A stretch of 64,000 bases of DNA. Source: Butyrivibrio sp. FCS014 (GTDB taxonomy: Bacteria > Bacillota > Clostridia > Lachnospirales > Lachnospiraceae). Under the pieces are notes generated by a model. The model was not told the origin of the DNA and made no database searches. It worked only from the letters and a program-made list of their open reading frames with translations. A program made the position numbers and the translations under genes. The stretch covers positions 558,001 through 622,000 of the forward strand of contig NZ_JAHA01000019.1 of the NCBI RefSeq assembly GCF_000526935.1, written 5' to 3'. Positions 1 through 64,000 of this stretch are shown here, piece by piece; position 1 is the first letter of the stretch; the number at the start of each line of letters is the position of its first letter.

Positions 1-1215
1 GGCATATCTTCCACTGACTTCGCCCATCTCGAATCTGCGAAGCTTACTTCTGTTGCCGCCGCAGCCAAAGAGGCATACCAGCCTGTTGGGGCGATAGTCC
101 CTTAAGGTTGAAAGAAGGCTCTTAAGGGCCATTGCGTTGTGGGCATAGTCGATCATGAGAGTAAACTCATCCGAAACCTTTACCATCTCAATTCTGCCTT
201 TAACCTTGGCATTCTTGAGCGCGGGAGCTATCTCATCTGCAGTGCAGCCAAAGTGTCTTGCAACAGCTATTGCGCAAAGCGCATTATATACACTGAACTT
301 ACCGGGAGTACGGATCTCAGCGTGAACATTTATAAGTCCGTCTGTATCAAAGAACACTCCCAGTTCTCCGGGCTTTCTGATATATGCAAGATTGATGGCT
401 CTAAGGTCAACGCCCTCGCCAAAGCCGTAGGTCTCTACTTCACAGGTATGGCCTTCAAGAATGTCATCGGTATGGATATCGTCGCCGTTGCAAATGCCTA
501 CTTTGCACTGTTTGAACAGAAGTCCCTTGCAGTGCATGTAGTCATCAAAATCCTTGTGCTCATTGGGTCCGATATGGTCTGCCTCGATATTGGTAAAGAT
601 ACCTATATCAAAGATAAAGCCCTGGCTTCTGTGGAGCATAAGTCCCTGAGAGGAAACCTCCATAACAACCGCATCGCATCCGGCCTCTACCATTCTGGCC
701 ATATACTCCTGAAGTGTATAGGACTCGGGAGTTGTGTTTTCGGAATGGATATGCTCATCCCCGATGATAACCTCAATTGTTCCTATAAGGCCTACCTTAT
801 GACCGGCATTCTCCAGCATGCTGCGGATAAGATAGGTAGTGGTGGTCTTGCCTTTGGTTCCTGTTATTCCGATGGTCTTAAGCTTTCTTGCCGGATGGTC
901 AAAATATGCTGCCGATATGAAAGCCATGGCATATCTGGTGCTCTCAACTCTGATAACAGGCATTTTGCAGTCTTCCGGAAGATCCACCTCGTGCTCGACC
1001 ACAACAGCGGCGGCTCCGGCCTCGGCAGCCTGTGAAGCGCAGCTATGTCCGTCAAAATTAGCTCCCTTGATGCAGATGAAAAGAGATCCCTCTTCAATCT
1101 TCCTGTTATCGTTAACCACATTTTTGATCTCAATGTCTGCGGCGTTTAAGATCTCCTTGCTGTTTCCTGCAGTGATATCATACTTAAGTTCTTCCAACAG
1201 TTTTTCAAGTTTCAT
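1..1215 (-). CDS. murE: UDP-N-acetylmuramyl tripeptide synthase MurE (3' part outside window)
   Basis: Cytoplasmic ATP-dependent ligase that adds the third amino acid to UDP-MurNAc-L-Ala-D-Glu in peptidoglycan synthesis. The reading frame runs off the left edge, so only about 405 N-terminal residues are present. The N-terminal substrate-binding domain is followed by the Mur ligase P-loop (ITGTKGKTTTT), then a long central ATPase domain, including SSQGLMLHR and the GRIEMV...IDYAHN segment typical of Mur ligases. The start ATG at 1215 is preceded by a clear TGGAGGAA ribosome binding site. The motif that separates diaminopimelate from lysine enzymes (DNPR-like) lies beyond the edge, so the amino acid used cannot be read here. 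Confidence 0.95.
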   Translation of the reverse strand, partial: MKLEKLLEELKYDITAGNSKEILNAADIEIKNVVNDNRKIEEGSLFICIKGANFDGHSCASQAAEAGAAAVVVEHEVDLPEDCKMPVIRVESTRYAMAFISAAYFDHPARKLKTIGITGTKGKTTTTYLIRSMLENAGHKVGLIGTIEVIIGDEHIHSENTTPESYTLQEYMARMVEAGCDAVVMEVSSQGLMLHRSQGFIFDIGIFTNIEADHIGPNEHKDFDDYMHCKGLLFKQCKVGICNGDDIHTDDILEGHTCEVETYGFGEGVDLRAINLAYIRKPGELGVFFDTDGLINVHAEIRTPGKFSVYNALCAIAVARHFGCTADEIAPALKNAKVKGRIEMVKVSDEFTLMIDYAHNAMALKSLLSTLRDYRPNRLVCLFGCGGNRSKLRRFEMGEVSGRYA

Positions 1216-1297
1216 AGTTTCCTCCATTAATTTAATTCATAATCAAATTAAATCATCTACTAATATTATCTATATTTAGCTAAAATATTTTTAATTA

Positions 1298-1326
1298 TTT
1301 ACACACAAATGCGTCACATTTATAAT
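1298..1326 (+). promoter_or_regulatory. Strong sigma-A type promoter with no plus-strand gene behind it
   Basis: TTTACA (1298-1303), a 17-nt spacer, then a perfect TATAAT (1321-1326). It points into the gap between murE and recJ, where no protein gene lies on this strand. Predicted start of transcription is about 1333. Confidence 0.6.
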
Positions 1327-1332
1327 GTATAT

Positions 1333-1437
1333 TATTAAGAAAGATATGAGTTATGTACTAACTCATCATCTCCCCCTCATAAGAAACCGCAGACACACGC
1401 CTTCGCGTGTGTTTTTGTGGTTTTAGGGGTTTTTTAT
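1333..1437 (+). ncRNA. Candidate small RNA of about 100 nt
   Basis: Behind the promoter at 1298-1326 comes a perfect 8-bp hairpin (ATGAGTTA 1346-1353 with TAACTCAT 1359-1366, 5-nt loop). A second, stronger hairpin follows (ACACACGC 1393-1400 with GCGTGTGT 1405-1412, loop CTTC); CCCCT upstream and AGGGG downstream can extend the stem, and six T end at 1435. No open frame with a ribosome binding site is visible. It resembles no RNA family I can name. The alternative is that the hairpins only terminate recJ on the minus strand. On that strand the first hairpin is followed by a modest ATCTTTCTT. Confidence 0.45.
1393..1435 (+). terminator. Rho-independent terminator of the candidate sRNA
   Basis: 8-bp stem with CTTC tetraloop, then TTTTTGTGGTTTTAGGGGTTTTTT. 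The last T run overlaps the stop codon of the opposing recJ gene. Confidence 0.55.
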
Positions 1438-3221
1438 GTGAAATCGCTCATTATGATCTGCATGCTCCCGTTGTAATCATTGATACCGGGATAGAAGGCT
1501 ACGCACACACTCATGGGATCATCTGTCCTAATACCATTATACAGAGCATCCACCTTATCCTGTCCATATCTTTCCCTTAGGAAATCGTGCCATTTTTCAA
1601 GATCGCCGAAATACATCATATCCATTTCGAGATCACCGTCAGCAACCCTATACTTGCCAAAATTTTTATTCTTGCCTATAAGGCTTCCCCTTAGCAGTTT
1701 CACATTCTTTCTGGCAAACACAGGCTTGGGATTGCCGTTTCCGAAGGGTTCAAGCTTCTCCATGTCCTTAACAAGCTCTTTATCCGCATAGGCAAAAGGC
1801 AGCTCCATATCTATATGCAGCACGGGAACAAAGTCCTCTTCTGAAAGACCACAGTTTTCGCAGAGTCTTTCCCTGAGCACCTCTATGTTCTCCTTGGGCA
1901 GGGATAGTCCTGCCGCCATTTTGTGTCCGCCGAATTTGGTAAACAGCTCTTTTACCTCGGAAAGACGCTCGAACATGTCATATTTCTCAATGGATCTTCC
2001 GGAGCCCTTGGCTCCGCCGCCCTCGGCATTGGTGATAACGATAGTGGGCCTGTAATACTTCTCCTTGATCCTGCCGGCAATAATACCTGCAATGGACTCC
2101 TCCGTATTCTCCAGATACAAAACCAGAACCTTGGGAAGATCTCCGCCGGCGCTAAGCTCCTCAACCTGCTTAACAGCCTCTTTAACCCCGTCCTGGGTCA
2201 TCTGCTTGCGGCTGTCGTTGAGAGCCTTAAGGTCTCCCGCTGCCTTCACCGCCTTACCGTAGTCCTCCTCCATAAAAAGATCAAGAGCCATGGTAGCCTG
2301 CTCAAGCCTTCCTGTGGCATTAAGGCATGGCCCTATCACAAACCCGTAGTGATATGCGGACATATGGGAAGCATCCAGACTGTTGACGTTTATAAGCGCT
2401 TTAAGGCCATTATTGGACGTGTTTGCGATCTTCCTTAAGGATTCCTTCACGATTATCCTGTTCTCGTCCCTAAGCTCCATAACATCGCATACGGTTGCTA
2501 TACCGGCAAATACAAGCATCTGGGAAAAGAACTCTCTAAACTCCTCTTCCTCTTCTCTTCCGGAGATCTTCGCCATCACCTGAAGGAATTTATAGGCAAC
2601 CACCGCTCCGCAGATCTCCCTGAAGGAGCAGCTGCCCCCGGCGCGCTTTGGATCTATCACGGCATCCGCAGGGGGAAGCAGCTCTTTTCTGGCCAAGCCT
2701 TCCTCTCCCTCCTCAAAAGGCACCTCGTGATGATCCGTAACCACAACAGTCATACCCTTCTCTTTGGCATGGGCAATCTGCTCCGATGCGGCAATTCCGT
2801 TATCACAGGTTATTATGGTATCTATTCCATCTGATATTGCATTATCCACCAGCTTGATGCTAAGTCCATACCCGTCCTTGACCCTGTCGGGAAGAACGCA
2901 GTCTACGTCTGCCCCAAAGAGTTTAAGTCCCTTAACAAGAATAAAGGAGGAGCAGATTCCGTCTACGTCGTAGTCTCCGATAACTCTGATGCGGGCACCT
3001 GCCTTGATCCTGTCCGACATAATACCGGCGCCCCTTTCAATGTCCTCAAGCTCCATGGGATCATGCAGCATGGAGGCATCTCCTGTAAGGTAACTCTCTA
3101 TCTGTTCGTCACTTATAAGGTCTCTGTTTCGAAGGAGCCTTGCGGTAATATTCTTAATGCCGAATTTCTTCGCTGTCGCGTCAAAATCCGCTTTTTTCAT
3201 TGAAACCATCCATTTAGTCAT
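1434..3221 (-). CDS. recJ: Single-stranded-DNA-specific exonuclease RecJ
   Basis: 5'-3' exonuclease of the DHH phosphoesterase family, used in recombination and mismatch repair. About 595 residues, in the usual range. Metal-binding motifs in order: GDYDVDG near residue 82, the DDH/NGIA region (CDNGIAA), the DHH signature in VVTDHHEVP near residue 160, and the DHHA1 motif GGHKMAAGLSL near residue 430. A C-terminal OB-fold region follows. GGGAGAG lies 13 nt before the first ATG. Two further Met codons within the first eight residues leave the exact start uncertain. A strong terminator separates the gene from secDF, so it is likely transcribed by read-through or from its own promoter. Confidence 0.95.
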   Translation of the reverse strand: MTKWMVSMKKADFDATAKKFGIKNITARLLRNRDLISDEQIESYLTGDASMLHDPMELEDIERGAGIMSDRIKAGARIRVIGDYDVDGICSSFILVKGLKLFGADVDCVLPDRVKDGYGLSIKLVDNAISDGIDTIITCDNGIAASEQIAHAKEKGMTVVVTDHHEVPFEEGEEGLARKELLPPADAVIDPKRAGGSCSFREICGAVVAYKFLQVMAKISGREEEEEFREFFSQMLVFAGIATVCDVMELRDENRIIVKESLRKIANTSNNGLKALINVNSLDASHMSAYHYGFVIGPCLNATGRLEQATMALDLFMEEDYGKAVKAAGDLKALNDSRKQMTQDGVKEAVKQVEELSAGGDLPKVLVLYLENTEESIAGIIAGRIKEKYYRPTIVITNAEGGGAKGSGRSIEKYDMFERLSEVKELFTKFGGHKMAAGLSLPKENIEVLRERLCENCGLSEEDFVPVLHIDMELPFAYADKELVKDMEKLEPFGNGNPKPVFARKNVKLLRGSLIGKNKNFGKYRVADGDLEMDMMYFGDLEKWHDFLRERYGQDKVDALYNGIRTDDPMSVCVAFYPGINDYNGSMQIIMSDFT

Positions 3222-3246
3222 ACTCTTGTTTCACTCTCCCAACATA

Positions 3247-3290
3247 AAATAAAAAAGCCGTTCAGGCATATATTATTATACCTGAACGGC
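3247..3290 (-). terminator. Rho-independent terminator after secDF
   Basis: Perfect 10-bp stem (3257-3266 with 3281-3290), 14-nt loop, and on the minus strand TTTTTTATTTT. Confidence 0.9.
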
Positions 3291-3310
3291 GTCCTATAAA
3301 AAGGTCTCAA

Positions 3311-5623
3311 TTAAACATTTTCAGCTTTTTCAGCCTTCTTGGAAATGAAGTTCTTAAAGCTTGTCTTAAAGTCATACCAGATAGGTGATGCGATGCAGAT
3401 AGATGAATATGTACCGCAGATAACACCAACCATAAGAGGAAGCGCAAATGCCTTGATATCAGCTACACCGAAGATGTAAAGAGCAAGTACTGTGAAGAAG
3501 GTGGTCGCTGATGTGAAAAGGCTTCGTGTGATGGTCTGTGTAACAGAACCGTTAACCAGATCCTCAAGCTCTTTTCTTCCTGTTGCAAGGTGCTGGTTCT
3601 CACGGATACGGTCAAAGGTAACAATCGTATCGTTGATTGAGTAACCGATGATGGTAAGAACAACAGCGATGAATGTGCTTCCTACTGCAAGTCTTGTGAA
3701 TGCATAGGATACGATGACCATAAGTGCATCGTGTGCAAGGGCTACGATAGCAGCTGCACCGAACTTGATATCCTTGAATCTGATCCAGATGTATATAAGC
3801 ATAAGGATAAGTGCGATAACAAGTGCCTCGATAGCGCTGGCTCTCATCTCTGAGCTGATAACACCGCTGATGGTCTCAGCTGCGATATTGTCTGCTGTTA
3901 CATTGTATTTGCTCTCGAGAACGTTCTCAACTGCCTCTCTCTGAGCAACATCAAGTGTTGTTGACTTGAAGATAACCTGATTTGTTCCTGTTACTGTCTG
4001 GATCTGGAGCTCGTTGATGCCTGCTGCTGCCTTGATGTCTGCAGCTGCACCTGACTCAAGCTCTGCAAGCTCATAAGCCTTGTCGAAGGTAACTGTTGTT
4101 GAAGTTCCTCCAACGAAGTCAAGGCTGTAATTGAAAGCTCCCTTGCCTGCGCCTGCGTTGATGCTCATTGCGATCACGCCTGCAACAAGGATCGCACAGG
4201 AGATTCCGTAGAAGATCTTTCTCTTGCCAACGAAATCGATCTTGTTAAGCTTCTTAGCCTTGCCGTAAAGCACAGGGTTCTGAAGTCCGATGCCGTAAAG
4301 TACTGAAGTGATGAATCTTGTTACAACAAGTGCTGTAAACATTGAAAGGATGATACCAAGGATAAGAGTCTCGGCAAATCCCTTGATGCTTCCTGTTCCA
4401 AGGAACCACAGAACTGCTGCTACAATAAGGGTTGTGATGTTACCGTCAAGGATTGATGAAAGAGCCTTGTTATATCCGTTCTTTCTGGCAGCATCCACAT
4501 CCTTGCCTGCTGTGATCTCCTCTCTGATTCTTGAGAATACAAGCACGTTGGCATCAACCGCCATACCGATTGAAAGTATGATACCTGCAATACCGGGAAG
4601 AGTAAGTGTCATCTCAAAGGCTGAGAGAAGGAATACCATAAATCCGGTATAGAATGCAAGAGCAAGTGTTGCTGAAAAACCAAGGAGTCTGAACATAACG
4701 ATCATGAAGATCGCAATAAGTGCAAATCCAACTGCTGCAGCGTAAAGGCTGGTTCTGATGGCGTCTGAACCGAGCTGAGCACCTACAACGTTTGAACGCA
4801 GCTCGTTAAGCTGAAGCTTAAGTCCACCGATACGGATCATGGATGCAAGATTATCAGCTGCCTCGTATGAAGACATTCCTGTGATAACAGCCTTGCCGTC
4901 TGTGATGGCTGCCTGAACATTGGGAACGCTGATGAACTCGCCGTCATAATAGATACCGATGCTCTCGCCGTTTGCAAAAGCCTTTGTTGTGGCATCAGCA
5001 AATGCCTTGGCACCGTTATCGGTAAATTCAAGGGAAACCACAGGCTCCTGAGCGCCATATGAATCCTGCTGATATACAGCCTGTGAAGCTGCAACATCTT
5101 CACCTGAAAGTACGATGGATCCCTCAGCCTGAAGCTCTTCAAGGGTCTTGTCAAGGATGTATCCAAACTGGGGATTCTCATCCATAACAATGTTTCCATC
5201 TGCATCTACTGAATAACCTGAGCTGTAGTGGTAGTTCTCATTGCCGTTTGCGTCGGTCTGTGCAATGAAATACAGGTTACCGGGCTGTCCCAGCTCCTCA
5301 AGGATGGTATTGGCATCACTTACGCCGGGGATCTCGATATTGATCCTGTTTGAACCCTCCTGGTAAACCTGTGACTCTGTGCTGTACTGATCTACACGCT
5401 GCTGGAGCTTGTAGATTGTATCTGACATGTCCTCTTTGCTGGGGGTCTCATCACCTACTACCTCATAAGTGATGCTGACACCGCCTGCCAGGTCAAGGCC
5501 AAGGTCGATGCTTGACAGTGAACCGGACTTGTCTTCACCCAGTCCGTAGATCACTGAGTATCCCAATCCTCCCAAAAGCGCGAGGGTGAGGATCAGCGCA
5601 ACAACATACTTTATACGTTTCAT
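3311..5623 (-). CDS. secDF: Fused protein translocase subunits SecD-SecF
   Basis: Membrane protein that uses the ion gradient to help preprotein export through SecYEG. A single 770-residue chain joins SecD (about 1-440: one TM, large extracellular P1 domain, five TM) and SecF (about 465-760: six TM). SecD hallmarks are GLDLAGGVSITYEV near residue 42 and the membrane segment around GIAGIILSIGMAVDANVLVFSR. SecF hallmarks are LDFVGGT and the segment IGYSINDTIVTFDRIREN. ACGGAGGAA precedes the start. It begins 17 nt after the SCIFF maturase stop, so the SCIFF genes and secDF probably form one transcript ending at 3247-3290. The SCIFF-SecDF neighbourhood is common in Clostridia. Confidence 0.96.
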   Translation of the reverse strand: MKRIKYVVALILTLALLGGLGYSVIYGLGEDKSGSLSSIDLGLDLAGGVSITYEVVGDETPSKEDMSDTIYKLQQRVDQYSTESQVYQEGSNRINIEIPGVSDANTILEELGQPGNLYFIAQTDANGNENYHYSSGYSVDADGNIVMDENPQFGYILDKTLEELQAEGSIVLSGEDVAASQAVYQQDSYGAQEPVVSLEFTDNGAKAFADATTKAFANGESIGIYYDGEFISVPNVQAAITDGKAVITGMSSYEAADNLASMIRIGGLKLQLNELRSNVVGAQLGSDAIRTSLYAAAVGFALIAIFMIVMFRLLGFSATLALAFYTGFMVFLLSAFEMTLTLPGIAGIILSIGMAVDANVLVFSRIREEITAGKDVDAARKNGYNKALSSILDGNITTLIVAAVLWFLGTGSIKGFAETLILGIILSMFTALVVTRFITSVLYGIGLQNPVLYGKAKKLNKIDFVGKRKIFYGISCAILVAGVIAMSINAGAGKGAFNYSLDFVGGTSTTVTFDKAYELAELESGAAADIKAAAGINELQIQTVTGTNQVIFKSTTLDVAQREAVENVLESKYNVTADNIAAETISGVISSEMRASAIEALVIALILMLIYIWIRFKDIKFGAAAIVALAHDALMVIVSYAFTRLAVGSTFIAVVLTIIGYSINDTIVTFDRIRENQHLATGRKELEDLVNGSVTQTITRSLFTSATTFFTVLALYIFGVADIKAFALPLMVGVICGTYSSICIASPIWYDFKTSFKNFISKKAEKAENV

Positions 5624-5640
5624 AACTTAGATTCCTCCGT

Positions 5641-7074
5641 TTAACCTTCTTCGGCTAAAGCCGCTTTTATCATAATCGCACATTCGATGCGCTTCCTCTG
5701 AAGCTCACATCCGTGCTTATATGTCGTATTGATGTCTCCGTTAAAGTTGTATGCATTGGCAGCACATCCGCCGCTGCAGTAATATCTGGCAAAACACTTC
5801 TCGCACTCAGGTCTTGAATAGACATTGCTCTTCTTGAACATGTCTCTTATATCGTCCCTGGTGATTCCGTCGTAGACATTACCCATGATGAAATCTTCAT
5901 TGCCTACAAACTGATGGCAGGGATACAGATCTCCCCAGGGAGTAACTCCCAGATACTCACATCCCGAGCCACAGCCCGATAATCTCTTGGCAACGCAGGG
6001 TCCGCCCTCAAGATCTATATTGAAGTGGAAGAAATTAAAGCCCTTTCCTTCCTTGTGCTTCTCTATATAATATTTAGCCAGCTTGTCATACTCCTCACAG
6101 AGTTTGGGAATATCCTCATCCTTAAGAGCATACCAGTCTTCCGGCTTGGCAACAACGGGTTCAACGGAAATCTGTTTGAATCCAAGTTCAGCCAGGTGCT
6201 TCACATCCTCTGAGAAATCAAGATTGTTGTGGGTAAAGGTACCTCTTACGAAATAACGCAGCTGATGTCTTGACTCAGCCACCTTCTGGAACTTAGGAAC
6301 TATCTCATCATAACAGCCCTGTCCGCCCTTCCTTGGACGCATCGCATCATTGATTTCCTTACGTCCGTCGATGGAAAGGACAATGTTGCCCATCTCTTTA
6401 TTTACATATTCAAGGATCTCATCATTAAGAAGAGTTCCGTTGGTTGTAATGGTAAAGCGGAAGTTCTTGTCGTACTGCTTCTCGATGCTCCTGCCGTACT
6501 CGACTATCTTCTTGACTACCTCCCAGTTCATAAGGGGTTCGCCGCCGAAGAAATCAACCTCAAGGTTCCTGCGGCTGCCTGAATTCTTAACAAGGAAATC
6601 CAGTGCTGCCTTTCCCACTTCCTCGCTCATGAGAGCACGTCTTCCGTGGTACTCACCTTCATCCGCAAAGCAGTACTTGCATCTTAAATTACAGTCGTGT
6701 GCGATATTCAGACAAAGAGCCTTGACTACGGTCTCCCTGTTCTGGAAATCCTCCACATAGTTCTCATATACATCATCCGTATAAAGAACTTCCGATGCCC
6801 GAAGCTCCAAAAGCTCCGAGATCGCCTCGCCGATATCCTCGGCGGAATACTTGCCTGAGATTTCAGGAACTGTCATAAGCTCGTTAAACAGCTTCTGAAA
6901 ATCCTCATCGCCTTCCCTGTCTTCCTCCCTTGCAGCAGCTGTGCCATACCATTCGGTCAGCTTCTGCTCTACAACGGGAACCAGGTCGAAAACAACGTCA
7001 TCCACCACATGTACGGAGCCGGAATTGACATCCAGTACAATGTTGTAGCCGTTGTTCTTATATGCGTGAATCAT
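5641..7074 (-). CDS. scfB: SCIFF peptide radical SAM maturase
   Basis: Radical SAM/SPASM enzyme that forms thioether cross-links from cysteines of the SCIFF peptide to acceptor residues. The N-terminal about 100 residues look like a peptide-recognition (RRE-like) region. The radical SAM cluster motif follows as NIAHDCNLRCKYCFADEGEY, then FFGGEPLMNW. The C-terminal SPASM cysteines include CGSGCEYLGVTPWGDLYPC and CEKCFARYYCSGGCAANAY. Length (477 residues) fits the family. I chose the ATG at 7074 because AGGAG at 7086-7090 gives an 11-nt spacing; an upstream TTG at 7083 is only 2 nt from it. It lies 108 nt downstream of the SCIFF gene, with a hairpin between. Confidence 0.95.
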   Translation of the reverse strand: MIHAYKNNGYNIVLDVNSGSVHVVDDVVFDLVPVVEQKLTEWYGTAAAREEDREGDEDFQKLFNELMTVPEISGKYSAEDIGEAISELLELRASEVLYTDDVYENYVEDFQNRETVVKALCLNIAHDCNLRCKYCFADEGEYHGRRALMSEEVGKAALDFLVKNSGSRRNLEVDFFGGEPLMNWEVVKKIVEYGRSIEKQYDKNFRFTITTNGTLLNDEILEYVNKEMGNIVLSIDGRKEINDAMRPRKGGQGCYDEIVPKFQKVAESRHQLRYFVRGTFTHNNLDFSEDVKHLAELGFKQISVEPVVAKPEDWYALKDEDIPKLCEEYDKLAKYYIEKHKEGKGFNFFHFNIDLEGGPCVAKRLSGCGSGCEYLGVTPWGDLYPCHQFVGNEDFIMGNVYDGITRDDIRDMFKKSNVYSRPECEKCFARYYCSGGCAANAYNFNGDINTTYKHGCELQRKRIECAIMIKAALAEEG

Positions 7075-7129
7075 AAAAAACAAAACTCCTAACTAATACA
7101 AAATTACGATACAGACCTACGCAATAAAT

Positions 7130-7152
7130 GGGCAGCGACATAGCCGCTGCCC
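7130..7152 (-). terminator. Intercistronic hairpin between the SCIFF peptide and its maturase
   Basis: GGGCAGCG (7130-7137) pairs with CGCTGCCC (7145-7152) around a 7-nt loop. On the minus strand only ATTTATTG follows, so it is at best a leaky terminator. It would give more peptide message than enzyme message, or protect the 3' end of the peptide mRNA. Confidence 0.55.
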
Positions 7153-7182
7153 GACATGATTACATCAACTTATCGGTATGGA

Positions 7183-7329
7183 TTACTTGCTAAGCTGCTC
7201 ACAGCTCTGATTTCCTACTGTGCAGGAAGTCTTGCAAGCTGACTGGCATGATGTCTGGCACTCGCCGCATCCGCCTTTCTTCATGGATTCCTTAAGGTTT
7301 CTTGTTACTAATGACTTTACATGCTTCAT
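7183..7329 (-). CDS. scfA: SCIFF ribosomally made peptide precursor (48 residues)
   Basis: Six-cysteine-in-forty-five-residues (SCIFF) precursor, substrate of the adjacent radical SAM enzyme. The leader begins MKHVKSLVTRNLKES. The core carries Cys21, 24, 28, 32, 36 and 43 in the pattern CGECQTSCQSACKTSC followed by TVGNQSC, essentially the family consensus. A short tail EQLSK ends the peptide. GGAGG lies 9 nt before the ATG. The mature function of SCIFF is not established; it is nearly universal in Clostridia. Too short for most ORF callers. Confidence 0.96.
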   Translation of the reverse strand: MKHVKSLVTRNLKESMKKGGCGECQTSCQSACKTSCTVGNQSCEQLSK

Positions 7330-7390
7330 AATCTAGCCTCCTACTTGAAAATGTGGAAAGTGCCACCTTTCGAGTTTTTTACATCGGTTA

Positions 7391-7399
7391 AGTATACCA
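7391..7399 (-). promoter_or_regulatory. Probable extended -10 promoter of the SCIFF operon
   Basis: On the minus strand TGGTATACT forms an extended -10 box about 60 nt before the scfA start. No good -35 box is visible. A short hairpin (GAAAG...CTTTC) lies in the leader. Confidence 0.4.
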
Positions 7400-7425
7400 T
7401 ATATTTTCAAATTATTAAAGTATTT

Positions 7426-8706
7426 TTATTCAGTATCTTCTTTTTCATCACCTGAAGGTGTATTGACGGTTATAAGTACCTTGGTTATGCGGTTTCCCTT
7501 GATCCCGCGTGCGGTAAGGGTGATGCCGTTATCCAGAGTCACCGTCTCGCCGTAGCCCGGCAGTCTGTCCAGAGCCTCTATCATAAGTCCGCCGATGGAA
7601 TCGTAGTCCTCGGAATCAAGCTCAGTCCCCAGCTCATCGTTGATATCATCAAGCTTCATATTGCCCTCGACAAGATATCTTCTTCCGCCAACGTTCTTAA
7701 TAAGATTGATCTCGTCTGAGTCATACTCATCCCTGATCTCACCTACGATTTCCTCAAGAAGATCCTCTAGAGTGATCATTCCCACTGTAGCTCCGTACTC
7801 GGAAAGTACAAAGGCCACATTCTGGGATTTCTCCCTCATCTCCACAAGAAGATCCGCAGTCTTTTTAAACTCATATGTATAATAGGCCTTCCTCAGGTGA
7901 TCCCTTATCTTGAAGTTCTCCCTGTCCTGCAGAAGGATCAGGTCCTTCATATTTATAAGGCCTATGATGTTGTCCTGCTCATTGCCCTCATAGACGGGGA
8001 TTCTGGTGTACATGTCCTCCTTGAAGACCCTCATGACCTCGCTGTAGTCGGACTCGGTGCTGACACAGGACATATCGATCCTGGGGATCATGATATCCTT
8101 GGCCACCGCATCACTGAAATCAAATACGTTGTAGATGATCTCCTTCTCGCCGCTCTCAATGACTCCGTCCTCATGGCTTACATCCACGTAGGTCTTCAGT
8201 TCATTCTCGGTCATGGCCTGTCTCTTGCTGGTATCGATCCTGAAAAGCTTCATAATACCGGTGGCTATTCCGTTGATAATAAAGCTGAAGGGTGTCATGA
8301 TCGCCATGACAAAGAGGATAACTGGAGCATAGACCAGCGACATACCCTCGGCATAGGCAGTTGCCACTGTCTTGGGAATTATCTCTCCGAATATCAGGAC
8401 CACCAAAGTCAATATTCCCGTTCCAAGACCTATGGCAAAACTTCCGAACACATCCGTAACAAATACAGTCATCAGGGCGGATGCACTTAAGTTTACTATA
8501 TTGTTGCCGATCAGTATCGCAGAGAGCATTTTCTGAGTGTCATCGCAGATCTTTAAAACCCGCTCTGCCCCCTTATTTCCTTCATCTGCCAGGGCTTTCA
8601 TCCTGACCTTGTTGACGGTCATAAGTGCTGTTTCCGCCGATGAGAAAAAGGCGGACAAAAGAACCAGAAATATAAGCACTATGATCCTTATCACATTCGT
8701 GTCCAA
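7426..8706 (-). CDS. CNNM/CorC (hemolysin C) family membrane protein
   Basis: Member of the CNNM/CorC family (DUF21, CBS pair, CorC/HlyC), linked to magnesium and cobalt efflux or homeostasis. The N-terminal 150 residues hold the DUF21 transmembrane domain, starting with an uncleaved signal-like helix (IIVLIFLVLLSAFFSSAET) and including FGEIIPKT. A CBS pair spans about 200-330 (DIMIPRIDM, TRIPVYEG, IIGLINMKDL, GTVGMITLEDLLEEIVGEI). The C-terminal CorC_HlyC domain contains YDSIGGLMIEALDRLPGYGE. Translation likely begins at TTG (8706): AAGGAG lies 6 nt upstream and the nearby ATG is out of frame. The gene follows hisS by about 50 nt. Confidence 0.9.
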   Translation of the reverse strand: MDTNVIRIIVLIFLVLLSAFFSSAETALMTVNKVRMKALADEGNKGAERVLKICDDTQKMLSAILIGNNIVNLSASALMTVFVTDVFGSFAIGLGTGILTLVVLIFGEIIPKTVATAYAEGMSLVYAPVILFVMAIMTPFSFIINGIATGIMKLFRIDTSKRQAMTENELKTYVDVSHEDGVIESGEKEIIYNVFDFSDAVAKDIMIPRIDMSCVSTESDYSEVMRVFKEDMYTRIPVYEGNEQDNIIGLINMKDLILLQDRENFKIRDHLRKAYYTYEFKKTADLLVEMREKSQNVAFVLSEYGATVGMITLEDLLEEIVGEIRDEYDSDEINLIKNVGGRRYLVEGNMKLDDINDELGTELDSEDYDSIGGLMIEALDRLPGYGETVTLDNGITLTARGIKGNRITKVLITVNTPSGDEKEDTE

Positions 8707-8757
8707 AACATTCTCCTTATAAAACCGCTGTCACATAAAGCGTCTCATCCGGCTCTG

Positions 8758-10023
8758 TCAGCCAATGGGATTTACATAGAACTCGCGGAAATCTTCGTAT
8801 CCCTGCTCAAGAAGCTGCTGCTTCTGGAATTTCTTGTTCTTGTTCATACGAACAACAAGAACCTGCTTGCCGTCTGCTCTTTCCTTCTGGGATTCTGAAA
8901 TGATCTGCGCAAGGCGCTCTCCTCTTATTCCCTTTTCTATAAGGAATGCAACCCTTCCCTTTTCATCAGGGATCTTAAAGCCTTCGTCCATCATGATCAT
9001 AATGATACGCTCAAATCCGATGGAGAATCCGCAGGCAGGTGTATCCTGTCCAAGGAACTTCCCTACCATCTTGTCGTATCTTCCGCCGCCTCCGCAGCTT
9101 CCGCCGTACTGAGGCATTGCCACTTCAAAGATGGTTCCTGTGTAATAGCTCATTCCGCGAACCAGAGTGGGATCGAATACCATCTCAAACTTCGCTGTCT
9201 TGGTGCTGTCAACGGAAGAAATGATCTCATCGAGGTTGTTTCTTACTTCCTCTTCAAGAGCATCACCAAGCATATCGGCTATCACCTTAAGTCCGTCAAG
9301 GCCGCTCTTTCCTTCTGCAGCACGGAAAAGATCCAGATACTTCTCAATTGACTCTGTGGCAAAGCCGCTCTTTGAGAGTTCCTCGGCAACGCCGTCAATT
9401 CCTATCTTGTCCATCTTGTCCAGGGTAATGAATACATTATCGTACTCTTCCTCGGGGAATCCGCTGTAGGCAGCCATTGCCTTAAGAAGTCTTCTGTCGT
9501 TGATCCTGATCTTGAAATCAGCAAATCCAAGTCTTCCAAGTGTTGTTGTGGTAGCCAGGATAAGCTCTATCTCGGCAAGATTGGAAGCCTCTCCGAGGAT
9601 ATCTATATCGCACTGCATGAACTGCCTGTATCTGCCCTTCTGAGGTCTGTCAGCTCTCCATACATTTCCCATCTGCAGAGCCTTGAAAGGTGCGGGAAGT
9701 TCACCGGTATGGTTGGCATAGAAACGAACAAGAGGAACCGTCAGATCATATCTAAGTCCTGAATCCGTAAGATCGTTCTCCTCTTTTGCAGTCTCAAGGT
9801 TGAGCTTCTCGCCTCTTTTCATTACCTTGAAGATAAGCTTCTCGTTCTCTCCGCCCTGCTTGCTGTTAAGATTCGCCAAAGACTCAACACAGGGAGTCTC
9901 AATTGAAGTAAAACCGAACTCGGCATAGGTCTTCTTGATGATCCCTATGCAGTAGTCCCTGAGTTTCATCTCCGCAGGGAGAATATCCTTCATTCCGGTT
10001 ACGGGTTTTTTGATAAGTGCCAT
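8758..10023 (-). CDS. hisS: Histidyl-tRNA synthetase
   Basis: Class II aminoacyl-tRNA synthetase charging tRNA-His. 421 residues, normal for bacterial HisRS. Motif 1 region includes GMKDILPAEM. Motif 2 is seen as QMGNVWRADRPQKGRYRQF. The histidine-binding signature appears as LVRGMSYYTGTIFEVA and motif 3 as ACGFSIGFERI. An anticodon-binding domain makes up the last 90 residues. AAGGATGG precedes the ATG. No T-box leader is visible in the 118 nt upstream. Confidence 0.96.
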   Translation of the reverse strand: MALIKKPVTGMKDILPAEMKLRDYCIGIIKKTYAEFGFTSIETPCVESLANLNSKQGGENEKLIFKVMKRGEKLNLETAKEENDLTDSGLRYDLTVPLVRFYANHTGELPAPFKALQMGNVWRADRPQKGRYRQFMQCDIDILGEASNLAEIELILATTTTLGRLGFADFKIRINDRRLLKAMAAYSGFPEEEYDNVFITLDKMDKIGIDGVAEELSKSGFATESIEKYLDLFRAAEGKSGLDGLKVIADMLGDALEEEVRNNLDEIISSVDSTKTAKFEMVFDPTLVRGMSYYTGTIFEVAMPQYGGSCGGGGRYDKMVGKFLGQDTPACGFSIGFERIIMIMMDEGFKIPDEKGRVAFLIEKGIRGERLAQIISESQKERADGKQVLVVRMNKNKKFQKQQLLEQGYEDFREFYVNPIG

Positions 10024-10066
10024 ATCATACCATCCTTACTGTAAACTAATTCTCATAAACTAAATC

Positions 10067-10100
10067 CAGTGTGCCCTCGCGTTATACAAGGCGCACACTG
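10067..10100 (-). terminator. Hairpin between the EAL-domain gene and hisS
   Basis: CAGTGTGC (10067-10074) pairs with GCACACTG (10093-10100). The T run on the minus strand is poor (GGATTTAGTTTATG), so termination is uncertain. Confidence 0.35.
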
Positions 10101-10141
10101 AATGATTTTACTATATACAACCTTACTATTGCAACATTTCC

Positions 10142-12097
10142 TTACTTATTGTGCTCCTTTAAGAATTCTATGAATGCAGCCTTTGGCAGCGGCCTTGAAT
10201 AATAGAATCCCTGAATGTGATCGCATCCAAGACGGATTATCTGTTCCGCCTGCTCGGCGGTCTCAACGCCTTCCGCTACAATCTCTTTTTTCAGGCCCTT
10301 TATGATCTTCACCAGATTCAGCATCACCATGTAGTTCGTACCGTCCTCAAAAGCCGATTGAACGATGCTCTTGTCAAGCTTGAACATGTCCACGGGAAGT
10401 GAGGAAATCCTGGCAAGGTTTGAATAGCCGGTTCCGAAGTCATCCATGGAAAAAGAGGTACCGTACTCCGTAAGTTTCCTGATATTTTCATCCATCACCG
10501 AAGTAATACCCTGTTCAAAAGTCTCGGTGATCTCAAAATTCAGCTGATCCGGTGATACTCCGTATTTCTCCATGGTCCTGATGGCATTGTCCGCCAGATT
10601 AGTCTGGATGATATCCACCACCGACAGATTGACTTCCGTATATTTAAGCCCGTACTTAACCGCGTCGGAGTTTGCCATCATGTCACACACAGAGGACAGC
10701 ACAAAATTGTCTATGGCTATAACGGTTCCGTTCTGTTCAGCCACCGGCATAAACACCGCAGGTGAAATAAATCCAAGCTGAGGATCCTTAAGCCTGAGAA
10801 GTGCCTCGCAGGTTGTAAATCTCTTTTCCGCAGGACTGTAGATCGGCTGGTAATAAACCTCCAAAAGTCCGTCATCCAGGGCGTGCTTTACAATATTGTC
10901 TATCTTCTTGTCATGCTCAACGTGCTTTAAGTTAAGGTCGGAAACCCGAAGCACATCCCTGTTGTGTCTTGCAAGAGCTTTTTTGATAACATCTCTGACT
11001 TCGTTGTATTTCTCGACGTTGTCAATCTCATCCGGGAATCCGATGGCATAAGGGCTCTCAAAAAGCTTAATGTCCTCGTTTCCAATAGTCCAGGTATCCT
11101 TGAAGCGTTTTTTGATCTGATCTGAGACCTTCTCGATAACAGGATCGTCCGGTTCAGCCTCAGGATATATCATAAGGAAGTTTCCGTCATCGTCATAAAA
11201 AACATTTCCATCGGGGCACAGCTGTCTAAGATAAGCGGTTATCTGACCGAGCAGCTCTCCCGCTCTCTCCACGGGCTCGCCTCCGACCAGAACCCCCAGT
11301 CTTTCAATATTGATGCCGAAAACCGTGAACACCTTTTTCTGAAGAAGATTGGTGGAAATAGCAAATTCCAGAGCATTTCTGGTGCCCGCACCGGAGAGAG
11401 AATCCGTAAACTCGCCGGGATTCTGGAAAGTGTAAACGCACATCAAAAGCGCGATGGATACGCTGAACTCAAAGATGGAGCTGGACTTTGTAAGGATCCT
11501 TATGGGGATTCCCGCCATCATCACAACATAGTAAAGGATAAGCGAGAGGAATTTCTCTGTGGTAAGGGATTTTCCGAATTTGAAATACAGAAATGCCGCG
11601 TAGCCGAAGTATATAAAAAGACAGATATTTACACTTGCGCCCTGCGGATATCGATATGCCACCTCTCCAATTTCATCAAAGGAAAAGAATAAGTCCGTTA
11701 CAAGCCCGCTGAAAAATACCAGCACCGAATATGCCACCGGAATCATAATAAGTATCTTCTTTAAGACAGTCTCCGCATTCGCTCTGAAAATAGACATTAC
11801 GTAGATCATGGAATAATAGGACAGCAAATACGAACATACCTTTTCCACAAGAACGAAGTTGGTGTTCATATCATACGGCACAACTGCTCTGAAGGGTTCG
11901 CTGAAAACCCAGAGGCTGTGCAGAAGTCCGAAAATATTCAAAACCAGGGCATCAATAATAAGGGCACCGAAAATCTGCTTTTGCCTGCTGTAATGCGACT
12001 CCTCCGATACATGTATCGTAAGAGTGACAAGAATAAGCAAAAGAGATGCCACCGAAAATACTACATTATAAGTTTCAGGACTGATAATAACTCCCAT
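10142..12097 (-). CDS. Membrane protein with degenerate GGDEF and intact EAL domain (c-di-GMP phosphodiesterase)
   Basis: Predicted to hydrolyse the second messenger c-di-GMP at the membrane. Residues 1-230 contain about seven hydrophobic helices forming a sensory membrane domain. A GGDEF-like domain (about 235-375) lacks the GGDEF signature. The EAL domain (about 395-650) keeps the catalytic set: CEALLRL, NFEITETFE, MDDFGTGYSN, FKLDKSIV and VAEGVETAEQ. AGGGGA precedes the start. It starts 8 nt after the stop of a paralogous upstream gene whose EAL domain is degenerate, so the two are co-transcribed and may act as a pair. Confidence 0.88.
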   Translation of the reverse strand: MGVIISPETYNVVFSVASLLLILVTLTIHVSEESHYSRQKQIFGALIIDALVLNIFGLLHSLWVFSEPFRAVVPYDMNTNFVLVEKVCSYLLSYYSMIYVMSIFRANAETVLKKILIMIPVAYSVLVFFSGLVTDLFFSFDEIGEVAYRYPQGASVNICLFIYFGYAAFLYFKFGKSLTTEKFLSLILYYVVMMAGIPIRILTKSSSIFEFSVSIALLMCVYTFQNPGEFTDSLSGAGTRNALEFAISTNLLQKKVFTVFGINIERLGVLVGGEPVERAGELLGQITAYLRQLCPDGNVFYDDDGNFLMIYPEAEPDDPVIEKVSDQIKKRFKDTWTIGNEDIKLFESPYAIGFPDEIDNVEKYNEVRDVIKKALARHNRDVLRVSDLNLKHVEHDKKIDNIVKHALDDGLLEVYYQPIYSPAEKRFTTCEALLRLKDPQLGFISPAVFMPVAEQNGTVIAIDNFVLSSVCDMMANSDAVKYGLKYTEVNLSVVDIIQTNLADNAIRTMEKYGVSPDQLNFEITETFEQGITSVMDENIRKLTEYGTSFSMDDFGTGYSNLARISSLPVDMFKLDKSIVQSAFEDGTNYMVMLNLVKIIKGLKKEIVAEGVETAEQAEQIIRLGCDHIQGFYYSRPLPKAAFIEFLKEHNK

Positions 12098-12105
12098 ACT
12101 GTCCC

Positions 12106-14052
12106 CTATTCGAAGTATTCATCTATAAATTTCACAAAGGAGCTGTCTTTCATCGGCCTTCCGAGATAATCACCTATAAGGAAATCGCATCCCAGTTCCT
12201 CTGCCATAAGCTTTTCTTCTTCGGAGCTGATGTTGCTGGCCCCCACAAAGATACTGATATCATGGAACAGGTTTACTATACCCTGAGTAACCATCTTCAT
12301 CTGTTCGGATAACATGGACTGTGCGATAATGTCGCGGTCAATGTTCACCTGTGTTACGGGAAGTGTGAGGATCTTCTGCAGATCTCCGTATCCGTTTCCG
12401 AAATTATCGATTATGATGGAGCAGTTGATATCCTTAAGAAGCTTAAGGTTCCTCTCCGCCGTGGCATTAATGGTGGAGACATTGGTCTCCGAAAGCTTAA
12501 AGGTTATCCAGGAAATCTCTGCTCTCTCCTCCCTGGCTATCTTCTTTATTCTTCTGATGAAGTCATTTCTTGATATCTCGCCCTGGGAAACCTGCACTAT
12601 TGCTCTGTATTTGCCGTTCTTATCACCGCCGTTCCAAAACGCCAGCGCTCTGCAGGCTCTTCTTATTACGAACTCATCCGTATCAAGAAGTGCCTGGGTT
12701 ACCTTTATATCAGGGACCTTTCCCCTCATATCGATCTCATTGCCCTCTTCGTCGATGAGGAAGCAGAGCACATCCGCACTGTAGTTGATCTTGTAGATCT
12801 TGGAAAGCATGGGCTGGAACTTTATCACAGCCATTCTCGTATCCAGATTATTTCTGGCCATGACATCGTAATCCATGCTCTTTTTCCTGTCATAGAAATC
12901 AATATCATCAGCATTTACAATGGTTTCCGGATTATTGCCGATATCCTCAATGATCATCTCCAGTTTTGACATAAGATCCGGCACGCTCTCATAGTGTCTT
13001 GGGTAATTCATGATAAAACAATGTGCCTCGACTCTGATTGCCATGTTGGAAAAAGTCCAGGGTTTCTTGAGTCTGTCAGCGACAATCTTCAAAAGAGCCT
13101 CGACTCTTTTGGCATCATCCGTATGAACCGTTATGGCAAACACGTTCTCGGAATATCTGTAGGCGAAGGTCTGCACCTGAAGTTCCCTTTTTCCTGCCCG
13201 CTTGAGATATTTGGCAATCTTTTTAAGAACGCTCTGAGCCTGCATATAACCGATCTCATCGCTGAGAGCTCCGATATTGTCCACGCTCACAAAGATCGTA
13301 TAATTGGAGGACTTTCTTCCGGTCTTAAGCTCAAGGCCCTCGAGAAATGCCCTTCTGTTCAATATATTAAGAGCCTCATCCACCATCTCACTGGGGTTCT
13401 GCAAAGTAATGTAAACCAGAGTAATGCTTATGGTAGTGAGGAAATTTTCGATCAGGATAGTGGGATAAAAATACTGAATAAGTATTCCCGATGCCACGAA
13501 AAAGATATAGGAATAAACCACAGCCTTTGTGCGAAGCCTCATGAGATTCCTGTTTTTTACCATCATGCCAAATCCAAAGATCAGATAGTAAGTTGCAAGA
13601 ATATAATAAACGGCAATGTAAGCGCCTCTGTGGTAAAGGCCGTTTTCATCATAATAGAACAGAATGGGGGTGAAAATATTGACGATCACAAGGACTATTC
13701 CTATAAGATAGCCAAGATAGAACAGCACAAAATCTTTTAAAGACCGAAAATCAAGGAATATATCAAGAACCGCATAGATGTACAAAAGATAGAAAAATCC
13801 GGAGCCCAGGTGAGCCACAAAATACAAGGATCCGGTGGCCATCTCGGCAACATGATACCAGGGTGCCTTCACGGGAAACATCTGCAGATAAGTCTCTATC
13901 CGCTCTCCGATAGTAGCCGCAAGAACAGCGCAAAAAAGCATAGCATATGCTCTCTGCTTGTAAGCCGGTACCCACCTTCTCGACAGAGAAACAATTGCTA
14001 TGGTAGCAAGTATGCAAATAGCGCAGATGTCAAAGTAATAGTTATAATGCAT
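12106..14052 (-). CDS. Membrane protein with degenerate GGDEF and degenerate EAL domains
   Basis: Same architecture and length (648 residues) as the next gene: seven-helix membrane part (about 1-225), GGDEF-like part (RRAFLEG...), EAL-like part. The catalytic motifs have eroded. No EAL triad is found, FEITET is replaced by FKLSETN, DDFGTGYS by IDNFGNGYG, the lysine motif by NIDRDI, and EGVET by GASNI. It should not hydrolyse c-di-GMP and may instead bind it or regulate the active partner. CGGAGG lies before the ATG. It follows an 86-codon gene by 31 nt. Confidence 0.85.
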   Translation of the reverse strand: MHYNYYFDICAICILATIAIVSLSRRWVPAYKQRAYAMLFCAVLAATIGERIETYLQMFPVKAPWYHVAEMATGSLYFVAHLGSGFFYLLYIYAVLDIFLDFRSLKDFVLFYLGYLIGIVLVIVNIFTPILFYYDENGLYHRGAYIAVYYILATYYLIFGFGMMVKNRNLMRLRTKAVVYSYIFFVASGILIQYFYPTILIENFLTTISITLVYITLQNPSEMVDEALNILNRRAFLEGLELKTGRKSSNYTIFVSVDNIGALSDEIGYMQAQSVLKKIAKYLKRAGKRELQVQTFAYRYSENVFAITVHTDDAKRVEALLKIVADRLKKPWTFSNMAIRVEAHCFIMNYPRHYESVPDLMSKLEMIIEDIGNNPETIVNADDIDFYDRKKSMDYDVMARNNLDTRMAVIKFQPMLSKIYKINYSADVLCFLIDEEGNEIDMRGKVPDIKVTQALLDTDEFVIRRACRALAFWNGGDKNGKYRAIVQVSQGEISRNDFIRRIKKIAREERAEISWITFKLSETNVSTINATAERNLKLLKDINCSIIIDNFGNGYGDLQKILTLPVTQVNIDRDIIAQSMLSEQMKMVTQGIVNLFHDISIFVGASNISSEEEKLMAEELGCDFLIGDYLGRPMKDSSFVKFIDEYFE

Positions 14053-14083
14053 GCGCAGCCTCCGGTTGCCCCGCGACTTTACT

Positions 14084-14344
14084 TCATAACCACTTTAGCG
14101 GATTGCTGATGGCCTTGGCCCTCTCCATGATGTCATCAGCATTATCTCTAAGATACTCCTCCAGCCACTTGGCTTCTTCGTTGCTGTAACCGTTTTGGCG
14201 TACAATAACACAATCCGGCAGTACTCCTTCTGCGAGCTCCTTACCGGATTCTCCAGGTCTCTCAAACTGAACTCTTACAACCTTATTTCCATCCTTATCG
14301 CGCAGTATTGCGGAATAGGTCATAGTGATATCACTATTAATCAT
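14084..14344 (-). CDS. Small conserved-looking hypothetical protein (86 residues)
   Basis: I do not recognise a family. A soluble alpha/beta protein is suggested: an N-terminal beta-rich half (TYSAILRDKDGNKVVRVQFERP), then a helical half (NEEAKWLEEYLRDNADDIMERAKAI) ending NPLKWL. No signal peptide or cysteines. GGGGA sits just before the ATG. The gene is the first of the c-di-GMP protein cluster. A strong terminator ends only a few nucleotides before its ribosome binding site, which leaves no room for an ordinary promoter downstream of that terminator. Confidence 0.65.
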   Translation of the reverse strand: MINSDITMTYSAILRDKDGNKVVRVQFERPGESGKELAEGVLPDCVIVRQNGYSNEEAKWLEEYLRDNADDIMERAKAISNPLKWL

Positions 14345-14355
14345 ATATTCCCCAT

Positions 14356-14393
14356 AAAAAAAGTGTTACCGAAGCAAATGCTCCGATAACACT
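14356..14393 (-). terminator. Rho-independent terminator after the GH35 gene
   Basis: Nearly perfect stem of about 14 bp (with G-T pairs) closing a 4-nt loop, followed on the minus strand by seven T. Its T run ends next to the Shine-Dalgarno of the 86-codon gene. Confidence 0.85.
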
Positions 14394-14406
14394 ATTATAC
14401 GTCAAT

Positions 14407-16617
14407 TTATGATATTTTGATACGATATTGTGCAATTAAATGGATATTATTTACGACGCAGGCTTCTCCATCCGTCATTTTCGGCCATTCCTGAAGATAT
14501 ATCGCCGCATTTTCGTGGAGAGGCTCCAGTTTACAGTTAAGGTCAAAAGAGCCTTCACTTTCACCGAACCTGTCATAGTAGCGCTTTAATCCTATCTCCC
14601 ACTCCTGCCCGGTGTAGAAGCTGTCTGTAAGGACTTCCTCGCCCTTATACATTTTAGCCGCCTCTGCCTCGTAATCAACCGTAAGGAACAGCTCGTCCGC
14701 CCCCTTAAGTGACCCCGGTACCGTGATCCTGTACTCCTCTTTGGAAATCTTCGATAATCCGCTTTCGTAATCGCAGCTTATCGCCTCCTCTTTCTCATAC
14801 AGTGCAAATATATCTCCCGTGGAAAAAGAATCAGCCGCCTTTCCCTCACTCTTTGCGGTAAATCCTTCCGGCGCCTTTGAAAGAGCAGGGAAACATCTGA
14901 AGGAAGGTACTGCCGATCTCTCAGTGTCAGATACCATCGCATAGAGATATGTCGCCCCGTTTCTGTCTGTAACCGCATCTGCCTCAGAGATGATAAGGCG
15001 TTCTTTTCCGCTGATTGTGGTCTTTACGGAATGGACTGCTTCGTTTCTTGTCAGGGTAACGATCACATTCCCCGAAAGATCTCCTTTAACATCCGCGCTG
15101 ATCTCTCTGTCCGTATCGGTATAGAACACATAGGCATTGTGACCCAGACCGTCAAAATCATGCAGGATGCAGAAAGGAGTTGCATCCACGGTCAAAAGAG
15201 CTCCGTCTCCCACTTCCATGTTGAAGGGGTAGAAGAAATAGTCGCCATCTGCGATGTCTCTTTTGGCAAAAGAAGCAAGAACCTCGCTTCCGGCCTCGTC
15301 GAAGACTTTAAGCTCTGTGTCTTTGTGAAGAGCCATCTCGTATCTTCTCTGATAGTTGTTAACAAAAAGATAGCCTCTGGTATACTGCGAGCCGTCTTTT
15401 CCCAAAGCCTTCTTATATCTTGCCGAAGTCCTCAGGGACGTAAGATCGTCGGGCTTTAAGGGATTGCCGGGCTGAGGAACGTAAGGCATATCCGTAATGT
15501 CATCGCCGAAATCCCTGACAAAGGAAGCAAGAAGCCTTACCTCCCTGTAGGTATCTTCCATCTGTCCGAACTCCCTAAGCGGTGCGTTGAAATCGTAGGA
15601 ATACTCCGGAAGGTCGTTGGGATAGCCCGTCTCTTTTGTCTCCTGAAGAGTTGTAAGCTTGCCCTTGGGATTGGTACCGCCGTGATACATGTAGTATCCA
15701 AGAAGGTTAGCACCGCTTCCAAGCTTTGTCATGGACATTGCGCCTGTATCAGAGGCAGTTGCGATGGGCCTTCTGTGTCTTGTCACCTGAAGTCCGCCGC
15801 CAAGTTCCGCCGTAAGATAAGGGAATTTGTCCATATCAAAGGTAATGCCGGCTCCAAGCCCATGGTCGGAACCGATATTGTGGTCGTTTCTTTCCCTGGT
15901 GAAAATATAGTTGCCGCTGGGCTCAATTTCAGTAGTTCTCTGATCCCAGGGGGCCTCACAGTAGCCGCCCATAACCGGGATCATGCCGCCTGTGACAGCG
16001 CCACCCCAGCCGGTAGCAGTGTAGATGGGAGTAACAAAGCCTATCTCCTTTGCCATGGCAAGCAGGGTCCTCATATGCTGCTCACCCTCTTCACCGTTTT
16101 TGCCGCCGCAGTGGCCATACTCATTTTCGATCTGGATTCCGATGACAGGTCCGCCGTCCTTTAAGAAAAAGCCTTGAACCTGTTCATAGGTCTTTTCGTA
16201 AAATCTTCTTACATGCTCAAGGTAGGCGGGTGCATCGGTCCTTGTCTCATAGCCTTTGCTCTTTGCATCCTCCAAAAGCCAGTCGGGAAAGCCGCCGTTT
16301 CTTGCCTCGCCGTGGGCCCAGGGACCTATTCTGAGCACGCAGTAGAGGCCGCTTCTTTTTACCGCTTCCATGAACTGTCTAAGGTTCCTGTCTCCGGTAA
16401 AATCAAATTCACCCCGTATCTCTTCATGATGGATCCAGATCACATACAGAGATACAATGTCAATTCCGCCGGCCTTCATCTTGGCAAGCTCTTCATCCCA
16501 GTACTTGTGGGGATATCTGCTGAAATGCATTTCTCCCATCATAGGAAACCAGCGCTTGTTGTCCACGATGATGCTAACGGGATCAAAGGTGATCTGTGAA
16601 TCCTTGTTTATTTTCAT
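14407..16617 (-). CDS. Glycoside hydrolase family 35 beta-galactosidase-like enzyme
   Basis: Retaining glycosidase expected to release galactose from beta-galactosides. The TIM barrel covers about residues 10-340. The acid/base Glu lies in IQIENEYG (Glu166) and the nucleophile is probably Glu271 in TAELGGG. Other GH35 signatures are MGEMHFSRYP, RIGPWAHGEARNGGFPDWL and YYMYHGGTN. Beta-rich domains fill the C-terminal half. No signal peptide is present, so it acts in the cytoplasm on imported sugars. Last gene of the importer-lacI locus, 23 nt after lacI with an AGAGGAG site. The actual substrate is not readable from sequence. Confidence 0.92.
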   Translation of the reverse strand: MKINKDSQITFDPVSIIVDNKRWFPMMGEMHFSRYPHKYWDEELAKMKAGGIDIVSLYVIWIHHEEIRGEFDFTGDRNLRQFMEAVKRSGLYCVLRIGPWAHGEARNGGFPDWLLEDAKSKGYETRTDAPAYLEHVRRFYEKTYEQVQGFFLKDGGPVIGIQIENEYGHCGGKNGEEGEQHMRTLLAMAKEIGFVTPIYTATGWGGAVTGGMIPVMGGYCEAPWDQRTTEIEPSGNYIFTRERNDHNIGSDHGLGAGITFDMDKFPYLTAELGGGLQVTRHRRPIATASDTGAMSMTKLGSGANLLGYYMYHGGTNPKGKLTTLQETKETGYPNDLPEYSYDFNAPLREFGQMEDTYREVRLLASFVRDFGDDITDMPYVPQPGNPLKPDDLTSLRTSARYKKALGKDGSQYTRGYLFVNNYQRRYEMALHKDTELKVFDEAGSEVLASFAKRDIADGDYFFYPFNMEVGDGALLTVDATPFCILHDFDGLGHNAYVFYTDTDREISADVKGDLSGNVIVTLTRNEAVHSVKTTISGKERLIISEADAVTDRNGATYLYAMVSDTERSAVPSFRCFPALSKAPEGFTAKSEGKAADSFSTGDIFALYEKEEAISCDYESGLSKISKEEYRITVPGSLKGADELFLTVDYEAEAAKMYKGEEVLTDSFYTGQEWEIGLKRYYDRFGESEGSFDLNCKLEPLHENAAIYLQEWPKMTDGEACVVNNIHLIAQYRIKIS

Positions 16618-16640
16618 AAAAACTCCTCTTTATCAGTTCT

Positions 16641-17639
16641 TTATTTTGTGCTCTCTTTGAGCACCACTTCGTAATTGCTGAGCATCTTATTTGCGACCCT
16701 GTTGCCGTCAATAAGCTCCAAAAGACTCTTGGCTGCCTCAGCCCCAAGATTTCTGTCGTTGAAATTAAGGGATGTTATTGATGGCATGGTATTATCAAGG
16801 ATTGAACTGTTGTAGAAGGAAGCCAGGCGGATATCCTCCGGGATCCTTATGTGTTCGTCCCTGCATCTGGATATAACTTCTCCGGCAATATTGTCATCCA
16901 TACAGATAACACCGTCGATCTTTTTCTTAAGAAGGTCCTTGAGAATCCTCCGCACCTTGGTCATGGATTCCACATCCAGATAGATAAGGGAGGGATCAAC
17001 CGATATACCCGCATCCTTGAATGCATCCATAAATCCGGCATACCTGGTGTTGGAGATAACGTGTCCCATGGAGCCGCCTATCAGCGCAAGGCGCTTTAAC
17101 CCCTTGGCTATAAGTATTGAAGTGAGCTCCTTGCATGCAGAGAAATTGTCGTTATCAACGGAGACAATGTCGGGGTCGCTGGTACTTCCTACCGCAACAA
17201 AGGGTATACCGCTCTCCTTTAGGAATCTTGCGGGTCTGTCATTTACAAGGGTCCTGGTAAGGATGATGCCGTCAACCTTGTGGTTATCAATGATACGCTT
17301 TAAGCCGCTGATATCTCCGCCGGTTATAAGCGAGACCACAATGTCATAGCCGTAGCTTGAGGTAACCTCACTCATACCGATCATGCACCTTTGGAAAAAA
17401 GGCAGATCCACAGCATTGTAATCGTCAGGCCAGACTACACCTATGTTGTAGGTCTTCTGCTGAGCCAGTGCCCTGGCCATCATATTGGGTTTGTAATTGT
17501 GTTCTTCTATGTAATTCATGACACGAGCCCTGGTATCATCTCCAACCCTGCCTTTTCCGGATATTGCTCTGGATACGGTAGTCTTGGAGATGCCAAGAGC
17601 TCTGGCAATGTCATCAATCGTAATTTTACCGTCTGCCAT
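16641..17639 (-). CDS. LacI-family transcriptional regulator
   Basis: DNA-binding repressor or activator responding to a sugar. The N-terminal helix-turn-helix reads ITIDDIARALGISKTTVSRA, followed by the hinge helix NYKPNMMARAL. The periplasmic-binding-protein-like effector domain covers about 60-330. Its position between an ABC sugar importer and a GH35 enzyme suggests it controls this locus and senses a beta-galactoside or its product. Possible target sites are the palindrome-containing TTGCGCAATCGGT copies before the binding-protein gene. Its own upstream region carries the 119-bp duplication. Confidence 0.93.
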   Translation of the reverse strand: MADGKITIDDIARALGISKTTVSRAISGKGRVGDDTRARVMNYIEEHNYKPNMMARALAQQKTYNIGVVWPDDYNAVDLPFFQRCMIGMSEVTSSYGYDIVVSLITGGDISGLKRIIDNHKVDGIILTRTLVNDRPARFLKESGIPFVAVGSTSDPDIVSVDNDNFSACKELTSILIAKGLKRLALIGGSMGHVISNTRYAGFMDAFKDAGISVDPSLIYLDVESMTKVRRILKDLLKKKIDGVICMDDNIAGEVISRCRDEHIRIPEDIRLASFYNSSILDNTMPSITSLNFNDRNLGAEAAKSLLELIDGNRVANKMLSNYEVVLKESTK

Positions 17640-17650
17640 ATGATATGTCC

Positions 17651-17888
17651 TTTATAGTCAATAGCATGCTACAGGCATTTTCACAAGGAAGTCATGCTCT
17701 CGCACTGCGTGCTCGCCATGACACGTTCGGACTAGCCTCGTTAAGTACCTCGACAAGTCCTCTCAGCCCTTTATAGTCAATAGCATGTTACAGGCATTTT
17801 CACAAGGAAGTCATGCTCTCGCACTGCGTGCTCGCCATGACACGTTCGGACTAGCCTCGTTAAGTACCTCGGCAAGTCCTCTCAGCCT
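17651..17888. repeat. Tandem duplication of a 119-bp unit with an internal hairpin
   Basis: Copies 17651-17769 and 17770-17888 differ at only three positions by eye. Each holds an imperfect hairpin around TCATGCTC...CATGA with the core CACTGCGTGCT. The second copy includes the last codon and the stop of the malG-like gene. The unit lies between the permease gene and lacI. A similar hairpin motif recurs at 37783-37815. Confidence 0.9.
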
Positions 17889-18745
17889 TTAACCGCACCG
17901 CCTGTTACACCTTCAACATAGTATTTCTGCAGGAACATGAACAAAAGTGTTACGGGAATGGCTACAAGAACGCCGCCGGCGCAGAATCTTGTGAAATATC
18001 CCTGATAGTCGTTGGTCCATACCCATCTGGTCATACCTACTGCAACGTTGTAGCTGGTGTCGTGACCGAAAGCTACATAAGATGCGAATACATAGTCACA
18101 CCAGGGAGCCATGAAAGCAACCAGTGCGGTGTAAATGATGATGGGCTTTGACATGGGTATGATCATGGTAAAGAATATTCTCGATCTTGTGGCACCATCG
18201 ATCATAGCAGCCTCATCAAGAGCCTTGGGAATGGTGTCAAAATATCCCTTGCAGACATAGTATCCCATTCCGGAACTGGCTACGGATACCAGAATAAGTC
18301 CGGGGATAGCACCTGCCTGTGTAAGTCCGAACTGTTTCAGAAGGAAGTACAGGCAGATCATGGTAAGGAATCCGGGGAACATACCCAGGATAAGCCAGAA
18401 TCTCATGAGGAATGTTCTTCCTGCGAATCTCATTCTTGAAAGTGAATAACTTACGCAAAGCTGGATAATGGTCTGAAGCAGAGATACAAACACCGCAATG
18501 ATAATGGTGTTCTTGTACCACATAAGATAATTGGTCTGACTGCTGTCAAACAGGAACTTGTAATTGTCCAGAGAGAACTGCTTGGGAACAAGGTAGTCCA
18601 CCATTCCGCCGTACTCTGTGGCATAGGATCTGAAGCTCTGAAGAACCAGTCCCACAAAAGGGAACAGCCAGATAATGCTTATAAGTATCAGTATGATATA
18701 GCCAACAGCGTTTCCGATGGCTCTTTTTGTCTTGTATGATTTCAT
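17882..18745 (-). CDS. ABC sugar transporter permease (MalG type)
   Basis: Inner permease subunit of a carbohydrate ABC importer (MalG/GanQ group), 287 residues, six TM helices. The cytoplasmic EAA loop reads EAAMIDGATRSRIFFTMIIP. It overlaps the preceding permease gene by one base (TAATG). No ATPase gene is present; such systems usually share a multitask MsmX-type ATPase encoded elsewhere. The terminal Gly codon and stop lie inside the 119-bp repeat. Confidence 0.93.
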   Translation of the reverse strand: MKSYKTKRAIGNAVGYIILILISIIWLFPFVGLVLQSFRSYATEYGGMVDYLVPKQFSLDNYKFLFDSSQTNYLMWYKNTIIIAVFVSLLQTIIQLCVSYSLSRMRFAGRTFLMRFWLILGMFPGFLTMICLYFLLKQFGLTQAGAIPGLILVSVASSGMGYYVCKGYFDTIPKALDEAAMIDGATRSRIFFTMIIPMSKPIIIYTALVAFMAPWCDYVFASYVAFGHDTSYNVAVGMTRWVWTNDYQGYFTRFCAGGVLVAIPVTLLFMFLQKYYVEGVTGGAVKG

Positions 18746-20142
18746 TATTGGAAGCCCTCCTCATCTCTTACTGAAGGAAGCATGTTGTAGACAACCAGTG
18801 AAATAACCGCTGTAACTACGAATACCATGATTCCGATTACCGCTGCCATCCTGTAGTTGGTGTCGTTGACAGTCATCTTATAGAGCCAGGTGATAAGCAG
18901 GTCTGAATATCCGGCTTTCTCCGCAAGATTGACTGACTGCGGCTTACCCTGTGTAAGAAGGTAGATAACATTGAAGTTGTTGAGGTTTCCTGTAAACTGT
19001 GTCAGAAGGAAAGGTCCTGTGACAAACAGCATATATGGAAGGGTGATGCTCCTGAACATCTGCCAGGGATTGGCTCCGTCGATCCTTGCGCTCTCGTAAA
19101 GATCCTCGGGGATGTTCATGAGAAGTCCTGTTGCTATCAGCATCATGTAAGGGATACCGATCCAGATATTGACAACGATAATGGTAATCCTTGCCAGCAG
19201 CGGATCAGTCCAGAAAGGAATGTAGGTCTTGATGATTCCCCACTTTATCAGGTATCCGTTAATAAGTCCGTCATTGGCGAACATCTTCATAACGTAAAGA
19301 AGTGAAACAAACTGGGGAACCGCGATGGTAAGAACCAGGATGGTTCTCCAAAGTCTCTTGAATTTGATTCCCTTTTTGTTGATAAGCATGGCAACTGCCA
19401 GTCCAAGGAAATAGTTTGTAAATGTAGCAAACAGAGCCCATACAAGAGTCCATGCAAGAACCTGTACGAAGGTGGGTCCGATGCCTGCGCCTGAGAAGGA
19501 TACCAGCTGTTTGAAGTTTGAAAGTCCCACCCAGGTAAAGAGATTTGTAGGTGACTGATGATTCTTGTCATAGTTGGTAAAGGCCACCAGGATCATGAAT
19601 GCAATGGGAAGAACCGTAAATACAAAGATTCCCGTTACAGGAAGTGCAAGCAGTGTCTTGTGGAAATTCCTGTCGAAAAGTGAATGGAAAACCTCTCCGT
19701 TTGAAGGAAGCTTCTTGCCGTTTCTAAGAATCAGCTCTTCCTTGCGGTTCTCCTTGATGTTTATATACCATATCGCTATCAGCGCAATGACCGCGAAAAT
19801 TGCAAGAACACCGAACAGAAGGATAAGGAAACTGTTGTCTCCGTATACCGTCTTTCTGCCGACCTTCTTGGTCGCTACTGTTCCAAGAGTTGAAATCTTG
19901 GAAAGATACTGCCATCCGAAGCCCGTCATAAACCAGATGAAAAGAGCCTCACAAGCAAGGAGTGCAACTCCTATAAGGATCTGTCCTCTCATGATAGGTC
20001 CGAATCCGAAAATAAGGTAAGAGATCTTGGTCTTCCAGTCTCCCTCCTTAAAAGTTACCCCTATGTCCTTAAAGCCGTTTCCCACCGCCTTAAAGAACTG
20101 GGACGCAACAGTGGTCTTCTTTTTTCCTGCGTCCTGTGCCAT
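18745..20142 (-). CDS. ABC sugar transporter permease (MalF type)
   Basis: Larger permease subunit, 465 residues. The N-terminal 150 residues add two or more TM helices and a soluble stretch, as in MalF. The core permease follows, with EAA loop YESARIDGANPWQMF. I place the start at the ATG at 20142 because AGGAGG lies 9 nt upstream; ten more codons upstream are open but lack a ribosome binding site. It is separated from the binding-protein gene by 114 nt holding a perfect hairpin. Confidence 0.93.
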   Translation of the reverse strand: MAQDAGKKKTTVASQFFKAVGNGFKDIGVTFKEGDWKTKISYLIFGFGPIMRGQILIGVALLACEALFIWFMTGFGWQYLSKISTLGTVATKKVGRKTVYGDNSFLILLFGVLAIFAVIALIAIWYINIKENRKEELILRNGKKLPSNGEVFHSLFDRNFHKTLLALPVTGIFVFTVLPIAFMILVAFTNYDKNHQSPTNLFTWVGLSNFKQLVSFSGAGIGPTFVQVLAWTLVWALFATFTNYFLGLAVAMLINKKGIKFKRLWRTILVLTIAVPQFVSLLYVMKMFANDGLINGYLIKWGIIKTYIPFWTDPLLARITIIVVNIWIGIPYMMLIATGLLMNIPEDLYESARIDGANPWQMFRSITLPYMLFVTGPFLLTQFTGNLNNFNVIYLLTQGKPQSVNLAEKAGYSDLLITWLYKMTVNDTNYRMAAVIGIMVFVVTAVISLVVYNMLPSVRDEEGFQ

Positions 20143-20189
20143 ACCTTTAAGCCTCCTTTGCATCTGTCGCAAGTTTGATTAGTTAAATA

Positions 20190-20220
20190 CAGGCTCGGAA
20201 ACATACCGGATCCGAGCCTG
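20190..20220 (-). terminator. Intercistronic hairpin between binding protein and permease genes
   Basis: Perfect 10-bp stem CAGGCTCGGA (20190-20199) with TCCGAGCCTG (20211-20220). Only TGTATTTAA follows on the minus strand, so it probably stabilises or attenuates, giving more binding protein than permease. Confidence 0.6.
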
Positions 20221-20256
20221 AAAATTGTGCTTTATGAATGTAACTGAATCACTCTA

Positions 20257-21597
20257 TTACTGAGCGTATGACTCACATGTTGTCTGGAAATCTGTAAGAG
20301 CCTTCATGAAGTCGTCATCGCTGGAATCCTTTGTGATCTCGCCTGAGATTACAGAATCACCAAGTGATGTTGCAAGTGACCAGTAGTCTCCGGGATACTG
20401 TCCCTGAGGGATAGTGTACTGGAGCTGATCAGCAAGAGCTGAAAGAGCTTCGTCAGCCTGAACTGCATCAGACTTCTGAGCATTGAGGTTTGAAGGGCCC
20501 CAACCTACTGCATTGTATCTTGCAAGCTGAACTTCTTCGCTTGAAAGGAATGCTGCAAGAGCATCACAAACAGCAAGCTTAAGGTCATCTTCCTGAGGCT
20601 TAACACCAAGGAGCTTGAATCCACCGAATCCGCTCATCTGATATGTCTTGCCATCAGCGCCTTCGAATGTAGGAAGCTTAGCACAAGCGTAGTTGTCACC
20701 GAAGAGATCCTTAGCTGCGCCTGCATCCCATGTTCCGTCTACGATAGCACCAACGTTTGTTGCGTTGCTGATAGCTGAACCGTTCTGGAATGCCTTGGAA
20801 GAAGCAACCTCTGCAATCTTCTTAAGAGCTACAACACCTGCATCAGATGCATATGTTGAGTTGCACTTTGTGAAGTTTCCTGAATCGTCTGTGTCGTATG
20901 TAAGCTCAGCACCTGTTCCGAAGAAGAATGCTGTCTGATACCAACCTGAGTTAATCTCGAAGTAGAAGTTCTTGCCTGCTGCTTCGCAATCAGCAATGAT
21001 TCCCTCAAGAGTAGAAGGATCTGTTACAACGCTCTTATCATAGTAAAGGAAATATCCGTTGTCTGATGTAAGAGGATAAGCATAAAGTGTGCCACCAACT
21101 GTAGCTGCACCAACAGCACCGGCATCGTTCTGAGCCTTAACTGCCTCTGCGTTTGAATCCTCAACAACTTCAAGAGCACCTGCTGTTACAAGTCTTGCGA
21201 TCTGATCCTGAGCGAATGCATAGATATCTGCACCTGCCTCAACGTCTGTGATCATGTTTCCTGCTGCATCTCCTTCACCAACAGCCTCAACTGTGTAGGT
21301 GTAACCTGAGAACTCAGGATGTGCAGCCTGGAATGCTGCGATCTGCTCATTTGTGAAATCTACTACGTTGTCGGCAACCCAAATCTTGATCTCGCCTGTG
21401 CCGTAGTCTGTGATCTCCTCAGCTGCATCTGCAACTTCCTCTGCAGTCTGCTCAGCTGTCTCAGCAACCTCTGTTGCTGTCTCTGCTACATCTGTAGCTG
21501 TGTCTGCTACTGTCTGTGCTGCTTCATTGCCGCAGCCTGCAAGCAGGGTCATGCCCATAGCTGCTGTCAGCAATACAGAAACCAATTTCTTTTTCAT
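20257..21597 (-). CDS. Extracellular sugar-binding lipoprotein of the ABC importer
   Basis: Solute-binding protein of the MalE class, 446 residues. The lipoprotein signal is MKKKLVSVLLTAAMGMTLLAGCG, with the acylated Cys in LAGC. An Ala/Thr/Glu-rich spacer of repeated VAETA-like units (about residues 28-60) precedes the binding domain (EIKIWVADN, DIYAFAQDQIARL). The start at 21597 is fixed by GGAGGG 6 nt upstream and by the signal peptide; a longer open frame upstream lacks both. First gene of the locus, with a consensus promoter and operator-like motifs before it. Confidence 0.93.
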   Translation of the reverse strand: MKKKLVSVLLTAAMGMTLLAGCGNEAAQTVADTATDVAETATEVAETAEQTAEEVADAAEEITDYGTGEIKIWVADNVVDFTNEQIAAFQAAHPEFSGYTYTVEAVGEGDAAGNMITDVEAGADIYAFAQDQIARLVTAGALEVVEDSNAEAVKAQNDAGAVGAATVGGTLYAYPLTSDNGYFLYYDKSVVTDPSTLEGIIADCEAAGKNFYFEINSGWYQTAFFFGTGAELTYDTDDSGNFTKCNSTYASDAGVVALKKIAEVASSKAFQNGSAISNATNVGAIVDGTWDAGAAKDLFGDNYACAKLPTFEGADGKTYQMSGFGGFKLLGVKPQEDDLKLAVCDALAAFLSSEEVQLARYNAVGWGPSNLNAQKSDAVQADEALSALADQLQYTIPQGQYPGDYWSLATSLGDSVISGEITKDSSDDDFMKALTDFQTTCESYAQ

Positions 21598-21625
21598 ATT
21601 TTTCCCTCCATTTTCTAAAAAGGAC

Positions 21626-21646
21626 TGCGCAATCTTGCGCAATCGG
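21626..21646. promoter_or_regulatory. Operator-like repeats near the predicted transcription start
   Basis: TGCGCAATC (21626-21634) is followed directly by TTGCGCAATCGG (21635-21646). TTGCGCAA is a perfect palindrome with a central CG, as in LacI-family operators. The position just downstream of the -10 box suits repression. Assignment to the local LacI protein is an inference. Confidence 0.45.
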
Positions 21647-21660
21647 TTGCTCACACATAG

Positions 21661-21689
21661 AGTATATTTCTTGTGCATATTTTTGTCAA
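21661..21689 (-). promoter_or_regulatory. Consensus promoter of the sugar importer operon
   Basis: On the minus strand TTGACA (21684-21689), a 17-nt spacer and TATACT (21661-21666), about 65 nt before the binding-protein ATG. Confidence 0.75.
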
Positions 21690-21752
21690 CTAACACTTTT
21701 TTATAATATTATACCGTTTTATTTATACATAATGCACATTGACAAAGTTAAC

Positions 21753-21797
21753 GGTAACGATTCCGGTAACGTTGTCGGTAACGTTTTGCGCAATCGG
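21753..21797. promoter_or_regulatory. Upstream repeated motifs: three GGTAACG at 12-bp period and TTGCGCAATCGG
   Basis: GGTAACG occurs at 21753-21759, 21765-21771 and 21777-21783, exactly 12 bp apart. TTGCGCAATCGGT follows from 21786, identical over 13 bases to the site starting at 21635, 151 bp away. They probably bind one or two regulators of the importer promoter, perhaps with looping between the two TTGCGCAATCGGT sites. Confidence 0.45.
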
Positions 21798-21809
21798 TGA
21801 CATAATCGG

Positions 21810-22970
21810 TTATGCGCTGATTTTGCGGTAATATGCGCCATTCTGGGCTATCTGTCCAGTGGAAGTTAAGTCCATTAACGTACCTATGAGCATCGGTATC
21901 GTCACTTCCACACCCCTTCTGTAGAGTTCGTCCATGATGTAGGAGGTTGAAACCGGTATGATATCTACCGTTTCAAGGATGAGCTCTTCAAGGCTGAGAG
22001 GCCCATTTTTCGCGGTTTTCGAAGTGCCTTTGGGATCAATCTCTTCGAATTCCTCCTCCTCAAAAATGCCATCCTCCTCTTCTGCCTTACAGGCATCTGT
22101 CCTGATTCTAAGCCTGTCCAGCACATCCTCAACATCCACTGCGATACCGGCCCCCTGGCTGATTATGCTGTTGCAGCCATCGCTGAGCCTGTCGGTTACT
22201 CTTCCCGGAACCGCCAGCACTTCTCTTCCCTGCTCCAGCGCAGTATCCACGGTTATCTGGGTTCCGGACTTCTTCCTTGCTTCAACAACCAGCACCACAT
22301 CCGCAAGGGCGCTTATTATCCTGTTTCTCACAGGAAAGTTCCTGCTCTCGGGCATGGTACCGGGAGCATATTCGGAAATTATCCCGCCGCTGCTTGCTAT
22401 TCCGTCGTATATCAGTCTGTTTTCTTCGGGATAACAGATGTCAGGACCGCAACCCAGGACTCCGAAGGTAGTTCCTCCCGCATCCAGGGCCGCTGCCTGG
22501 GCAATCCCGTCAACGCCCCTGGCCATTCCGCTTATTATCTGCACTCCCGAAAGAGCAAGCCCCCTTCCGAAATGTCTTGCGGCGTATCTTCCGTATTCCG
22601 AGCACATCCTGGCTCCGATAATGGCAACGGAAGGCTTTTGAGGATCCGGAAGCTTCCCCTTAACATACAGGGCAAAGGGCGGATTATGAATGTTCTTTAG
22701 CTTCTCCGGAAAATCCGGTTCAATCCTTGATATAAAGCGGATCCCCTTCTCTTCAAGCTTTCTCTTTTCCCTGTCAAAATCCCAGTCAAATCTGGACTTT
22801 TCTATGGCTTTTACCTGCTTTGCGGACAGTATGTCCGATAGCTCTTTTGCCTTCATCCCGTATATGTCCCTGCAGCTTAAGCCGCTGCAAAGGAGCTTAT
22901 CCGCGCTGGCATTGCCGATTCCCGGCACGTTAAACAGCCACAGCGCATAATCTTTTTCTGTTAATTCCAT
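21810..22970 (-). CDS. dprA: DNA processing protein DprA
   Basis: Loads RecA on incoming single-stranded DNA during transformation. 386 residues. The order is a SAM/HhH-like N-terminal domain (VPGIGNASADKLL), the Rossmann-like core with IIGARMCSEYGR and SGMARGVDGIAQAA, FPVRNRIISALADVVLVVEA, and a C-terminal winged helix (about 310-386). It begins 3 nt after the comM stop, with GGAGGAA inside the end of comM, so the two are translated together. The 3' end borders the sugar importer control region. Confidence 0.94.
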   Translation of the reverse strand: MELTEKDYALWLFNVPGIGNASADKLLCSGLSCRDIYGMKAKELSDILSAKQVKAIEKSRFDWDFDREKRKLEEKGIRFISRIEPDFPEKLKNIHNPPFALYVKGKLPDPQKPSVAIIGARMCSEYGRYAARHFGRGLALSGVQIISGMARGVDGIAQAAALDAGGTTFGVLGCGPDICYPEENRLIYDGIASSGGIISEYAPGTMPESRNFPVRNRIISALADVVLVVEARKKSGTQITVDTALEQGREVLAVPGRVTDRLSDGCNSIISQGAGIAVDVEDVLDRLRIRTDACKAEEEDGIFEEEEFEEIDPKGTSKTAKNGPLSLEELILETVDIIPVSTSYIMDELYRRGVEVTIPMLIGTLMDLTSTGQIAQNGAYYRKISA

Positions 22971-22973
22971 CTA

Positions 22974-24542
22974 TCATTCCTCCATCTGCTGCCAGTATTT
23001 GCCGTCGGTTATCCTGTATCCCACGGCCTCCATAAGGTGTATCTGACAGATATCCTTTGATCCATCGATATCCGCAATGGTCCTGGCAACCCTTAATATT
23101 TTGTGATAGGCCCTGGCACTGAGCTCCATGGTGCAAAAAACCTGCTCAAGATAGCTTTCCTCCTTTGGCCCGAGCCTGCAGTATTTTTCAATATCCTTGG
23201 GGCTCATCTCCGAATTGAACTTAAGCTTCGTCCCCTTAAAGCGCTCCTCCTGAAGGGCTCTTGCTCTCATGACTCTCTCCCTTATGGAACTGCTGGATTC
23301 ATTGGCGATGTTCCGCTTGTGGCTAAGGTCTGCTATATCAACTCTTTTTGCCTCCACGCAGATGTCTACCCTGTCCAGCACAGGGCCCGAAATATGCCCG
23401 AGATACCGCCTTATCTCATGAGGCGTACACTTGCATCTGTTTCTGTCGGGATAGAAGCCGCAGGGGCATGGATTGAGGGCGCCCACAAGCTGAAAATCCG
23501 CAGGGTAGGTATAGGTTCCCCGGTTTCTCACTATGTGGACATTTCTGTCCTCCAGAGGCTGCCGGAGCATATCCAGTTTTGCCCTGGAAAATTCAGGCAT
23601 CTCATCCAGAAACAGCACTCCTCTGTGGGCAAGGGATATTATGCCGGGCCTCGGCACGTTTCCTCCGCCCACCAGGGCTGTTTCCGTCACCAGATGATGC
23701 GTGCTCATGAAGGGTCTTTTTGTTATAAGCGCCTTGTCCTTCCCCATCATTCCCGCCACGGAATATATGGTTGATACTTCAAGGCTTTCCTCCGGCGTAA
23801 GGGGAGGAAGTATTGTAGGTATCCTCTTGGCGATCATGCTCTTTCCCGCTCCGGGCGGTCCTATGATCATGATGTGGTGAAAACCTGCTGCCGCTATCTC
23901 CACAGCTCTTTTCACCGCAGCCTGCCCGTTGATGTCCGCAAAGTCCAGATCATATCCGTCACTTTGCGCATCATCAAAAAGAGCCTTCACATCAACCTTT
24001 GTCGGTCTGATAAGCTGATCTCTCTCCTTTTGGTCTGCGTTAAGATATCCCGCTGCCTCCTGGAGGGAGCTTACGCCGATGACCTTTATACCCTCCACTA
24101 CGGCCCCTTCCCTGGCATTGCCGGCGGGGAGTATTGCGGTTTTATATCCCATTTTCTTCGCCTTGGCAACGATGGGAAGGGCGCCCTTTATCTCCTTGAC
24201 CTCTCCGTCAAGTCCAAGTTCTCCAAGGACTATGGTGTCTGCAAGGCTTTCCTCTTCTATCTCTCCCATGGCAGCCATGATGCCAACAGCCACCGGAAGG
24301 TCTACCACTACACCGGTCTTTCTTATATCAGCCGGCGATAGGTTTATGGTTATCTTTGAGGCGGGGATTTTTGTACCTGCGTTTCTGAGAGCCACTTTGA
24401 CTCTGTCGCCTGCTTCTTTTACCTCGCCGCTCATAAATCCAACCATGTTAAAGCCGGGAAGCCCGTCAGCCACATCCACCTCTACCTGCATTAGGTAAGG
24501 CGAGATGCCGCCCACGGCTCCCGATGTAATTGAACTGAACAT
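22974..24542 (-). CDS. comM: ComM/YifB family AAA ATPase (magnesium chelatase-like)
   Basis: Hexameric helicase-like ATPase linked in other bacteria to branch migration during natural transformation. 522 residues. The N-terminal ChlI/S5-like domain covers about 1-170. The AAA core has Walker A GPPGAGKSMIAKR near residue 213 and Walker B VLFLDEMPEF. Cysteines in NPCPCGFYPDRNRCKC probably bind zinc. A C-terminal Mg-chelatase domain follows (RVMRARALQEERF, AYHKILRVARTIADI). Co-transcribed with dprA. Confidence 0.92.
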   Translation of the reverse strand: MFSSITSGAVGGISPYLMQVEVDVADGLPGFNMVGFMSGEVKEAGDRVKVALRNAGTKIPASKITINLSPADIRKTGVVVDLPVAVGIMAAMGEIEEESLADTIVLGELGLDGEVKEIKGALPIVAKAKKMGYKTAILPAGNAREGAVVEGIKVIGVSSLQEAAGYLNADQKERDQLIRPTKVDVKALFDDAQSDGYDLDFADINGQAAVKRAVEIAAAGFHHIMIIGPPGAGKSMIAKRIPTILPPLTPEESLEVSTIYSVAGMMGKDKALITKRPFMSTHHLVTETALVGGGNVPRPGIISLAHRGVLFLDEMPEFSRAKLDMLRQPLEDRNVHIVRNRGTYTYPADFQLVGALNPCPCGFYPDRNRCKCTPHEIRRYLGHISGPVLDRVDICVEAKRVDIADLSHKRNIANESSSSIRERVMRARALQEERFKGTKLKFNSEMSPKDIEKYCRLGPKEESYLEQVFCTMELSARAYHKILRVARTIADIDGSKDICQIHLMEAVGYRITDGKYWQQMEE

Positions 24543-24614
24543 TTTTATTCCTTTCTTGATCTTTTAAACGGAATTTCTTTTGAAATAACCTGACGCGCCG
24601 GATTTGGCGCAAAG

Positions 24615-24662
24615 AAAAAACATAAAACAAAATCGACCTGCTAATTGTATAACAGGTCGATT
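24615..24662 (-). terminator. Rho-independent terminator after pilT
   Basis: Perfect 10-bp stem (24631-24640 with 24653-24662), 12-nt loop, followed on the minus strand by TTTGTTTTATGTTTTTTC. Confidence 0.85.
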
Positions 24663-24736
24663 CGAAAAGTCTTTAAGAATTTCTTAAGAATTCTTATGAT
24701 TTTCTTAAGATTGAAATTGTCGTATCATCCATGAGT

Positions 24737-25798
24737 TTATCTTAACATCTTGTTCTGCATGGTATCGGGATCCTGCGCAAACTGAAGGGCGATTTCCCTG
24801 GATATCTTTCCTGATCTGTAGAGGTCAAGGATAGCGTCATCCATGGTGATCATGCCCTGCTTTCTGTAGGTCTGCATGTAGGTTATAAGCTGATGGGATT
24901 TACCCTCACGGATAAGGTTCCTTACGGCGCTGTTGACATGCAGAACTTCAAAGGCCGCAAATCTTGTGATGCCGTCGCCGCTGGGGATCAGCTGCTGACA
25001 GATAACGGCTTCCAGAACTCCCGCAAGCTGTATCCTGATCTGCTGCTGTTGGTGAGACGGGAATACATCAATAAGTCTGTCCACGGTATTGGAAGCTCCG
25101 ATGGTGTGAACGGTGGAAAGTACCAGATGTCCTGTCTCTGCTGCCGTTATGGCTGTACTGATGGTCTCAAGGTCACGCATCTCACCCACAAGGATAACAT
25201 CCGGATCCTCACGAAGAGCAGCCCTTAAGGCGCTGGCATAGCTGTTAGAGTCGGTACCGATCTCCCTCTGGTTTACAATGGATTGATGATGCTGATAGGT
25301 AAACTCAATGGGATCCTCCAGTGTAATTACATGGGCTTCCCTGCTGTTATTGATCTTATCGATGATGGAAGCAAGAGTAGTTGACTTACCGCTTCCTGTA
25401 GGTCCCGTTACCAGAACCAGTCCCCTCTTCTTCTGATACAGGTCTATAACAGTATCGGGAATACCAAGTGATTCCGCAGACGGGATTTCAGAGGCAACAA
25501 CTCTGAATGCCATAGCAATGGAACCTCTTTGTTTAAAAAGATTAAGCCTGTAACGTCCTATTCCCCTGATGGAAAAAGACATATCGTACTGTCCGTTCTC
25601 TTCAAGCTTGGCTGCCTGCTTCTCATCCATTACTTCATTGGCAATCTCCAGAGTATCAGGAGGAAGCATCCTGTCATACCCCTCCATGACAACGAGCTTG
25701 CCGTTAAGCCTCATCTTAGGCGGAATACCTACGGTGATATGTACATCCGAGGCTCCTCTTTCTTTGGCTTCTTTCAAAATTTCTTCAATCCTTGACAT
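24737..25798 (-). CDS. pilT: Type IV pilus retraction ATPase PilT
   Basis: Hexameric cytoplasmic ATPase that disassembles type IV pili. 353 residues, the usual PilT length. The N-terminal PAS-like part includes GASDVHITVG. Walker A is GPTGSGKSTT, the Asp box lies near ITLEDPIEF, Walker B is DPDVILVGEMRD and the His box TGHLVLSTVHT. The C-terminal arm resembles PilT (MDDAILDLYRSGKIS). No other pilus gene is in the window. It follows an HD-GYP-like gene by 17 nt, which suggests joint regulation of surface motility. Confidence 0.93.
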   Translation of the reverse strand: MSRIEEILKEAKERGASDVHITVGIPPKMRLNGKLVVMEGYDRMLPPDTLEIANEVMDEKQAAKLEENGQYDMSFSIRGIGRYRLNLFKQRGSIAMAFRVVASEIPSAESLGIPDTVIDLYQKKRGLVLVTGPTGSGKSTTLASIIDKINNSREAHVITLEDPIEFTYQHHQSIVNQREIGTDSNSYASALRAALREDPDVILVGEMRDLETISTAITAAETGHLVLSTVHTIGASNTVDRLIDVFPSHQQQQIRIQLAGVLEAVICQQLIPSGDGITRFAAFEVLHVNSAVRNLIREGKSHQLITYMQTYRKQGMITMDDAILDLYRSGKISREIALQFAQDPDTMQNKMLR

Positions 25799-25815
25799 GT
25801 TTTCCCCCTCATTTA

Positions 25816-26937
25816 TCAGACGTAAACAGGCTCCTCCACTGTAATACCCAGAGCCTTCATCTTGGCTGTATCCATCACATAGCGGTTGTCCATGGTCTTC
25901 ATGATATCCACGATCTCGATATCACCGTAAGCCCTCTTGTTGGACAGATCGATTATCGAATTATCCCTGAAGCTCAGAACCGTGGGCCTTAGGAAATCCT
26001 CATCGTTGGTCCTGATTACCAGGGCCTTCTCACCGGTACTCAGCTCAACGCTTATGCCCGGCGTCAGAATGTTCAATGAGTCGGTCAGCCCCTTTACCAC
26101 CTTGGGATCAAATACATCCGGCCTGTGCATCATCTTTCTTATGACCACCACCTCAGAAGTTGGCGAATCGTCTACCCGGACTGAGGTCTCCTTGTCATAT
26201 ATACCGGCCACCACCAGTACTTTGGCCGCGGTCAGCATCTTGGCATTCTGGATCGGAGTATCACTCCAGTAATCAAGCAGGAGCTTCCTTGCCTGGTTAC
26301 ATGCCCTTTTTATATTGGGCTGAGATGAAAAGGCATCCTCTATAATTGGATAACCCGCCACCTCGTGACCGTCTATAATAGCTATCTCATCGGCACTGCA
26401 GCATTGTTTTGACTGCAGGTCCGGCGGAAGAGTCAGCTTACCGATATCGTGGATCACGGCAGCCATTACCGCTTCATTCTGTTCGGCAAGCGGAACATTC
26501 ATCGTATGGGTTATGGCCGCAGATAAAATGGCCACGTTAAGACTGTGTTTATAGATATAGTCGTCTTCACTTCTAAGGGATTGCTGGAAAGTGATCTTCT
26601 TTCGAAGATTCCCGTAGTTCTTGATTATCTGCGCGCAGATAGCGGGGAATCTCTCCTGCTTGTGATTCTTGACTATCTTTTGAAGTTCCTCCATGATCTC
26701 ATGGTACATAACCGTCTGGAATCTCTCGAATTCAAGATCATCTTCCGTCATGGGAGGTACGGGTTCCGCGGGCTCAAGGATAAACAGCCCGATAAGACCA
26801 AAGCTCTTGATATTCTCGATTGACTGCATGTCCTTGAGGACAGCGGCACGATCGTATAAGAGCACACCCTTCTTGCTGTATATGGGCTTGGCCAGTCGCA
26901 TACCCGGTTTCAACTCATCACTTTTGATAAAAAGCAT
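25816..26937 (-). CDS. HD-GYP-like domain protein
   Basis: Member of the HD superfamily related to c-di-GMP phosphodiesterases. 373 residues. The N-terminal region resembles the DUF3391-like part often attached to HD-GYP (IKSDELKPGMRLAKPIYSKKGVLLYDR). The HD domain has KHSLNVAIL and HDIGKLTLPP, so the metal-binding HD is kept. The GYP segment is altered: GHEVAGYPI instead of HHExxDGxGYP, so activity or specificity may have changed. The start at 26937 is preceded by AGGAG at 8 nt spacing; 22 upstream codons are open but lack a ribosome binding site. Lies just before pilT. Confidence 0.85.
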   Translation of the reverse strand: MLFIKSDELKPGMRLAKPIYSKKGVLLYDRAAVLKDMQSIENIKSFGLIGLFILEPAEPVPPMTEDDLEFERFQTVMYHEIMEELQKIVKNHKQERFPAICAQIIKNYGNLRKKITFQQSLRSEDDYIYKHSLNVAILSAAITHTMNVPLAEQNEAVMAAVIHDIGKLTLPPDLQSKQCCSADEIAIIDGHEVAGYPIIEDAFSSQPNIKRACNQARKLLLDYWSDTPIQNAKMLTAAKVLVVAGIYDKETSVRVDDSPTSEVVVIRKMMHRPDVFDPKVVKGLTDSLNILTPGISVELSTGEKALVIRTNDEDFLRPTVLSFRDNSIIDLSNKRAYGDIEIVDIMKTMDNRYVMDTAKMKALGITVEEPVYV

Positions 26938-27023
26938 AGAAACCACTCCTATAGCAAATAATCCATATATATAAATTATGATGCTAAAGTGGTAAAAAAT
27001 CAATCAAATTGCGATGAAGATTG

Positions 27024-27620
27024 TCACGTTAATTCGTCAAGAGTACTGCCGTAGGAAGCCAGGAACTCATTGACAAAGTCCAGAACCTCGGGAAGTTCCT
27101 GATACATGCTCCTGATGGCCTTGCCGGTGCTCTCTTTGGCTGTCCTGAACTCGCTGTTGCCGGCATTCATCTCGCCTATGCACTTGATGAGGGCAGAGAG
27201 CTTATCCGCAGCCTTCACAAGCTTTCTCATGTAGAGTTCGTCCTCATCCTGGCTTGCAGGCCTGAATATCTCCTCAAAGGAAGGCCTAAGGTCCTCGGGA
27301 AGCTTCTCCAAAAGCTTGTTGTCCGCAATGGCCTCCACCTCCTTGTAGGCATGCTTAAGCTCGGAATTGAAATACTTGACGGGAGTAGGCATATCTCCGG
27401 TGATGATCTCCGACGCATCGTGATAAAGGCCAATGAGCGCAGCCTTATTGGCATCAAGATTCCTTCCGTAGCGCACATTACCTATGGTGCAAAGAGCATG
27501 AGCTATCATAGCCACTTCCATGGAATGCTCGCACAGATTCTCGGCCCTTGTATTGCGCATCAGCGCCCATCTCTCTATATATTTCATCCTTGAGATAAGT
27601 GCAAAAAAGTTGTAATTCAT
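27024..27620 (-). CDS. yfbR: 5'-deoxynucleotidase YfbR-like HD hydrolase
   Basis: HD-superfamily phosphohydrolase acting on deoxyribonucleoside 5'-monophosphates. 198 residues. Metal ligands are in RAENLCEHSMEVAMIAHAL, LYHDASEIITGDMPTPVK and KAADKLSALIKC, all close to the YfbR pattern. The ATG at 27620 is chosen because GGGAGG lies 6 nt upstream; the ATG two codons earlier directly abuts it. Third gene after lepA and hemW. Confidence 0.9.
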   Translation of the reverse strand: MNYNFFALISRMKYIERWALMRNTRAENLCEHSMEVAMIAHALCTIGNVRYGRNLDANKAALIGLYHDASEIITGDMPTPVKYFNSELKHAYKEVEAIADNKLLEKLPEDLRPSFEEIFRPASQDEDELYMRKLVKAADKLSALIKCIGEMNAGNSEFRTAKESTGKAIRSMYQELPEVLDFVNEFLASYGSTLDELT

Positions 27621-27639
27621 AACCATCCTCCCAATATTC

Positions 27640-28818
27640 TTAATCCAGTAAAAAATCCGCCATTACAGTATTGCTTACATCAAGGCCCTTCTCGGTGAGC
27701 CTTAAATATTCACCGCCATCTTCGCCGCTATAGTCTGTCCACTCAAGAAGCTCAAGGTCTATGTACCTTTGGATAACATCCTTGTACACCTCTTCCATAT
27801 CCCTTCCGAAGTTCCGGAAAAACAGCCTCTTACTGACTCCCTTTGTAAGTCTAAGGCCAAGGAACATGAATTCCTCCATCTGCGACTTAACGTCAAGCTC
27901 TTCAACATCCTGCCTTATATCCTTAAGGTCAAAAGAGCCATCACCTCCCGGTACTCCCCTGAAAAACTCCTCGTAAGCCTTAAGATCCCTTGTGTTGCTC
28001 CATCTTATATTGTCCACTAAAGATGCCGCTCCAAGGCCAAGTCCAAGATAGTCGCCCCGTCTCCAGTATACCTTGTTGTGGCGGCATTCATACCCCTGCC
28101 CGGAATAATTAGATATCTCATATCTGTGATATCCTGCCTCCTTAAGCATGCGCCCGGTCTCGTGATACATCCGCCTGTCCAGCTCCTCATCCGGGAGATC
28201 CAATTCCATGTCGTAGAAGGGGGTTCCCTCCTCAAGGATAAGACTGTAGGCGGAAACATGCTCCGGATGAAGCCCGATGACCCTTCCAACGGTATCAAGG
28301 TATGAATCAAGGCTCTGCCCGGGAAGTGCACTCATGATATCCACATTGATATTATTAAAGCCCACCTCTCTTGCCGATTCAAAAGTGTGATAAAACATGG
28401 CACTGTCGTGGGCTCTTCCCAAAGCCTTCAGCTCCTCATCATTAAGGGACTGGGCTCCGATACTGAGCCTGTTAAATCCGGCTCTTCTAAAGTCCGACAG
28501 CTTCTCCTTCATGGCTGATGCGGGGTTCACCTCTATACTGATCTCCGCATCAGCATCTACGTCAAAGTTATCACCTATAGTGTTCAATAAACGACACACA
28601 TCCTTCGATTCGGGAAAAGAGGGTGTGCCTCCTCCAAAGAATATGGAGATAACCCTGTGGTCCTTAAGGGAGTCTGCCGATATCCGTATCTCTTTTGCCA
28701 GGGCTTCAAAATAGCGCTCCTGCACTGACTTATCCGCATAAAAAGAAAGGAAGTCGCAATATAAGCACTTCCTTACGCAGAACGGTATGTGGACATAAAG
28801 TGACAGCTCTTTTGCCAT
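27640..28818 (-). CDS. hemW: HemW-type radical SAM protein (heme chaperone)
   Basis: Coproporphyrinogen oxidase-like protein of the HemW group, thought to bind and hand over heme. 392 residues. The cluster motif is VHIPFCVRKCLYCDF (CX3CX2C followed by Phe, lacking the fourth Cys of HemN). FFGGGTPS and the radical SAM barrel follow (NVDIMSALPGQ), with an HemN C-terminal domain at about 300-392. The start at 28818 follows GGAGAG. It begins 17 nt after lepA, an arrangement common in Firmicutes. Confidence 0.93.
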   Translation of the reverse strand: MAKELSLYVHIPFCVRKCLYCDFLSFYADKSVQERYFEALAKEIRISADSLKDHRVISIFFGGGTPSFPESKDVCRLLNTIGDNFDVDADAEISIEVNPASAMKEKLSDFRRAGFNRLSIGAQSLNDEELKALGRAHDSAMFYHTFESAREVGFNNINVDIMSALPGQSLDSYLDTVGRVIGLHPEHVSAYSLILEEGTPFYDMELDLPDEELDRRMYHETGRMLKEAGYHRYEISNYSGQGYECRHNKVYWRRGDYLGLGLGAASLVDNIRWSNTRDLKAYEEFFRGVPGGDGSFDLKDIRQDVEELDVKSQMEEFMFLGLRLTKGVSKRLFFRNFGRDMEEVYKDVIQRYIDLELLEWTDYSGEDGGEYLRLTEKGLDVSNTVMADFLLD

Positions 28819-28835
28819 ACTGCTCTCCACGGTCC

Positions 28836-30644
28836 TCAGTCGGTATTGTCAAGCTTGAGTACGCTAAGGAATGCAGACTGGGGAACCTCCACATTTCCGA
28901 TCTGGCGCATTTTCTTTTTACCCTCTTTTTGCTTCTCAAGAAGTTTCTTCTTACGGGTGATATCACCGCCGTAGCACTTGGCAAGCACGTCCTTGCGGTA
29001 CGCCTTAACGGTCTCTCTGGCGATGACCTTGCCGCCAACGGAAGCCTGGATGGGAATCTCAAAAAGGTGCCTTGGGATCTCTTCCTTGAGCTTCTCGCAC
29101 ATCTTGCGGCCGCGCTCGTAGGCTCCGTCCTTGTGAACGATAAAGGAAAGGGCATCCACTTCCTCTCTGTTAATGAGGATGTCCAGCTTGACAAGGTCTG
29201 ATTTCTCGTAGCCCTTGAGTTCATAGTCAAAGGAAGCATAGCCCCTGGATCTGGACTTTAAGGCATCGAAGAAATCATAGATTATCTCATTTAAGGGCAG
29301 CTCATATTTGAGGATAGCCCTGGTCTGTTCAATGTAGTCGGTACTTAAATATTTGCCGCGTCTTTCCTGGCAAAGCTGCATAATGGCGCCAACATAGTCG
29401 GTGGTCACCATGATTTCGCCGTTTACTATGGGTTCCTCCATGTAATCGATCTCGGAAGGATCCGGAAGATTGGTGGGGTTGGTGAGATCAAACACCTCTC
29501 CGTCGGTCTTGTGAACCTTGTAGACAACAGAAGGAGCTGTGGTGACAAGGTTTAGATCATACTCTCTCTCAAGTCTCTCCTGAACAACCTCCAGGTGAAG
29601 GAGTCCAAGGAAGCCTGCTCTGAATCCAAAGCCCAGAGCTTGAGAAGTCTCCGGCTCATAGAATAAAGATGCATCATTGAGCTGCAATTTCTCCAAAGCA
29701 TCGCGAAGATCTGAATAATGGGCGGAATCTGCGGGATACAGTCCGCAGTAAACCATGGGCATTACCTTCTTGTAGCCCGGAAGCGCCTCAGCGCAGGGCC
29801 TTGCGGAATCCGTAACGGTATCACCCACTCTTGTATCCTGAATATTCTTGATGGATGCGGTGAAGTATCCCACATCACCGGCAGTAAGCTCATCACTGGG
29901 AATGAAGCTTCCGGGGGCAAAGTAGCCGACTTCCACAACTTCAGCCTCGGCTCCCGTTGCCATGAATTTAACCTTCATGCCTTTTTTGACAGCACCGTCC
30001 CTTATCCTTACAAATACGATAACGCCTCTGTAGGAGTCGTAGATACTGTCGAAAATAAGTGCCTTAAGAGGTGCGGACGCATCTCCTGTGGGAGCAGGGA
30101 TTTTGTGCACCACTGCCTCCAGCACATCCTCAATTCCTATGCCGTTCTTGGCGGAGATAAGAGGAGCATCCTGTGCTTCAAGCCCTATTACATCCTCGAT
30201 CTCATCCTTGGCTTCCTGGGGCATTGCGCTGGGAAGGTCAATCTTGTTGATGACAGGGAAAACATCGAGGTCATGATCCAGGGCCATATATACGTTGGCC
30301 AGTGTCTGTGCCTCTACGCCCTGAGTTGCATCGACAACAAGAATTGCTCCGTCACAGGCAGCAAGGCTCCTTGATACCTCGTATCCAAAGTCTACGTGAC
30401 CTGGAGTGTCTATCATGTTGAAGGTATACTCCTGTCCGTCCTTGGCCTTATATATCATCCTTACAGCCTGGGATTTAATGGTGATACCTCTCTCCCTCTC
30501 TATATCCATATTGTCCAGAACCTGATTCTGCATCTCTCTTAAGGTGAGAACACCGGTCTTCTCGATCATACGGTCGGCAAGTGTTGATTTGCCGTGATCG
30601 ATATGGGCAACTATACAAAAATTTCTAATCTTACTCTGATCCAC
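28836..30644 (-). CDS. lepA: Elongation factor 4 (LepA)
   Basis: Ribosome-associated GTPase that influences translocation and 30S assembly. 602 residues. The G domain has [13 protein letters not shown] (G1), DTPGHVDF (G3) and NKIDLPSA (G4). The specific C-terminal domain is rich in Lys/Arg and ends [17 protein letters not shown] followed by [11 protein letters not shown]. Translation starts at GTG (30644), with AGAGGA 7 nt upstream. Confidence 0.97.
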
Positions 30645-30698
30645 TTATATATCCTCTTGCGTTTATTTTTATGTCCGCAGGTCTACCACGTACGCAAA

Positions 30699-30707
30699 AT
30701 TATATCA
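30699..30707 (-). promoter_or_regulatory. Extended -10 promoter of lepA-hemW-yfbR
   Basis: TGATATAAT on the minus strand, about 55 nt before the lepA GTG. No clear -35 box. Confidence 0.45.
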
Positions 30708-30737
30708 TACTTTGCCTGTCGCTGGCACAAAAATATG

Positions 30738-30766
30738 TTGACAGTTTATTGAATTTACTCTAATAT
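30738..30766 (+). promoter_or_regulatory. Consensus promoter of rpsT
   Basis: TTGACA (30738-30743), 17-nt spacer, TAATAT (30761-30766). Divergent from the lepA promoter. Confidence 0.8.
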
Positions 30767-30777
30767 ATTTAACGTAT

Positions 30778-30812
30778 GTGGTATTAACTGTCCGTGTCCG
30801 GCTAAATACCAC
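30778..30812 (+). promoter_or_regulatory. rpsT leader hairpin
   Basis: Near the 5' end of the predicted mRNA, GTGGTATT (30778-30785) pairs with AATACCAC (30805-30812). The loop holds TCCGTGTCCGG. This could be an autoregulatory S20 site, but I know no defined consensus to match it. Confidence 0.4.
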
Positions 30813-30849
30813 TGATAACAACGTATAGTAAGTTTTTTCGGAGGTAATT

Positions 30850-31113
30850 ATGGCAAATATCAAATCCGCCAAGAAGAGAGTATTAGTTAATAAGAAGAAG
30901 GCTGACCAGAACCAGATGATCAAGTCTGCTGTTAAGACAGAGATCAAGAAGGTTAGAGCTGCTATCGAGGCTGGCAACAAGGAAGAGGCTGCTAAGGCAC
31001 TTCTTGCTGCAACATCTGCTATCGACAAGGCTGAGTCAAAGGGCGTATTCAAGAAGAACACTGCTTCTAGAAAAGTTTCACGTCTTGCACTTGCTGTAAA
31101 CAAGCTTTCTTAA
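30850..31113 (+). CDS. rpsT: 30S ribosomal protein S20
   Basis: Primary 16S rRNA-binding protein of the small subunit. 87 residues, basic throughout, starting MANIKSAKKRVLVNKKKADQ, the typical S20 beginning. CGGAGG lies 5 nt before the ATG. A single-gene transcript between its own promoter and the terminator at 31132-31166. Codon use is strongly biased, as expected for a ribosomal protein. Confidence 0.97.
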   Translation: MANIKSAKKRVLVNKKKADQNQMIKSAVKTEIKKVRAAIEAGNKEEAAKALLAATSAIDKAESKGVFKKNTASRKVSRLALAVNKLS

Positions 31114-31131
31114 TCATTTTTTATGAATATG

Positions 31132-31166
31132 AAAAGACCGGCATCTCTCACGTGCCGGTCTTTTTT
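31132..31166. terminator. Bidirectional terminator between rpsT and the convergent gene
   Basis: AAAAGACCGGCA (31132-31143) pairs with TGCCGGTCTTTT around a 9-nt loop. T runs occur on both strands, so it can end rpsT and the minus-strand gene cluster. Confidence 0.92.
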
Positions 31167-31183
31167 ATTTGCTTTTTTATGGA

Positions 31184-32206
31184 TCATAACGTTGTTTCGT
31201 GATGCTCTTTTCTTCTGCTCTGATCCTTCACTTCTTCCATGCTGCTCTCGTACTCTGAAGAATACATGGTAGGGTTGCCTGCAATGGTCCTGTCTCTGTA
31301 CCACTCAAGGAAGCTCTTGACGGGCCCAGGGGTAAATCTTGACATGACAACCTTGTATCTGGCATAGAGCTCCACTACTTCTTCCCTGGCATTTCCCACA
31401 AAAGCGCCGGGATCAAGATTCATCTTTTCCCTGATAATACTAAAGGACTTATCAAGAGAATTGCTGATGGATTCCACACGGTTTCCAAAGCCCTCGCTTA
31501 TGGCACCCACGCGGTTTCCGATGCCCTCACTTATGGCACCGACACGGTTTCCGATGCCCTCACTTATGGCATCAACACGGTTTTCGATGCCCTCGCGAAC
31601 ATCCTCTCCCCTGAAGGCAATGATAACATCCAGTCTCTTTTGCATCCTGCGCATCTCAACCTTGGCCTTCTCCATGTAATCAAGAACGTCCTTAAGATCC
31701 ATGGCCGTTTTGAAGGCCAGTGCAAAATCGATGCTGACCAAAACCGTAAGCGCCACAGTGGCCACGGTCACGATGTTGTATGGAATTGAAACAATGATGC
31801 TCTCGATGGGAATCTGAAGGTAATGGGTAAAGATAACGGTGCATGCGCCCCACACAATGGTGGATTCCAGGCAGATGTAGCCGTGGAAGTTAAACTTCTT
31901 GTGGGAATAGTCCCAGTATCTCACCTTAAAAAGAGACTCCATCACTATACCCGTGATAAGCTCCAGCATCGTAGCTCCCATGCATCCTGCGATGAATACG
32001 AGAAATACATTGTCGTAATAGGGCTTTGACACCACCAGCATCATAATTCCGCCGGTTCCGTATAACGGCAAAAAGGGTCCACGCATGAACCCTCTGTTTA
32101 CCGGATGTTTTTCCATTATAGTTACATAGGTGGATTCGAAACACCACCCGAAAAAGCTGTAGAAATAAAACAGAAACAGCCATTGAAGCGGCAGGTAATT
32201 AAACAT
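31184..32206 (-). CDS. Putative ABC-transporter type IV membrane protein (PF06541-like) with coiled-coil tail
   Basis: Membrane protein of the family annotated as putative ABC-transporter type IV; no transport role is proven. 340 residues. About four or five TM helices lie in the first 170 residues, beginning with FYFYSFFGWCFES and RGPFLPLYGTG, typical for the family. After that comes a cytoplasmic coiled coil with four copies of an 11-residue unit of the type GIGNRVGAISE (about 223-266), an unusual insertion encoded by 33-bp DNA repeats. The start at 32206 follows AGGAG; 44 upstream codons are open but overlap the previous gene and are Arg-rich. Last gene of the GTPase cluster. Confidence 0.75.
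   Translation of the reverse strand: MFNYLPLQWLFLFYFYSFFGWCFESTYVTIMEKHPVNRGFMRGPFLPLYGTGGIMMLVVSKPYYDNVFLVFIAGCMGATMLELITGIVMESLFKVRYWDYSHKKFNFHGYICLESTIVWGACTVIFTHYLQIPIESIIVSIPYNIVTVATVALTVLVSIDFALAFKTAMDLKDVLDYMEKAKVEMRRMQKRLDVIIAFRGEDVREGIENRVDAISEGIGNRVGAISEGIGNRVGAISEGFGNRVESISNSLDKSFSIIREKMNLDPGAFVGNAREEVVELYARYKVVMSRFTPGPVKSFLEWYRDRTIAGNPTMYSSEYESSMEEVKDQSRRKEHHETTL
31475..31600. repeat. 33-bp tandem repeats inside a coding region
   Basis: Three to four units around CGGTTTCCGATGCCCTCACT, encoding the repeated 11-residue GIGNRVGAISE segment of the membrane protein. Only a few substitutions separate the units. Confidence 0.8.
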
Positions 32207-32219
32207 ACAAATCTCCTGA

Positions 32220-33164
32220 TTACTGCTGTGGATTGGAGAAATCGATAACCTGATTCTCCGGAGCAGTAGTCTTCTCCACCGAAATAGCCACAAGCACAGG
32301 GCCTTCACCCTTGTATTCCGGCACGAACTGCTTAACAACCTTAGCTGTTACAAGAACCCAGTCCTTCTCCTTAAGTTCCTGCGCCTTGTCATATTCGCAG
32401 GCAAATCCCAGGAACTGCATATCCTGGGCGCAGCAGGTCATAGCCATACGTCCGGGAACAAATCTGTCCTTCGGGAACTCCTCGGGCTTAAGAACCATGC
32501 CCTTGAAACGCACATTCTTGCCCTCATATCTCTCAACATGATCAAGGGCATCCAGATAAAACATTCCGTAGCCGTAGTTGTTAAGATCTATGGGATCCTG
32601 AGTAAGGTCAAAGGGCAGATCCTCATCAAGAGTCACATCCACCTCTCCGTCCTTGTCCTCAAAGATAATATCAGCCTTCTGGTTAATGGCCTTTACATTC
32701 CTCTTGTAGGAAGCAAGGTCCTCGATTCCGTCACAGCGGTTGAACAGTATCATATCGGAATTTCTGATCTGCTCAGCCAAAAGAGACTTCATGTTGCTGA
32801 AATACAGCTCGAAACTGGAAGCATCGATCACAGTTATCTGCTGCTCTAAGTTCCACATAATGGGAAGCTTCATATTCTTGAAATTCCACATGCCGTTGTA
32901 CTCAATAAGAATACGCTCGGGGCCATGCTTGGCATCAAGAGCAATGAGGGCTTCGGGGGTAAAATCCTCCTCATCCTCTATGCGCTCAACCACCGTATTG
33001 GTGCTCTTTAAAAGCTTTTCTTCATAATCATTCTCGCCCTCTTCGCATACTATAAGAAGAGTCTTGCCCTTTGTTCTGAAATAGGGCTGAGCAATGGTGT
33101 ATCTGAAGAAGTCTGTCTTACCGGCATCAAGAAATCCGTTGATAATATAAACAGGTTTCATCAC
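32220..33164 (-). CDS. COG0523-type GTPase fused to a YcgQ (DUF1980/TIGR03943)-like C-terminal domain
   Basis: GTPase of the CobW/P47K group, 314 residues. Walker A is GFLDAGKTDFF near residue 10, and a NKxD-like site is FNRCD. The CxCC metal motif typical of CobW proteins is missing. From about residue 215 the chain changes: GKNVRFKGMVLKPEEF and FVPGRMAMTCCAQDMQFLG resemble the C-terminal domain of YcgQ-type proteins (DUF1980), which usually occur with a membrane partner. It starts 16 nt after the His-rich GTPase gene. A role in zinc or other metal handling is inferred from family and neighbour only. Confidence 0.8.
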   Translation of the reverse strand: MMKPVYIINGFLDAGKTDFFRYTIAQPYFRTKGKTLLIVCEEGENDYEEKLLKSTNTVVERIEDEEDFTPEALIALDAKHGPERILIEYNGMWNFKNMKLPIMWNLEQQITVIDASSFELYFSNMKSLLAEQIRNSDMILFNRCDGIEDLASYKRNVKAINQKADIIFEDKDGEVDVTLDEDLPFDLTQDPIDLNNYGYGMFYLDALDHVERYEGKNVRFKGMVLKPEEFPKDRFVPGRMAMTCCAQDMQFLGFACEYDKAQELKEKDWVLVTAKVVKQFVPEYKGEGPVLVAISVEKTTAPENQVIDFSNPQQ

Positions 33165-33180
33165 TTCTTTACCTCTCTAA

Positions 33181-34446
33181 TCAGAGTCTTCTGAACAGTT
33201 TCTGAAGGTTGTCCTCGTTGAGCTCGGAACCGATAACGCAGAACTTACCTGTAACATCTGCTGCTCCGTCCCTGACCTCAGCCTCTCCGGGAACATAATC
33301 AAACTCTATCCAATTACCGTCAACCGAAGGAACAACACCCTTGGTACGAAGAACGATTCCGTAAGTCTCCTCATCCTCCAGCTTGCCAAGCATTCCTTCG
33401 ATTTCTTCCTTAGTGTACTTAAGGGGTGTCTCCATACCCCAGCTCATGAAGATATCATCAGCGTCATGGTGATGATGTTCATGGTCATGGTCATCATGAT
33501 CGTGATCGTGGTCATCATGGTCATGATGATGCTCATGCTCGTGATCATGCTCGTCGTGGTCATCATGGTCGTGGTGATGGTGCTCATGCTCGTGATCGTG
33601 CTCGTCGTGGTCATCATGGTCGTGATGATGGTGCTCATGCTCGTGATCGTGCTCGTCATGCTCATCGTGGTCATGATGATGGTGGTGGCACTCGCACTCC
33701 TCGTCATCGCACTCTCCCTCGGGATGTGCACTGTAGATTACGGAGCCATCCTCAGCAACGGTCTTGTGGCTTCCGTGATCATGATGGTGATGATGATGGT
33801 GATGCTCCTGCTCCATTACAAGCTTAAGAAGCTCAGCCTCAAGGTCATTGTTACCCTCGAAGGTATCCAGTATCTCTTTTCCGGTGATCTGATCAAGAGG
33901 TGTTGTGATAATTGTAGCCTTGCTGTTGTGCTCACGAATAAGCTCAACAGCTGTCTCGATCTTGCTCTGATCAGCCTTGTCTGTTCTTGTAAGAATGATT
34001 GTTCCTGCATTCTCGATCTGGTTGATAAAGAACTCACCGAAGTTCTTGATATAAACCTTGGCCTTGGAAACATCAACAACGGTAACTGCACTGTTGAGCT
34101 CCATGTTATCATCTGTATCTGCAATGTTCTGGATAGCTCTCATTACATCTGAAAGCTTGCCTACGCCTGAGGGTTCAATGAGGATTCTCTCAGGTGAGTA
34201 CTGATCCATTACCTGCTTGAGGGATGTCTCGAAATCTCCAACCAGTGAACAGCAGATGCATCCTGAATTCATCTCGGTGATCTCGATTCCGGACTCCTTA
34301 AGGAAGCCTCCGTCAATACCGATCTCTCCAAACTCGTTTTCAATAAGAACAACTCTTGTTCCTGCCAAAGCCTCCTTTAAAAGCTTCTTTATCAATGTGG
34401 TCTTGCCGGCTCCGAGGAAACCGGAAATTATATCTATTTTTGTCAT
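33181..34446 (-). CDS. COG0523 (CobW/ZNG1-type) GTPase with very His-rich metal-binding insertion
   Basis: Putative zinc metallochaperone GTPase, 421 residues. Walker A is GFLGAGKTTLIKK and the metal motif CICC occurs in MNSGCICCSL (Cys cluster near residue 67). A His-rich insertion spans about residues 212-335. It starts HHHHHHHHDHG, then contains repeated 17-residue units of His, Asp and Glu, with additional Cys in CDDEECEC. The CobW C-terminal domain follows (WGMETPLKYTKEEIEGMLG). The ATG at 34446 follows TTGGAG. It heads a three-gene transcript with a second GTPase and a membrane protein. No Zur box was recognised upstream. Confidence 0.9.
   Translation of the reverse strand: MTKIDIISGFLGAGKTTLIKKLLKEALAGTRVVLIENEFGEIGIDGGFLKESGIEITEMNSGCICCSLVGDFETSLKQVMDQYSPERILIEPSGVGKLSDVMRAIQNIADTDDNMELNSAVTVVDVSKAKVYIKNFGEFFINQIENAGTIILTRTDKADQSKIETAVELIREHNSKATIITTPLDQITGKEILDTFEGNNDLEAELLKLVMEQEHHHHHHHHDHGSHKTVAEDGSVIYSAHPEGECDDEECECHHHHHDHDEHDEHDHEHEHHHHDHDDHDEHDHEHEHHHHDHDDHDEHDHEHEHHHDHDDHDHDHDDHDHEHHHHDADDIFMSWGMETPLKYTKEEIEGMLGKLEDEETYGIVLRTKGVVPSVDGNWIEFDYVPGEAEVRDGAADVTGKFCVIGSELNEDNLQKLFRRL
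33462..33690. repeat. 51-bp tandem repeats coding for the His-rich segment
   Basis: At least two and a half near-identical 51-bp units, coding for a 17-residue His/Asp/Glu unit of the type HEHEHHHHDHDDHDEHD. Homogeneity at DNA level points to recent expansion or gene conversion. Confidence 0.85.
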
Positions 34447-34569
34447 ATACACTCCAATCTGCACTGTGATTCTGTGCTATATCCGCTACAACACATCTAT
34501 TCTATGCAGACTGCCCCATAATGTCAAGAAATCTGTTAGCAATAGCTTCCAAGGGGTGTTTGAGGCCGT

Positions 34570-36486
34570 TTATCCCTGCCCTTCGGTGGTTTCTTCAGGA
34601 GCATCCTCCGAAGTCGCCTCCTGGGATGTTCCTTGCTGCGCTGCATCCGGCGCGCCGTCACCTTCCGTATTCCCGGAATCAGAATCTGCCGAGCCGTCTT
34701 TGTTTTCAGCGTCAATGTCTTTGCCGTCATTGCCGCCCTTTTCGTCCTTGGCCCCGTTATCTAAATCACCGGGAAAAGAAGCATCTGCCCCCGCGGACGA
34801 ACTTTCGGTTACAGCAGCATTTCCTAAAGGCGCTGTATCTTTTTCCGGTCCCTCTGTAAAGTCAAATAAGTCACTGTCTGCATTAAAATTCCGGAAACCT
34901 GTGGTTCTCATAAGACTTGTCTCAATGGGAGCAGAGCTTCCTGAGTTTCCGTTTCCGGTAACTGTCTCATAGTCTACTCCGTTTCCGGAAAATCTGATTT
35001 TGGCTCCCACTACCTGGCCGTGAACATAGCCGCAGGAAGTGGCATATCCCTCAAGTTCACCATCTGCGTACTTGCAGATCTTTGTCTTTCTTTCCTCAGA
35101 ACCGGTCAACGTACCATGTCTGGCTGCTACCTCAGCCAGAGATGTGGATGTTTCTCCGTGGCTTCTTCCGGTAGTTACATAGACAGCGCCGCAGTAATTG
35201 CAGCGGTACTTATAGAATGCTTTTCCGTTGTAGTAATCACCCTCATAGCTTAACCACGTTATGCTATCCTCGGTTTCATAATGATAGACTATCTGGGTCT
35301 TATAGCAGCTGTCGGTATGAACATGATGGATGTCCTTGGTGTAGCATCCGCCCTTCCTGTCTTCTCCCACAAGATTTTCATTGCATTCGCCTCCCGTAGC
35401 ATCTGTGTGATAATGGTAGGTGTATTCCACCTCCCCGGGAATCTCATTTTCAGGGAGAACATACTCGGTCTCGATATTCATAACAGCTGCAGCGATTTCA
35501 TCAAATGTGGCATCTTCTCTGACTTTTATGCCTTTAGTGAGTAACGCCGATGCCACCTTCTTTTTTCCGTCACTCACAAATGTAAAAACCGTTTCAAGAT
35601 TTTTGTTGACGTCGCTCATCTGAAGCCCAATGTAGCTCTTAAGTTCCGAAAGATCACCTTTAACGCCGATGATCTCGTTATTTACATTGCCCATTCCGCT
35701 GTTGATCGTAGAATCAATCTTGGCAAAATTATTATTGATGGTATTTGAAATTGCACCGATCTCAGTCTTAAAATCCGCCATGGATGTGGTATTCTGCTCT
35801 GTCAGTCTTGCATCGGTCTCTTCAAGCCTTGCAAGAAGATCTTTGTACTGATCCTGCATCTTGTCTGTGAGATCCTTATTGCCGCTCTGGACAGCGGTCC
35901 TGATCTCTCCCATAAGATTCCTGGTATTCTCTTTTGTTTCATTGTACTTGTTCTCGATCTTTTCAAGTTCAACATAGAGATTACCTATCTCTTTATCTAC
36001 CTGGGCTTTATTGTCGGAACTGCCTTTCTCCATGGAGTTTTTGAGGGTATCGATGGCTGACTCCGTATTGCTGATAAGCTGGCGAAGGTCCTTCATGTCT
36101 TTATCAAGACCAACTACTTTCTCTGTGACACTGCTGGTCATTCTCTCGGTGAGCTCGCCCGCTTCCTTATGGTTTTCACTGCTCTTTTCACTGTATACGC
36201 TAAGGCTCTTCTGGTTTTCGGCAACGGTCTTGTCGATGCCGTCAAGGTACTCCTTAAGCTCATCAAGCTTCTCTACTGTCTTCTCATTGCTCGCGATCTC
36301 ATCCTGTCTAAGCTCTTCCTTGGCAGTTGCGGTGACTACCGGAGTACTAAGATATATCAGCCCTCCGCAGATGGCAGTTGCGATAACAACCGCAATACCT
36401 ACCACCAATGTGTCATGCCTCTTAAGCTTTTTGAGCAGAAGCTTAATTGAGTTGTTCTGTTTCGACCACTTTTCTTTCAAATTCAT
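34570..36486 (-). CDS. Unknown membrane-anchored coiled-coil protein with Cys/His-rich domain
   Basis: No family recognised with confidence. 638 residues. A basic N-terminus (KLLLKKLKRH) precedes one TM helix (about 27-48), so the rest is probably outside the cell. A long coiled coil spans about 60-330 (repeated Glu/Lys heptads, TESAIDTLKNSME). A Cys/His-rich domain (about 350-510) contains YHYHTDATGGEC, HHVHTDSCY and CNYCGAVY; the HxHTDxCY pattern also occurs in Gram-positive surface proteins. The tail (about 520-638) is acidic, Ser/Gly/Glu-rich and disordered, with no LPxTG motif. AAGGGAAAAG precedes the start. Confidence 0.8.
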   Translation of the reverse strand: MNLKEKWSKQNNSIKLLLKKLKRHDTLVVGIAVVIATAICGGLIYLSTPVVTATAKEELRQDEIASNEKTVEKLDELKEYLDGIDKTVAENQKSLSVYSEKSSENHKEAGELTERMTSSVTEKVVGLDKDMKDLRQLISNTESAIDTLKNSMEKGSSDNKAQVDKEIGNLYVELEKIENKYNETKENTRNLMGEIRTAVQSGNKDLTDKMQDQYKDLLARLEETDARLTEQNTTSMADFKTEIGAISNTINNNFAKIDSTINSGMGNVNNEIIGVKGDLSELKSYIGLQMSDVNKNLETVFTFVSDGKKKVASALLTKGIKVREDATFDEIAAAVMNIETEYVLPENEIPGEVEYTYHYHTDATGGECNENLVGEDRKGGCYTKDIHHVHTDSCYKTQIVYHYETEDSITWLSYEGDYYNGKAFYKYRCNYCGAVYVTTGRSHGETSTSLAEVAARHGTLTGSEERKTKICKYADGELEGYATSCGYVHGQVVGAKIRFSGNGVDYETVTGNGNSGSSAPIETSLMRTTGFRNFNADSDLFDFTEGPEKDTAPLGNAAVTESSSAGADASFPGDLDNGAKDEKGGNDGKDIDAENKDGSADSDSGNTEGDGAPDAAQQGTSQEATSEDAPEETTEGQG

Positions 36487-36903
36487 GTTTCTTTTCCCTT
36501 TCCTTACTACCTTTGTCTGTTGTCTTTTGTTTTGTCGTTTTGTTTTGTCTTTTTTGTTTTATGTCTTTGATGGTCTGCAGCAAAGGACGTCAAAAAGAGA
36601 CATGGCTTCCCCGCCACAAACGTAAATAAAAAAATAAAGTGGAATATCTCCGGATGAACATCCGGGATTATCGCCGGCAGAATACCGACAGAAAGTTATT
36701 ATACATATCCGCGATAAAAAAGCAAGGGGAAATTTGAAAAACAGTATCGTAAAAAAATCCCCATACATCCATGAGGCCTTAACAGCCAATGATGTATGGG
36801 GATGAAATCCTATTTTGTTTATGCGGTGATTATACATGCCGCCTTACCGGTTTTTGCCTCCGGTTTTTGCCTCCGGTTTTGTCGCCGGGAGCGCACACCC
36901 GGG
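36487..36903. other. 417-bp gap between the coiled-coil gene and rnfB
   Basis: No protein gene seen. Next to the coiled-coil gene is an A/C-rich leader on the minus strand (repeats of ACAAAA). A perfect palindrome CCGGATGAACATCCGG lies at 36650-36665 and the rnf terminator at 36751-36801. Near 36848-36890 a 13-bp unit CCGGTTTTTGCCT is repeated about 2.7 times. A TATAAT-like -10 box on the minus strand lies near 36695, with only a weak -35. I compared the leader with the c-di-GMP riboswitch pattern and did not find it. Confidence 0.6.
36751..36801 (-). terminator. Rho-independent terminator of the rnf operon
   Basis: CCCCATACATC (36759-36769) pairs perfectly with GATGTATGGGG (36791-36801), then seven T on the minus strand. 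It lies about 100 nt after the rnfB stop. Confidence 0.88.
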
Positions 36904-37698
36904 TCACACAGCCTTGATAGCCTTCTTCGGGCACTTGGTTACGCAGGTACCGCAGTGTGTGCACTTCTCCTGATCAATGACAGCCACGTTGTTCTCAACG
37001 GTGATGGCACCTGCAGGACAGTTCTTTTCACAGATGTGGCAGGCTATGCAGCCAACTGTGCAGTAGCCGTTAACGGCTTTGCCCATATCCTGTGATTTGC
37101 AGGATACAACCTGTGTTGCGGTATAGGGAATAAGGTCGATAAGGTGCTTCGGGCAGATGTCGATACATTTACCGCAGGCCTTACACTCTTCCTTGTCCAC
37201 CACTGCCACGCCGTTAACCACATGAATGGCATCAAACTGACAAACGGATACGCAGGTTCCGCCTCCGAGACATCCGAAGCCGCAGGTCTTTGAACCGCCG
37301 CCGGGAGCCTGAGTCTGAAGTCTGCAATCTGAAACTCCGTTGTATTCGTATTTGGTCTTTGCTTTTTCGCAGTCGCCCTGGCAATGTACATATGCCACCA
37401 TCCTGGTGGAATCGCCGGCCTCTACTCCCATGATACCTGAGATTATTTCAGCCACAGGAGCTCCGCCAACAGGGCACTGGTTTACGGCAGCCTCACCCTT
37501 GGCGATGGCAGCCGCACATCCCGAACAGCCGGGGAAGCCGCATCCACCGCAGTTGTTGCCGGGGAGAGCTTCTAAAATAGCCTGTTCTTTTTCATCCACA
37601 TCAACATGCAGTTTCATGTCTGCCACACCCAGGATTATTCCGATAACGATACCTGCGCCGGCCACCACTGCAGTTGCAATGAGTATTCCAGTGATCAT
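36904..37698 (-). CDS. rnfB: Rnf complex subunit B (iron-sulfur)
   Basis: Electron-entry subunit of the ferredoxin:NAD oxidoreductase. 264 residues. One N-terminal TM helix (ILIATAVVAGAGIVIGIILG), a cluster-binding Cys motif CGGCGFPGCSGC near residue 51, then ferredoxin-like 4Fe-4S motifs, clearest in CKACGKCIDICP, CIACHICEKNCP and CTHCGTCVTKCP. AGGAG precedes the start. Last gene of the operon, 180 nt after rnfA with a hairpin-rich spacer, so its expression may be tuned separately. Confidence 0.96.
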   Translation of the reverse strand: MITGILIATAVVAGAGIVIGIILGVADMKLHVDVDEKEQAILEALPGNNCGGCGFPGCSGCAAAIAKGEAAVNQCPVGGAPVAEIISGIMGVEAGDSTRMVAYVHCQGDCEKAKTKYEYNGVSDCRLQTQAPGGGSKTCGFGCLGGGTCVSVCQFDAIHVVNGVAVVDKEECKACGKCIDICPKHLIDLIPYTATQVVSCKSQDMGKAVNGYCTVGCIACHICEKNCPAGAITVENNVAVIDQEKCTHCGTCVTKCPKKAIKAV

Positions 37699-37735
37699 AA
37701 TTTATTCTCTCCTAAATATATTATACGTGATATAC

Positions 37736-37862
37736 GGATTGCTCCGCTTCGCTCTCGCAATCCTACATACATTCGGAATCCGCACTGTCGTGCTACTTCC
37801 TCATGTATGTTCGGTCCTCAAGGTTGCAAGGTGCTTTGTGCAAGCACAGAACCTTGCAACTT
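37736..37862. repeat. Three hairpins between rnfA and rnfB
   Basis: Stem 1: GGATTGC 37736-37742 with GCAATCC 37757-37763. Stem 2: ACATACAT 37765-37772 with ATGTATGT 37803-37810. Stem 3: AAGGTTGCAAGGT 37820-37832 with ACCTTGCAACTT 37851-37862, with an inner GTGCT/AGCAC. Inside stem 2, CACTGTCGTGCT and a downstream GTTCGG match the CACTGCGTGCT...GTTCGG of the 119-bp units at 17.7 kb. It looks like a dispersed intergenic element, not a terminator, because T runs are absent. Confidence 0.75.
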
Positions 37863-37878
37863 TGAGTCCCTATATCAC

Positions 37879-38463
37879 TCATTTCAGTGCACTAAATCCT
37901 GTAAATGCAATGGCCATAAGTCCTGAGGTGAGGAGAACCAGGGGCATTCCCTTGAAAGGAGCGGGGATGTCGTTGTACTCCATCTTCTCACGAAGACCTG
38001 CAAGGATAACAATGGCAATGGTGAAACCTACAGCTGTGGCAAATCCGCAAACAGTACTCTGAAGGATTGTGTAGCCGTCGGTAACGTTGTTGAGGGCAAC
38101 ACCCAGAACAGCGCAGTTGGTTGTGATCAGGGGAAGGTATACACCAAGGGCCTGATACAGTGAAACCACATATTTCTTGAGGATCATCTCAACGAACTGG
38201 ACCAGCATCGCAATTACAAGAATGAATACGATGGTCTTAAGGTAAGAAAGATCCAAAGGTGAAAGAATAAACTTGTAAATAATACTGCAGACCAGGGAAG
38301 CCATGGTGATTACGAAGATACATGCGGCTCCCATTCCAAGAGCGGTATCTGTCTTCTTGGAAACTCCAAGGAAAGGACAAAGGCCCAGGAACTGGCTAAG
38401 TACTACGTTATTTATCAGGGAAGCTGAGATCATCAGTCCCACAAGACTTACTATTGTAGACAT
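37879..38463 (-). CDS. rnfA: Rnf complex subunit A
   Basis: Integral membrane subunit, 194 residues with six TM helices. Signature segments include NNVVLSQFLGLCPFLGVSK and TNCAVLGVAL. Together with RnfE it holds an iron-sulfur cluster in the membrane; the conserved Cys residues of CPFLG and TNCAVLG are present. The start overlaps the rnfE stop by one base. Confidence 0.96.
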   Translation of the reverse strand: MSTIVSLVGLMISASLINNVVLSQFLGLCPFLGVSKKTDTALGMGAACIFVITMASLVCSIIYKFILSPLDLSYLKTIVFILVIAMLVQFVEMILKKYVVSLYQALGVYLPLITTNCAVLGVALNNVTDGYTILQSTVCGFATAVGFTIAIVILAGLREKMEYNDIPAPFKGMPLVLLTSGLMAIAFTGFSALK

Positions 38464-39248
38464 TATTCAGCCTCCTTTCCGGCATCCTTGTCAGCCATGA
38501 TCTTGTCGGCTGCTGCTTCTTCAGCTGAGGAACAGCATCCCTCTCCGAACTTCGATGTATCTTTTCCCTTCCTGGCCATGTTCATCTTAACTTTGTTCAT
38601 GATGGCAATAAGGAATGCCAGAACAAAGAAGGCGCCGGCCTGCTGGATAAAGATACTGATGGGCTGATAACCTGAAAGGAAAGCCCCAACAGCTCCGGGA
38701 ACCACTGTTCCCTCGCCGAGGATCTGTACATCAAAGGCTGTACCTGCTCCCACAAACTCTCTCACAAGACCGATGCAGGTGATGGCACAGGTAAATCCGA
38801 TTCCCATTCCGATTCCGTCAAAGAATGCAGGAATGATACCGTTCTTGCTGGCATAAGCTTCCGCTCTTCCGAAGATGATACAGTTAACAACGATAAGGGG
38901 AATGTATACGCCCAATGCCTTGTTAAGTGTAGGTACATAAGCTTTCATAAGAAGCTCTACCAGTGTAACGAATGATGCGATAACAACGATGAAGGACGGG
39001 ATCCTGACCGTTGAAGGAATTGTCTTTCTGAGCGCTGAGATAACCGCGTTACTGAGCGCAAGAACGAATGTTGTTGCAAGTCCCATACCAAGGCCGTTGA
39101 TAGCTGATGAAGTAACGGCAAGGGTAGGACACATTCCGATCATGAGAACCAGTGTGGGGTTCTCAACAATGAGGCCGTTAAAGAATCTCTCTGCAGGAGT
39201 ATTCTGTTTAAAGCCTAAAGCACCTTTTTTTGCTTCCATGCTGATCAC
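38463..39248 (-). CDS. rnfE: Rnf complex subunit E
   Basis: Integral membrane subunit homologous to RnfA, 261 residues. Signatures include NPTLVLMIGMCPTLAVTSSA and VNCIIFGRAEAYAS, with the membrane-cluster Cys residues kept. The soluble C-terminal tail (about 220-261) is charged and holds a Cys pair (EGCCSS). It overlaps rnfG upstream by 4 nt and rnfA downstream by one, typical of translational coupling. Confidence 0.96.
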   Translation of the reverse strand: MISMEAKKGALGFKQNTPAERFFNGLIVENPTLVLMIGMCPTLAVTSSAINGLGMGLATTFVLALSNAVISALRKTIPSTVRIPSFIVVIASFVTLVELLMKAYVPTLNKALGVYIPLIVVNCIIFGRAEAYASKNGIIPAFFDGIGMGIGFTCAITCIGLVREFVGAGTAFDVQILGEGTVVPGAVGAFLSGYQPISIFIQQAGAFFVLAFLIAIMNKVKMNMARKGKDTSKFGEGCCSSAEEAAADKIMADKDAGKEAE

Positions 39249-39844
39249 TGACCTCCTTTCAGAACATTTTCAAAATAGGCAACCGCCGCATTTACACCGT
39301 TTGTAACGGCTCTTGATGTAATGGTGGCACCTGAAATAGCCTCGATCTGAGTATTTGCATCAGACAGCTGTCCGCTTTTTACTACCCCGAATTCTGTGGC
39401 AGCCTTGTCGGCAAACTGTGGAGCAACCACCTTCTCGGCATTCATTCCCAGACCGGGAGTCTCGGCGATGTTGATGATGGAAATTCCGTTGATGCTGCTG
39501 TCGTTGGTAATACCAACCGTGTAGGTAATAAAGTCGCCGTAACCCTTGGACTTAACCTGGATAACATATCCAAGACCGTTTCCTGAGGCATCCTTGGCTT
39601 CCTTGACACTCTCGATGGTCACTCCGCTGTAATCCGCAAGAGCCGTTGTCTCTTTTACCTCTACCTCATCAAAGGTTGAAGCCTGCGCAAAAACCGACTG
39701 ATTGGCTCTGTCCTGGGCCAGCTTGTCCTGATAGGCAATGGGGTCCTTGGTAACCTGGTAAACGATTCCCAGAAGAACTCCGGCCACCAGAGTGATTGCA
39801 AAGAGGATAAGTGCATTTTTGATCATTGACTTTGTATCATTCAT
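39245..39844 (-). CDS. rnfG: Rnf complex subunit G (covalent FMN)
   Basis: Extracytoplasmic flavin subunit, 199 residues. One N-terminal TM helix (ALILFAITLVAGVLLGIVY) precedes the FMN-binding domain. The flavinylation site is the Thr in ISGATITSRAV near residue 175. Flavin is attached by an ApbE-type transferase, not found in this window. Confidence 0.95.
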   Translation of the reverse strand: MNDTKSMIKNALILFAITLVAGVLLGIVYQVTKDPIAYQDKLAQDRANQSVFAQASTFDEVEVKETTALADYSGVTIESVKEAKDASGNGLGYVIQVKSKGYGDFITYTVGITNDSSINGISIINIAETPGLGMNAEKVVAPQFADKAATEFGVVKSGQLSDANTQIEAISGATITSRAVTNGVNAAVAYFENVLKGGQ

Positions 39845-40791
39845 GCTTTTTTCGCCTCCTTCTTTGCAGTTTTCTTAATACCGAAGGCTCTCGGGATCGT
39901 GAACTTCTCAATAAGAGGAACCAGAAGGTTTCCGATCACGATTGCAAAGGAAACGCCCTCAGCATTGGCTCCGAAGATTCGGAATATTCCGGTCAAAAGA
40001 CCTAAGATGACGCCGTAGATAACTCTTCCCTTGGGAGTTATGGGGCAGGTCACATAGTCGGTAGCCATAAAGAATGCACCAAGCATCAGTCCGCCGCCTG
40101 CAAGGTGTGCGGAGATGTAGGACCAGTTAAAGCCGTAGCCGCCGAAAATTCCCACAAACAATGCAAAAGTTATGATATAGGAAAATGGTATTACGTAGTC
40201 AATCACGCCAACAGCAAACAGGATCATGGCACCGATGGCAATGGCGATCATTGAAGTCTCACCGATTGTTCCGCCGGTTCTTCCGATAAGCATGTCCATG
40301 ATGTTAACGCTGACACCGTTCTTTAAGTTTGCAAGAGGTGTAGCTCCTGTGTATGCATCGGTAATGAAATTTGTCATAAGCGCGGGAAAAGAGATAACGA
40401 GGAAGCATCTTCCTCCAAGGGCCGGGTTCATGAAGTTCTGCCCCAGTCCGCCGAATATCTGCTTAACCATGATTATGGCAAAGATTCCTCCCAGCACCGG
40501 TATCCACCACGGCACTGTGGAAGGAAGGTTCATTCCCAGAAGAAGTCCTGTGACTACAGCCGAGAAATCACCAACAGTTACAGGTTTGTGCATTGCCTTC
40601 TCGTAGATGAACTCTGTGAGAACGCAGGTTGCAACAGAAATAAGCAGTATTATAAGTGCATCTAATCCAAAGTTATAAACGCCGAATCCCGCAGCGGGAA
40701 GAAGCGCTATAACTACCCACATCATAATGTTTGAAGTTGTTGTCCTGGACCTGACATGAGGATTGGATGACACTCTTCTTAAATCACTCAT
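39841..40791 (-). CDS. rnfD: Rnf complex subunit D (covalent FMN)
   Basis: Integral membrane subunit, 316 residues with about nine TM helices, related to NqrB. The covalent FMN site is the Thr of TGATPLANL near residue 155. HVRSRTTTSNIM at the N-terminus and MATDYVTCPITPKGR near the C-terminal third are typical. Starts 13 nt after rnfC and overlaps rnfG by 4 nt. Confidence 0.96.
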   Translation of the reverse strand: MSDLRRVSSNPHVRSRTTTSNIMMWVVIALLPAAGFGVYNFGLDALIILLISVATCVLTEFIYEKAMHKPVTVGDFSAVVTGLLLGMNLPSTVPWWIPVLGGIFAIIMVKQIFGGLGQNFMNPALGGRCFLVISFPALMTNFITDAYTGATPLANLKNGVSVNIMDMLIGRTGGTIGETSMIAIAIGAMILFAVGVIDYVIPFSYIITFALFVGIFGGYGFNWSYISAHLAGGGLMLGAFFMATDYVTCPITPKGRVIYGVILGLLTGIFRIFGANAEGVSFAIVIGNLLVPLIEKFTIPRAFGIKKTAKKEAKKA

Positions 40792-40804
40792 TCAAATGTC
40801 CCCC

Positions 40805-42121
40805 TTACTTTTTTCTATTGGCGAGCTGTATCTTTCTCATGCCCTTGATCAGCTGAGTGAGCTGACGTCTGGCAGGGCAGATAAAGCTGCAGCATCCGCA
40901 CTCGCAGCATTCCATTCCGTACATTGAAAGGAATGACTTCTCATCATTGTGTTCAACGGCATCTGCCAGGTTCTTGGGTATGAGCCTCTCGGGACATACC
41001 TCAACGCAGCGCGCGCAGTTGATGCAGGCACTGGGCTCAAGAGCAGCGACCTCATCCTTTGTAAGGCAGGTCAGCGCAGATGCAGTCTTGGTAGTGGGAA
41101 CATCAAGATCAAAGATGGCAAAGCCCATCATGGGACCGCCTGAGATGATCTTGGCGGGCTCTTTCACAAAACCGCCGGCATCCTCAAGAAGCTCCCTGTA
41201 ATTGGTGCCGATCCTGACTTTATAGTTACGGGGATCAGCCACAGCATCGCCGGTAATGGTAACGATCCTCTCCATAAGGGGACGACCTTCCTTAACGGCG
41301 CGGCTTACAGCGCACAGGGTATCAACGTTGTCAACGATGCATCCTGCGTCTGCGGGAAGCATTGAAGAATTGATCTCCCTGCCCGTAACGGCATAAATAA
41401 GCATTCTCTCAGCACCCTCGGGGTACTTGGTCTTAACGACCTTAACGCTTATCTTCTCTTCGTCTTTAGTTAATTCTCTGAGTTTGGCGATCGCATCGGG
41501 CTTGTTGTCCTCAACCGCAAGAATACCTCTTGCATTGGGGAAAATGCTCACCGCGATCTTAAGACCATCGATAAGAAGCTGGGGCTCCTCAATCATCCTT
41601 CTGTAGTCAGATGTGAGATAAGGCTCACATTCCGAACAGTTGGCGATAACATAATCGATCTTGTCCGGCTCCTTCGGTGCAAATTTGACAGCTGTGGGGA
41701 AGCCTGCACCGCCCATTCCAACTACGCCTGCAAGACGAACTGCGTCAATCTTGTCCTGGGGAGTCATCTCCTCATAAGGCTTAGCAGGTTTGAACTCAAC
41801 CTCCTCATATTTCTCATCGTTCTCCACGATGATGCTCTGGCACATAGCTCCTGTAGCCAGGCGTCTTGGTTCTATAGACTTAACTGTTCCGGAGACAGTT
41901 GAATAAACAGGAGCCGAAACGAAACCGCCGGCTTCTGCGATCATCTGTCCTGTCAGAACATGGTCCCCAACCGCAACAATTGGCTTGGCAGGTGCTCCGA
42001 TGTGCTGGGATAAGGGATAAACCAGATCCCCTTTTGGTAGCACTGCTTTGATGGGTTTGTCCTTGGAAAGCTCTTTGCCTTCGTATGGATGGATTCCACC
42101 CGAAAAAGTACCTCTTGCCAT
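40805..42121 (-). CDS. rnfC: Rnf complex subunit C (NADH-side)
   Basis: Cytoplasmic subunit that exchanges electrons with NAD, 438 residues. An N-terminal RnfC barrel (GTFSGGIHPYEGK) precedes the NADH/FMN-binding domain (GVVGMGGAGFPTAVK). Two 4Fe-4S motifs lie near the C-terminus: CINCARCVEVCP and CCECGCCSFICP. First gene of the operon; CGGAGGAAGG lies upstream. The divergent gap to the next plus-strand gene is about 140 bp. Confidence 0.96.
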   Translation of the reverse strand: MARGTFSGGIHPYEGKELSKDKPIKAVLPKGDLVYPLSQHIGAPAKPIVAVGDHVLTGQMIAEAGGFVSAPVYSTVSGTVKSIEPRRLATGAMCQSIIVENDEKYEEVEFKPAKPYEEMTPQDKIDAVRLAGVVGMGGAGFPTAVKFAPKEPDKIDYVIANCSECEPYLTSDYRRMIEEPQLLIDGLKIAVSIFPNARGILAVEDNKPDAIAKLRELTKDEEKISVKVVKTKYPEGAERMLIYAVTGREINSSMLPADAGCIVDNVDTLCAVSRAVKEGRPLMERIVTITGDAVADPRNYKVRIGTNYRELLEDAGGFVKEPAKIISGGPMMGFAIFDLDVPTTKTASALTCLTKDEVAALEPSACINCARCVEVCPERLIPKNLADAVEHNDEKSFLSMYGMECCECGCCSFICPARRQLTQLIKGMRKIQLANRKK

Positions 42122-42260
42122 TTTCCTACCCTTCCTCCGATTTAGAAATTCTTATCTCAGAAGACTTCCGAGATGAAAAAACCTACCCCTTATTATACTC
42201 TCAATATCGTAAATATGGTAGAATGTAAAACGTACGAAATACTCAGAAAGTGAGAAAATA

Positions 42261-43436
42261 ATGAACAAAATCCACCAGACTTTATCACAGAGTATCCCCG
42301 TTCCGGAATATCTTACAGAGGCAGCGGAGTGCGATCTTGGGGATGTTCTTTTTTTTGATATAGAAACAACGGGACTGTCCCCCAAAAACTCAGACATCTA
42401 CCTCATAGGTGCAGCATACTTTAAAGAGGGCCTTTGGCACATCTGCCAGTTCTTTGCCGAAAACACCTGCGAGCAGGAGGATGTATTAAAGGCTTTCTCG
42501 GCTCTTTTGGCCGATTACAAAGCCCTTGTTTCCTTTAACGGAGACCGGTTCGATATCCCGTTCCTAAAAAGCAAATACAATGCCTTCGGCCTTCCGGACC
42601 CCTTTGGGCAAAAGAGATCCATCGACCTTTATAAGTTCGTCCATGCCTATAAGATTCCCCTGGGTCTTCCGGACTGCAAGCAGAAAACCGTGGAACTTCT
42701 TCTTGGAATAAACAGGGAGGACAAATACAGCGGCGGAGAGCTTATCAAGGTCTACAAGGATTTTCTCGTAAATAAGGATGAGGACTTCAAGGAGCTTTTG
42801 CTTCTCCACAACAGCGACGATGTAAAGGGAATGCTCTCCCTTCTTCCAATCCTGAATTTCGGCAGCTTTTTTGCCTCCTTCGGAAACATGCCAAAGGTCT
42901 CCGTCAGAACGGATGAGGATATTGAGGAAAAAGACTTAGGGCTCCCCGTAAGGGCCGTGAAGGTAAGTGCCAACTACTACAACTCCCTAGACGGTTCCTC
43001 CAAGCAGGAAGTCATAATGAAGCTTGCCTTAAACACCGAGCTTCCCGCTCCCCTTTCCGCCAACAAGCTGGGCTGCTTTTTCAAGGCGGAGAAAAATGAG
43101 GCAGTGCTCAGAGTCCCGCTCTTTGAAGAGGAGCTAAAGTACTTCTACTCCAACTACAAGGACTATTACTACCTTCCCCAGGAAGACATGGCTATTCATA
43201 AGAGTCTTGGAGAATTTGTTGATAAGGATTTCAGACAGAAGGCCAAAGCCGAGAACTGCTACACCAAGAAGAGCGGCCAGTACCTCATTGAATGGGACCT
43301 GGTCTTCACTCCTTTTTTCAAAAGAGATTACAAGGACAAGAACTTCTTCTTTGAGCTTAACGATACCATGAAAAAAAGCAGGCTCGCCATGAGCCTGTAC
43401 GCATCCCACGTTATAGCCAACGTGCTGGATATTTAA
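42261..43436 (+). CDS. YprB-like ribonuclease H-fold exonuclease domain protein
   Basis: DEDD-type 3'-5' exonuclease-like protein (RNase_H_2/YprB group), 391 residues. Acidic motifs are FFDIETTGLS near residue 32, FNGDRFDIPFLKSKY near 94 and HNSDDVKGM near 185. The C-terminal half (about 210-391) is an unassigned domain. The ribosome binding site is weak (AAAGTGAG). A TGGTAGAAT extended -10 box lies about 45 nt upstream. The cellular substrate is unknown. Confidence 0.8.
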   Translation: MNKIHQTLSQSIPVPEYLTEAAECDLGDVLFFDIETTGLSPKNSDIYLIGAAYFKEGLWHICQFFAENTCEQEDVLKAFSALLADYKALVSFNGDRFDIPFLKSKYNAFGLPDPFGQKRSIDLYKFVHAYKIPLGLPDCKQKTVELLLGINREDKYSGGELIKVYKDFLVNKDEDFKELLLLHNSDDVKGMLSLLPILNFGSFFASFGNMPKVSVRTDEDIEEKDLGLPVRAVKVSANYYNSLDGSSKQEVIMKLALNTELPAPLSANKLGCFFKAEKNEAVLRVPLFEEELKYFYSNYKDYYYLPQEDMAIHKSLGEFVDKDFRQKAKAENCYTKKSGQYLIEWDLVFTPFFKRDYKDKNFFFELNDTMKKSRLAMSLYASHVIANVLDI

Positions 43437-43492
43437 AATGTTAACGGTAAGTCGGAGAACATTCCCTGCGACGCACCTTTTGACAAATAATA

Positions 43493-43551
43493 AAAAGGGC
43501 GCTTTTCGCCGGCTTGCTGCTTCGCAGTAAACCGGAGTTAAACGCCCTTTT
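43493..43551. terminator. Bidirectional terminator between the exonuclease gene and cheR
   Basis: AAAAGGGCG (43493-43501) pairs with CGCCCTTTT (43543-43551), with nested stems in the loop (CCGG/CCGG and CTGCTTCGCAG). T runs of four or five occur on either strand, fitting the convergent genes. Confidence 0.8.
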
Positions 43552-43567
43552 CTCATCTCCTCAAGAC

Positions 43568-44353
43568 TTATGCCTGGGGTTTTTCGTAGTAGAAGGAATT
43601 CTTTCTTACAAAGCCGATATCCTTGTAGTTGATGATCTGCTCCGTACTTCCGATAAAGAGAATTCCGCCGGGAGCCAGGGTATTGTAGTACTTTCTGAAA
43701 ATATCGTCCTTGGCTTCCTCAGTGAAGTAAATAAGCACGTTTCGGCATACGATCAGGTGATAGTCCTTCGGATAGGGATCACGAAGAAGGTCTGCCTGCT
43801 TGAAGGTAACCCTTGATGTGATCTCGCTGTTAACCTTCATCTTGCCGTCGGGAGTCTCAGTGAAGAATTTCTTTTTGAACTCCTCGGGAACATTTGCAAC
43901 TTCCTTCTTGTCATAGATAGCTGCCTTAGCCTTTGCCAGAACCACTGCATCAAGGTCTGTAGCAAGAACGCTGATCTGATTAAGAGGGATGTGCTTTGAA
44001 AGCATCATAACAATCGTATAGGGCTCATCGCCTGTCGAGCAGGCTGCGCTCCATATCTTAAGGTTCTTTCCGAACTTGCTCATAAGCTCGGGAACCATAT
44101 CCTTGTCCATAAGCTCCCACTGCTCTTTGTTTCTGAAGAACTCAGATACATTGATGGTGAGATAAGTAACAAAGGAATCCAGGGCCTCTCTGTCCTTCTT
44201 GATAAGCTCAAGGAATCCGTCATATCCCTTAACATCGTACTTGCCGATAAGGGTATCGATCCTTCTTTTCATCTGCTTTTCCTTGTAAGCATTAAGATCG
44301 ATCTTGGTCAGATCATAGACACCCTTTTTAAACCACTCATAATCAAATGCCAT
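43568..44353 (-). CDS. cheR: Chemotaxis protein methyltransferase CheR
   Basis: SAM-dependent enzyme methylating glutamates of chemoreceptors. 261 residues. An N-terminal all-alpha domain (about 1-75) precedes INVSEFFRN, the SAM loop IWSAACSTGDEPYTI, and the catalytic-domain segments VLATDLDAVVLAKA and DLIVCRNV-type sequence YHLIVCRNVLIYF. AGGAGG lies before the ATG. No cheA, cheB or receptor gene is nearby, so it is a single-gene unit with its own promoter. Confidence 0.93.
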   Translation of the reverse strand: MAFDYEWFKKGVYDLTKIDLNAYKEKQMKRRIDTLIGKYDVKGYDGFLELIKKDREALDSFVTYLTINVSEFFRNKEQWELMDKDMVPELMSKFGKNLKIWSAACSTGDEPYTIVMMLSKHIPLNQISVLATDLDAVVLAKAKAAIYDKKEVANVPEEFKKKFFTETPDGKMKVNSEITSRVTFKQADLLRDPYPKDYHLIVCRNVLIYFTEEAKDDIFRKYYNTLAPGGILFIGSTEQIINYKDIGFVRKNSFYYEKPQA

Positions 44354-44405
44354 AGTTTCCTGTTCCTCCTGAGGTACTATTAATTAACGACATGTCGATA
44401 ACTTA

Positions 44406-44434
44406 ATTTTATATTAGGAGGAATTGTATGTAAA
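44406..44434 (-). promoter_or_regulatory. Promoter of cheR
   Basis: TTTACA (44429-44434), 17-nt spacer, TAAAAT (44406-44411) on the minus strand, about 50 nt before the ATG. It is a housekeeping-type promoter, not a sigma-28 motility promoter. Confidence 0.65.
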
Positions 44435-44476
44435 ATTAAATAAGTATAAAAAAGTTTTCTGTAAGTTTACATCTTA

Positions 44477-45676
44477 TTAAATAACTATGGTCTGATCTTC
44501 ATTGTCTGTAAGATCTGCAAATGTCTTTTGCCCATTGGCAGTAATGCTGTACTCTCCCTTGAAGCCCTGCACCCTGATACGGCCCTCGGAATCTGTCTTG
44601 ACCGTGATGTCCGTGTGCCACTCCTTCTTTATAAGGTCTCTGAGCATCAGGTAGGAAGGTTTTAATGAATTGTCTTTTCTCACAAAGCCGCTTGGAGCGT
44701 TGAGCCATGCGCCGTCCCTGAAGTCCCAGGTGGTGATCGCTTCAACCAGAGGATGGGAAAAGAGTGTTCTGTACATCTCCTCGATTTCTTTTGCCTGACG
44801 TTCTTCTCCTTCGGGAGTGCTGGGCCACTCGTCCACCTGCCAGTCGTTGAGGTCCACGATATGAGCCGGCATGATATCTCCGGAGATAAGCGTGTTCTCG
44901 GTAAAATGTATGGGAAGGCCAAAGAAGGAAAATCTCTCAAGAACCTCCTCAAGCTTTTCTTTGCCCCAGTATCCCTGGTGCTGGTGGGACTGGATACCGA
45001 TGGCGCTTATGGGAACACCGGCGTTAAGACAGCCGTCTATCAGAATCTCGTAGTTAATGGATGTGTTGAAGTCATTGAGAAGAAGCGTAGCTTCAGGGTT
45101 GCACTCATGGGCTTTTTCAAACACCTCTTTTATAAGGGCAACTCTTCCTTTCTCCTTGCAGATCCTGGTGATGGCATTGTCATACTTATCGAATATGGGC
45201 ATGATCACAACTTCATTTATGACATCCCACATGTCGATGACGCCCTTAAAGCCTGTCACCTCACGGTCTATTCTCTCAAGCTGCTTTTTAAGTATGGTCC
45301 CGTTGTCATATTTCATAAGCCAGTCCGCACAGACAGTGTGCCAGCAAAGAGGATGCCCCTTGATGGTCACGTTCTTCTCCTTGAGGAACCCAGCGGTCTT
45401 CATGAGGACGTCAGTCTGAGGCTCCCCCTCCTTGGGTTCAAAGTTTCCCCAGTAAAAGGGCAGGGTTCCGAAATTGAATACATCCAGCCATTTGTCCGTA
45501 AGGTCTTTGTATTCCTCTTCCCCCTTCATCACATAGGGGATAAAATCAAAGGCTCCGCAGCCAAATAAGAAGCTGTGGTTTGTCTGCACCAGGCGAATCT
45601 CCTGATCTGCAACGGGATTACCGGCCTTGTCCTTAAGTCTGATATTCTTGTTAAACTGTCTGTGGGAAATATCCAT
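44477..45676 (-). CDS. Intracellular GH10 endo-beta-1,4-xylanase
   Basis: Retaining xylanase, 399 residues. The GH10 barrel covers about 20-345. The substrate-binding region reads GHPLCWHTVCADWL. The acid/base Glu155 is in DVINEV and the nucleophile Glu260 is in IHFTEN. WDFRDGAWLN near residue 325 matches the family Trp region. A small beta-rich C-terminal part follows (about 345-399). No signal peptide or carbohydrate-binding module, so it should cut imported xylo-oligosaccharides. Its upstream neighbour is the S1 protein gene, behind a strong terminator. Confidence 0.93.
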   Translation of the reverse strand: MDISHRQFNKNIRLKDKAGNPVADQEIRLVQTNHSFLFGCGAFDFIPYVMKGEEEYKDLTDKWLDVFNFGTLPFYWGNFEPKEGEPQTDVLMKTAGFLKEKNVTIKGHPLCWHTVCADWLMKYDNGTILKKQLERIDREVTGFKGVIDMWDVINEVVIMPIFDKYDNAITRICKEKGRVALIKEVFEKAHECNPEATLLLNDFNTSINYEILIDGCLNAGVPISAIGIQSHQHQGYWGKEKLEEVLERFSFFGLPIHFTENTLISGDIMPAHIVDLNDWQVDEWPSTPEGEERQAKEIEEMYRTLFSHPLVEAITTWDFRDGAWLNAPSGFVRKDNSLKPSYLMLRDLIKKEWHTDITVKTDSEGRIRVQGFKGEYSITANGQKTFADLTDNEDQTIVI

Positions 45677-45710
45677 ACTGTTTTCCTTTTCCTATGATGC
45701 TTTTTGTTTT

Positions 45711-45747
45711 AAAAAAAAGAACTCCGGCAGCATTCTGCCGAAGTTCT
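45711..45747 (-). terminator. Rho-independent terminator after the S1-domain gene
   Basis: 13-bp stem with a 4-nt loop (one G-T pair), then eight T on the minus strand (45711-45718). Confidence 0.92.
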
Positions 45748-45771
45748 CATAAGTTCTGAAATATTTAATAA

Positions 45772-46929
45772 TTATGCATTCTCGTCTTCTGCTGCCTGCT
45801 CTGCAATAACCTTGTCGATATCAACGGATACTACATCGCCCTCTTCCTCAGCAGCTGCAGGCTCCTCTTCCTTCTCGGGAGCGAACATAGCCTTGATTGA
45901 AAGACTGATCTTCTTGTCATCCTCGTTAAAATCAACGATCTTAGCTTCTACTTCCTGGCCAACCTTAAGAACGTCAGCGGGCTTCTCGATGTGCTCCTTG
46001 GCAATCTGAGAAACATGGAGAAGTGCATCGATACCGGGCTCAAGCTCTACAAATGCACCGAAGTCTGTCATTCTGGCAACCTTACCTTTAACAATGTTGC
46101 CTACAGCGTACTTGGATGTTGCATCCTTCCAAGGGTTCTCGTCGTCGAACTTTCTTGAAAGAGCGATCTTGCTGCCGTCGATGGACTTAACAAGAACCTT
46201 AACGGTATCACCGATCTTGAATACCTTCTTAGGGCTCTCAACACGTCCCCAGCTCATCTCTGAGATATGAAGAAGTCCGTCTGCTCCGCCAAGATCGATG
46301 AAAGCACCGAAATCTGTAACGTTCTTAACTACACCTTCTACAACATCTCCTGCCTGGATTGTATCGAAGAGCTTCTTGGCTGCCTCTGCCTTCTCAGCAG
46401 TTACAAGCATTCTTCTGTTTCCGATATATCTTCTTCTCTTAGGATTGTACTCTGTTACTACGAACTGGATCTCCTGATCCTGATACTTGGTAAGATCCTT
46501 CTCATATCCGTCTGATACAAGACTTGCGGGGATGAAGATTCTTACTTCATCAACGATAACTGTAAGTCCGCCTTCAAGCACCTGAACAACCTTGGCTGTA
46601 AGAACCTCTTTGTTGTTGAATGCCTCTTCAATTCTCTTGTTGCCTCTGTCAAGGGCAAGTCTCTTATATGAAAGAACGACCTGGCCGTCTGCATCGTTGG
46701 TCTTAAGAACCTTAACGTCCATCTTGTCGCCAACCTTAACGGCTGTTGTAAGATCAATGCTGTTGTCGTTGCTGTACTCATTCTTGGTTAAAACACCGTC
46801 GGCCTTGTAACCAATGTTGAGGATGATCTCATCAGGCTTAACGTCAATAACAGTTCCCTCAACAACCTCCCCTGTGTGAATTGTTTTGAACGATTCGTTA
46901 AGCATCTGTTCAAAAGTTTGTTCTGACAT
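45772..46929 (-). CDS. rpsA: S1 RNA-binding domain protein (ribosomal protein S1 homologue)
   Basis: Binds mRNA and helps initiation, as in short Firmicutes S1 proteins. 385 residues. Four OB-type S1 repeats start near residues 15, 95, 180 and 265; the third and fourth show GVVKNVTDFGAFIDLGGADGLLH and GKVARMTDFGAFVELEPG-like consensus. The acidic tail ends in EEEGDVVSVDIDK. The ATG at 46929 has GAGGAGG 9 nt upstream. It overlaps the end of ispH by 20 nt. IspH and S1 are fused in some Clostridia, so this overlap is an unfused version. Confidence 0.9.
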   Translation of the reverse strand: MSEQTFEQMLNESFKTIHTGEVVEGTVIDVKPDEIILNIGYKADGVLTKNEYSNDNSIDLTTAVKVGDKMDVKVLKTNDADGQVVLSYKRLALDRGNKRIEEAFNNKEVLTAKVVQVLEGGLTVIVDEVRIFIPASLVSDGYEKDLTKYQDQEIQFVVTEYNPKRRRYIGNRRMLVTAEKAEAAKKLFDTIQAGDVVEGVVKNVTDFGAFIDLGGADGLLHISEMSWGRVESPKKVFKIGDTVKVLVKSIDGSKIALSRKFDDENPWKDATSKYAVGNIVKGKVARMTDFGAFVELEPGIDALLHVSQIAKEHIEKPADVLKVGQEVEAKIVDFNEDDKKISLSIKAMFAPEKEEEPAAAEEEGDVVSVDIDKVIAEQAAEDENA

Positions 46930-47761
46930 AATTCTGAACCTCCTCAATAATGTTCTTTGGGGTTGAAGCCCCGGCGGTAATACCCACGAGAGTAGCTGAT
47001 TTGTCCAAATTCAAATGCAGATCCTCCAGGGTTTGAATAAAATATGTATTCTCACATCTCCTGCTGCATATCTCATACAATTTACGTGAATTGGAGCTGT
47101 GGGCGCCACCGATAACGATCATGGCATCCACCTTGGAGGAAATTTCCTCCGCCTCGGACTGCCTTTCGTCAGTGGCGTTGCATATTGTATTCACAATATT
47201 AATATTGTAACCATAATTATTCAATATTTCAATGGTTTCTTGAAATTTATTCTTGTTAAACGTGGTCTGGGACACGACTGTGTATTCCGTTTCCTTGTCA
47301 GCCCGCATTTGCTCTGCCATCTGAGGGGAGTCGATGACGAAAACGGGGCCTGTAGCGTAGCTCACAATACCTTCCACTTCAGGATGGTTTCCGCTGCCGA
47401 CAACAATAATGCCTTTTCCTTTTCCGCTCTCCTCTTCCACGATCCGGTGGATCCTCTTAACAAAGGGGCAGGTGGCGTCAATGACCTCTAGGCCGCTGTT
47501 TGTCAGCATTTCGTGGATCTGCTTCGTGACTCCGTGGGACCTTATGATAACAGTTCCCTCTTTTATGCCCGAAAGATCCTCGATGTTCTCTATGACTTTC
47601 ACGCCTTTTTTCTCCAGATCCCCCACCACGGTCTCGTTGTGGATAATGGGTCCGAATGTATAAATATTAGTTTTTTTGTCCCGGATCTGATCATAAACGG
47701 TATCAACAGCCTTGGTGACCCCAAAGCAGAATCCCGCATGCTCGGCTACTATAACTTCCAT
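46910..47761 (-). CDS. ispH: 4-hydroxy-3-methylbut-2-enyl diphosphate reductase IspH
   Basis: Final step of the non-mevalonate isoprenoid pathway, an iron-sulfur enzyme. 283 residues. The three cluster Cys are in GFCFGVTKA (near residue 12), ATCPFVKRIH and TICNATDERQ. IIHNETVV and the GGAHSSNSRKL motif are also present. AGAGGAG precedes the ATG. Lies between cmk and the S1 gene. Confidence 0.96.
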   Translation of the reverse strand: MEVIVAEHAGFCFGVTKAVDTVYDQIRDKKTNIYTFGPIIHNETVVGDLEKKGVKVIENIEDLSGIKEGTVIIRSHGVTKQIHEMLTNSGLEVIDATCPFVKRIHRIVEEESGKGKGIIVVGSGNHPEVEGIVSYATGPVFVIDSPQMAEQMRADKETEYTVVSQTTFNKNKFQETIEILNNYGYNINIVNTICNATDERQSEAEEISSKVDAMIVIGGAHSSNSRKLYEICSRRCENTYFIQTLEDLHLNLDKSATLVGITAGASTPKNIIEEVQNYVRTNF

Positions 47762-47836
47762 AATTTTCTCCTCTTGCCCGGTTAAACCGGATGTCGCCTT
47801 TAGTGGGCGGCCCGCCTGTAAAGCTCCGGCGCCTTG

Positions 47837-48505
47837 TCAGCCAACAGCGTTCCTGTAAAGCTCCAGGATTCTGTCTGCCACTTCGTCGATGGTCATGTCG
47901 GATGAATCCAGAAGGATGGCATCATCAGCCTGTTTCAGGGGTGAGTTCTCTCTGTGGCTGTCGCGGTAGTCTCTCTCAATGATATCCTTCTCAATGGCGT
48001 CAAAGTCGCACGCTACGCCTTTTGCAGTAAGTTCCTTGTATCTTCTCTCGGCTCTTACCTTTGAGCTTGCGGTAAGGAACACCTTAAGGTCAGCCCCGGG
48101 AAGCACCACGGTTCCGATGTCTCTTCCGTCCATGACAACATCTGTTGTTTCTGCCAGCTTCTGCTGCAGCTCCACCAGCTTTTTTCTCACATCGCCGTTT
48201 ACGCTGCTGGCAGAGGCCATATTGCCCACAGCCTCAGTCCTTATAAGGCTGTTAACATTCTCTCCGTTAAGATATACCACCTGAATTCCGCTCTCGTATT
48301 TGATGGTAATGTCTGCGCTATTGCAGGTTGCACTGATCTTCTCCGATTCATCGGGATCAATTCCGTTCTGTATCATATACAGCGCCATGGCCCTGTACAT
48401 TGCCCCCGTATCAACATATATAAATCCCAGTTCTTTAGCCACTTTCTTGGCTATAGTGCTCTTTCCTGCTCCGGCAGGTCCGTCTATTGCAATGCTCTTA
48501 CTCAT
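47837..48505 (-). CDS. cmk: Cytidylate kinase
   Basis: Phosphorylates CMP and dCMP. 222 residues. The P-loop is IDGPAGAGKSTIAKK. YVDTGAMYRAMALY, VVMDGRDIGTVVLP and KADDAILLDSSDM match the family. The ATG at 48505 follows GGGAG. A much longer open frame upstream contains an artificial-looking 8-residue repeat and is rejected. A 13-bp piece of its 3' end (CCTGTAAAGCTCC on the plus strand) is repeated just downstream of the stop. Confidence 0.95.
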   Translation of the reverse strand: MSKSIAIDGPAGAGKSTIAKKVAKELGFIYVDTGAMYRAMALYMIQNGIDPDESEKISATCNSADITIKYESGIQVVYLNGENVNSLIRTEAVGNMASASSVNGDVRKKLVELQQKLAETTDVVMDGRDIGTVVLPGADLKVFLTASSKVRAERRYKELTAKGVACDFDAIEKDIIERDYRDSHRENSPLKQADDAILLDSSDMTIDEVADRILELYRNAVG

Positions 48506-48550
48506 AATCTTTATCTCCCAGTTCGTAATATTACTTAAGTTCCGGCTCCG

Positions 48551-48610
48551 GCCGGTGCGCATGTTTGGGTTCCCGCCGGTGCGCATGTTCCGGTTCCCGC
48601 CGGTGCCTGC
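48551..48610. repeat. 24-bp tandem repeats before cmk
   Basis: About 2.5 units of CGCCGGTGCGCATGTT plus eight bases in the short gap between the flavoprotein gene and cmk. GC-rich compared with its surroundings. Confidence 0.8.
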
Positions 48611-48614
48611 CATC

Positions 48615-49922
48615 TCACTTAGCAGCAGCGGACTCTCCCGCAAGGTGTCCCGTGGACCAGGCCACCTGAAGGTTGAAGCCTCCGGTCTCGGTGTCAACGT
48701 CCATGACCTCCCCGGCAAAGTACAGTCCGGAAACAATTTTGGACTCCATGGTTGAGGGATCTATCTCCTTGACATTGACCCCACCCCTGGTGATTATTGC
48801 CTCGTTAAAGCTTCTGGTTCCGGTCACCGTCATTGGCACGTTCTTTATCAGCTTAACAAAAGCCAGGCGTTCTTCCCTGGTAATGGAATTCACGGGCTTT
48901 TCAGGATCTATCCCCGACAGTTCCACCATAACCGGTATCAGTTTGGAGGGGAAAAGACCTCCCAAAGAATTCCGGAAGATCCTGTTGGGCGCATCGTCAA
49001 AGTCCCGGAGTATCCTCTTATCCAGCTGTTCCTCGTTCAAAGCGGGCTTAAGATCAAGAAGAAGTCCTGCGCTCTTATCCCTGTCATAATAGCAGCTGGC
49101 AGTCAGTACCAGCGGTCCGCTTACGCCAAAGTGGGTAAACAGCATCTCGCCAAAGCCGTCGTAGACGGGCTTTTTCTTCTTGCCGCCTTTTGCCTCGCCG
49201 TTTATCTGCGCTGCTGCGCCGCCCTTCGCCGCGCCGGCATCCTTGTCCTGATACATCCTAAGTCCCACATTCTTAAGGGACAGTCCCTGAAGGTCCGTGC
49301 ACCAGTGCTCACTGACTTCGAAGGGAACAAGAGAAGGTCTTGGCTCCACAATGCTGTGGCCCATATCCTTCGCAAATCTGTAGCCGTCTCCTGTTGAGCC
49401 GGTGGAAGGATAGGACTTTCCTCCGGTGCAGATGATCACCGCATCGAACTCTTCTCTTGTGATGGGCTCATCCTTTTTGCTGTAGGTAACTCCGGTAACG
49501 CTCCCCCCAAGGGCTTCCACAGAGTAAACCGGCGTGTCGAACTGCACGTTTACACCGGCTCTTTTTACTGCATTAAATAGAGTCTTAATGATATCGGAAG
49601 AGTGGTCGGATACGGGGAATACCCTGTCCCCGCGCTCAATCTTGAGTCTGCAGCCGTTCTTTTCAAAAAAGTCCATGACCATGCTGTTGTCAAAACCGTA
49701 GACCGCGCTGTACAAAAAACGCGGGTTTCTGCGGACATTGTCAAAATACTCATTGACGTCGCAGGCATTGGTCACATTGCAGCGGCCCTTGCCGGTTATG
49801 TATATTTTTTTGCCAGGCTTTTCATTCTTTTCAAAAACAGTGACGCTCCCGCCGCTTTCCGCAGCAGCAAGCGCCGCCATCATCCCGGCTGCACCGCAGC
49901 CGATAACTGCTATTTTTTTCAC
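48615..49922 (-). CDS. HI0933/BaiN-family flavoprotein oxidoreductase
   Basis: FAD-dependent protein of the HI0933 family, physiological role unclear. 435 residues. The dinucleotide motif is IAVIGCGAAGMMAALAAAESG. Family motifs GKGRCNVTN, CTGGKSYPSTGSTGDGY and GLYFAGEVMDVDTETGGFNLQ are present. An Ala/Gly/Lys-rich insert (about 235-258) interrupts the middle domain. Translation starts at GTG (49922), directly abutting the TAA of the upstream regulator gene, with AAGGAG 7 nt before. Confidence 0.88.
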   Translation of the reverse strand: MKKIAVIGCGAAGMMAALAAAESGGSVTVFEKNEKPGKKIYITGKGRCNVTNACDVNEYFDNVRRNPRFLYSAVYGFDNSMVMDFFEKNGCRLKIERGDRVFPVSDHSSDIIKTLFNAVKRAGVNVQFDTPVYSVEALGGSVTGVTYSKKDEPITREEFDAVIICTGGKSYPSTGSTGDGYRFAKDMGHSIVEPRPSLVPFEVSEHWCTDLQGLSLKNVGLRMYQDKDAGAAKGGAAAQINGEAKGGKKKKPVYDGFGEMLFTHFGVSGPLVLTASCYYDRDKSAGLLLDLKPALNEEQLDKRILRDFDDAPNRIFRNSLGGLFPSKLIPVMVELSGIDPEKPVNSITREERLAFVKLIKNVPMTVTGTRSFNEAIITRGGVNVKEIDPSTMESKIVSGLYFAGEVMDVDTETGGFNLQVAWSTGHLAGESAAAK

Positions 49923-50849
49923 TTAGGTGCTCCTTTTGTTCATAATGTGAACATCCACATCATTGGAAGCAAAATCAATCTCGTCGTTTAGATAAACCTG
50001 GTAGTTGTTCCAGGTCTCCTCCAGCATCTTAAGGTCTGCCTGTACCTCATTGGGGCGTCTCATGCACATGGCTACCACCAGGGCATTGATAACGCTAAGG
50101 GGTGCCACCAAAGAGTCCACTATGGAAGCCATCTCGCTCTTTGCAAGGATATTGCAGGAGGAATACAGGTTCATGGGTGAATGGATGGAATCGGTGATGG
50201 TGATGACCTTTGCATTCCTGTCGTTGGCAAATTCCATGCACTTTAAAGTCCTCATGGAATACCTTGGAAAGCTGATCCCGATGATACAGTCCCTGTCCCC
50301 GATCCTGATCATCTGCTCAAACATCTCGCTGACACTGGTGGTACGGATAAGAACGTTGTTGCCTCTTATCATATTCAGGTAGAAATGAAGGAAATCGGCA
50401 AGGGGCTCACAGCTTCTGAGTCCCACTATGTATACCGTCCTTGCCTTCAGGATAATATCCACCGCAGTCTTGAAGGCCGCCACGTCGATATTGTTTATGG
50501 TGTGTTCGATATTGGAGATATCCGACTGAAGGATGCTGGAAAGGATCTCTCCTTCGCTGCTCTTTCCGAATCTGCGTCCCACTTTCTCAACGGATCCGAA
50601 CTTATCCCCTACCCATTCCGCAAGGGCCTTCTGAAACTCGGGATATCCCTCGTAGCCAAGGCTCATGGCAAAGCGGACCACAGTGGATTCGCTCATGCCT
50701 ACGATCTTGCCAAGCTCGGCCGCTGTCATGAAAACAGCCTGCTCGTAGTGGTCGCAGATGTAAGTGGCAATATTCTTCTTGCCCTTACTCATCCGTGAAT
50801 AGCATTCATTTATCCTGGTGATGACATCTACGTCCTTCGCAAACTTCAT
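49923..50849 (-). CDS. RpiR/MurR-family transcriptional regulator
   Basis: Sugar-phosphate-sensing regulator, 308 residues. The N-terminal HTH_6 domain has TAAELGKIVGMSESTVVRFAMSLGYEGYPEFQKAL-like helices (about 40-80). The SIS domain covers about 125-260 (VYIVGLRSCEPLADFL, IIGISFPRYS). The ribosome binding site is weak. It sits between a TetR gene and the flavoprotein gene; the target is unknown. Confidence 0.9.
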   Translation of the reverse strand: MKFAKDVDVITRINECYSRMSKGKKNIATYICDHYEQAVFMTAAELGKIVGMSESTVVRFAMSLGYEGYPEFQKALAEWVGDKFGSVEKVGRRFGKSSEGEILSSILQSDISNIEHTINNIDVAAFKTAVDIILKARTVYIVGLRSCEPLADFLHFYLNMIRGNNVLIRTTSVSEMFEQMIRIGDRDCIIGISFPRYSMRTLKCMEFANDRNAKVITITDSIHSPMNLYSSCNILAKSEMASIVDSLVAPLSVINALVVAMCMRRPNEVQADLKMLEETWNNYQVYLNDEIDFASNDVDVHIMNKRST

Positions 50850-50859
50850 AGCATCACCA

Positions 50860-51411
50860 TCAATTACTGAAAGCCTTGTAAGCTGACTCCAGCATATTTA
50901 CGCTGGTTGCCTCATCAAGGTCATAATCGCCGGTAACAGCCATGCATCCTGCGCCGTGGATGAAGATCCACATCTGCATAAACAGCTGCTGAGCATCGGA
51001 AGCGCCCTTTGCTGCTGCCTTATTGATCTCTTTTACCACATTCTCTTCAGCGCCGTTTACCAGGTCGTACATGCTCCTGGTATCCTCTCCGTGCTCGGAG
51101 ATAAAAAGAAGTCTGAAAAGATGGGGATACTTCTGGGCAAAGCCGATGTATGCAAGGCCCAGGTCCACGAAAGGAACCTCATGAGTCTTCTCACGCTCTG
51201 CGTAGTACTCTGAATAATACTCTGCTGCCCTGTCGTAAACGTCCTTCTTGAGGGCATCCATGTTCTCGTAGATCCTGAAGATGGGCTGGGTTGAGCATCC
51301 TGCAGCTGCTGCAAGCTTCCTGGATGTGATCTGCTCAAAGCCCTCCTTCCTTGTTATCTTAAATGCAGCATTTACTATCTCTTTCTGCGTAATGGTAGCT
51401 TTTCTGGACAT
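50860..51411 (-). CDS. TetR/AcrR-family transcriptional regulator
   Basis: 183 residues. The HTH (about 8-55) includes ITQKEIVNAAFKITRKEGF and ITSRKLAAAAGCSTQPIFRIY. The ligand domain has an aromatic-rich helix (EYYSEYYAER) and FAQKYPHLFRLLF. GGGGGAGG lies before the ATG. The gap upstream carries a near-perfect 29-bp palindrome that is likely its own operator. It also faces the divergent MelB-type transporter gene, which may be under its control. Confidence 0.9.
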   Translation of the reverse strand: MSRKATITQKEIVNAAFKITRKEGFEQITSRKLAAAAGCSTQPIFRIYENMDALKKDVYDRAAEYYSEYYAEREKTHEVPFVDLGLAYIGFAQKYPHLFRLLFISEHGEDTRSMYDLVNGAEENVVKEINKAAAKGASDAQQLFMQMWIFIHGAGCMAVTGDYDLDEATSVNMLESAYKAFSN

Positions 51412-51436
51412 ACCGTTCCTCCCCCGATGTGAAAAT

Positions 51437-51465
51437 ACGTTTCGTTTCGTCAGAAAACAAAACGT
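51437..51465. promoter_or_regulatory. Probable TetR operator palindrome
   Basis: ACGTTTCGTTT (51437-51447) and AAACAAAACGT (51455-51465) are inverted copies with one mismatch, 7 nt apart. On the minus strand it covers a TTGTTT-N17-TATTTT promoter of the tetR gene. The divergent transporter lies about 100 bp away. Confidence 0.65.
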
Positions 51466-51569
51466 GCGTTATTATTTTACATAATCGCCATCTTAGTGTC
51501 AATGAACGCGCGCTTTTTGATATAATAAAAGGAGTGGTTACATTAAGATTTTAATTGGGGGTTTTACTT

Positions 51570-53057
51570 ATGGACAACAACAAAAAACACAGCTACGGAT
51601 TAGGCAGCAGAATGATGTACGGAATGGCCGAATTCTACGGAGGCGGCGCTTTTGTCATCATCAATACTTTCTTTGCGGTATTTCTTACCAAGGCTCTTGG
51701 AATGCCCACCGCTCTTGCGGGCACCATTCCGCTTGTGGGTAAGGTGTGGGATGCCATCACCGACCCGATAATGGGCAATATAACAGACAGGACCGTTTCA
51801 AAGTTCGGTCCCAAGAGATTCTACATTCTCATAGGCGGCATTGTTTCCGCCCTTACCTTCATCGTGATGTGGGTCACTCTTCCCACCAGGTCCATCATGG
51901 GCATGTATTTCTTTTACCTGTTCATGTACTGCCTGTTCTCCACGGGATTTACCATCATCTCCGTTCCCTACAACGGACTTCTTCCCGACATGATCGATGA
52001 CTATACCATAAGGGCCAAGTTCTCCAACGTACGTATGATCTGGTCCACCTTGGGATCCATGGTCTGCGGCCTTGTTCCCACCTTCATCATCAGGGACAAT
52101 CTTGACACTGGTTCTTACATGCGCTGCGCCCTTATCTTCGGTTTCCTGTTCTTTGTGACATCAATGGTCACCTTTGCAGGAACCTGGGAACACCAGAAGG
52201 AGCCTGTAAAGGCAAGCCTTCTTGAGAGTTTCCCCCAGGCAGCCAGCGTATTTAACAGCAAGTCCTTCAGACTTTTCATCTGCATCTACCTCTTTGGCCA
52301 GTGCGGCATGGACTTCGTATCCGGCATGGCGGTTTACTATGTTGATGATGTCTTAAACGGCTACGGAAACGGCTATTTCACCTACCTTATGGCGGTGCTC
52401 CTTGTAACTCAGCTCGTGGGAATGCTCATCTGGGGGCCCGTTATGGCAAAGACCTCCAAGAGAACCACCATCCTTATCGGCGCGCCTTTAAGACTTCTGG
52501 GAACCCTTGGACTTCTCTTTTTCTCCCATGAAGGAGCAAACATCGTTCCCGTACTTATCATGTCCGGCCTTATCGGTATCGGAAATGCAGCTACCCTGAC
52601 CAGTATCTTCTCCATCATGGCCGACATGGCTGAGGTGGACGAGCTCATCACCTCCATCAGAAGACCCGGCATCGTATCCGGCATGGCAACCTTCGCAAGA
52701 AAGATCTCCTCAGGTCTTTCCGCTGCCATCATCGGCTTCCTCCTTTCAGCTGTTGGCTACGATTCAAACATCGCCAACCAGGGACTTCGCCAGGCTGTTT
52801 CAACCCAGCGGGGCATCGTTATGATCTTCGTATTTGTTCCGGCTTTTTTGATGGTTCTTCTCATCATCGTCGGATACGTATTTCCTCTCACCGGTAAAGA
52901 GTTTAAGGTTGTCCAGAAGGAAATCGCAAGAAGGCGCGGCAATGACAGTTCCGTGACCACCGACGAAGAAAAGAAGATCTGCGAGAAGGTTACGGGTCTT
53001 TCCTACGACAAGCTCTGGAACAGGGACAATGCAAGGCCCGGAGCCAAAAGACACTGA
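51570..53057 (+). CDS. MelB-type sugar:cation symporter (GPH family)
   Basis: Glycoside-pentoside-hexuronide:cation symporter, 495 residues, about twelve TM helices. The cation/sugar site motif reads KVWDAITDPIMGNITDR near residue 55. A second signature is FGPKRFYILIG. The ATG at 51570 follows TTGGGGG; the TTG five codons earlier is part of that site. A TATAAT box lies at 51521-51526 with a poor -35. Substrate not readable from sequence; the following alpha/beta hydrolase may act on the same material. Confidence 0.9.
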   Translation: MDNNKKHSYGLGSRMMYGMAEFYGGGAFVIINTFFAVFLTKALGMPTALAGTIPLVGKVWDAITDPIMGNITDRTVSKFGPKRFYILIGGIVSALTFIVMWVTLPTRSIMGMYFFYLFMYCLFSTGFTIISVPYNGLLPDMIDDYTIRAKFSNVRMIWSTLGSMVCGLVPTFIIRDNLDTGSYMRCALIFGFLFFVTSMVTFAGTWEHQKEPVKASLLESFPQAASVFNSKSFRLFICIYLFGQCGMDFVSGMAVYYVDDVLNGYGNGYFTYLMAVLLVTQLVGMLIWGPVMAKTSKRTTILIGAPLRLLGTLGLLFFSHEGANIVPVLIMSGLIGIGNAATLTSIFSIMADMAEVDELITSIRRPGIVSGMATFARKISSGLSAAIIGFLLSAVGYDSNIANQGLRQAVSTQRGIVMIFVFVPAFLMVLLIIVGYVFPLTGKEFKVVQKEIARRRGNDSSVTTDEEKKICEKVTGLSYDKLWNRDNARPGAKRH

Positions 53058-53078
53058 TATTGACAGGAGACGATTCCA

Positions 53079-54053
53079 ATGACAGACATATATTTTCTCG
53101 GAGAAGGCGGCTTCTTCGAAACCATGGAAACAGAAAACGAGGCATGGTTCAGAGACAGTGTAAAACAGGGAACCCTGGACAGCTTTGACGGAACAAGGCT
53201 TCGCTACTACTTTGCGGTTCCGGAATCTCCCAGGGCCATCGTCACCCTGGTTCACGGAATGGCTGAGTTCTTCGGCAAATACAGAGAGTACGCCTGGTAC
53301 CTGTATCAGGCAGGATTCGGAGTATACTTCATGGAGCAGCGCGGTCACGGCTATTCCGAAGGCAAGGCGCCCCAGCACGACGTCATCTGCATTGACAGTT
53401 ACGACACCTACGTGGAGGACCTTAAGTGCTTTACCGACAACGTGGTAAAACCCGCCGCCGGCTCTCTTCCGATGCTTCTTATCGCCCACTCCATGGGCGG
53501 GTGCGTGGGAGCTCTTTTCCTGGAAAAATACCCTGAAGTTTTCAAGGCTGCGATCTTAAGCTCTCCCATGTTCAAGATGAAGGGTGCCAACTATCCTGCC
53601 ATCCTGCAGTTTCTTATCGGGCTCTACGCTAAGATCTTCGGCAAGGAAAAAGAGCTGGCTCCCGGCCAGAAGCACTTCGATCCCTTTGCAAAGCTCGAAG
53701 TCAGCAGCGCCGTATCAAGGCCGCGTTTTGAGTATCAGCTTCGCCAGCGCCGCAACAACGAAAACTACCAGACCACCGGTGCCTCTTTTTCCTGGGCTCT
53801 TGCCAGCATGAAGGCCACCGCCCGTGTCATTAAATTTGCAAAAAAAATAACAACACCCGTGACGGTAATGACCGCGGGACAGGACCACCTCATCGATCCT
53901 GCAGGCTACGAAGCCTTCAAGGCCGCCGTGCCCTCCGCCACTTTCCATCACTACGAGAACTCCCGTCACGAGATCTTTAACTCAGATGAGACTACCAGAA
54001 AGCAGTATTTCGAAGACGTTTTAAAAACCCTGGATTCATATGTATCACAGTGA
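53079..54053 (+). CDS. Alpha/beta hydrolase (lysophospholipase/monoglyceride lipase-like)
   Basis: Serine hydrolase of the Hydrolase_4 group, 324 residues. The oxyanion region is LVHGMAEFFGKY, the nucleophile Ser138 lies in AHSMGG, the Asp probably in AGQDHLIDP and the His in NSRHEIF. MEQRGHGYS is also typical. No signal peptide. It follows the transporter by 21 nt with CAGGAGA. Confidence 0.88.
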   Translation: MTDIYFLGEGGFFETMETENEAWFRDSVKQGTLDSFDGTRLRYYFAVPESPRAIVTLVHGMAEFFGKYREYAWYLYQAGFGVYFMEQRGHGYSEGKAPQHDVICIDSYDTYVEDLKCFTDNVVKPAAGSLPMLLIAHSMGGCVGALFLEKYPEVFKAAILSSPMFKMKGANYPAILQFLIGLYAKIFGKEKELAPGQKHFDPFAKLEVSSAVSRPRFEYQLRQRRNNENYQTTGASFSWALASMKATARVIKFAKKITTPVTVMTAGQDHLIDPAGYEAFKAAVPSATFHHYENSRHEIFNSDETTRKQYFEDVLKTLDSYVSQ

Positions 54054-54059
54054 TAAAAC

Positions 54060-57000
54060 ATGCAGAATAACGGCTTTGACAACAACTTAAGAGGAAGCTT
54101 CGTATCCGGCTCCGGAAGGCGGTTTGTTTCCGATGCCAAAGGTGATTTCCACTACACCTCCTTTGAGACCAAGAACCTCCTTAGGTCCTACTCTCCCGAA
54201 GCAACCTCGCCCCTGCTTTACAGAAAGGCATCCTTTGTGGAACTTGAGCCCCACGCGGTCTTTTCCAGAGACCGCCTGTGGGTTTCCTTCAATATTGTAT
54301 CCGGCACAAGCGGCCATCACTACGTCCTAAAGGACATCCTGGAGCTCCTTCGTGCCATTGACAATCACGACACCGTAAGCTACGGCAAACATCTGGAGTT
54401 CACCCACGACATCTCCGCTTTCTCTGAAACCTCCGTAAAGATCATCGATTTTCTCTACGCCTACTTCAGAGACCATCAGCTTAGGGATAATTCCATCTCC
54501 CTGGTACAGCGGGGATCCATCTCCTACACCTATGCCAAGGGCCACGCCAAGCAGATCGAGCTCTTTGGCCACGAGATTGACGACTTCTTTGAGATCCTTT
54601 CACAGATCCGTTTCCTCAACACAGATTTCCGGGCAAGATATACCGAAGAGAGGCTTCTTGAGATCTCTCCCGTATTTCCGCCCATTGATCTTCACATCGA
54701 AAAAGACAAGAACGGCATAACCTTCGAATCCGGTTCCTTTACCATGTTCGAGGGCTATTCCCACATATATTTTGAGCGGCGCAGAAAGCTCCACAGATTT
54801 CCGAGAGAGCGCGCAAAAGAGATCCTGCCTTTCCTTCGCTTTTTGTCCGCCCGCCGCACCGAGAACGAGCTGTTTATCGCAGAAAAAGACCTTACGCTTT
54901 TCTCCACGGGTCTTTTCCCTGTGCTTGAGGAGTTCTTCAATGTAAGCTGTGACGGCTTCGAGCCGGCAAAGTATGCGCCGGACATTCCAACCTTCAGGAT
55001 CTATCTTGATCTTCCCGATCCTTTCACACTGACCTGCAGCCTGCAGGCGGTCTACTTCGAAGGCACCTACAGGGAAACTGTTTACAGCATCTTCGAAAAT
55101 AAGGGAAAAGAGCCGGATGCAGGAAGCCTGCAGCAATCTCTTTCCGAAATAAAAAGAAGCCTCTATCTGGAGAATCAGGCCGCAAAGGCAGTGAGCCAGC
55201 ATTTTGACAGGCTTGATGAAACCAAGGGTCTTCTTCTCCTTGAAGGCAATGAACTTTCAGTTGACAGGATCTACTCCTTTATCGCCGATGATATAGCGGT
55301 GCTTAACCGCTTGGGCGACGTATATCTGTCGGAATCCTTAAAACAGGTCCGCATCACCTCAGAGCCTACCGTAAACCTCGGCGTCTCTGTGGTCTCGGAT
55401 CTTCTTCAGCTGTCCATCGTTCCCGTTAACATGACAGCTAAGGAGTTGGATGAGATACTCACCAAATACGACAGAAAAAAGAAATATTACAGGCTCTCCT
55501 CAGGGGACATCCTAAAGCTCTCCGGAGATGAAATGGAGCTTTTGTATTCCCTCAAGGACGGCCTTGGTCTTACATCAAAAGATATACTGGAGGGCCACGC
55601 TACCATCCCTAAGTTCAGAGCTCTTTTCCTGGATGAGCTCTCTGTAAGATCACAGGAATATGATCACACAAGACTTATACGGGGCGGCGATTTCAAGGAG
55701 CTGGCCTCCTCCTTCTCCATGGACGGGGACTACGATGTTCCCGTGCCGGAAAGTCTTGAAAGTGTTCTTCGGGACTACCAGAAAACAGGCTACAGGTGGC
55801 TTTCACTTCTTAAAAGAAACTCCTTCGGAGGGATACTGGCTGACGACATGGGCCTTGGAAAGACCCTGCAGGTACTTTCCTTCCTTCTTTTCCAGAAAGA
55901 GGAAGCCGTAAGAAAGGGCATCAAAAACAAATGCTCTCTCATAGTGTGCCCTGCTTCTTTGGTCTACAACTGGCAGCATGAGATCAGGAAATTCACAAAG
56001 GGCCTTAACTGCGAGCTGGCTGTTGGCATAAAGCCCGACAGGCAGAGGATCACCTCGGAAATAGACGAGGAGGAGACGGACGTTATCATAACCTCCTATG
56101 ACCTCCTTCGAAGAGATATCGATCTGTACAAGTATCTGTCCTTTGAGTGCATGATCATTGATGAGGCGCAGTTCATCAAGAATCCTTCCACCCAGGTGGC
56201 AAAAGCGGTGAAGTCGGTAAGCGCCTCCTTTAAGGTGGCCCTTACGGGAACCCCCATCGAAAACAGACTGAGCGAGCTTTGGAGCATCTTTGATTTCTGT
56301 ATGCCGGGATATCTTTTCTCCTATAAGAAGTTCAGGGAGATGCTTGAAGTGCCTGTGGTTCAGGAGGGTGACCGGGATGCCATGGAGCGCCTTAAGAGAA
56401 TGATCTCTCCCTTTGTCCTTCGAAGGCTTAAGAAGGATGTGCTCACAGACCTTCCCGACAAGCTGGAGGAGAACATCATAACAGCCATGACCGATGGCCA
56501 GAAGAAGCTCTACGATGCCCATCTTCAGAAGGTGAAGCTCCTTGTAAGCTCCAAGGATGAGGATGAGATCAAAAAAGACAGGATAATGATCCTGTCCGAG
56601 CTTACCCGCCTTCGTCAGCTGTGCTGCGATCCGGGACTTATATATGACAAATACGACGGGGGCAGCGCCAAGGCTGACCTGTGCGTGGAAATGATAAAGG
56701 CTGCCGCAGAGAGCGGCCACAAAGTACTTCTCTTTTCCCAGTTTACCTCAATGCTGGAGAGGCTTACTGTCCTTCTTAGGGAGGCCGGGGTAAAATACCA
56801 TCTCCTTACCGGCTCCACCAAAAAGGAGGACAGGATAAAGATGGTTGATGCCTTCCAGGAGGATGACACCAACGTATTCTGTATTTCCCTAAAGGCCGGG
56901 GGCACCGGACTTAACCTCACCGCTGCGGATATCGTGATTCACTATGACCACTGGTGGAATCTTGCGGTGGAGAATCAGGCCACGGACAGAGCCCACAGGA

Positions 57001-57173
57001 TCGGCCAGAAGAACGTTGTCACGGTCTACCGCATCATAATGAAGGACAGCATCGAGGAGCGCATCATCGAGCTTCAGGGCAAAAAAAAGGAACTGGCGGA
57101 CCAGCTCCTTGATTCCGATGCCCTTAAAAGTCCAAGCCTCACAAAGGAAGAGCTGCTTGAGCTTCTTGGCTGA
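54060..57173 (+). CDS. SNF2-family helicase with SNF2-associated N-terminal domain
   Basis: DNA-stimulated ATPase/translocase, 1037 residues. The N-terminal half is the bacterial SNF2-associated region. The motor has ILADDMGLGKTLQVLSFLL (motif I, near residue 595), IIDEAQFIKN (motif II), LTGTPIENRLSELWSIFDF (motif III) and, in the second lobe, LLFSQFTSM, SLKAGGTGLNLTAAD and ATDRAHRIGQKN. It starts 7 nt after the hydrolase stop without a visible Shine-Dalgarno, so coupling is likely. Its last 35 bases overlap aroK, which runs the other way. Confidence 0.92.
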   Translation: MQNNGFDNNLRGSFVSGSGRRFVSDAKGDFHYTSFETKNLLRSYSPEATSPLLYRKASFVELEPHAVFSRDRLWVSFNIVSGTSGHHYVLKDILELLRAIDNHDTVSYGKHLEFTHDISAFSETSVKIIDFLYAYFRDHQLRDNSISLVQRGSISYTYAKGHAKQIELFGHEIDDFFEILSQIRFLNTDFRARYTEERLLEISPVFPPIDLHIEKDKNGITFESGSFTMFEGYSHIYFERRRKLHRFPRERAKEILPFLRFLSARRTENELFIAEKDLTLFSTGLFPVLEEFFNVSCDGFEPAKYAPDIPTFRIYLDLPDPFTLTCSLQAVYFEGTYRETVYSIFENKGKEPDAGSLQQSLSEIKRSLYLENQAAKAVSQHFDRLDETKGLLLLEGNELSVDRIYSFIADDIAVLNRLGDVYLSESLKQVRITSEPTVNLGVSVVSDLLQLSIVPVNMTAKELDEILTKYDRKKKYYRLSSGDILKLSGDEMELLYSLKDGLGLTSKDILEGHATIPKFRALFLDELSVRSQEYDHTRLIRGGDFKELASSFSMDGDYDVPVPESLESVLRDYQKTGYRWLSLLKRNSFGGILADDMGLGKTLQVLSFLLFQKEEAVRKGIKNKCSLIVCPASLVYNWQHEIRKFTKGLNCELAVGIKPDRQRITSEIDEEETDVIITSYDLLRRDIDLYKYLSFECMIIDEAQFIKNPSTQVAKAVKSVSASFKVALTGTPIENRLSELWSIFDFCMPGYLFSYKKFREMLEVPVVQEGDRDAMERLKRMISPFVLRRLKKDVLTDLPDKLEENIITAMTDGQKKLYDAHLQKVKLLVSSKDEDEIKKDRIMILSELTRLRQLCCDPGLIYDKYDGGSAKADLCVEMIKAAAESGHKVLLFSQFTSMLERLTVLLREAGVKYHLLTGSTKKEDRIKMVDAFQEDDTNVFCISLKAGGTGLNLTAADIVIHYDHWWNLAVENQATDRAHRIGQKNVVTVYRIIMKDSIEERIIELQGKKKELADQLLDSDALKSPSLTKEELLELLG

Positions 57174-57684
57174 TACTCTTCTGTCTGGAGAGCTCTGCGA
57201 TTATCTCCGCAAGAACTTCCTCGAGAGAAAGGTTCTTTTCATCTACTGTTACATCTGCGTACTTCTCGTAAAGTGCGCTTCTTTCGTTGTAGAGGGCCAC
57301 AAGGGACTGGCCTTCTCTCATTACTACGCCCCTCTGTCTTACGTCACTGAGACGCTTTGTGAGTTCGTCCATGGACACTTTAAGGTATACGATACGTCCG
57401 ATGTTCTTGTAGTGATCCATGGCTTCCTTGCCGTAAACTACGCTGCCGCCTGTGGCGATGACAGTCTTCTGGGCTTCAATCTCTGAGTTGATGCGGTTCT
57501 CTATGGCGATGAATCCCTCAACTCCGTCCTGCTCGATTATCTCGGAGAGCTTTCTGCCCTCTTTTTCCTGGATCACAATGTCTGCGTCAATAAAGCTGTA
57601 TCCCAGGATCTTGGCAAGGATAACGCCCATGGTGCTCTTTCCTGAAGCAGGCATGCCCACCAGGATGATGTTGTCTTTTTTCAT
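57139..57684 (-). CDS. aroK: Shikimate kinase
   Basis: Phosphorylates shikimate in aromatic amino acid synthesis. 181 residues. The P-loop is GMPASGKSTMG, the shikimate site has DADIVIQEKEG, and GGSVVYG and the lid RQRGVVM follow. AGGAG precedes the ATG. The 3' end overlaps the end of the convergent SNF2 gene by 35 bp. No other aromatic pathway gene is nearby. Confidence 0.93.
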   Translation of the reverse strand: MKKDNIILVGMPASGKSTMGVILAKILGYSFIDADIVIQEKEGRKLSEIIEQDGVEGFIAIENRINSEIEAQKTVIATGGSVVYGKEAMDHYKNIGRIVYLKVSMDELTKRLSDVRQRGVVMREGQSLVALYNERSALYEKYADVTVDEKNLSLEEVLAEIIAELSRQKSISQEAQAALPL

Positions 57685-57731
57685 AATGTGTAAAACTCCT
57701 CTTTACTTCTATGGTTCATATTTAATGCAGG

Positions 57732-58811
57732 TCACAGCACGGAGTCGATGATGCCTCCGCCAAGGACATAGTCCCCGTCGTAAAGGACCGCCGACTGGCC
57801 TGCGGTTATTGCTCTTTGGGGTTCATCAAATTCAATGATGGCGCCCTTTCCTTCATCTGTTACGGTCACTGTGGCGGGCTGCTCTTTGTGTCTGTATCTT
57901 ATCTTGGCACTGCACCTGAAATCTTCGGTGGGTGCATCCCCTGTTATCCAGTGAAAGCCACGGACTTTAAGCCTTTTCCTGAAAAGGTCCTTGTCATCCG
58001 CAAGCACTACCCTGTTGTTCTCGACGTCAAGCCTGAACACGTAGAGCCTTCTGTCTGCGGGTATTCCAAGTCCTCGCCTCTGGCCGATGGTGTAATTTAT
58101 GATTCCCTCATGGGTTCCCAGTACGTTCCCCTGAAGGTCTACAAAATCGCCCTTCGGGTACTCTTTTCCCCGGTAGCGTCTTATCATGGCGCCGTAATCA
58201 CCGTCGGGAACAAAGCAGATATCCTGGCTCTCCTTCTTATGGGAGTTCACAAAGCCGTACTTATCCGCGATCTCACGGGTCTTTGACTTGGTGAATTCTC
58301 CAAGTGGAAATACCGTGTGAGCCAGCTGCTCCTCGGTAAGGTCATAGAGGACATAGCTCTGATCCTTGGCAGGGTCCACAGCCTTCATAAGGTACAGGTG
58401 CCCGTCCTTCTCCTCAATTCTGGCATAGTGGCCGGTGACTATATTGTCGTAGCCCAGCTCTTTGGCCTTGTTGTAGAGGATATCGAACTTAAGGTATCTG
58501 TTGCAGCGAATGCAGGGATTCGGGGTCTCGCCCCTCTCGTAGCTGCAGACAAAGGGCTCGATGACCATCTCGGTGAACTGGGCCTCACAGTGATAAATGT
58601 TGTAAGGAATCCCCAGACTTTCACAGACCGATCTGGCATCGGTGGTGTCCTTTAAACTGCAGCAGGTACCAAAAAGATCCTCACCGATCATATCATTTTC
58701 ATACAGGCGCATGGTGCATCCCATGCAGTCATAGCCCCGCTCCGTCATGATGGCCGCCGAAACACTGCTGTCAACGCCGCCGCTCATGGCTATAAGAGCT
58801 TTCTTTTCCAT
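57732..58811 (-). CDS. mnmA: tRNA-specific 2-thiouridylase MnmA
   Basis: Makes 2-thiouridine at position 34 of Lys, Glu and Gln tRNAs. 359 residues. The PP-loop is AMSGGVDSSVSAA. The catalytic Cys pair is in NPCIRCNRYLKF and SQDICFVPDGDY. GQRRGLGIP and the C-terminal barrel follow. AGGAGCACATT precedes the start. Upstream of aroK by 47 nt. Confidence 0.96.
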   Translation of the reverse strand: MEKKALIAMSGGVDSSVSAAIMTERGYDCMGCTMRLYENDMIGEDLFGTCCSLKDTTDARSVCESLGIPYNIYHCEAQFTEMVIEPFVCSYERGETPNPCIRCNRYLKFDILYNKAKELGYDNIVTGHYARIEEKDGHLYLMKAVDPAKDQSYVLYDLTEEQLAHTVFPLGEFTKSKTREIADKYGFVNSHKKESQDICFVPDGDYGAMIRRYRGKEYPKGDFVDLQGNVLGTHEGIINYTIGQRRGLGIPADRRLYVFRLDVENNRVVLADDKDLFRKRLKVRGFHWITGDAPTEDFRCSAKIRYRHKEQPATVTVTDEGKGAIIEFDEPQRAITAGQSAVLYDGDYVLGGGIIDSVL

Positions 58812-58892
58812 AATGTGCTCCTGTCTTTTTTAAAACAAACACTTCCGTTTTTGGACAAAAGACATTGTACCATAAAGTAAAGGGGTGTCAAA

Positions 58893-59039
58893 TTGACAGA
58901 GGCAATGCATTACATCTTCCAGTTCATGGTCACCATCTGCTGCCTTGTCATATTCCTCTATCCCACCGTAAGTTACATATATTCGCCCCGCCGGGAGCGT
59001 ATCAGAAAAGTCCAAACAGCTTCTTTTCATAAGGCTTAA
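58893..59039 (+). CDS. Possible small membrane protein (44-48 residues)
   Basis: Open frame starting at TTG 58893 (after AAAGGGGTG) or ATG 58905. It encodes one hydrophobic helix (FMVTICCLVIFLYPTVSYIY) followed by a basic segment PRRERIRK, the layout of many small inner-membrane proteins. Its end overlaps the 3' end of the opposing HMA gene. A weak TTGGAC-N16-TAAAGT promoter lies before it. No family recognised; chance is possible. Confidence 0.3.
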   Translation: MTEAMHYIFQFMVTICCLVIFLYPTVSYIYSPRRERIRKVQTASFHKA

Positions 59040-59253
59040 AACTGACAGAAAGCAGTGTGTATCCGGTGTTCGCAACAGCCTCCTTAAGCTTTGCTTCATC
59101 AGGCTCTTTTTCCGACACAAAACTGCTCTCGCCCTTTGTATGTGAGCTCTTAACCTTCGAAGCCCCCGGAACAGCCTTTCTGATCGTCTCATTGATATGC
59201 GTCTCGCACATCCCGCACATCATTCCCTCAATCTTCAACGTCGTCTTATACAT
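59002..59253 (-). CDS. Heavy-metal-associated (HMA, CopZ-like) domain protein
   Basis: Small metal-binding protein, 83 residues. The metal motif GMMCGMC near residue 10 and the pattern LKIEGMMCGMCETHI match the HMA fold. In the middle the usual beta-turn is replaced by a Ser/Lys-rich stretch (SSHTKGESSFVSEKEP), and the C-terminus adds FKPYEKKLFGLF. Likely a copper or related metal chaperone. No transporter gene is adjacent. Confidence 0.8.
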   Translation of the reverse strand: MYKTTLKIEGMMCGMCETHINETIRKAVPGASKVKSSHTKGESSFVSEKEPDEAKLKEAVANTGYTLLSVSFKPYEKKLFGLF

Positions 59254-59292
59254 CTGTCTCTCCCAGAGTTAGCCACTGCTAACCCATCTCTC

Positions 59293-59320
59293 AAAAATAG
59301 GCCCCACCTCGTGGGGCTTT
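59293..59320 (-). terminator. Terminator between the SGNH-type hydrolase and the HMA gene
   Basis: GCCCCAC (59301-59307) pairs with GTGGGGC (59311-59317) around CTC. On the minus strand CTATTTTT follows. Confidence 0.65.
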
Positions 59321-59393
59321 GTCCAACACCAAAATCTTAAAGCCTTCCAGCGCCCCTGTCAAGCCCTTTGCGGACTGCACCCACAGCTTTTAC

Positions 59394-59500
59394 ACCTGCC
59401 CCGGCGCTGTTGGGATTATCCGCTGCCCCGCCCCGCCCCGCAGCCGGGTAGCAGAAAAAAGCTGCAAATCTGAGTGTCATGTTTTTGCACCGGGGCAGGT
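59394..59500. repeat. Long inverted repeat in a GC-rich gap
   Basis: ACCTGCCCCGG (59394-59404) and CCGGGGCAGGT (59490-59500) are a perfect 11-bp inverted pair. Between them lie GCTGCCCCGCCCCGCCCCGC and smaller stems. No gene is seen between 59321 and 59525. Confidence 0.6.
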
Positions 59501-59525
59501 TCAAAAACCGCTGCAAGCAAGCTGC

Positions 59526-60269
59526 TCAGCCGACTTCTTCGCGGATAAGTGCAAGGAGTTTGGGATCGGCTGCTTCGGTGGTGTCGCAGCATTTGGGAAT
59601 GAAGGTGCATTTGCTGATGTCGGCGTCAAGAAGGGTCTTGGCCCAGGTGCAGGAAAGAGCGAATCTGCCGTAGAGGTAGTGCATGTGGAAGCCGTCGCGG
59701 CAGATGGATCTTCCGCCCTTCGATACGTCGAATTCGGGGTGCTTTCTGATGTTCTGGATCACGTCGCCGCAGGGTATAAGCGGAAAGCCGTACTTGTCTG
59801 CAATGGCATGATAGTTGTCTCTTGATCTTCTGTACATTTCCTGCTGATCACGGTTGTAGCGGATAAAGCATCCGTGATCGGAGTCGATCTCATAGGCCCA
59901 GGTCTGCTGCATCAGGATCTTAGCTCCCGGCACTTCTTTCTTAAGATAATCCAGCAAAAGACCTGTGAAGGGCTCGTAGGTATCAAGCCATCCGCTGTCA
60001 TGGCTTGACTGCTGGGTCACGATATAGTCCCAGGGCTTTTCGTGCAGGACATCGGCTATGCTCACGTATCTGTCGGTGACGACGCCGTTTTCCTGGTACT
60101 GATAGGCTCTCTCATTCTTCTCTACGTTGTTCCAGTGGCGCTCAAGCGGGCAGCCTCCGATGTAGAGGTTCACCACATGTACCGGGATGCCCAGGTTGTC
60201 GCAGACATCGTGAAGGTACGCCGTAGCGTCCCTTGAAAAGCTGTTGCCGATTGCCAGAATGTATTTCAT
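59526..60269 (-). CDS. SGNH/GDSL-type hydrolase (DUF4886-like)
   Basis: Probable esterase-like enzyme, 247 residues. The N-terminal block is ILAIGNSFSRDATAYL with the candidate nucleophile Ser. VTQQSSHDSG and GDVIQNIR follow; the catalytic Asp-His pair may be in CRDGFHMHYLYGRF. No signal peptide, so it is cytoplasmic. The ATG at 60269 follows AGGGGGG. The substrate is unknown; carbohydrate esters are plausible for the family. Confidence 0.75.
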   Translation of the reverse strand: MKYILAIGNSFSRDATAYLHDVCDNLGIPVHVVNLYIGGCPLERHWNNVEKNERAYQYQENGVVTDRYVSIADVLHEKPWDYIVTQQSSHDSGWLDTYEPFTGLLLDYLKKEVPGAKILMQQTWAYEIDSDHGCFIRYNRDQQEMYRRSRDNYHAIADKYGFPLIPCGDVIQNIRKHPEFDVSKGGRSICRDGFHMHYLYGRFALSCTWAKTLLDADISKCTFIPKCCDTTEAADPKLLALIREEVG

Positions 60270-60337
60270 ATATTTCCCCCCTAAATGAATTTTCATACCA
60301 AAGCTTCAAAACGTTCCCAATCGTATTTCCTATCACA

Positions 60338-61168
60338 TTACCTCAGGATCTCATCGATGGTGGAAACCGTACTGAAGGTTCCCGAGTGAGATGAAATTAT
60401 CTCCTTCATCACCGGAAGTTCAAAGTAGCTGATGTAGCAGATAAGAGTGTTGTTCTCTCCTGCGATTGCTCCTCTGGAATCCATGATGGTGCAGGTCTTG
60501 TTCAGCTTGTTCTTGATATCGCTGATAAGACCGTCCGGATCCTGAGTGATGACGGTAACCTGCTTGATGGCTTCGAAATGGTCAGTATAGTGGTCGATGA
60601 CAGCTGTTGCCACCACATAAACCAGAAGGCTCAAAAGAGCTGCCGTAGCATCGATCACTACGAAAACCGTCATGTAGACAAGTGCGTTGAAGGCCAGAAG
60701 AACCGGTGTCATGCTGTAGTTGTGTCCGGTTTTATCCGACAGCTTTTTTACGATAATATTGGCAAGGATCTCGGAGCCGTCGATACATCCGCCGTTCCTG
60801 AGAATAAGTGACAGTCCCGCGCCCAGGATCGCACCTCCGAAGGCCACTGCCAGAAAGTGCTCCGTATTAACTTCAAAGGGGATATTCTCAAAGAAATCAA
60901 TTCCCAGGGTATAGACCAGCGACCCCACTGCTGCCTTCATGGTGAATTTCTTTCCCAGGAAAACGAACCCCGCTATGATAAAGGGCAGAAATACCGCAAT
61001 GATGCAAAAGGAAAGCTGGAATCCGGTGAGCTTGCTTATTATGATGGCAACGCCGGCAGTTCCGTAGTCTATGGCATCATTGGGAAGAAGTATGAGGGCG
61101 ACGGAAAAGCTGGCCATCACCGCTCCAAGAATAATAAAGAAATAAGACAGTATTCCCTTTCTTTTCAT
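60338..61168 (-). CDS. YitT-family membrane protein (DUF161/DUF2179)
   Basis: Membrane protein of unknown function, 276 residues. About five or six TM helices (LSYFFIILGAVMASFSVALIL onward) contain the family motif NGGCIDGSEILA. The C-terminal DUF2179 domain (about 200-276) includes VITQDPDGLISDI and GENNTLICYIS. No clear operon partner; it is divergent from the LexA-box gene. Confidence 0.88.
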   Translation of the reverse strand: MKRKGILSYFFIILGAVMASFSVALILLPNDAIDYGTAGVAIIISKLTGFQLSFCIIAVFLPFIIAGFVFLGKKFTMKAAVGSLVYTLGIDFFENIPFEVNTEHFLAVAFGGAILGAGLSLILRNGGCIDGSEILANIIVKKLSDKTGHNYSMTPVLLAFNALVYMTVFVVIDATAALLSLLVYVVATAVIDHYTDHFEAIKQVTVITQDPDGLISDIKNKLNKTCTIMDSRGAIAGENNTLICYISYFELPVMKEIISSHSGTFSTVSTIDEILR

Positions 61169-61294
61169 ACCTTATGCACCGCCTTGTACTTAGATTTTAA
61201 TTAGATTAAAACGCACTTCCATTTTATCACATTTGTCCCGTTTTCATGAGCGGAATGAGCGCGGATCCCGGAATGGGCTGCAAAAATGGTGAAA

Positions 61295-61457
61295 GTAATA
61301 CCAAACCCGTTATTATAGACTGTTTGGTATTACAAAAATAATACCAAACGCGGATATATAAACCTATGGTATTACTTTTTGACTAAATAGGGGTTTAGGA
61401 TAGCTCTTTTGCTACAAAATGTAATACCAATCCCCGCTATATGAGTGGATGGTATTA
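61295..61457. repeat. Array of three inverted repeats TAATACCA-N20/21-TGGTATTA
   Basis: Unit A: arms 61296-61303 and 61325-61332, stem extendable to 12 bp (61295-61306 with 61322-61333). Unit B: 61339-61346 and 61367-61374. Unit C: 61422-61429 and 61450-61457. B is followed by C then TTTTT and C by TTTT on the plus strand. Inner sequences share features such as CGCGGATATATA and CCGCTATATGA. Confidence 0.85.
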
Positions 61458-61478
61458 TTTTGGATGTTATGGGAACTT

Positions 61479-61566
61479 AAAGTACTACCTATAGGTGAGA
61501 CATGTGGTTTCACTTTTGGTATAAAGTACCACCTATAGTTGAGACACATGGTTTTCACTTTTGGTG
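61479..61566. repeat. 44-bp direct tandem repeat
   Basis: Two copies (from 61479 and 61523) of AAAGTACYACCTATAG followed by TTGAGACA-like and TTTCACTTTTGGT sequence, with several substitutions. Confidence 0.75.
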
Positions 61567-61644
61567 AGCAAATTTATTGGGTGTACCTCATGGTAAACAA
61601 CTACATCTTGTAATTTATCAGAAAAGTGGTCCTACCCCTTGTAC

Positions 61645-61673
61645 TTTACATTCCCGAACATTTGTTCTACAAT
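61645..61673 (+). promoter_or_regulatory. SOS-type promoter: LexA box between -35 and -10
   Basis: TTTACA (61645-61650), exactly 17 nt, TACAAT (61668-61673). The spacer contains CGAACATTTGTTCT (61655-61668), one base from the Firmicutes LexA consensus CGAAC-N4-GTTCG. LexA bound here would block polymerase directly. Confidence 0.75.
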
Positions 61674-61729
61674 TATCTTGCAAGGATATCCTCCAGACCG
61701 AATGGCCCAGCCCGGTCCCGGACCTTGAA

Positions 61730-62044
61730 ATGGATTTATGTGTAACGAAGGTAACGCCTATGGGTAAAGTGATAGATAATGTAGATGTGATATGTCAGCA
61801 CAAGTCTGACGGGGAGATCATCCCGCTGCGGTTCAGGCTTATGAATGAAGACGGACTATATGAGACCTATACAATCAAGGGATACCGGCAGATCATGCGC
61901 AAGGACCTGTACACGACCCCGGACGGGCTCACTGTGTGCAGCAACGACAACGTGTATGAATGCCGGGTCATGACCCTTGAGATGTACAGAACCGTAAGGC
62001 TCTACTTTAACAGAACAAGCTGCCACTGGAGGATAGCAATCTGA
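61730..62044 (+). CDS. Small protein of unknown function under LexA-type control (104 residues)
   Basis: No family recognised with certainty. A compact, mostly beta soluble protein is suggested by alternating polar/hydrophobic stretches (VDVICQHKSDGEIIPLRFRL, YETYTIKGYRQI, VYECRVMTLEMYRTVRLYF). Several Cys but no metal motif, no signal peptide. The ATG at 61730 or the in-frame ATG at 61760 (AAGG upstream) may be the start. The promoter 60 nt upstream carries a LexA box, so induction by DNA damage is inferred. The stem of its terminator lies within the last codons. Confidence 0.7.
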   Translation: MDLCVTKVTPMGKVIDNVDVICQHKSDGEIIPLRFRLMNEDGLYETYTIKGYRQIMRKDLYTTPDGLTVCSNDNVYECRVMTLEMYRTVRLYFNRTSCHWRIAI

Positions 62045-62065
62045 TCCCCGCCGTGGCAGCTTTTT
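62027..62065 (+). terminator. Terminator of the LexA-box gene, overlapping its last codons
   Basis: AAGCTGCCAC (62027-62036) pairs with GTGGCAGCTT (62053-62062), followed by TTT. The left arm lies inside the coding region. Confidence 0.75.
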
Positions 62066-62131
62066 CATTCAAATTCGCATTATTAAATTCCGCCGTGACA
62101 GCTTTTTCATCCAAATTCGCATTATTCCGGT
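62048..62131. repeat. 42-bp tandem repeat after the LexA-box gene
   Basis: Two copies (from 62048 and 62090) of CCGCCGTGGCAGCTTTTTCA followed by TCAAATTCGCATTATT, with a few changes. The repeat duplicates the right arm and T run of the terminator. Confidence 0.8.
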
Positions 62132-62157
62132 GCTCCGGCTGCACGCGGGAATACTTC

Positions 62158-63891
62158 TTACAGTGTTCCCAGCTGCATGCGGTAGTACTTCTCGTAGATG
62201 CCACCCTGCTTTATGAGTTCCTTGTGGGTGCCCCTCTCCCGGATACCGTCACCGTCAAGGACGATGATCTCGTCGGCGCCAAGGATCGTGGACAGGCGGT
62301 GGGCGATGGTGATGGTGGTACGCCCCACAGCCAGCTTATCCAGGCTCTCCTGGATATATCTCTCGGACTCGTTGTCCAGCGCGCTGGTGGCCTCATCCAG
62401 TATCAGTATCGGCGGGTTCTTGAGGAAGATCCTGGCAATGGCAATCCTCTGCTTCTGGCCGCCGGAGAGCCTTGCTCCCCTCTCTCCCACCTGGGTATCG
62501 AAGCCGTCGGGGAGACTTTCTATAAACTCCAGGATATCCGCACTCCTGGCTGCCTCGATGATCTCCTCCATGGTGGCATCAAGCCTTCCGTAGGCGATAT
62601 TCTCTTTTACCGTGCCGTTAAAAAGATATACATCCTGCTGCACGATACCTATAAAGGAGCGCAGGGACTTCTGAGTCACAGTCCTTATGTCGGTGCCGTC
62701 GATAAGGACCCGGCCGCCGGTAACATCGTAGAACCTGGGAAGGAGGGAACACAGCGTAGTCTTTCCGCCGCCGGAAGGTCCGACGATGGCCACGGATTTA
62801 CCCGCCTCCACGTGAAGATCTATGTGATTTAAAACCGTCTCCTCTTTTTCATAGGAGAAGGAAACATCCTCGTAATCGATAACGCCCTTGACGTCCTTAA
62901 GCTCTCCGGCATCGGGATCATCAACGATCTCGGGCATGGTGTCCATGACCTCGGAGAATCTCTCAAAGCCCGCAAGGCCCTTCTGGAGCTGCTCAGTGAA
63001 CTCCACCAGAACGTGCACGGGATTGATGAAGATGCTGATGTACAGCGCATAGATGGCAAGGTCCTCAACGGTAAGAGTTCCCTTGGCGATGAAGAAGCCT
63101 CCCGCCACCAGGACCGCAATATACATCAGTCCCTCGAAGAAATTGTTCCCAGAGAAGAAAAGAGCCATCTGCCTGTAGTTTGCTTTCTTGGAATCAAGGA
63201 AGGCTATGTTTGATCTGTCGAACTTCTCCTGCTCGATGTCCTCACCGGTGAAGGACTTCACAACCCTGATTCCTCCAAGGGTATCCTGAAGGGACGAGTT
63301 GATGCCCGCAATCTTCTTCCTGTTGTCCGCAAAGGTCGCTCTCATGCGGGTATTCTGGCTAACCGAGAATATCGCCATAAATACCACCACAACCACAAGG
63401 CACAGGGTCATGGGCACATTGATGCGCATAAGCAGAATGAAGGATCCGATGATCTTGATAACTGAGATGAAGATATTCTCAGGGCCGTGGTGGGCAAGCT
63501 CGGAGATATCAAACAGATCCGATATCAGCTTACTCATCATCTCTCCGGTGTTATGGGTATCATAGTAGGAAAAAGAAAATGCTTCGAACCGCTCAAACAG
63601 CTCCCGGCGCATGGTGGATTCCATCCGTGCTCCCATCATGTGTCCCTGGTAAGCCACGTAGTATCTGCAAAGGGATCTTACAAGATACATGGCAAGCAAA
63701 AGAGCCGCGATCAGCCCGAGTCTTTTTAAGATCAGCTCCGGACTCTCAAGAAAAAGTGTTTCCCGAAGACGACGCAGGAACTGCGGAAATGCCAGGTCGA
63801 TCACCGACAGCACCGTAGCACACAAAAGGTCTAAGAGAAACACTCCTATATATGGTCTGTAATATGGAATAAACTTCTTTATAAGCTTCAT
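62158..63891 (-). CDS. ABC transporter, fused membrane and ATPase domains (exporter type)
   Basis: Half-transporter of the multidrug/lipid exporter class, 577 residues. Six TM helices in residues 1-310, then the ATPase. Walker A is GPSGGGKTTL, the Q-loop lies in FIGIVQQDVYLF, the signature is LSGGQKQRIAIAR, Walker B ILILDEATSALD, and the H-loop IAHRLST. It acts as a homodimer, or as a heterodimer with a second half-transporter encoded outside the window. Substrate unknown. No strong ribosome binding site was checked beyond the ATG at 63891. Confidence 0.93.
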   Translation of the reverse strand: MKLIKKFIPYYRPYIGVFLLDLLCATVLSVIDLAFPQFLRRLRETLFLESPELILKRLGLIAALLLAMYLVRSLCRYYVAYQGHMMGARMESTMRRELFERFEAFSFSYYDTHNTGEMMSKLISDLFDISELAHHGPENIFISVIKIIGSFILLMRINVPMTLCLVVVVVFMAIFSVSQNTRMRATFADNRKKIAGINSSLQDTLGGIRVVKSFTGEDIEQEKFDRSNIAFLDSKKANYRQMALFFSGNNFFEGLMYIAVLVAGGFFIAKGTLTVEDLAIYALYISIFINPVHVLVEFTEQLQKGLAGFERFSEVMDTMPEIVDDPDAGELKDVKGVIDYEDVSFSYEKEETVLNHIDLHVEAGKSVAIVGPSGGGKTTLCSLLPRFYDVTGGRVLIDGTDIRTVTQKSLRSFIGIVQQDVYLFNGTVKENIAYGRLDATMEEIIEAARSADILEFIESLPDGFDTQVGERGARLSGGQKQRIAIARIFLKNPPILILDEATSALDNESERYIQESLDKLAVGRTTITIAHRLSTILGADEIIVLDGDGIRERGTHKELIKQGGIYEKYYRMQLGTL

Positions 63892-63949
63892 GACGCACCC
63901 CCGTTATTAAGAATTCAGTATATCTCATAAGATGCGCCGTGAAAAGGGC

Positions 63950-64000
63950 TTATTTTGTCAGCATTTCAAAGGTCACCCCGTATTTCTCCGCGATGTCCCT
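63950..64000 (-). CDS. C-terminal end of an unidentified gene
   Basis: Sixteen codons and a stop are visible at the right edge, ending RDIAEKYGVTFEMLTK. The residue pattern looks coding, but the gene starts beyond the window and the family cannot be told. It lies about 60 bp before the ABC transporter gene, on the same strand. Confidence 0.5.
   Translation of the reverse strand, partial: RDIAEKYGVTFEMLTK

Follow-up and report, generated by a model that had tools for sequence, protein, structure and literature searches.

The one-gene unit at positions 61645 to 62065 of the window (the whole 64,000-nucleotide stretch of Butyrivibrio sp. FCS014 DNA analysed here, C19:558001-622000 of the 4.09 Mb genome G000) encodes a member of an unannotated clostridial protein family, the members of which mostly lie beside a Y-family polymerase gene or under a LexA box of their own. 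It is probable that the product of this gene is an accessory subunit for Y-family polymerases, small and all-beta, and that it represents a divergent form of ImuB-C in Clostridia, expressed from its own LexA-repressed promoter. Among the functions put forward in the original prediction, which was made from the letters of the window, a polymerase accessory protein fits best, based on the members beside dinB or umuC (90 of 226), the fusions to a YolD arm, and the profile link to ImuB-C.

The promoter, on the forward strand as is the whole unit, has a -35 box TTTACA (61645-61650), the same hexamer being present in L002, L003, and L091, and a -10 box TACAAT (61668-61673) at a spacing of 17 bases. 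The near-consensus LexA (SOS) box that had been predicted between them is present in the promoter spacer (CGAACATTTGTTCT, 61655-61668) and is conserved in the family. This is the single occurrence of CGAACN4GTTC in the window; shuffled windows have a mean of 0.25, with one or more in 20 of 100 shuffles, and a window-wide promoter scan was at chance level, with two found and 2.7 expected. The box and promoter alone are therefore weak evidence, and they are strong evidence because they are conserved in relatives: the alignments of the window with L002 (61644-62065) and L003 (61644-62071) span promoter to terminator and nearly coincide with the interval named originally. The closest named relatives by the family gene are Butyrivibrio.

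The encoded protein was originally given 104 residues, however the ATG from which these are counted (61730) is AAG in both L002 and L003. The ATG at 61760 is conserved, has a gaagg Shine-Dalgarno sequence just upstream, and opens a frame that runs to 62044 and encodes 94 amino acids. From this ATG, there are 18 and 14 synonymous differences and no nonsynonymous differences in the comparisons with L002 and L003, respectively; this is therefore a real and strongly constrained gene, under strong purifying selection, and the frame is conserved in these two relatives without a single amino acid change.

An intrinsic terminator (62017-62062), also anticipated, has a 10 bp stem followed by a T run. 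Its 5′ arm AAGCTGCCAC (62017-62026) is within the last codons of the gene, its 3′ arm GTGGCAGCTT is at 62053-62062, and both arms are kept in L002 and L003. The fold has an energy of -26.7 kcal/mol (z -5.5) and was equalled in none of 200 shuffles; a simple terminator scan of the window, restricted to loops of 3-8, found no terminator. Both neighbouring frames (60338-61168 and 62158-63891) run on the opposite strand, making this a one-gene unit that stands alone, as had been proposed. The terminator 3′ arm and tail are duplicated within 62048-62126, as two 37 nt copies that are 95 % identical and 42 bases apart from start to start, and three diverged AT-rich repeat copies (AATAATACCAAAC...GGTATTAT) are present upstream of the unit (61292-61461). 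A mobile cassette was considered on the grounds that the intergenic alignment of the window, L002, and L003 is limited to the unit, yet L002 shares the flanking genes further out. This indicates a unit conserved within a drifting region and is not evidence of transposition.

In the window genome, the LexA DNA-binding domain is matched once (E 1.6e-23); upstream of recA there is an exact box (GAACATCCGTTC) and upstream of lexA a one-mismatch box (GAACATATTTTC). A GAACN4GTTC box that overlaps the promoter, its conservation in orthologues, and these recA and lexA boxes would place the gene in the LexA (SOS) regulon. Exact GAACN4GTTC is present at 31 sites genome-wide, 26 of which were read; by a mechanical count, 20 of these 26 are inside an open frame of at least 60 aa on some strand. 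The genome's own dinB (C19:401203 region) and umuC (C5:35159 region) have no box, up to one mismatch, within 400 bp upstream, and an arm-only YolD frame lies behind umuC. The window gene is not adjacent to a polymerase gene, and this, together with the lack of a near box at dinB and umuC, counts against the polymerase reading, as co-regulation with them is not apparent in this genome.

The original view that the protein could not be placed holds, in that it matches no family in Pfam (E<=10) or NCBIfam. For 96 diverse members there is no credible Pfam family among the matches listed (best E 0.0043, in one member), and the single window protein has E>=0.13 at best against PHROGs. At E<=0.001, the family is present in 32 of 299 genomes in a family-level sample (profile A1), 105 of 392 in an order sample and 79 of 391 in a class sample (both profile A2), and 33 of 249 in a phylum sample (profile A4); these four samples overlap. 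Scans of viral contigs with profiles A1 and A3 identified no relative. A phage record and a plasmid record each contain a single copy, but regulation of a mobile element, another of the functions suggested originally, is not supported as a function.

The phage copy (PV036455.1, a Lachnospiraceae phage; L201 7998-8279) is oriented opposite to most neighbouring genes and has degenerate LexA-like sites only. Some Butyrivibrio genomes carry multiple copies at different loci (L005, L009, and L012; L007, L011, and L013). Genomes G423 and G632 have four family matches each, one of them partial in each, and two copies are 5.5 kb apart in G423:C8. The family genes in L018 and L019 are shortened. One order-sample genome (G311) has six matches, three of which (L228, L229, and L235) have a site of the form GAATGTAYGTTTG at the LexA-box position, with similar sites in L232, L236, and L253; the sequences suggest that this is a drifted LexA motif.

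In a census of genomic context, 226 distinct members were classified by script, drawn from matches in close relatives and the family, order, and class samples, plus the phage and plasmid copies. These are the members left from 249 after removal of 23 identical DNA copies; near-identical relatives remain. The census leaves out nine partial or marginal matches (G632:C2:169743, G625:C83, G423:C1, G311:C26, G489, G955, G716, G846, and G899), matches below 20 bits, and L001, L020-L059, and L186-L200, which are shorter duplicates or come from other searches. Members were called linked when a Y-family polymerase gene lay no more than 700 bp away in the same orientation, and an own box was one within 250 bp upstream, a classification limited by contig ends and 1.5 kb flanks.

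A Y-family polymerase gene, dinB in 86 cases and umuC in four, directly adjoins 90 of the 226 members: 75 are just after dinB, 11 just before dinB, and four after umuC. The original prediction proposed to see whether homologues neighbour umuC/dinB-type genes; these 90 do, and three more are in longer umuC operons. The other 136 members have an exact box (87), a one-mismatch box (25), or neither (24). In upstream stretches (262 bp) of other non-polymerase ORFs at the same loci, an exact box is present in 12 of 728 and a one-mismatch box in 56 of 728; shuffled stretches have six and 70 of 1130, respectively, and when polymerase genes are included the control has an exact box in 50 of 808. From the 56 of 728, about ten one-mismatch boxes would be expected by chance among the 136, therefore these are weak evidence singly. 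A TATAAT-like hexamer is just 3′ of the exact box in 67 of the 87 unlinked members.

Of the 79 members directly after a polymerase gene, 77 lack an own box even with one mismatch allowed, against 25 of 147 for all other members (Fisher p 1.8e-35, which overstates the difference because members come from related genomes). The box is instead upstream of the polymerase gene: 59 of the 64 such loci with enough flank, 15 of the 79 being without it, have a box within 400 bp (43 exact and 16 one-mismatch), against 88 of 687 for 405 bp stretches of other ORFs (15 exact and 73 one-mismatch). An own box is present in ten of the 11 members before dinB (two exact and eight one-mismatch). In a later check of 19 phylum-sample loci, 18 of them new, 18 fit this pattern: 15 are after dinB, all with a box before dinB (nine exact and six one-mismatch), two are before dinB with an own exact box, and one is alone with an exact box. 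The remaining locus, L338, fits neither arrangement. Across the family, an own box and a polymerase operon are thus alternatives. A first survey of neighbours, in which non-polymerase neighbours were clustered without annotation for first-round loci only, had pointed to no conserved neighbour; the polymerase link emerged once distant members were included.

Some of the 24 unlinked members without a box have a recognizable context. Three (L119, L120, and L122) are in operons of umuC, a YolD arm, and SRAP. In L004, L019, L110, and L112, the preceding gene is small, HAD-like, and itself boxed (two exact boxes and two with one mismatch); in L018, the HAD-like gene that precedes has no box. The remaining 16 fit neither the SRAP operon nor the HAD-like context. 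Among these, L293 and L298 are convergent to dinB, sites resembling GAATGTNYGTTT are present in L228, L229, L232, L235, and L236, and the genes of L014 and L123 are partial.

At least 24 changes are required to place the four arrangement labels on a 105-row tree, with at least ten forced changes for the dinB-linked and at least 16 for the solo-with-box arrangement on the starred branches. By a supported split (99/87), 37 rows, mostly from Lachnospiraceae, form a clade apart from 68 rows that include all 39 dinB-linked ones. The 37-row clade has 31 rows that are solo with a box, three linked to umuC, and three solo without a box; the window gene is within a 12-row clade (100/99) of eight solo rows with a box, three linked to umuC, and one other.

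In two of the 226 members (L104 and L105), both directly behind umuC, a YolD N-terminal arm (MPRADRASQFLPFAALKGFEEALRE) and the family domain form one in-frame fusion, and in L105 the fusion has an aggagg Shine-Dalgarno sequence. Plasmid pCY186 of Butyrivibrio proteoclasticus has one-mismatch boxes followed by a HAD-like gene, umuC, YolD, and the family gene; YolD is over the cut-off here, and the HAD-like gene reaches a Pfam E of 0.095 only. The order umuC, YolD, family gene is also present in Butyrivibrio MC2021 (L017), with YolD below the cut-off (E 3e-5). In L120 (1-1782), the operon is umuC, an arm-only YolD, SRAP (PF02586, E 2.6e-35), and the family gene, possibly a four-part mutasome operon; L119 and L122 are assigned to this type from their arm motif and from a SRAP frame that is nearly identical. 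The YolD arm has been modelled as inserted into the polymerase, and YolD variants are described that are arm-only or have the arm joined to an unrelated domain, as in a fusion from Cohnella (PMC12926913). Based on the umuC operons and the YolD-arm fusion, a UmuC-type polymerase is the likeliest partner in the branch of the window gene.

The relation to ImuB-C, the C-terminal domain of ImuB that also exists as a stand-alone protein, represented by DUF6504 (PF20114), comes from profile comparison. Aligned over the whole domain by hhalign with 24 DUF6504 proteins (A5), the family alignment A4 scored 38.2 (93.7 %, E 1.9e-7) and the dinB-linked alignment A6 scored 44.6 (95.3 %, E 2.1e-8); the best scores in 60 column-permuted controls were 13.7 and 13.9, and reversed controls scored 8.6-10.3. 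The Lachnospiraceae-weighted alignment A2 (8.8 %) and A1 (5.2 %) show no link to DUF6504 alone. As A6 matches A2 at 99.4 %, the link passes through the dinB-linked branch, which reads like DUF6504/ImuB-C, with 'KPI' at the start, G..P..F, and 'YEL.YE...W.LYK' at the end. With 96 members searched at E<=1, the Pfam DUF6504 model is absent among the best 25 of 50 families, and on that count is present in at most one member, at an E of about 0.11 or worse. The family is therefore considered a relative of ImuB-C and not a member.

In the class sample, DUF6504 is over the cut-off in none of 391 genomes, with one broken match below it, and the family is present in 79; in the phylum sample, DUF6504 is present in 72 of 249 at E<=0.01 (60 over the cut-off) and the family in 33, with two genomes in common, one of them via a DUF6504 match below the cut-off, where approximately 9.5 would be expected if independent. 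From this distribution, the family looks like the clostridial counterpart of ImuB-C. Likenesses include size (stand-alone DUF6504 frames are approximately 80-110 aa), a beta-rich nature, the C-terminal Trp (W90 is invariant in 96 rows of the family), the closing motif (YELYYE...W.LYKI against YELKYE...W.LYK in the comparison with DUF6504), the reported linkage to Y-family polymerases, and the profile-profile match. Unlike DUF6504, the family has a nearly invariant Cys (C68) missing from the DUF6504 alignment, has an extra TTPDG-type loop in its Lachnospiraceae branch, and is often solitary under its own box. Of the two or more strongly conserved positive residues sought as an ImuB-C trait, one (R26) reaches 90 % or more in the 39 A2 rows, and none does in the 96 rows.

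The structure prediction called for originally was made with AlphaFold2 on A1 (12 rows, the window protein and close relatives), and gives an all-beta model with seven strands (pLDDT 90.4, pTM 0.80). ImuB-C is reported to be a beta-barrel without close relatives in the PDB (PMC12926913). The model is consistent with this and, by analogy with ImuB-C, the family protein is probably a beta-barrel. There is no convincing match for it in the PDB by Foldseek (best E 0.21) or VIA-align (best Z 4.4, over 52 residues), so that no fold is assigned, and this does not make the fold new. In BFVD there is one match at E<=0.001, an uncharacterised siphovirus protein (A0A8S5PG70; E 3.1e-6, TM 0.68/0.64). A search of the profile against PDB sequences gave an adhesin (best E 0.024, 31 positions), which was judged to be chance.

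In the SOS response, DNA damage activates RecA and LexA is cleaved. From the position and conservation of the box, LexA bound in the promoter spacer would block transcription of the window gene until such cleavage, after which the one-gene unit would be transcribed to its terminator. The operons and the fusion suggest that the protein would then dock in trans on a Y-family polymerase, in this branch most likely of UmuC type and, by analogy with UmuD′, YolD, and ImuB-C, it may complete or license a mutagenic polymerase complex with RecA. A broader scheme can be offered tentatively, and is doubtful as it stands: one exchangeable ImuB-C-like subunit would serve both DinB- and UmuC-type polymerases in Clostridia, its supply in trans would make translesion synthesis damage-inducible in the window genome, and the YolD arm and the family protein would be two halves of a split small subunit.

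Known systems provide several parallels. YolD/YqjX (PF08863), the proposed Gram-positive analogue of UmuD, is likewise a small partner of UmuC-type polymerases and is reported either beside the polymerase gene or separately, under its own LexA box (PMC6511836), however the window protein has neither a YolD match nor the arm motif, the arm is present in two of the 226 members, and a separate YolD gene adjoins the family gene in one operon (L017 and L202). The family protein would work like UmuD′ of Escherichia coli Pol V, as a small, damage-induced Y-family polymerase subunit, although Pfam shows no sequence relation between them. A stand-alone ImuB-C of 80 residues under SOS control is described in the imuY-imuB-C-dnaE2 cassette of Deinococcus (PMC8072749); there, the gene shares its operon with lexA, dnaE2, and the gene of an inactive Y-family protein, whereas the window gene is alone.

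Stand-alone ImuB-C beside polymerases is already known (PMC3765255, PMC6511836, PMC8072749). Coupling with YqjH polymerases, mostly in Clostridia, is mentioned in one of these reports, therefore the dinB-linked members may be partly known (PMC6511836). The stand-alone SOS branch in Lachnospiraceae, its relation to ImuB-C, and the YolD-arm fusion were not found in the literature searched, supplements excluded. These results assign a likely function to a family without annotation that is distributed across Clostridia, a class with many gut and rumen bacteria, and make it testable what small subunit takes the place of UmuD in these anaerobes. If the switch acts on a separate subunit and not on the polymerase, induced mutagenesis would be controlled differently from that in E. 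coli.

The effect on mutagenesis could be of either sign, licensing or restraint, as far as sequence can indicate. A negative regulator that restrains a Y-family polymerase after damage would fit the genomic evidence already given, its restraint could be graded through separate LexA control in trans, and a complex of UmuD and RecA is reported to lower the mutagenic activity of DinB (PMC6511836). Nevertheless, dinB operons in which the genes overlap or adjoin, and the fusion to the YolD arm, look like standing subunits, and restraint is considered unlikely. It is distinctly improbable that the protein is instead an SOS-induced recogniser of DNA damage that guides several repair proteins and not polymerases specifically. 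A DNA-binding role was proposed for ImuB-C by Aravind and colleagues, and genes for Ku, ligase, SRAP, and photolyase also adjoin those of ImuB-C proteins (PMC3765255); in the family, the branch of the window gene is largely solo with a box (31 of 37 rows), and one checked operon (L120) includes SRAP. Against this, the partner is a Y-family polymerase in the 90 linked members, and the YolD-arm fusion points to docking on the polymerase. Other neighbours, clustered for the first-round loci, may nonetheless include recurrent repair genes.

The yneA-type genes are small, stand-alone, and SOS-boxed, as is the window gene, but a cell-division inhibitor, suggested originally, or another SOS effector unrelated to polymerases is very hard to credit given that the model is all-beta, that no membrane segment was seen by eye, that Pfam and NCBIfam have no match, that relatives are linked to polymerases, and that there is a better candidate elsewhere in the genome. 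That candidate, at G000:C3:505419 (L051 1502), is a 140 aa frame 29 bp after an exact LexA box (GAACAACTGTTC); it has a membrane-like N-terminal stretch, is approximately 5.5 kb from lexA, and may be the division inhibitor of the window genome. An exact LexA box also precedes a small HAD-like gene at G000:C19:482944 (L354 1245), relatives of which open the pCY186 umuC operon and lie ahead of the family gene in L004, L018, L019, L110, and L112; this looks like a further unrecognised SOS gene.
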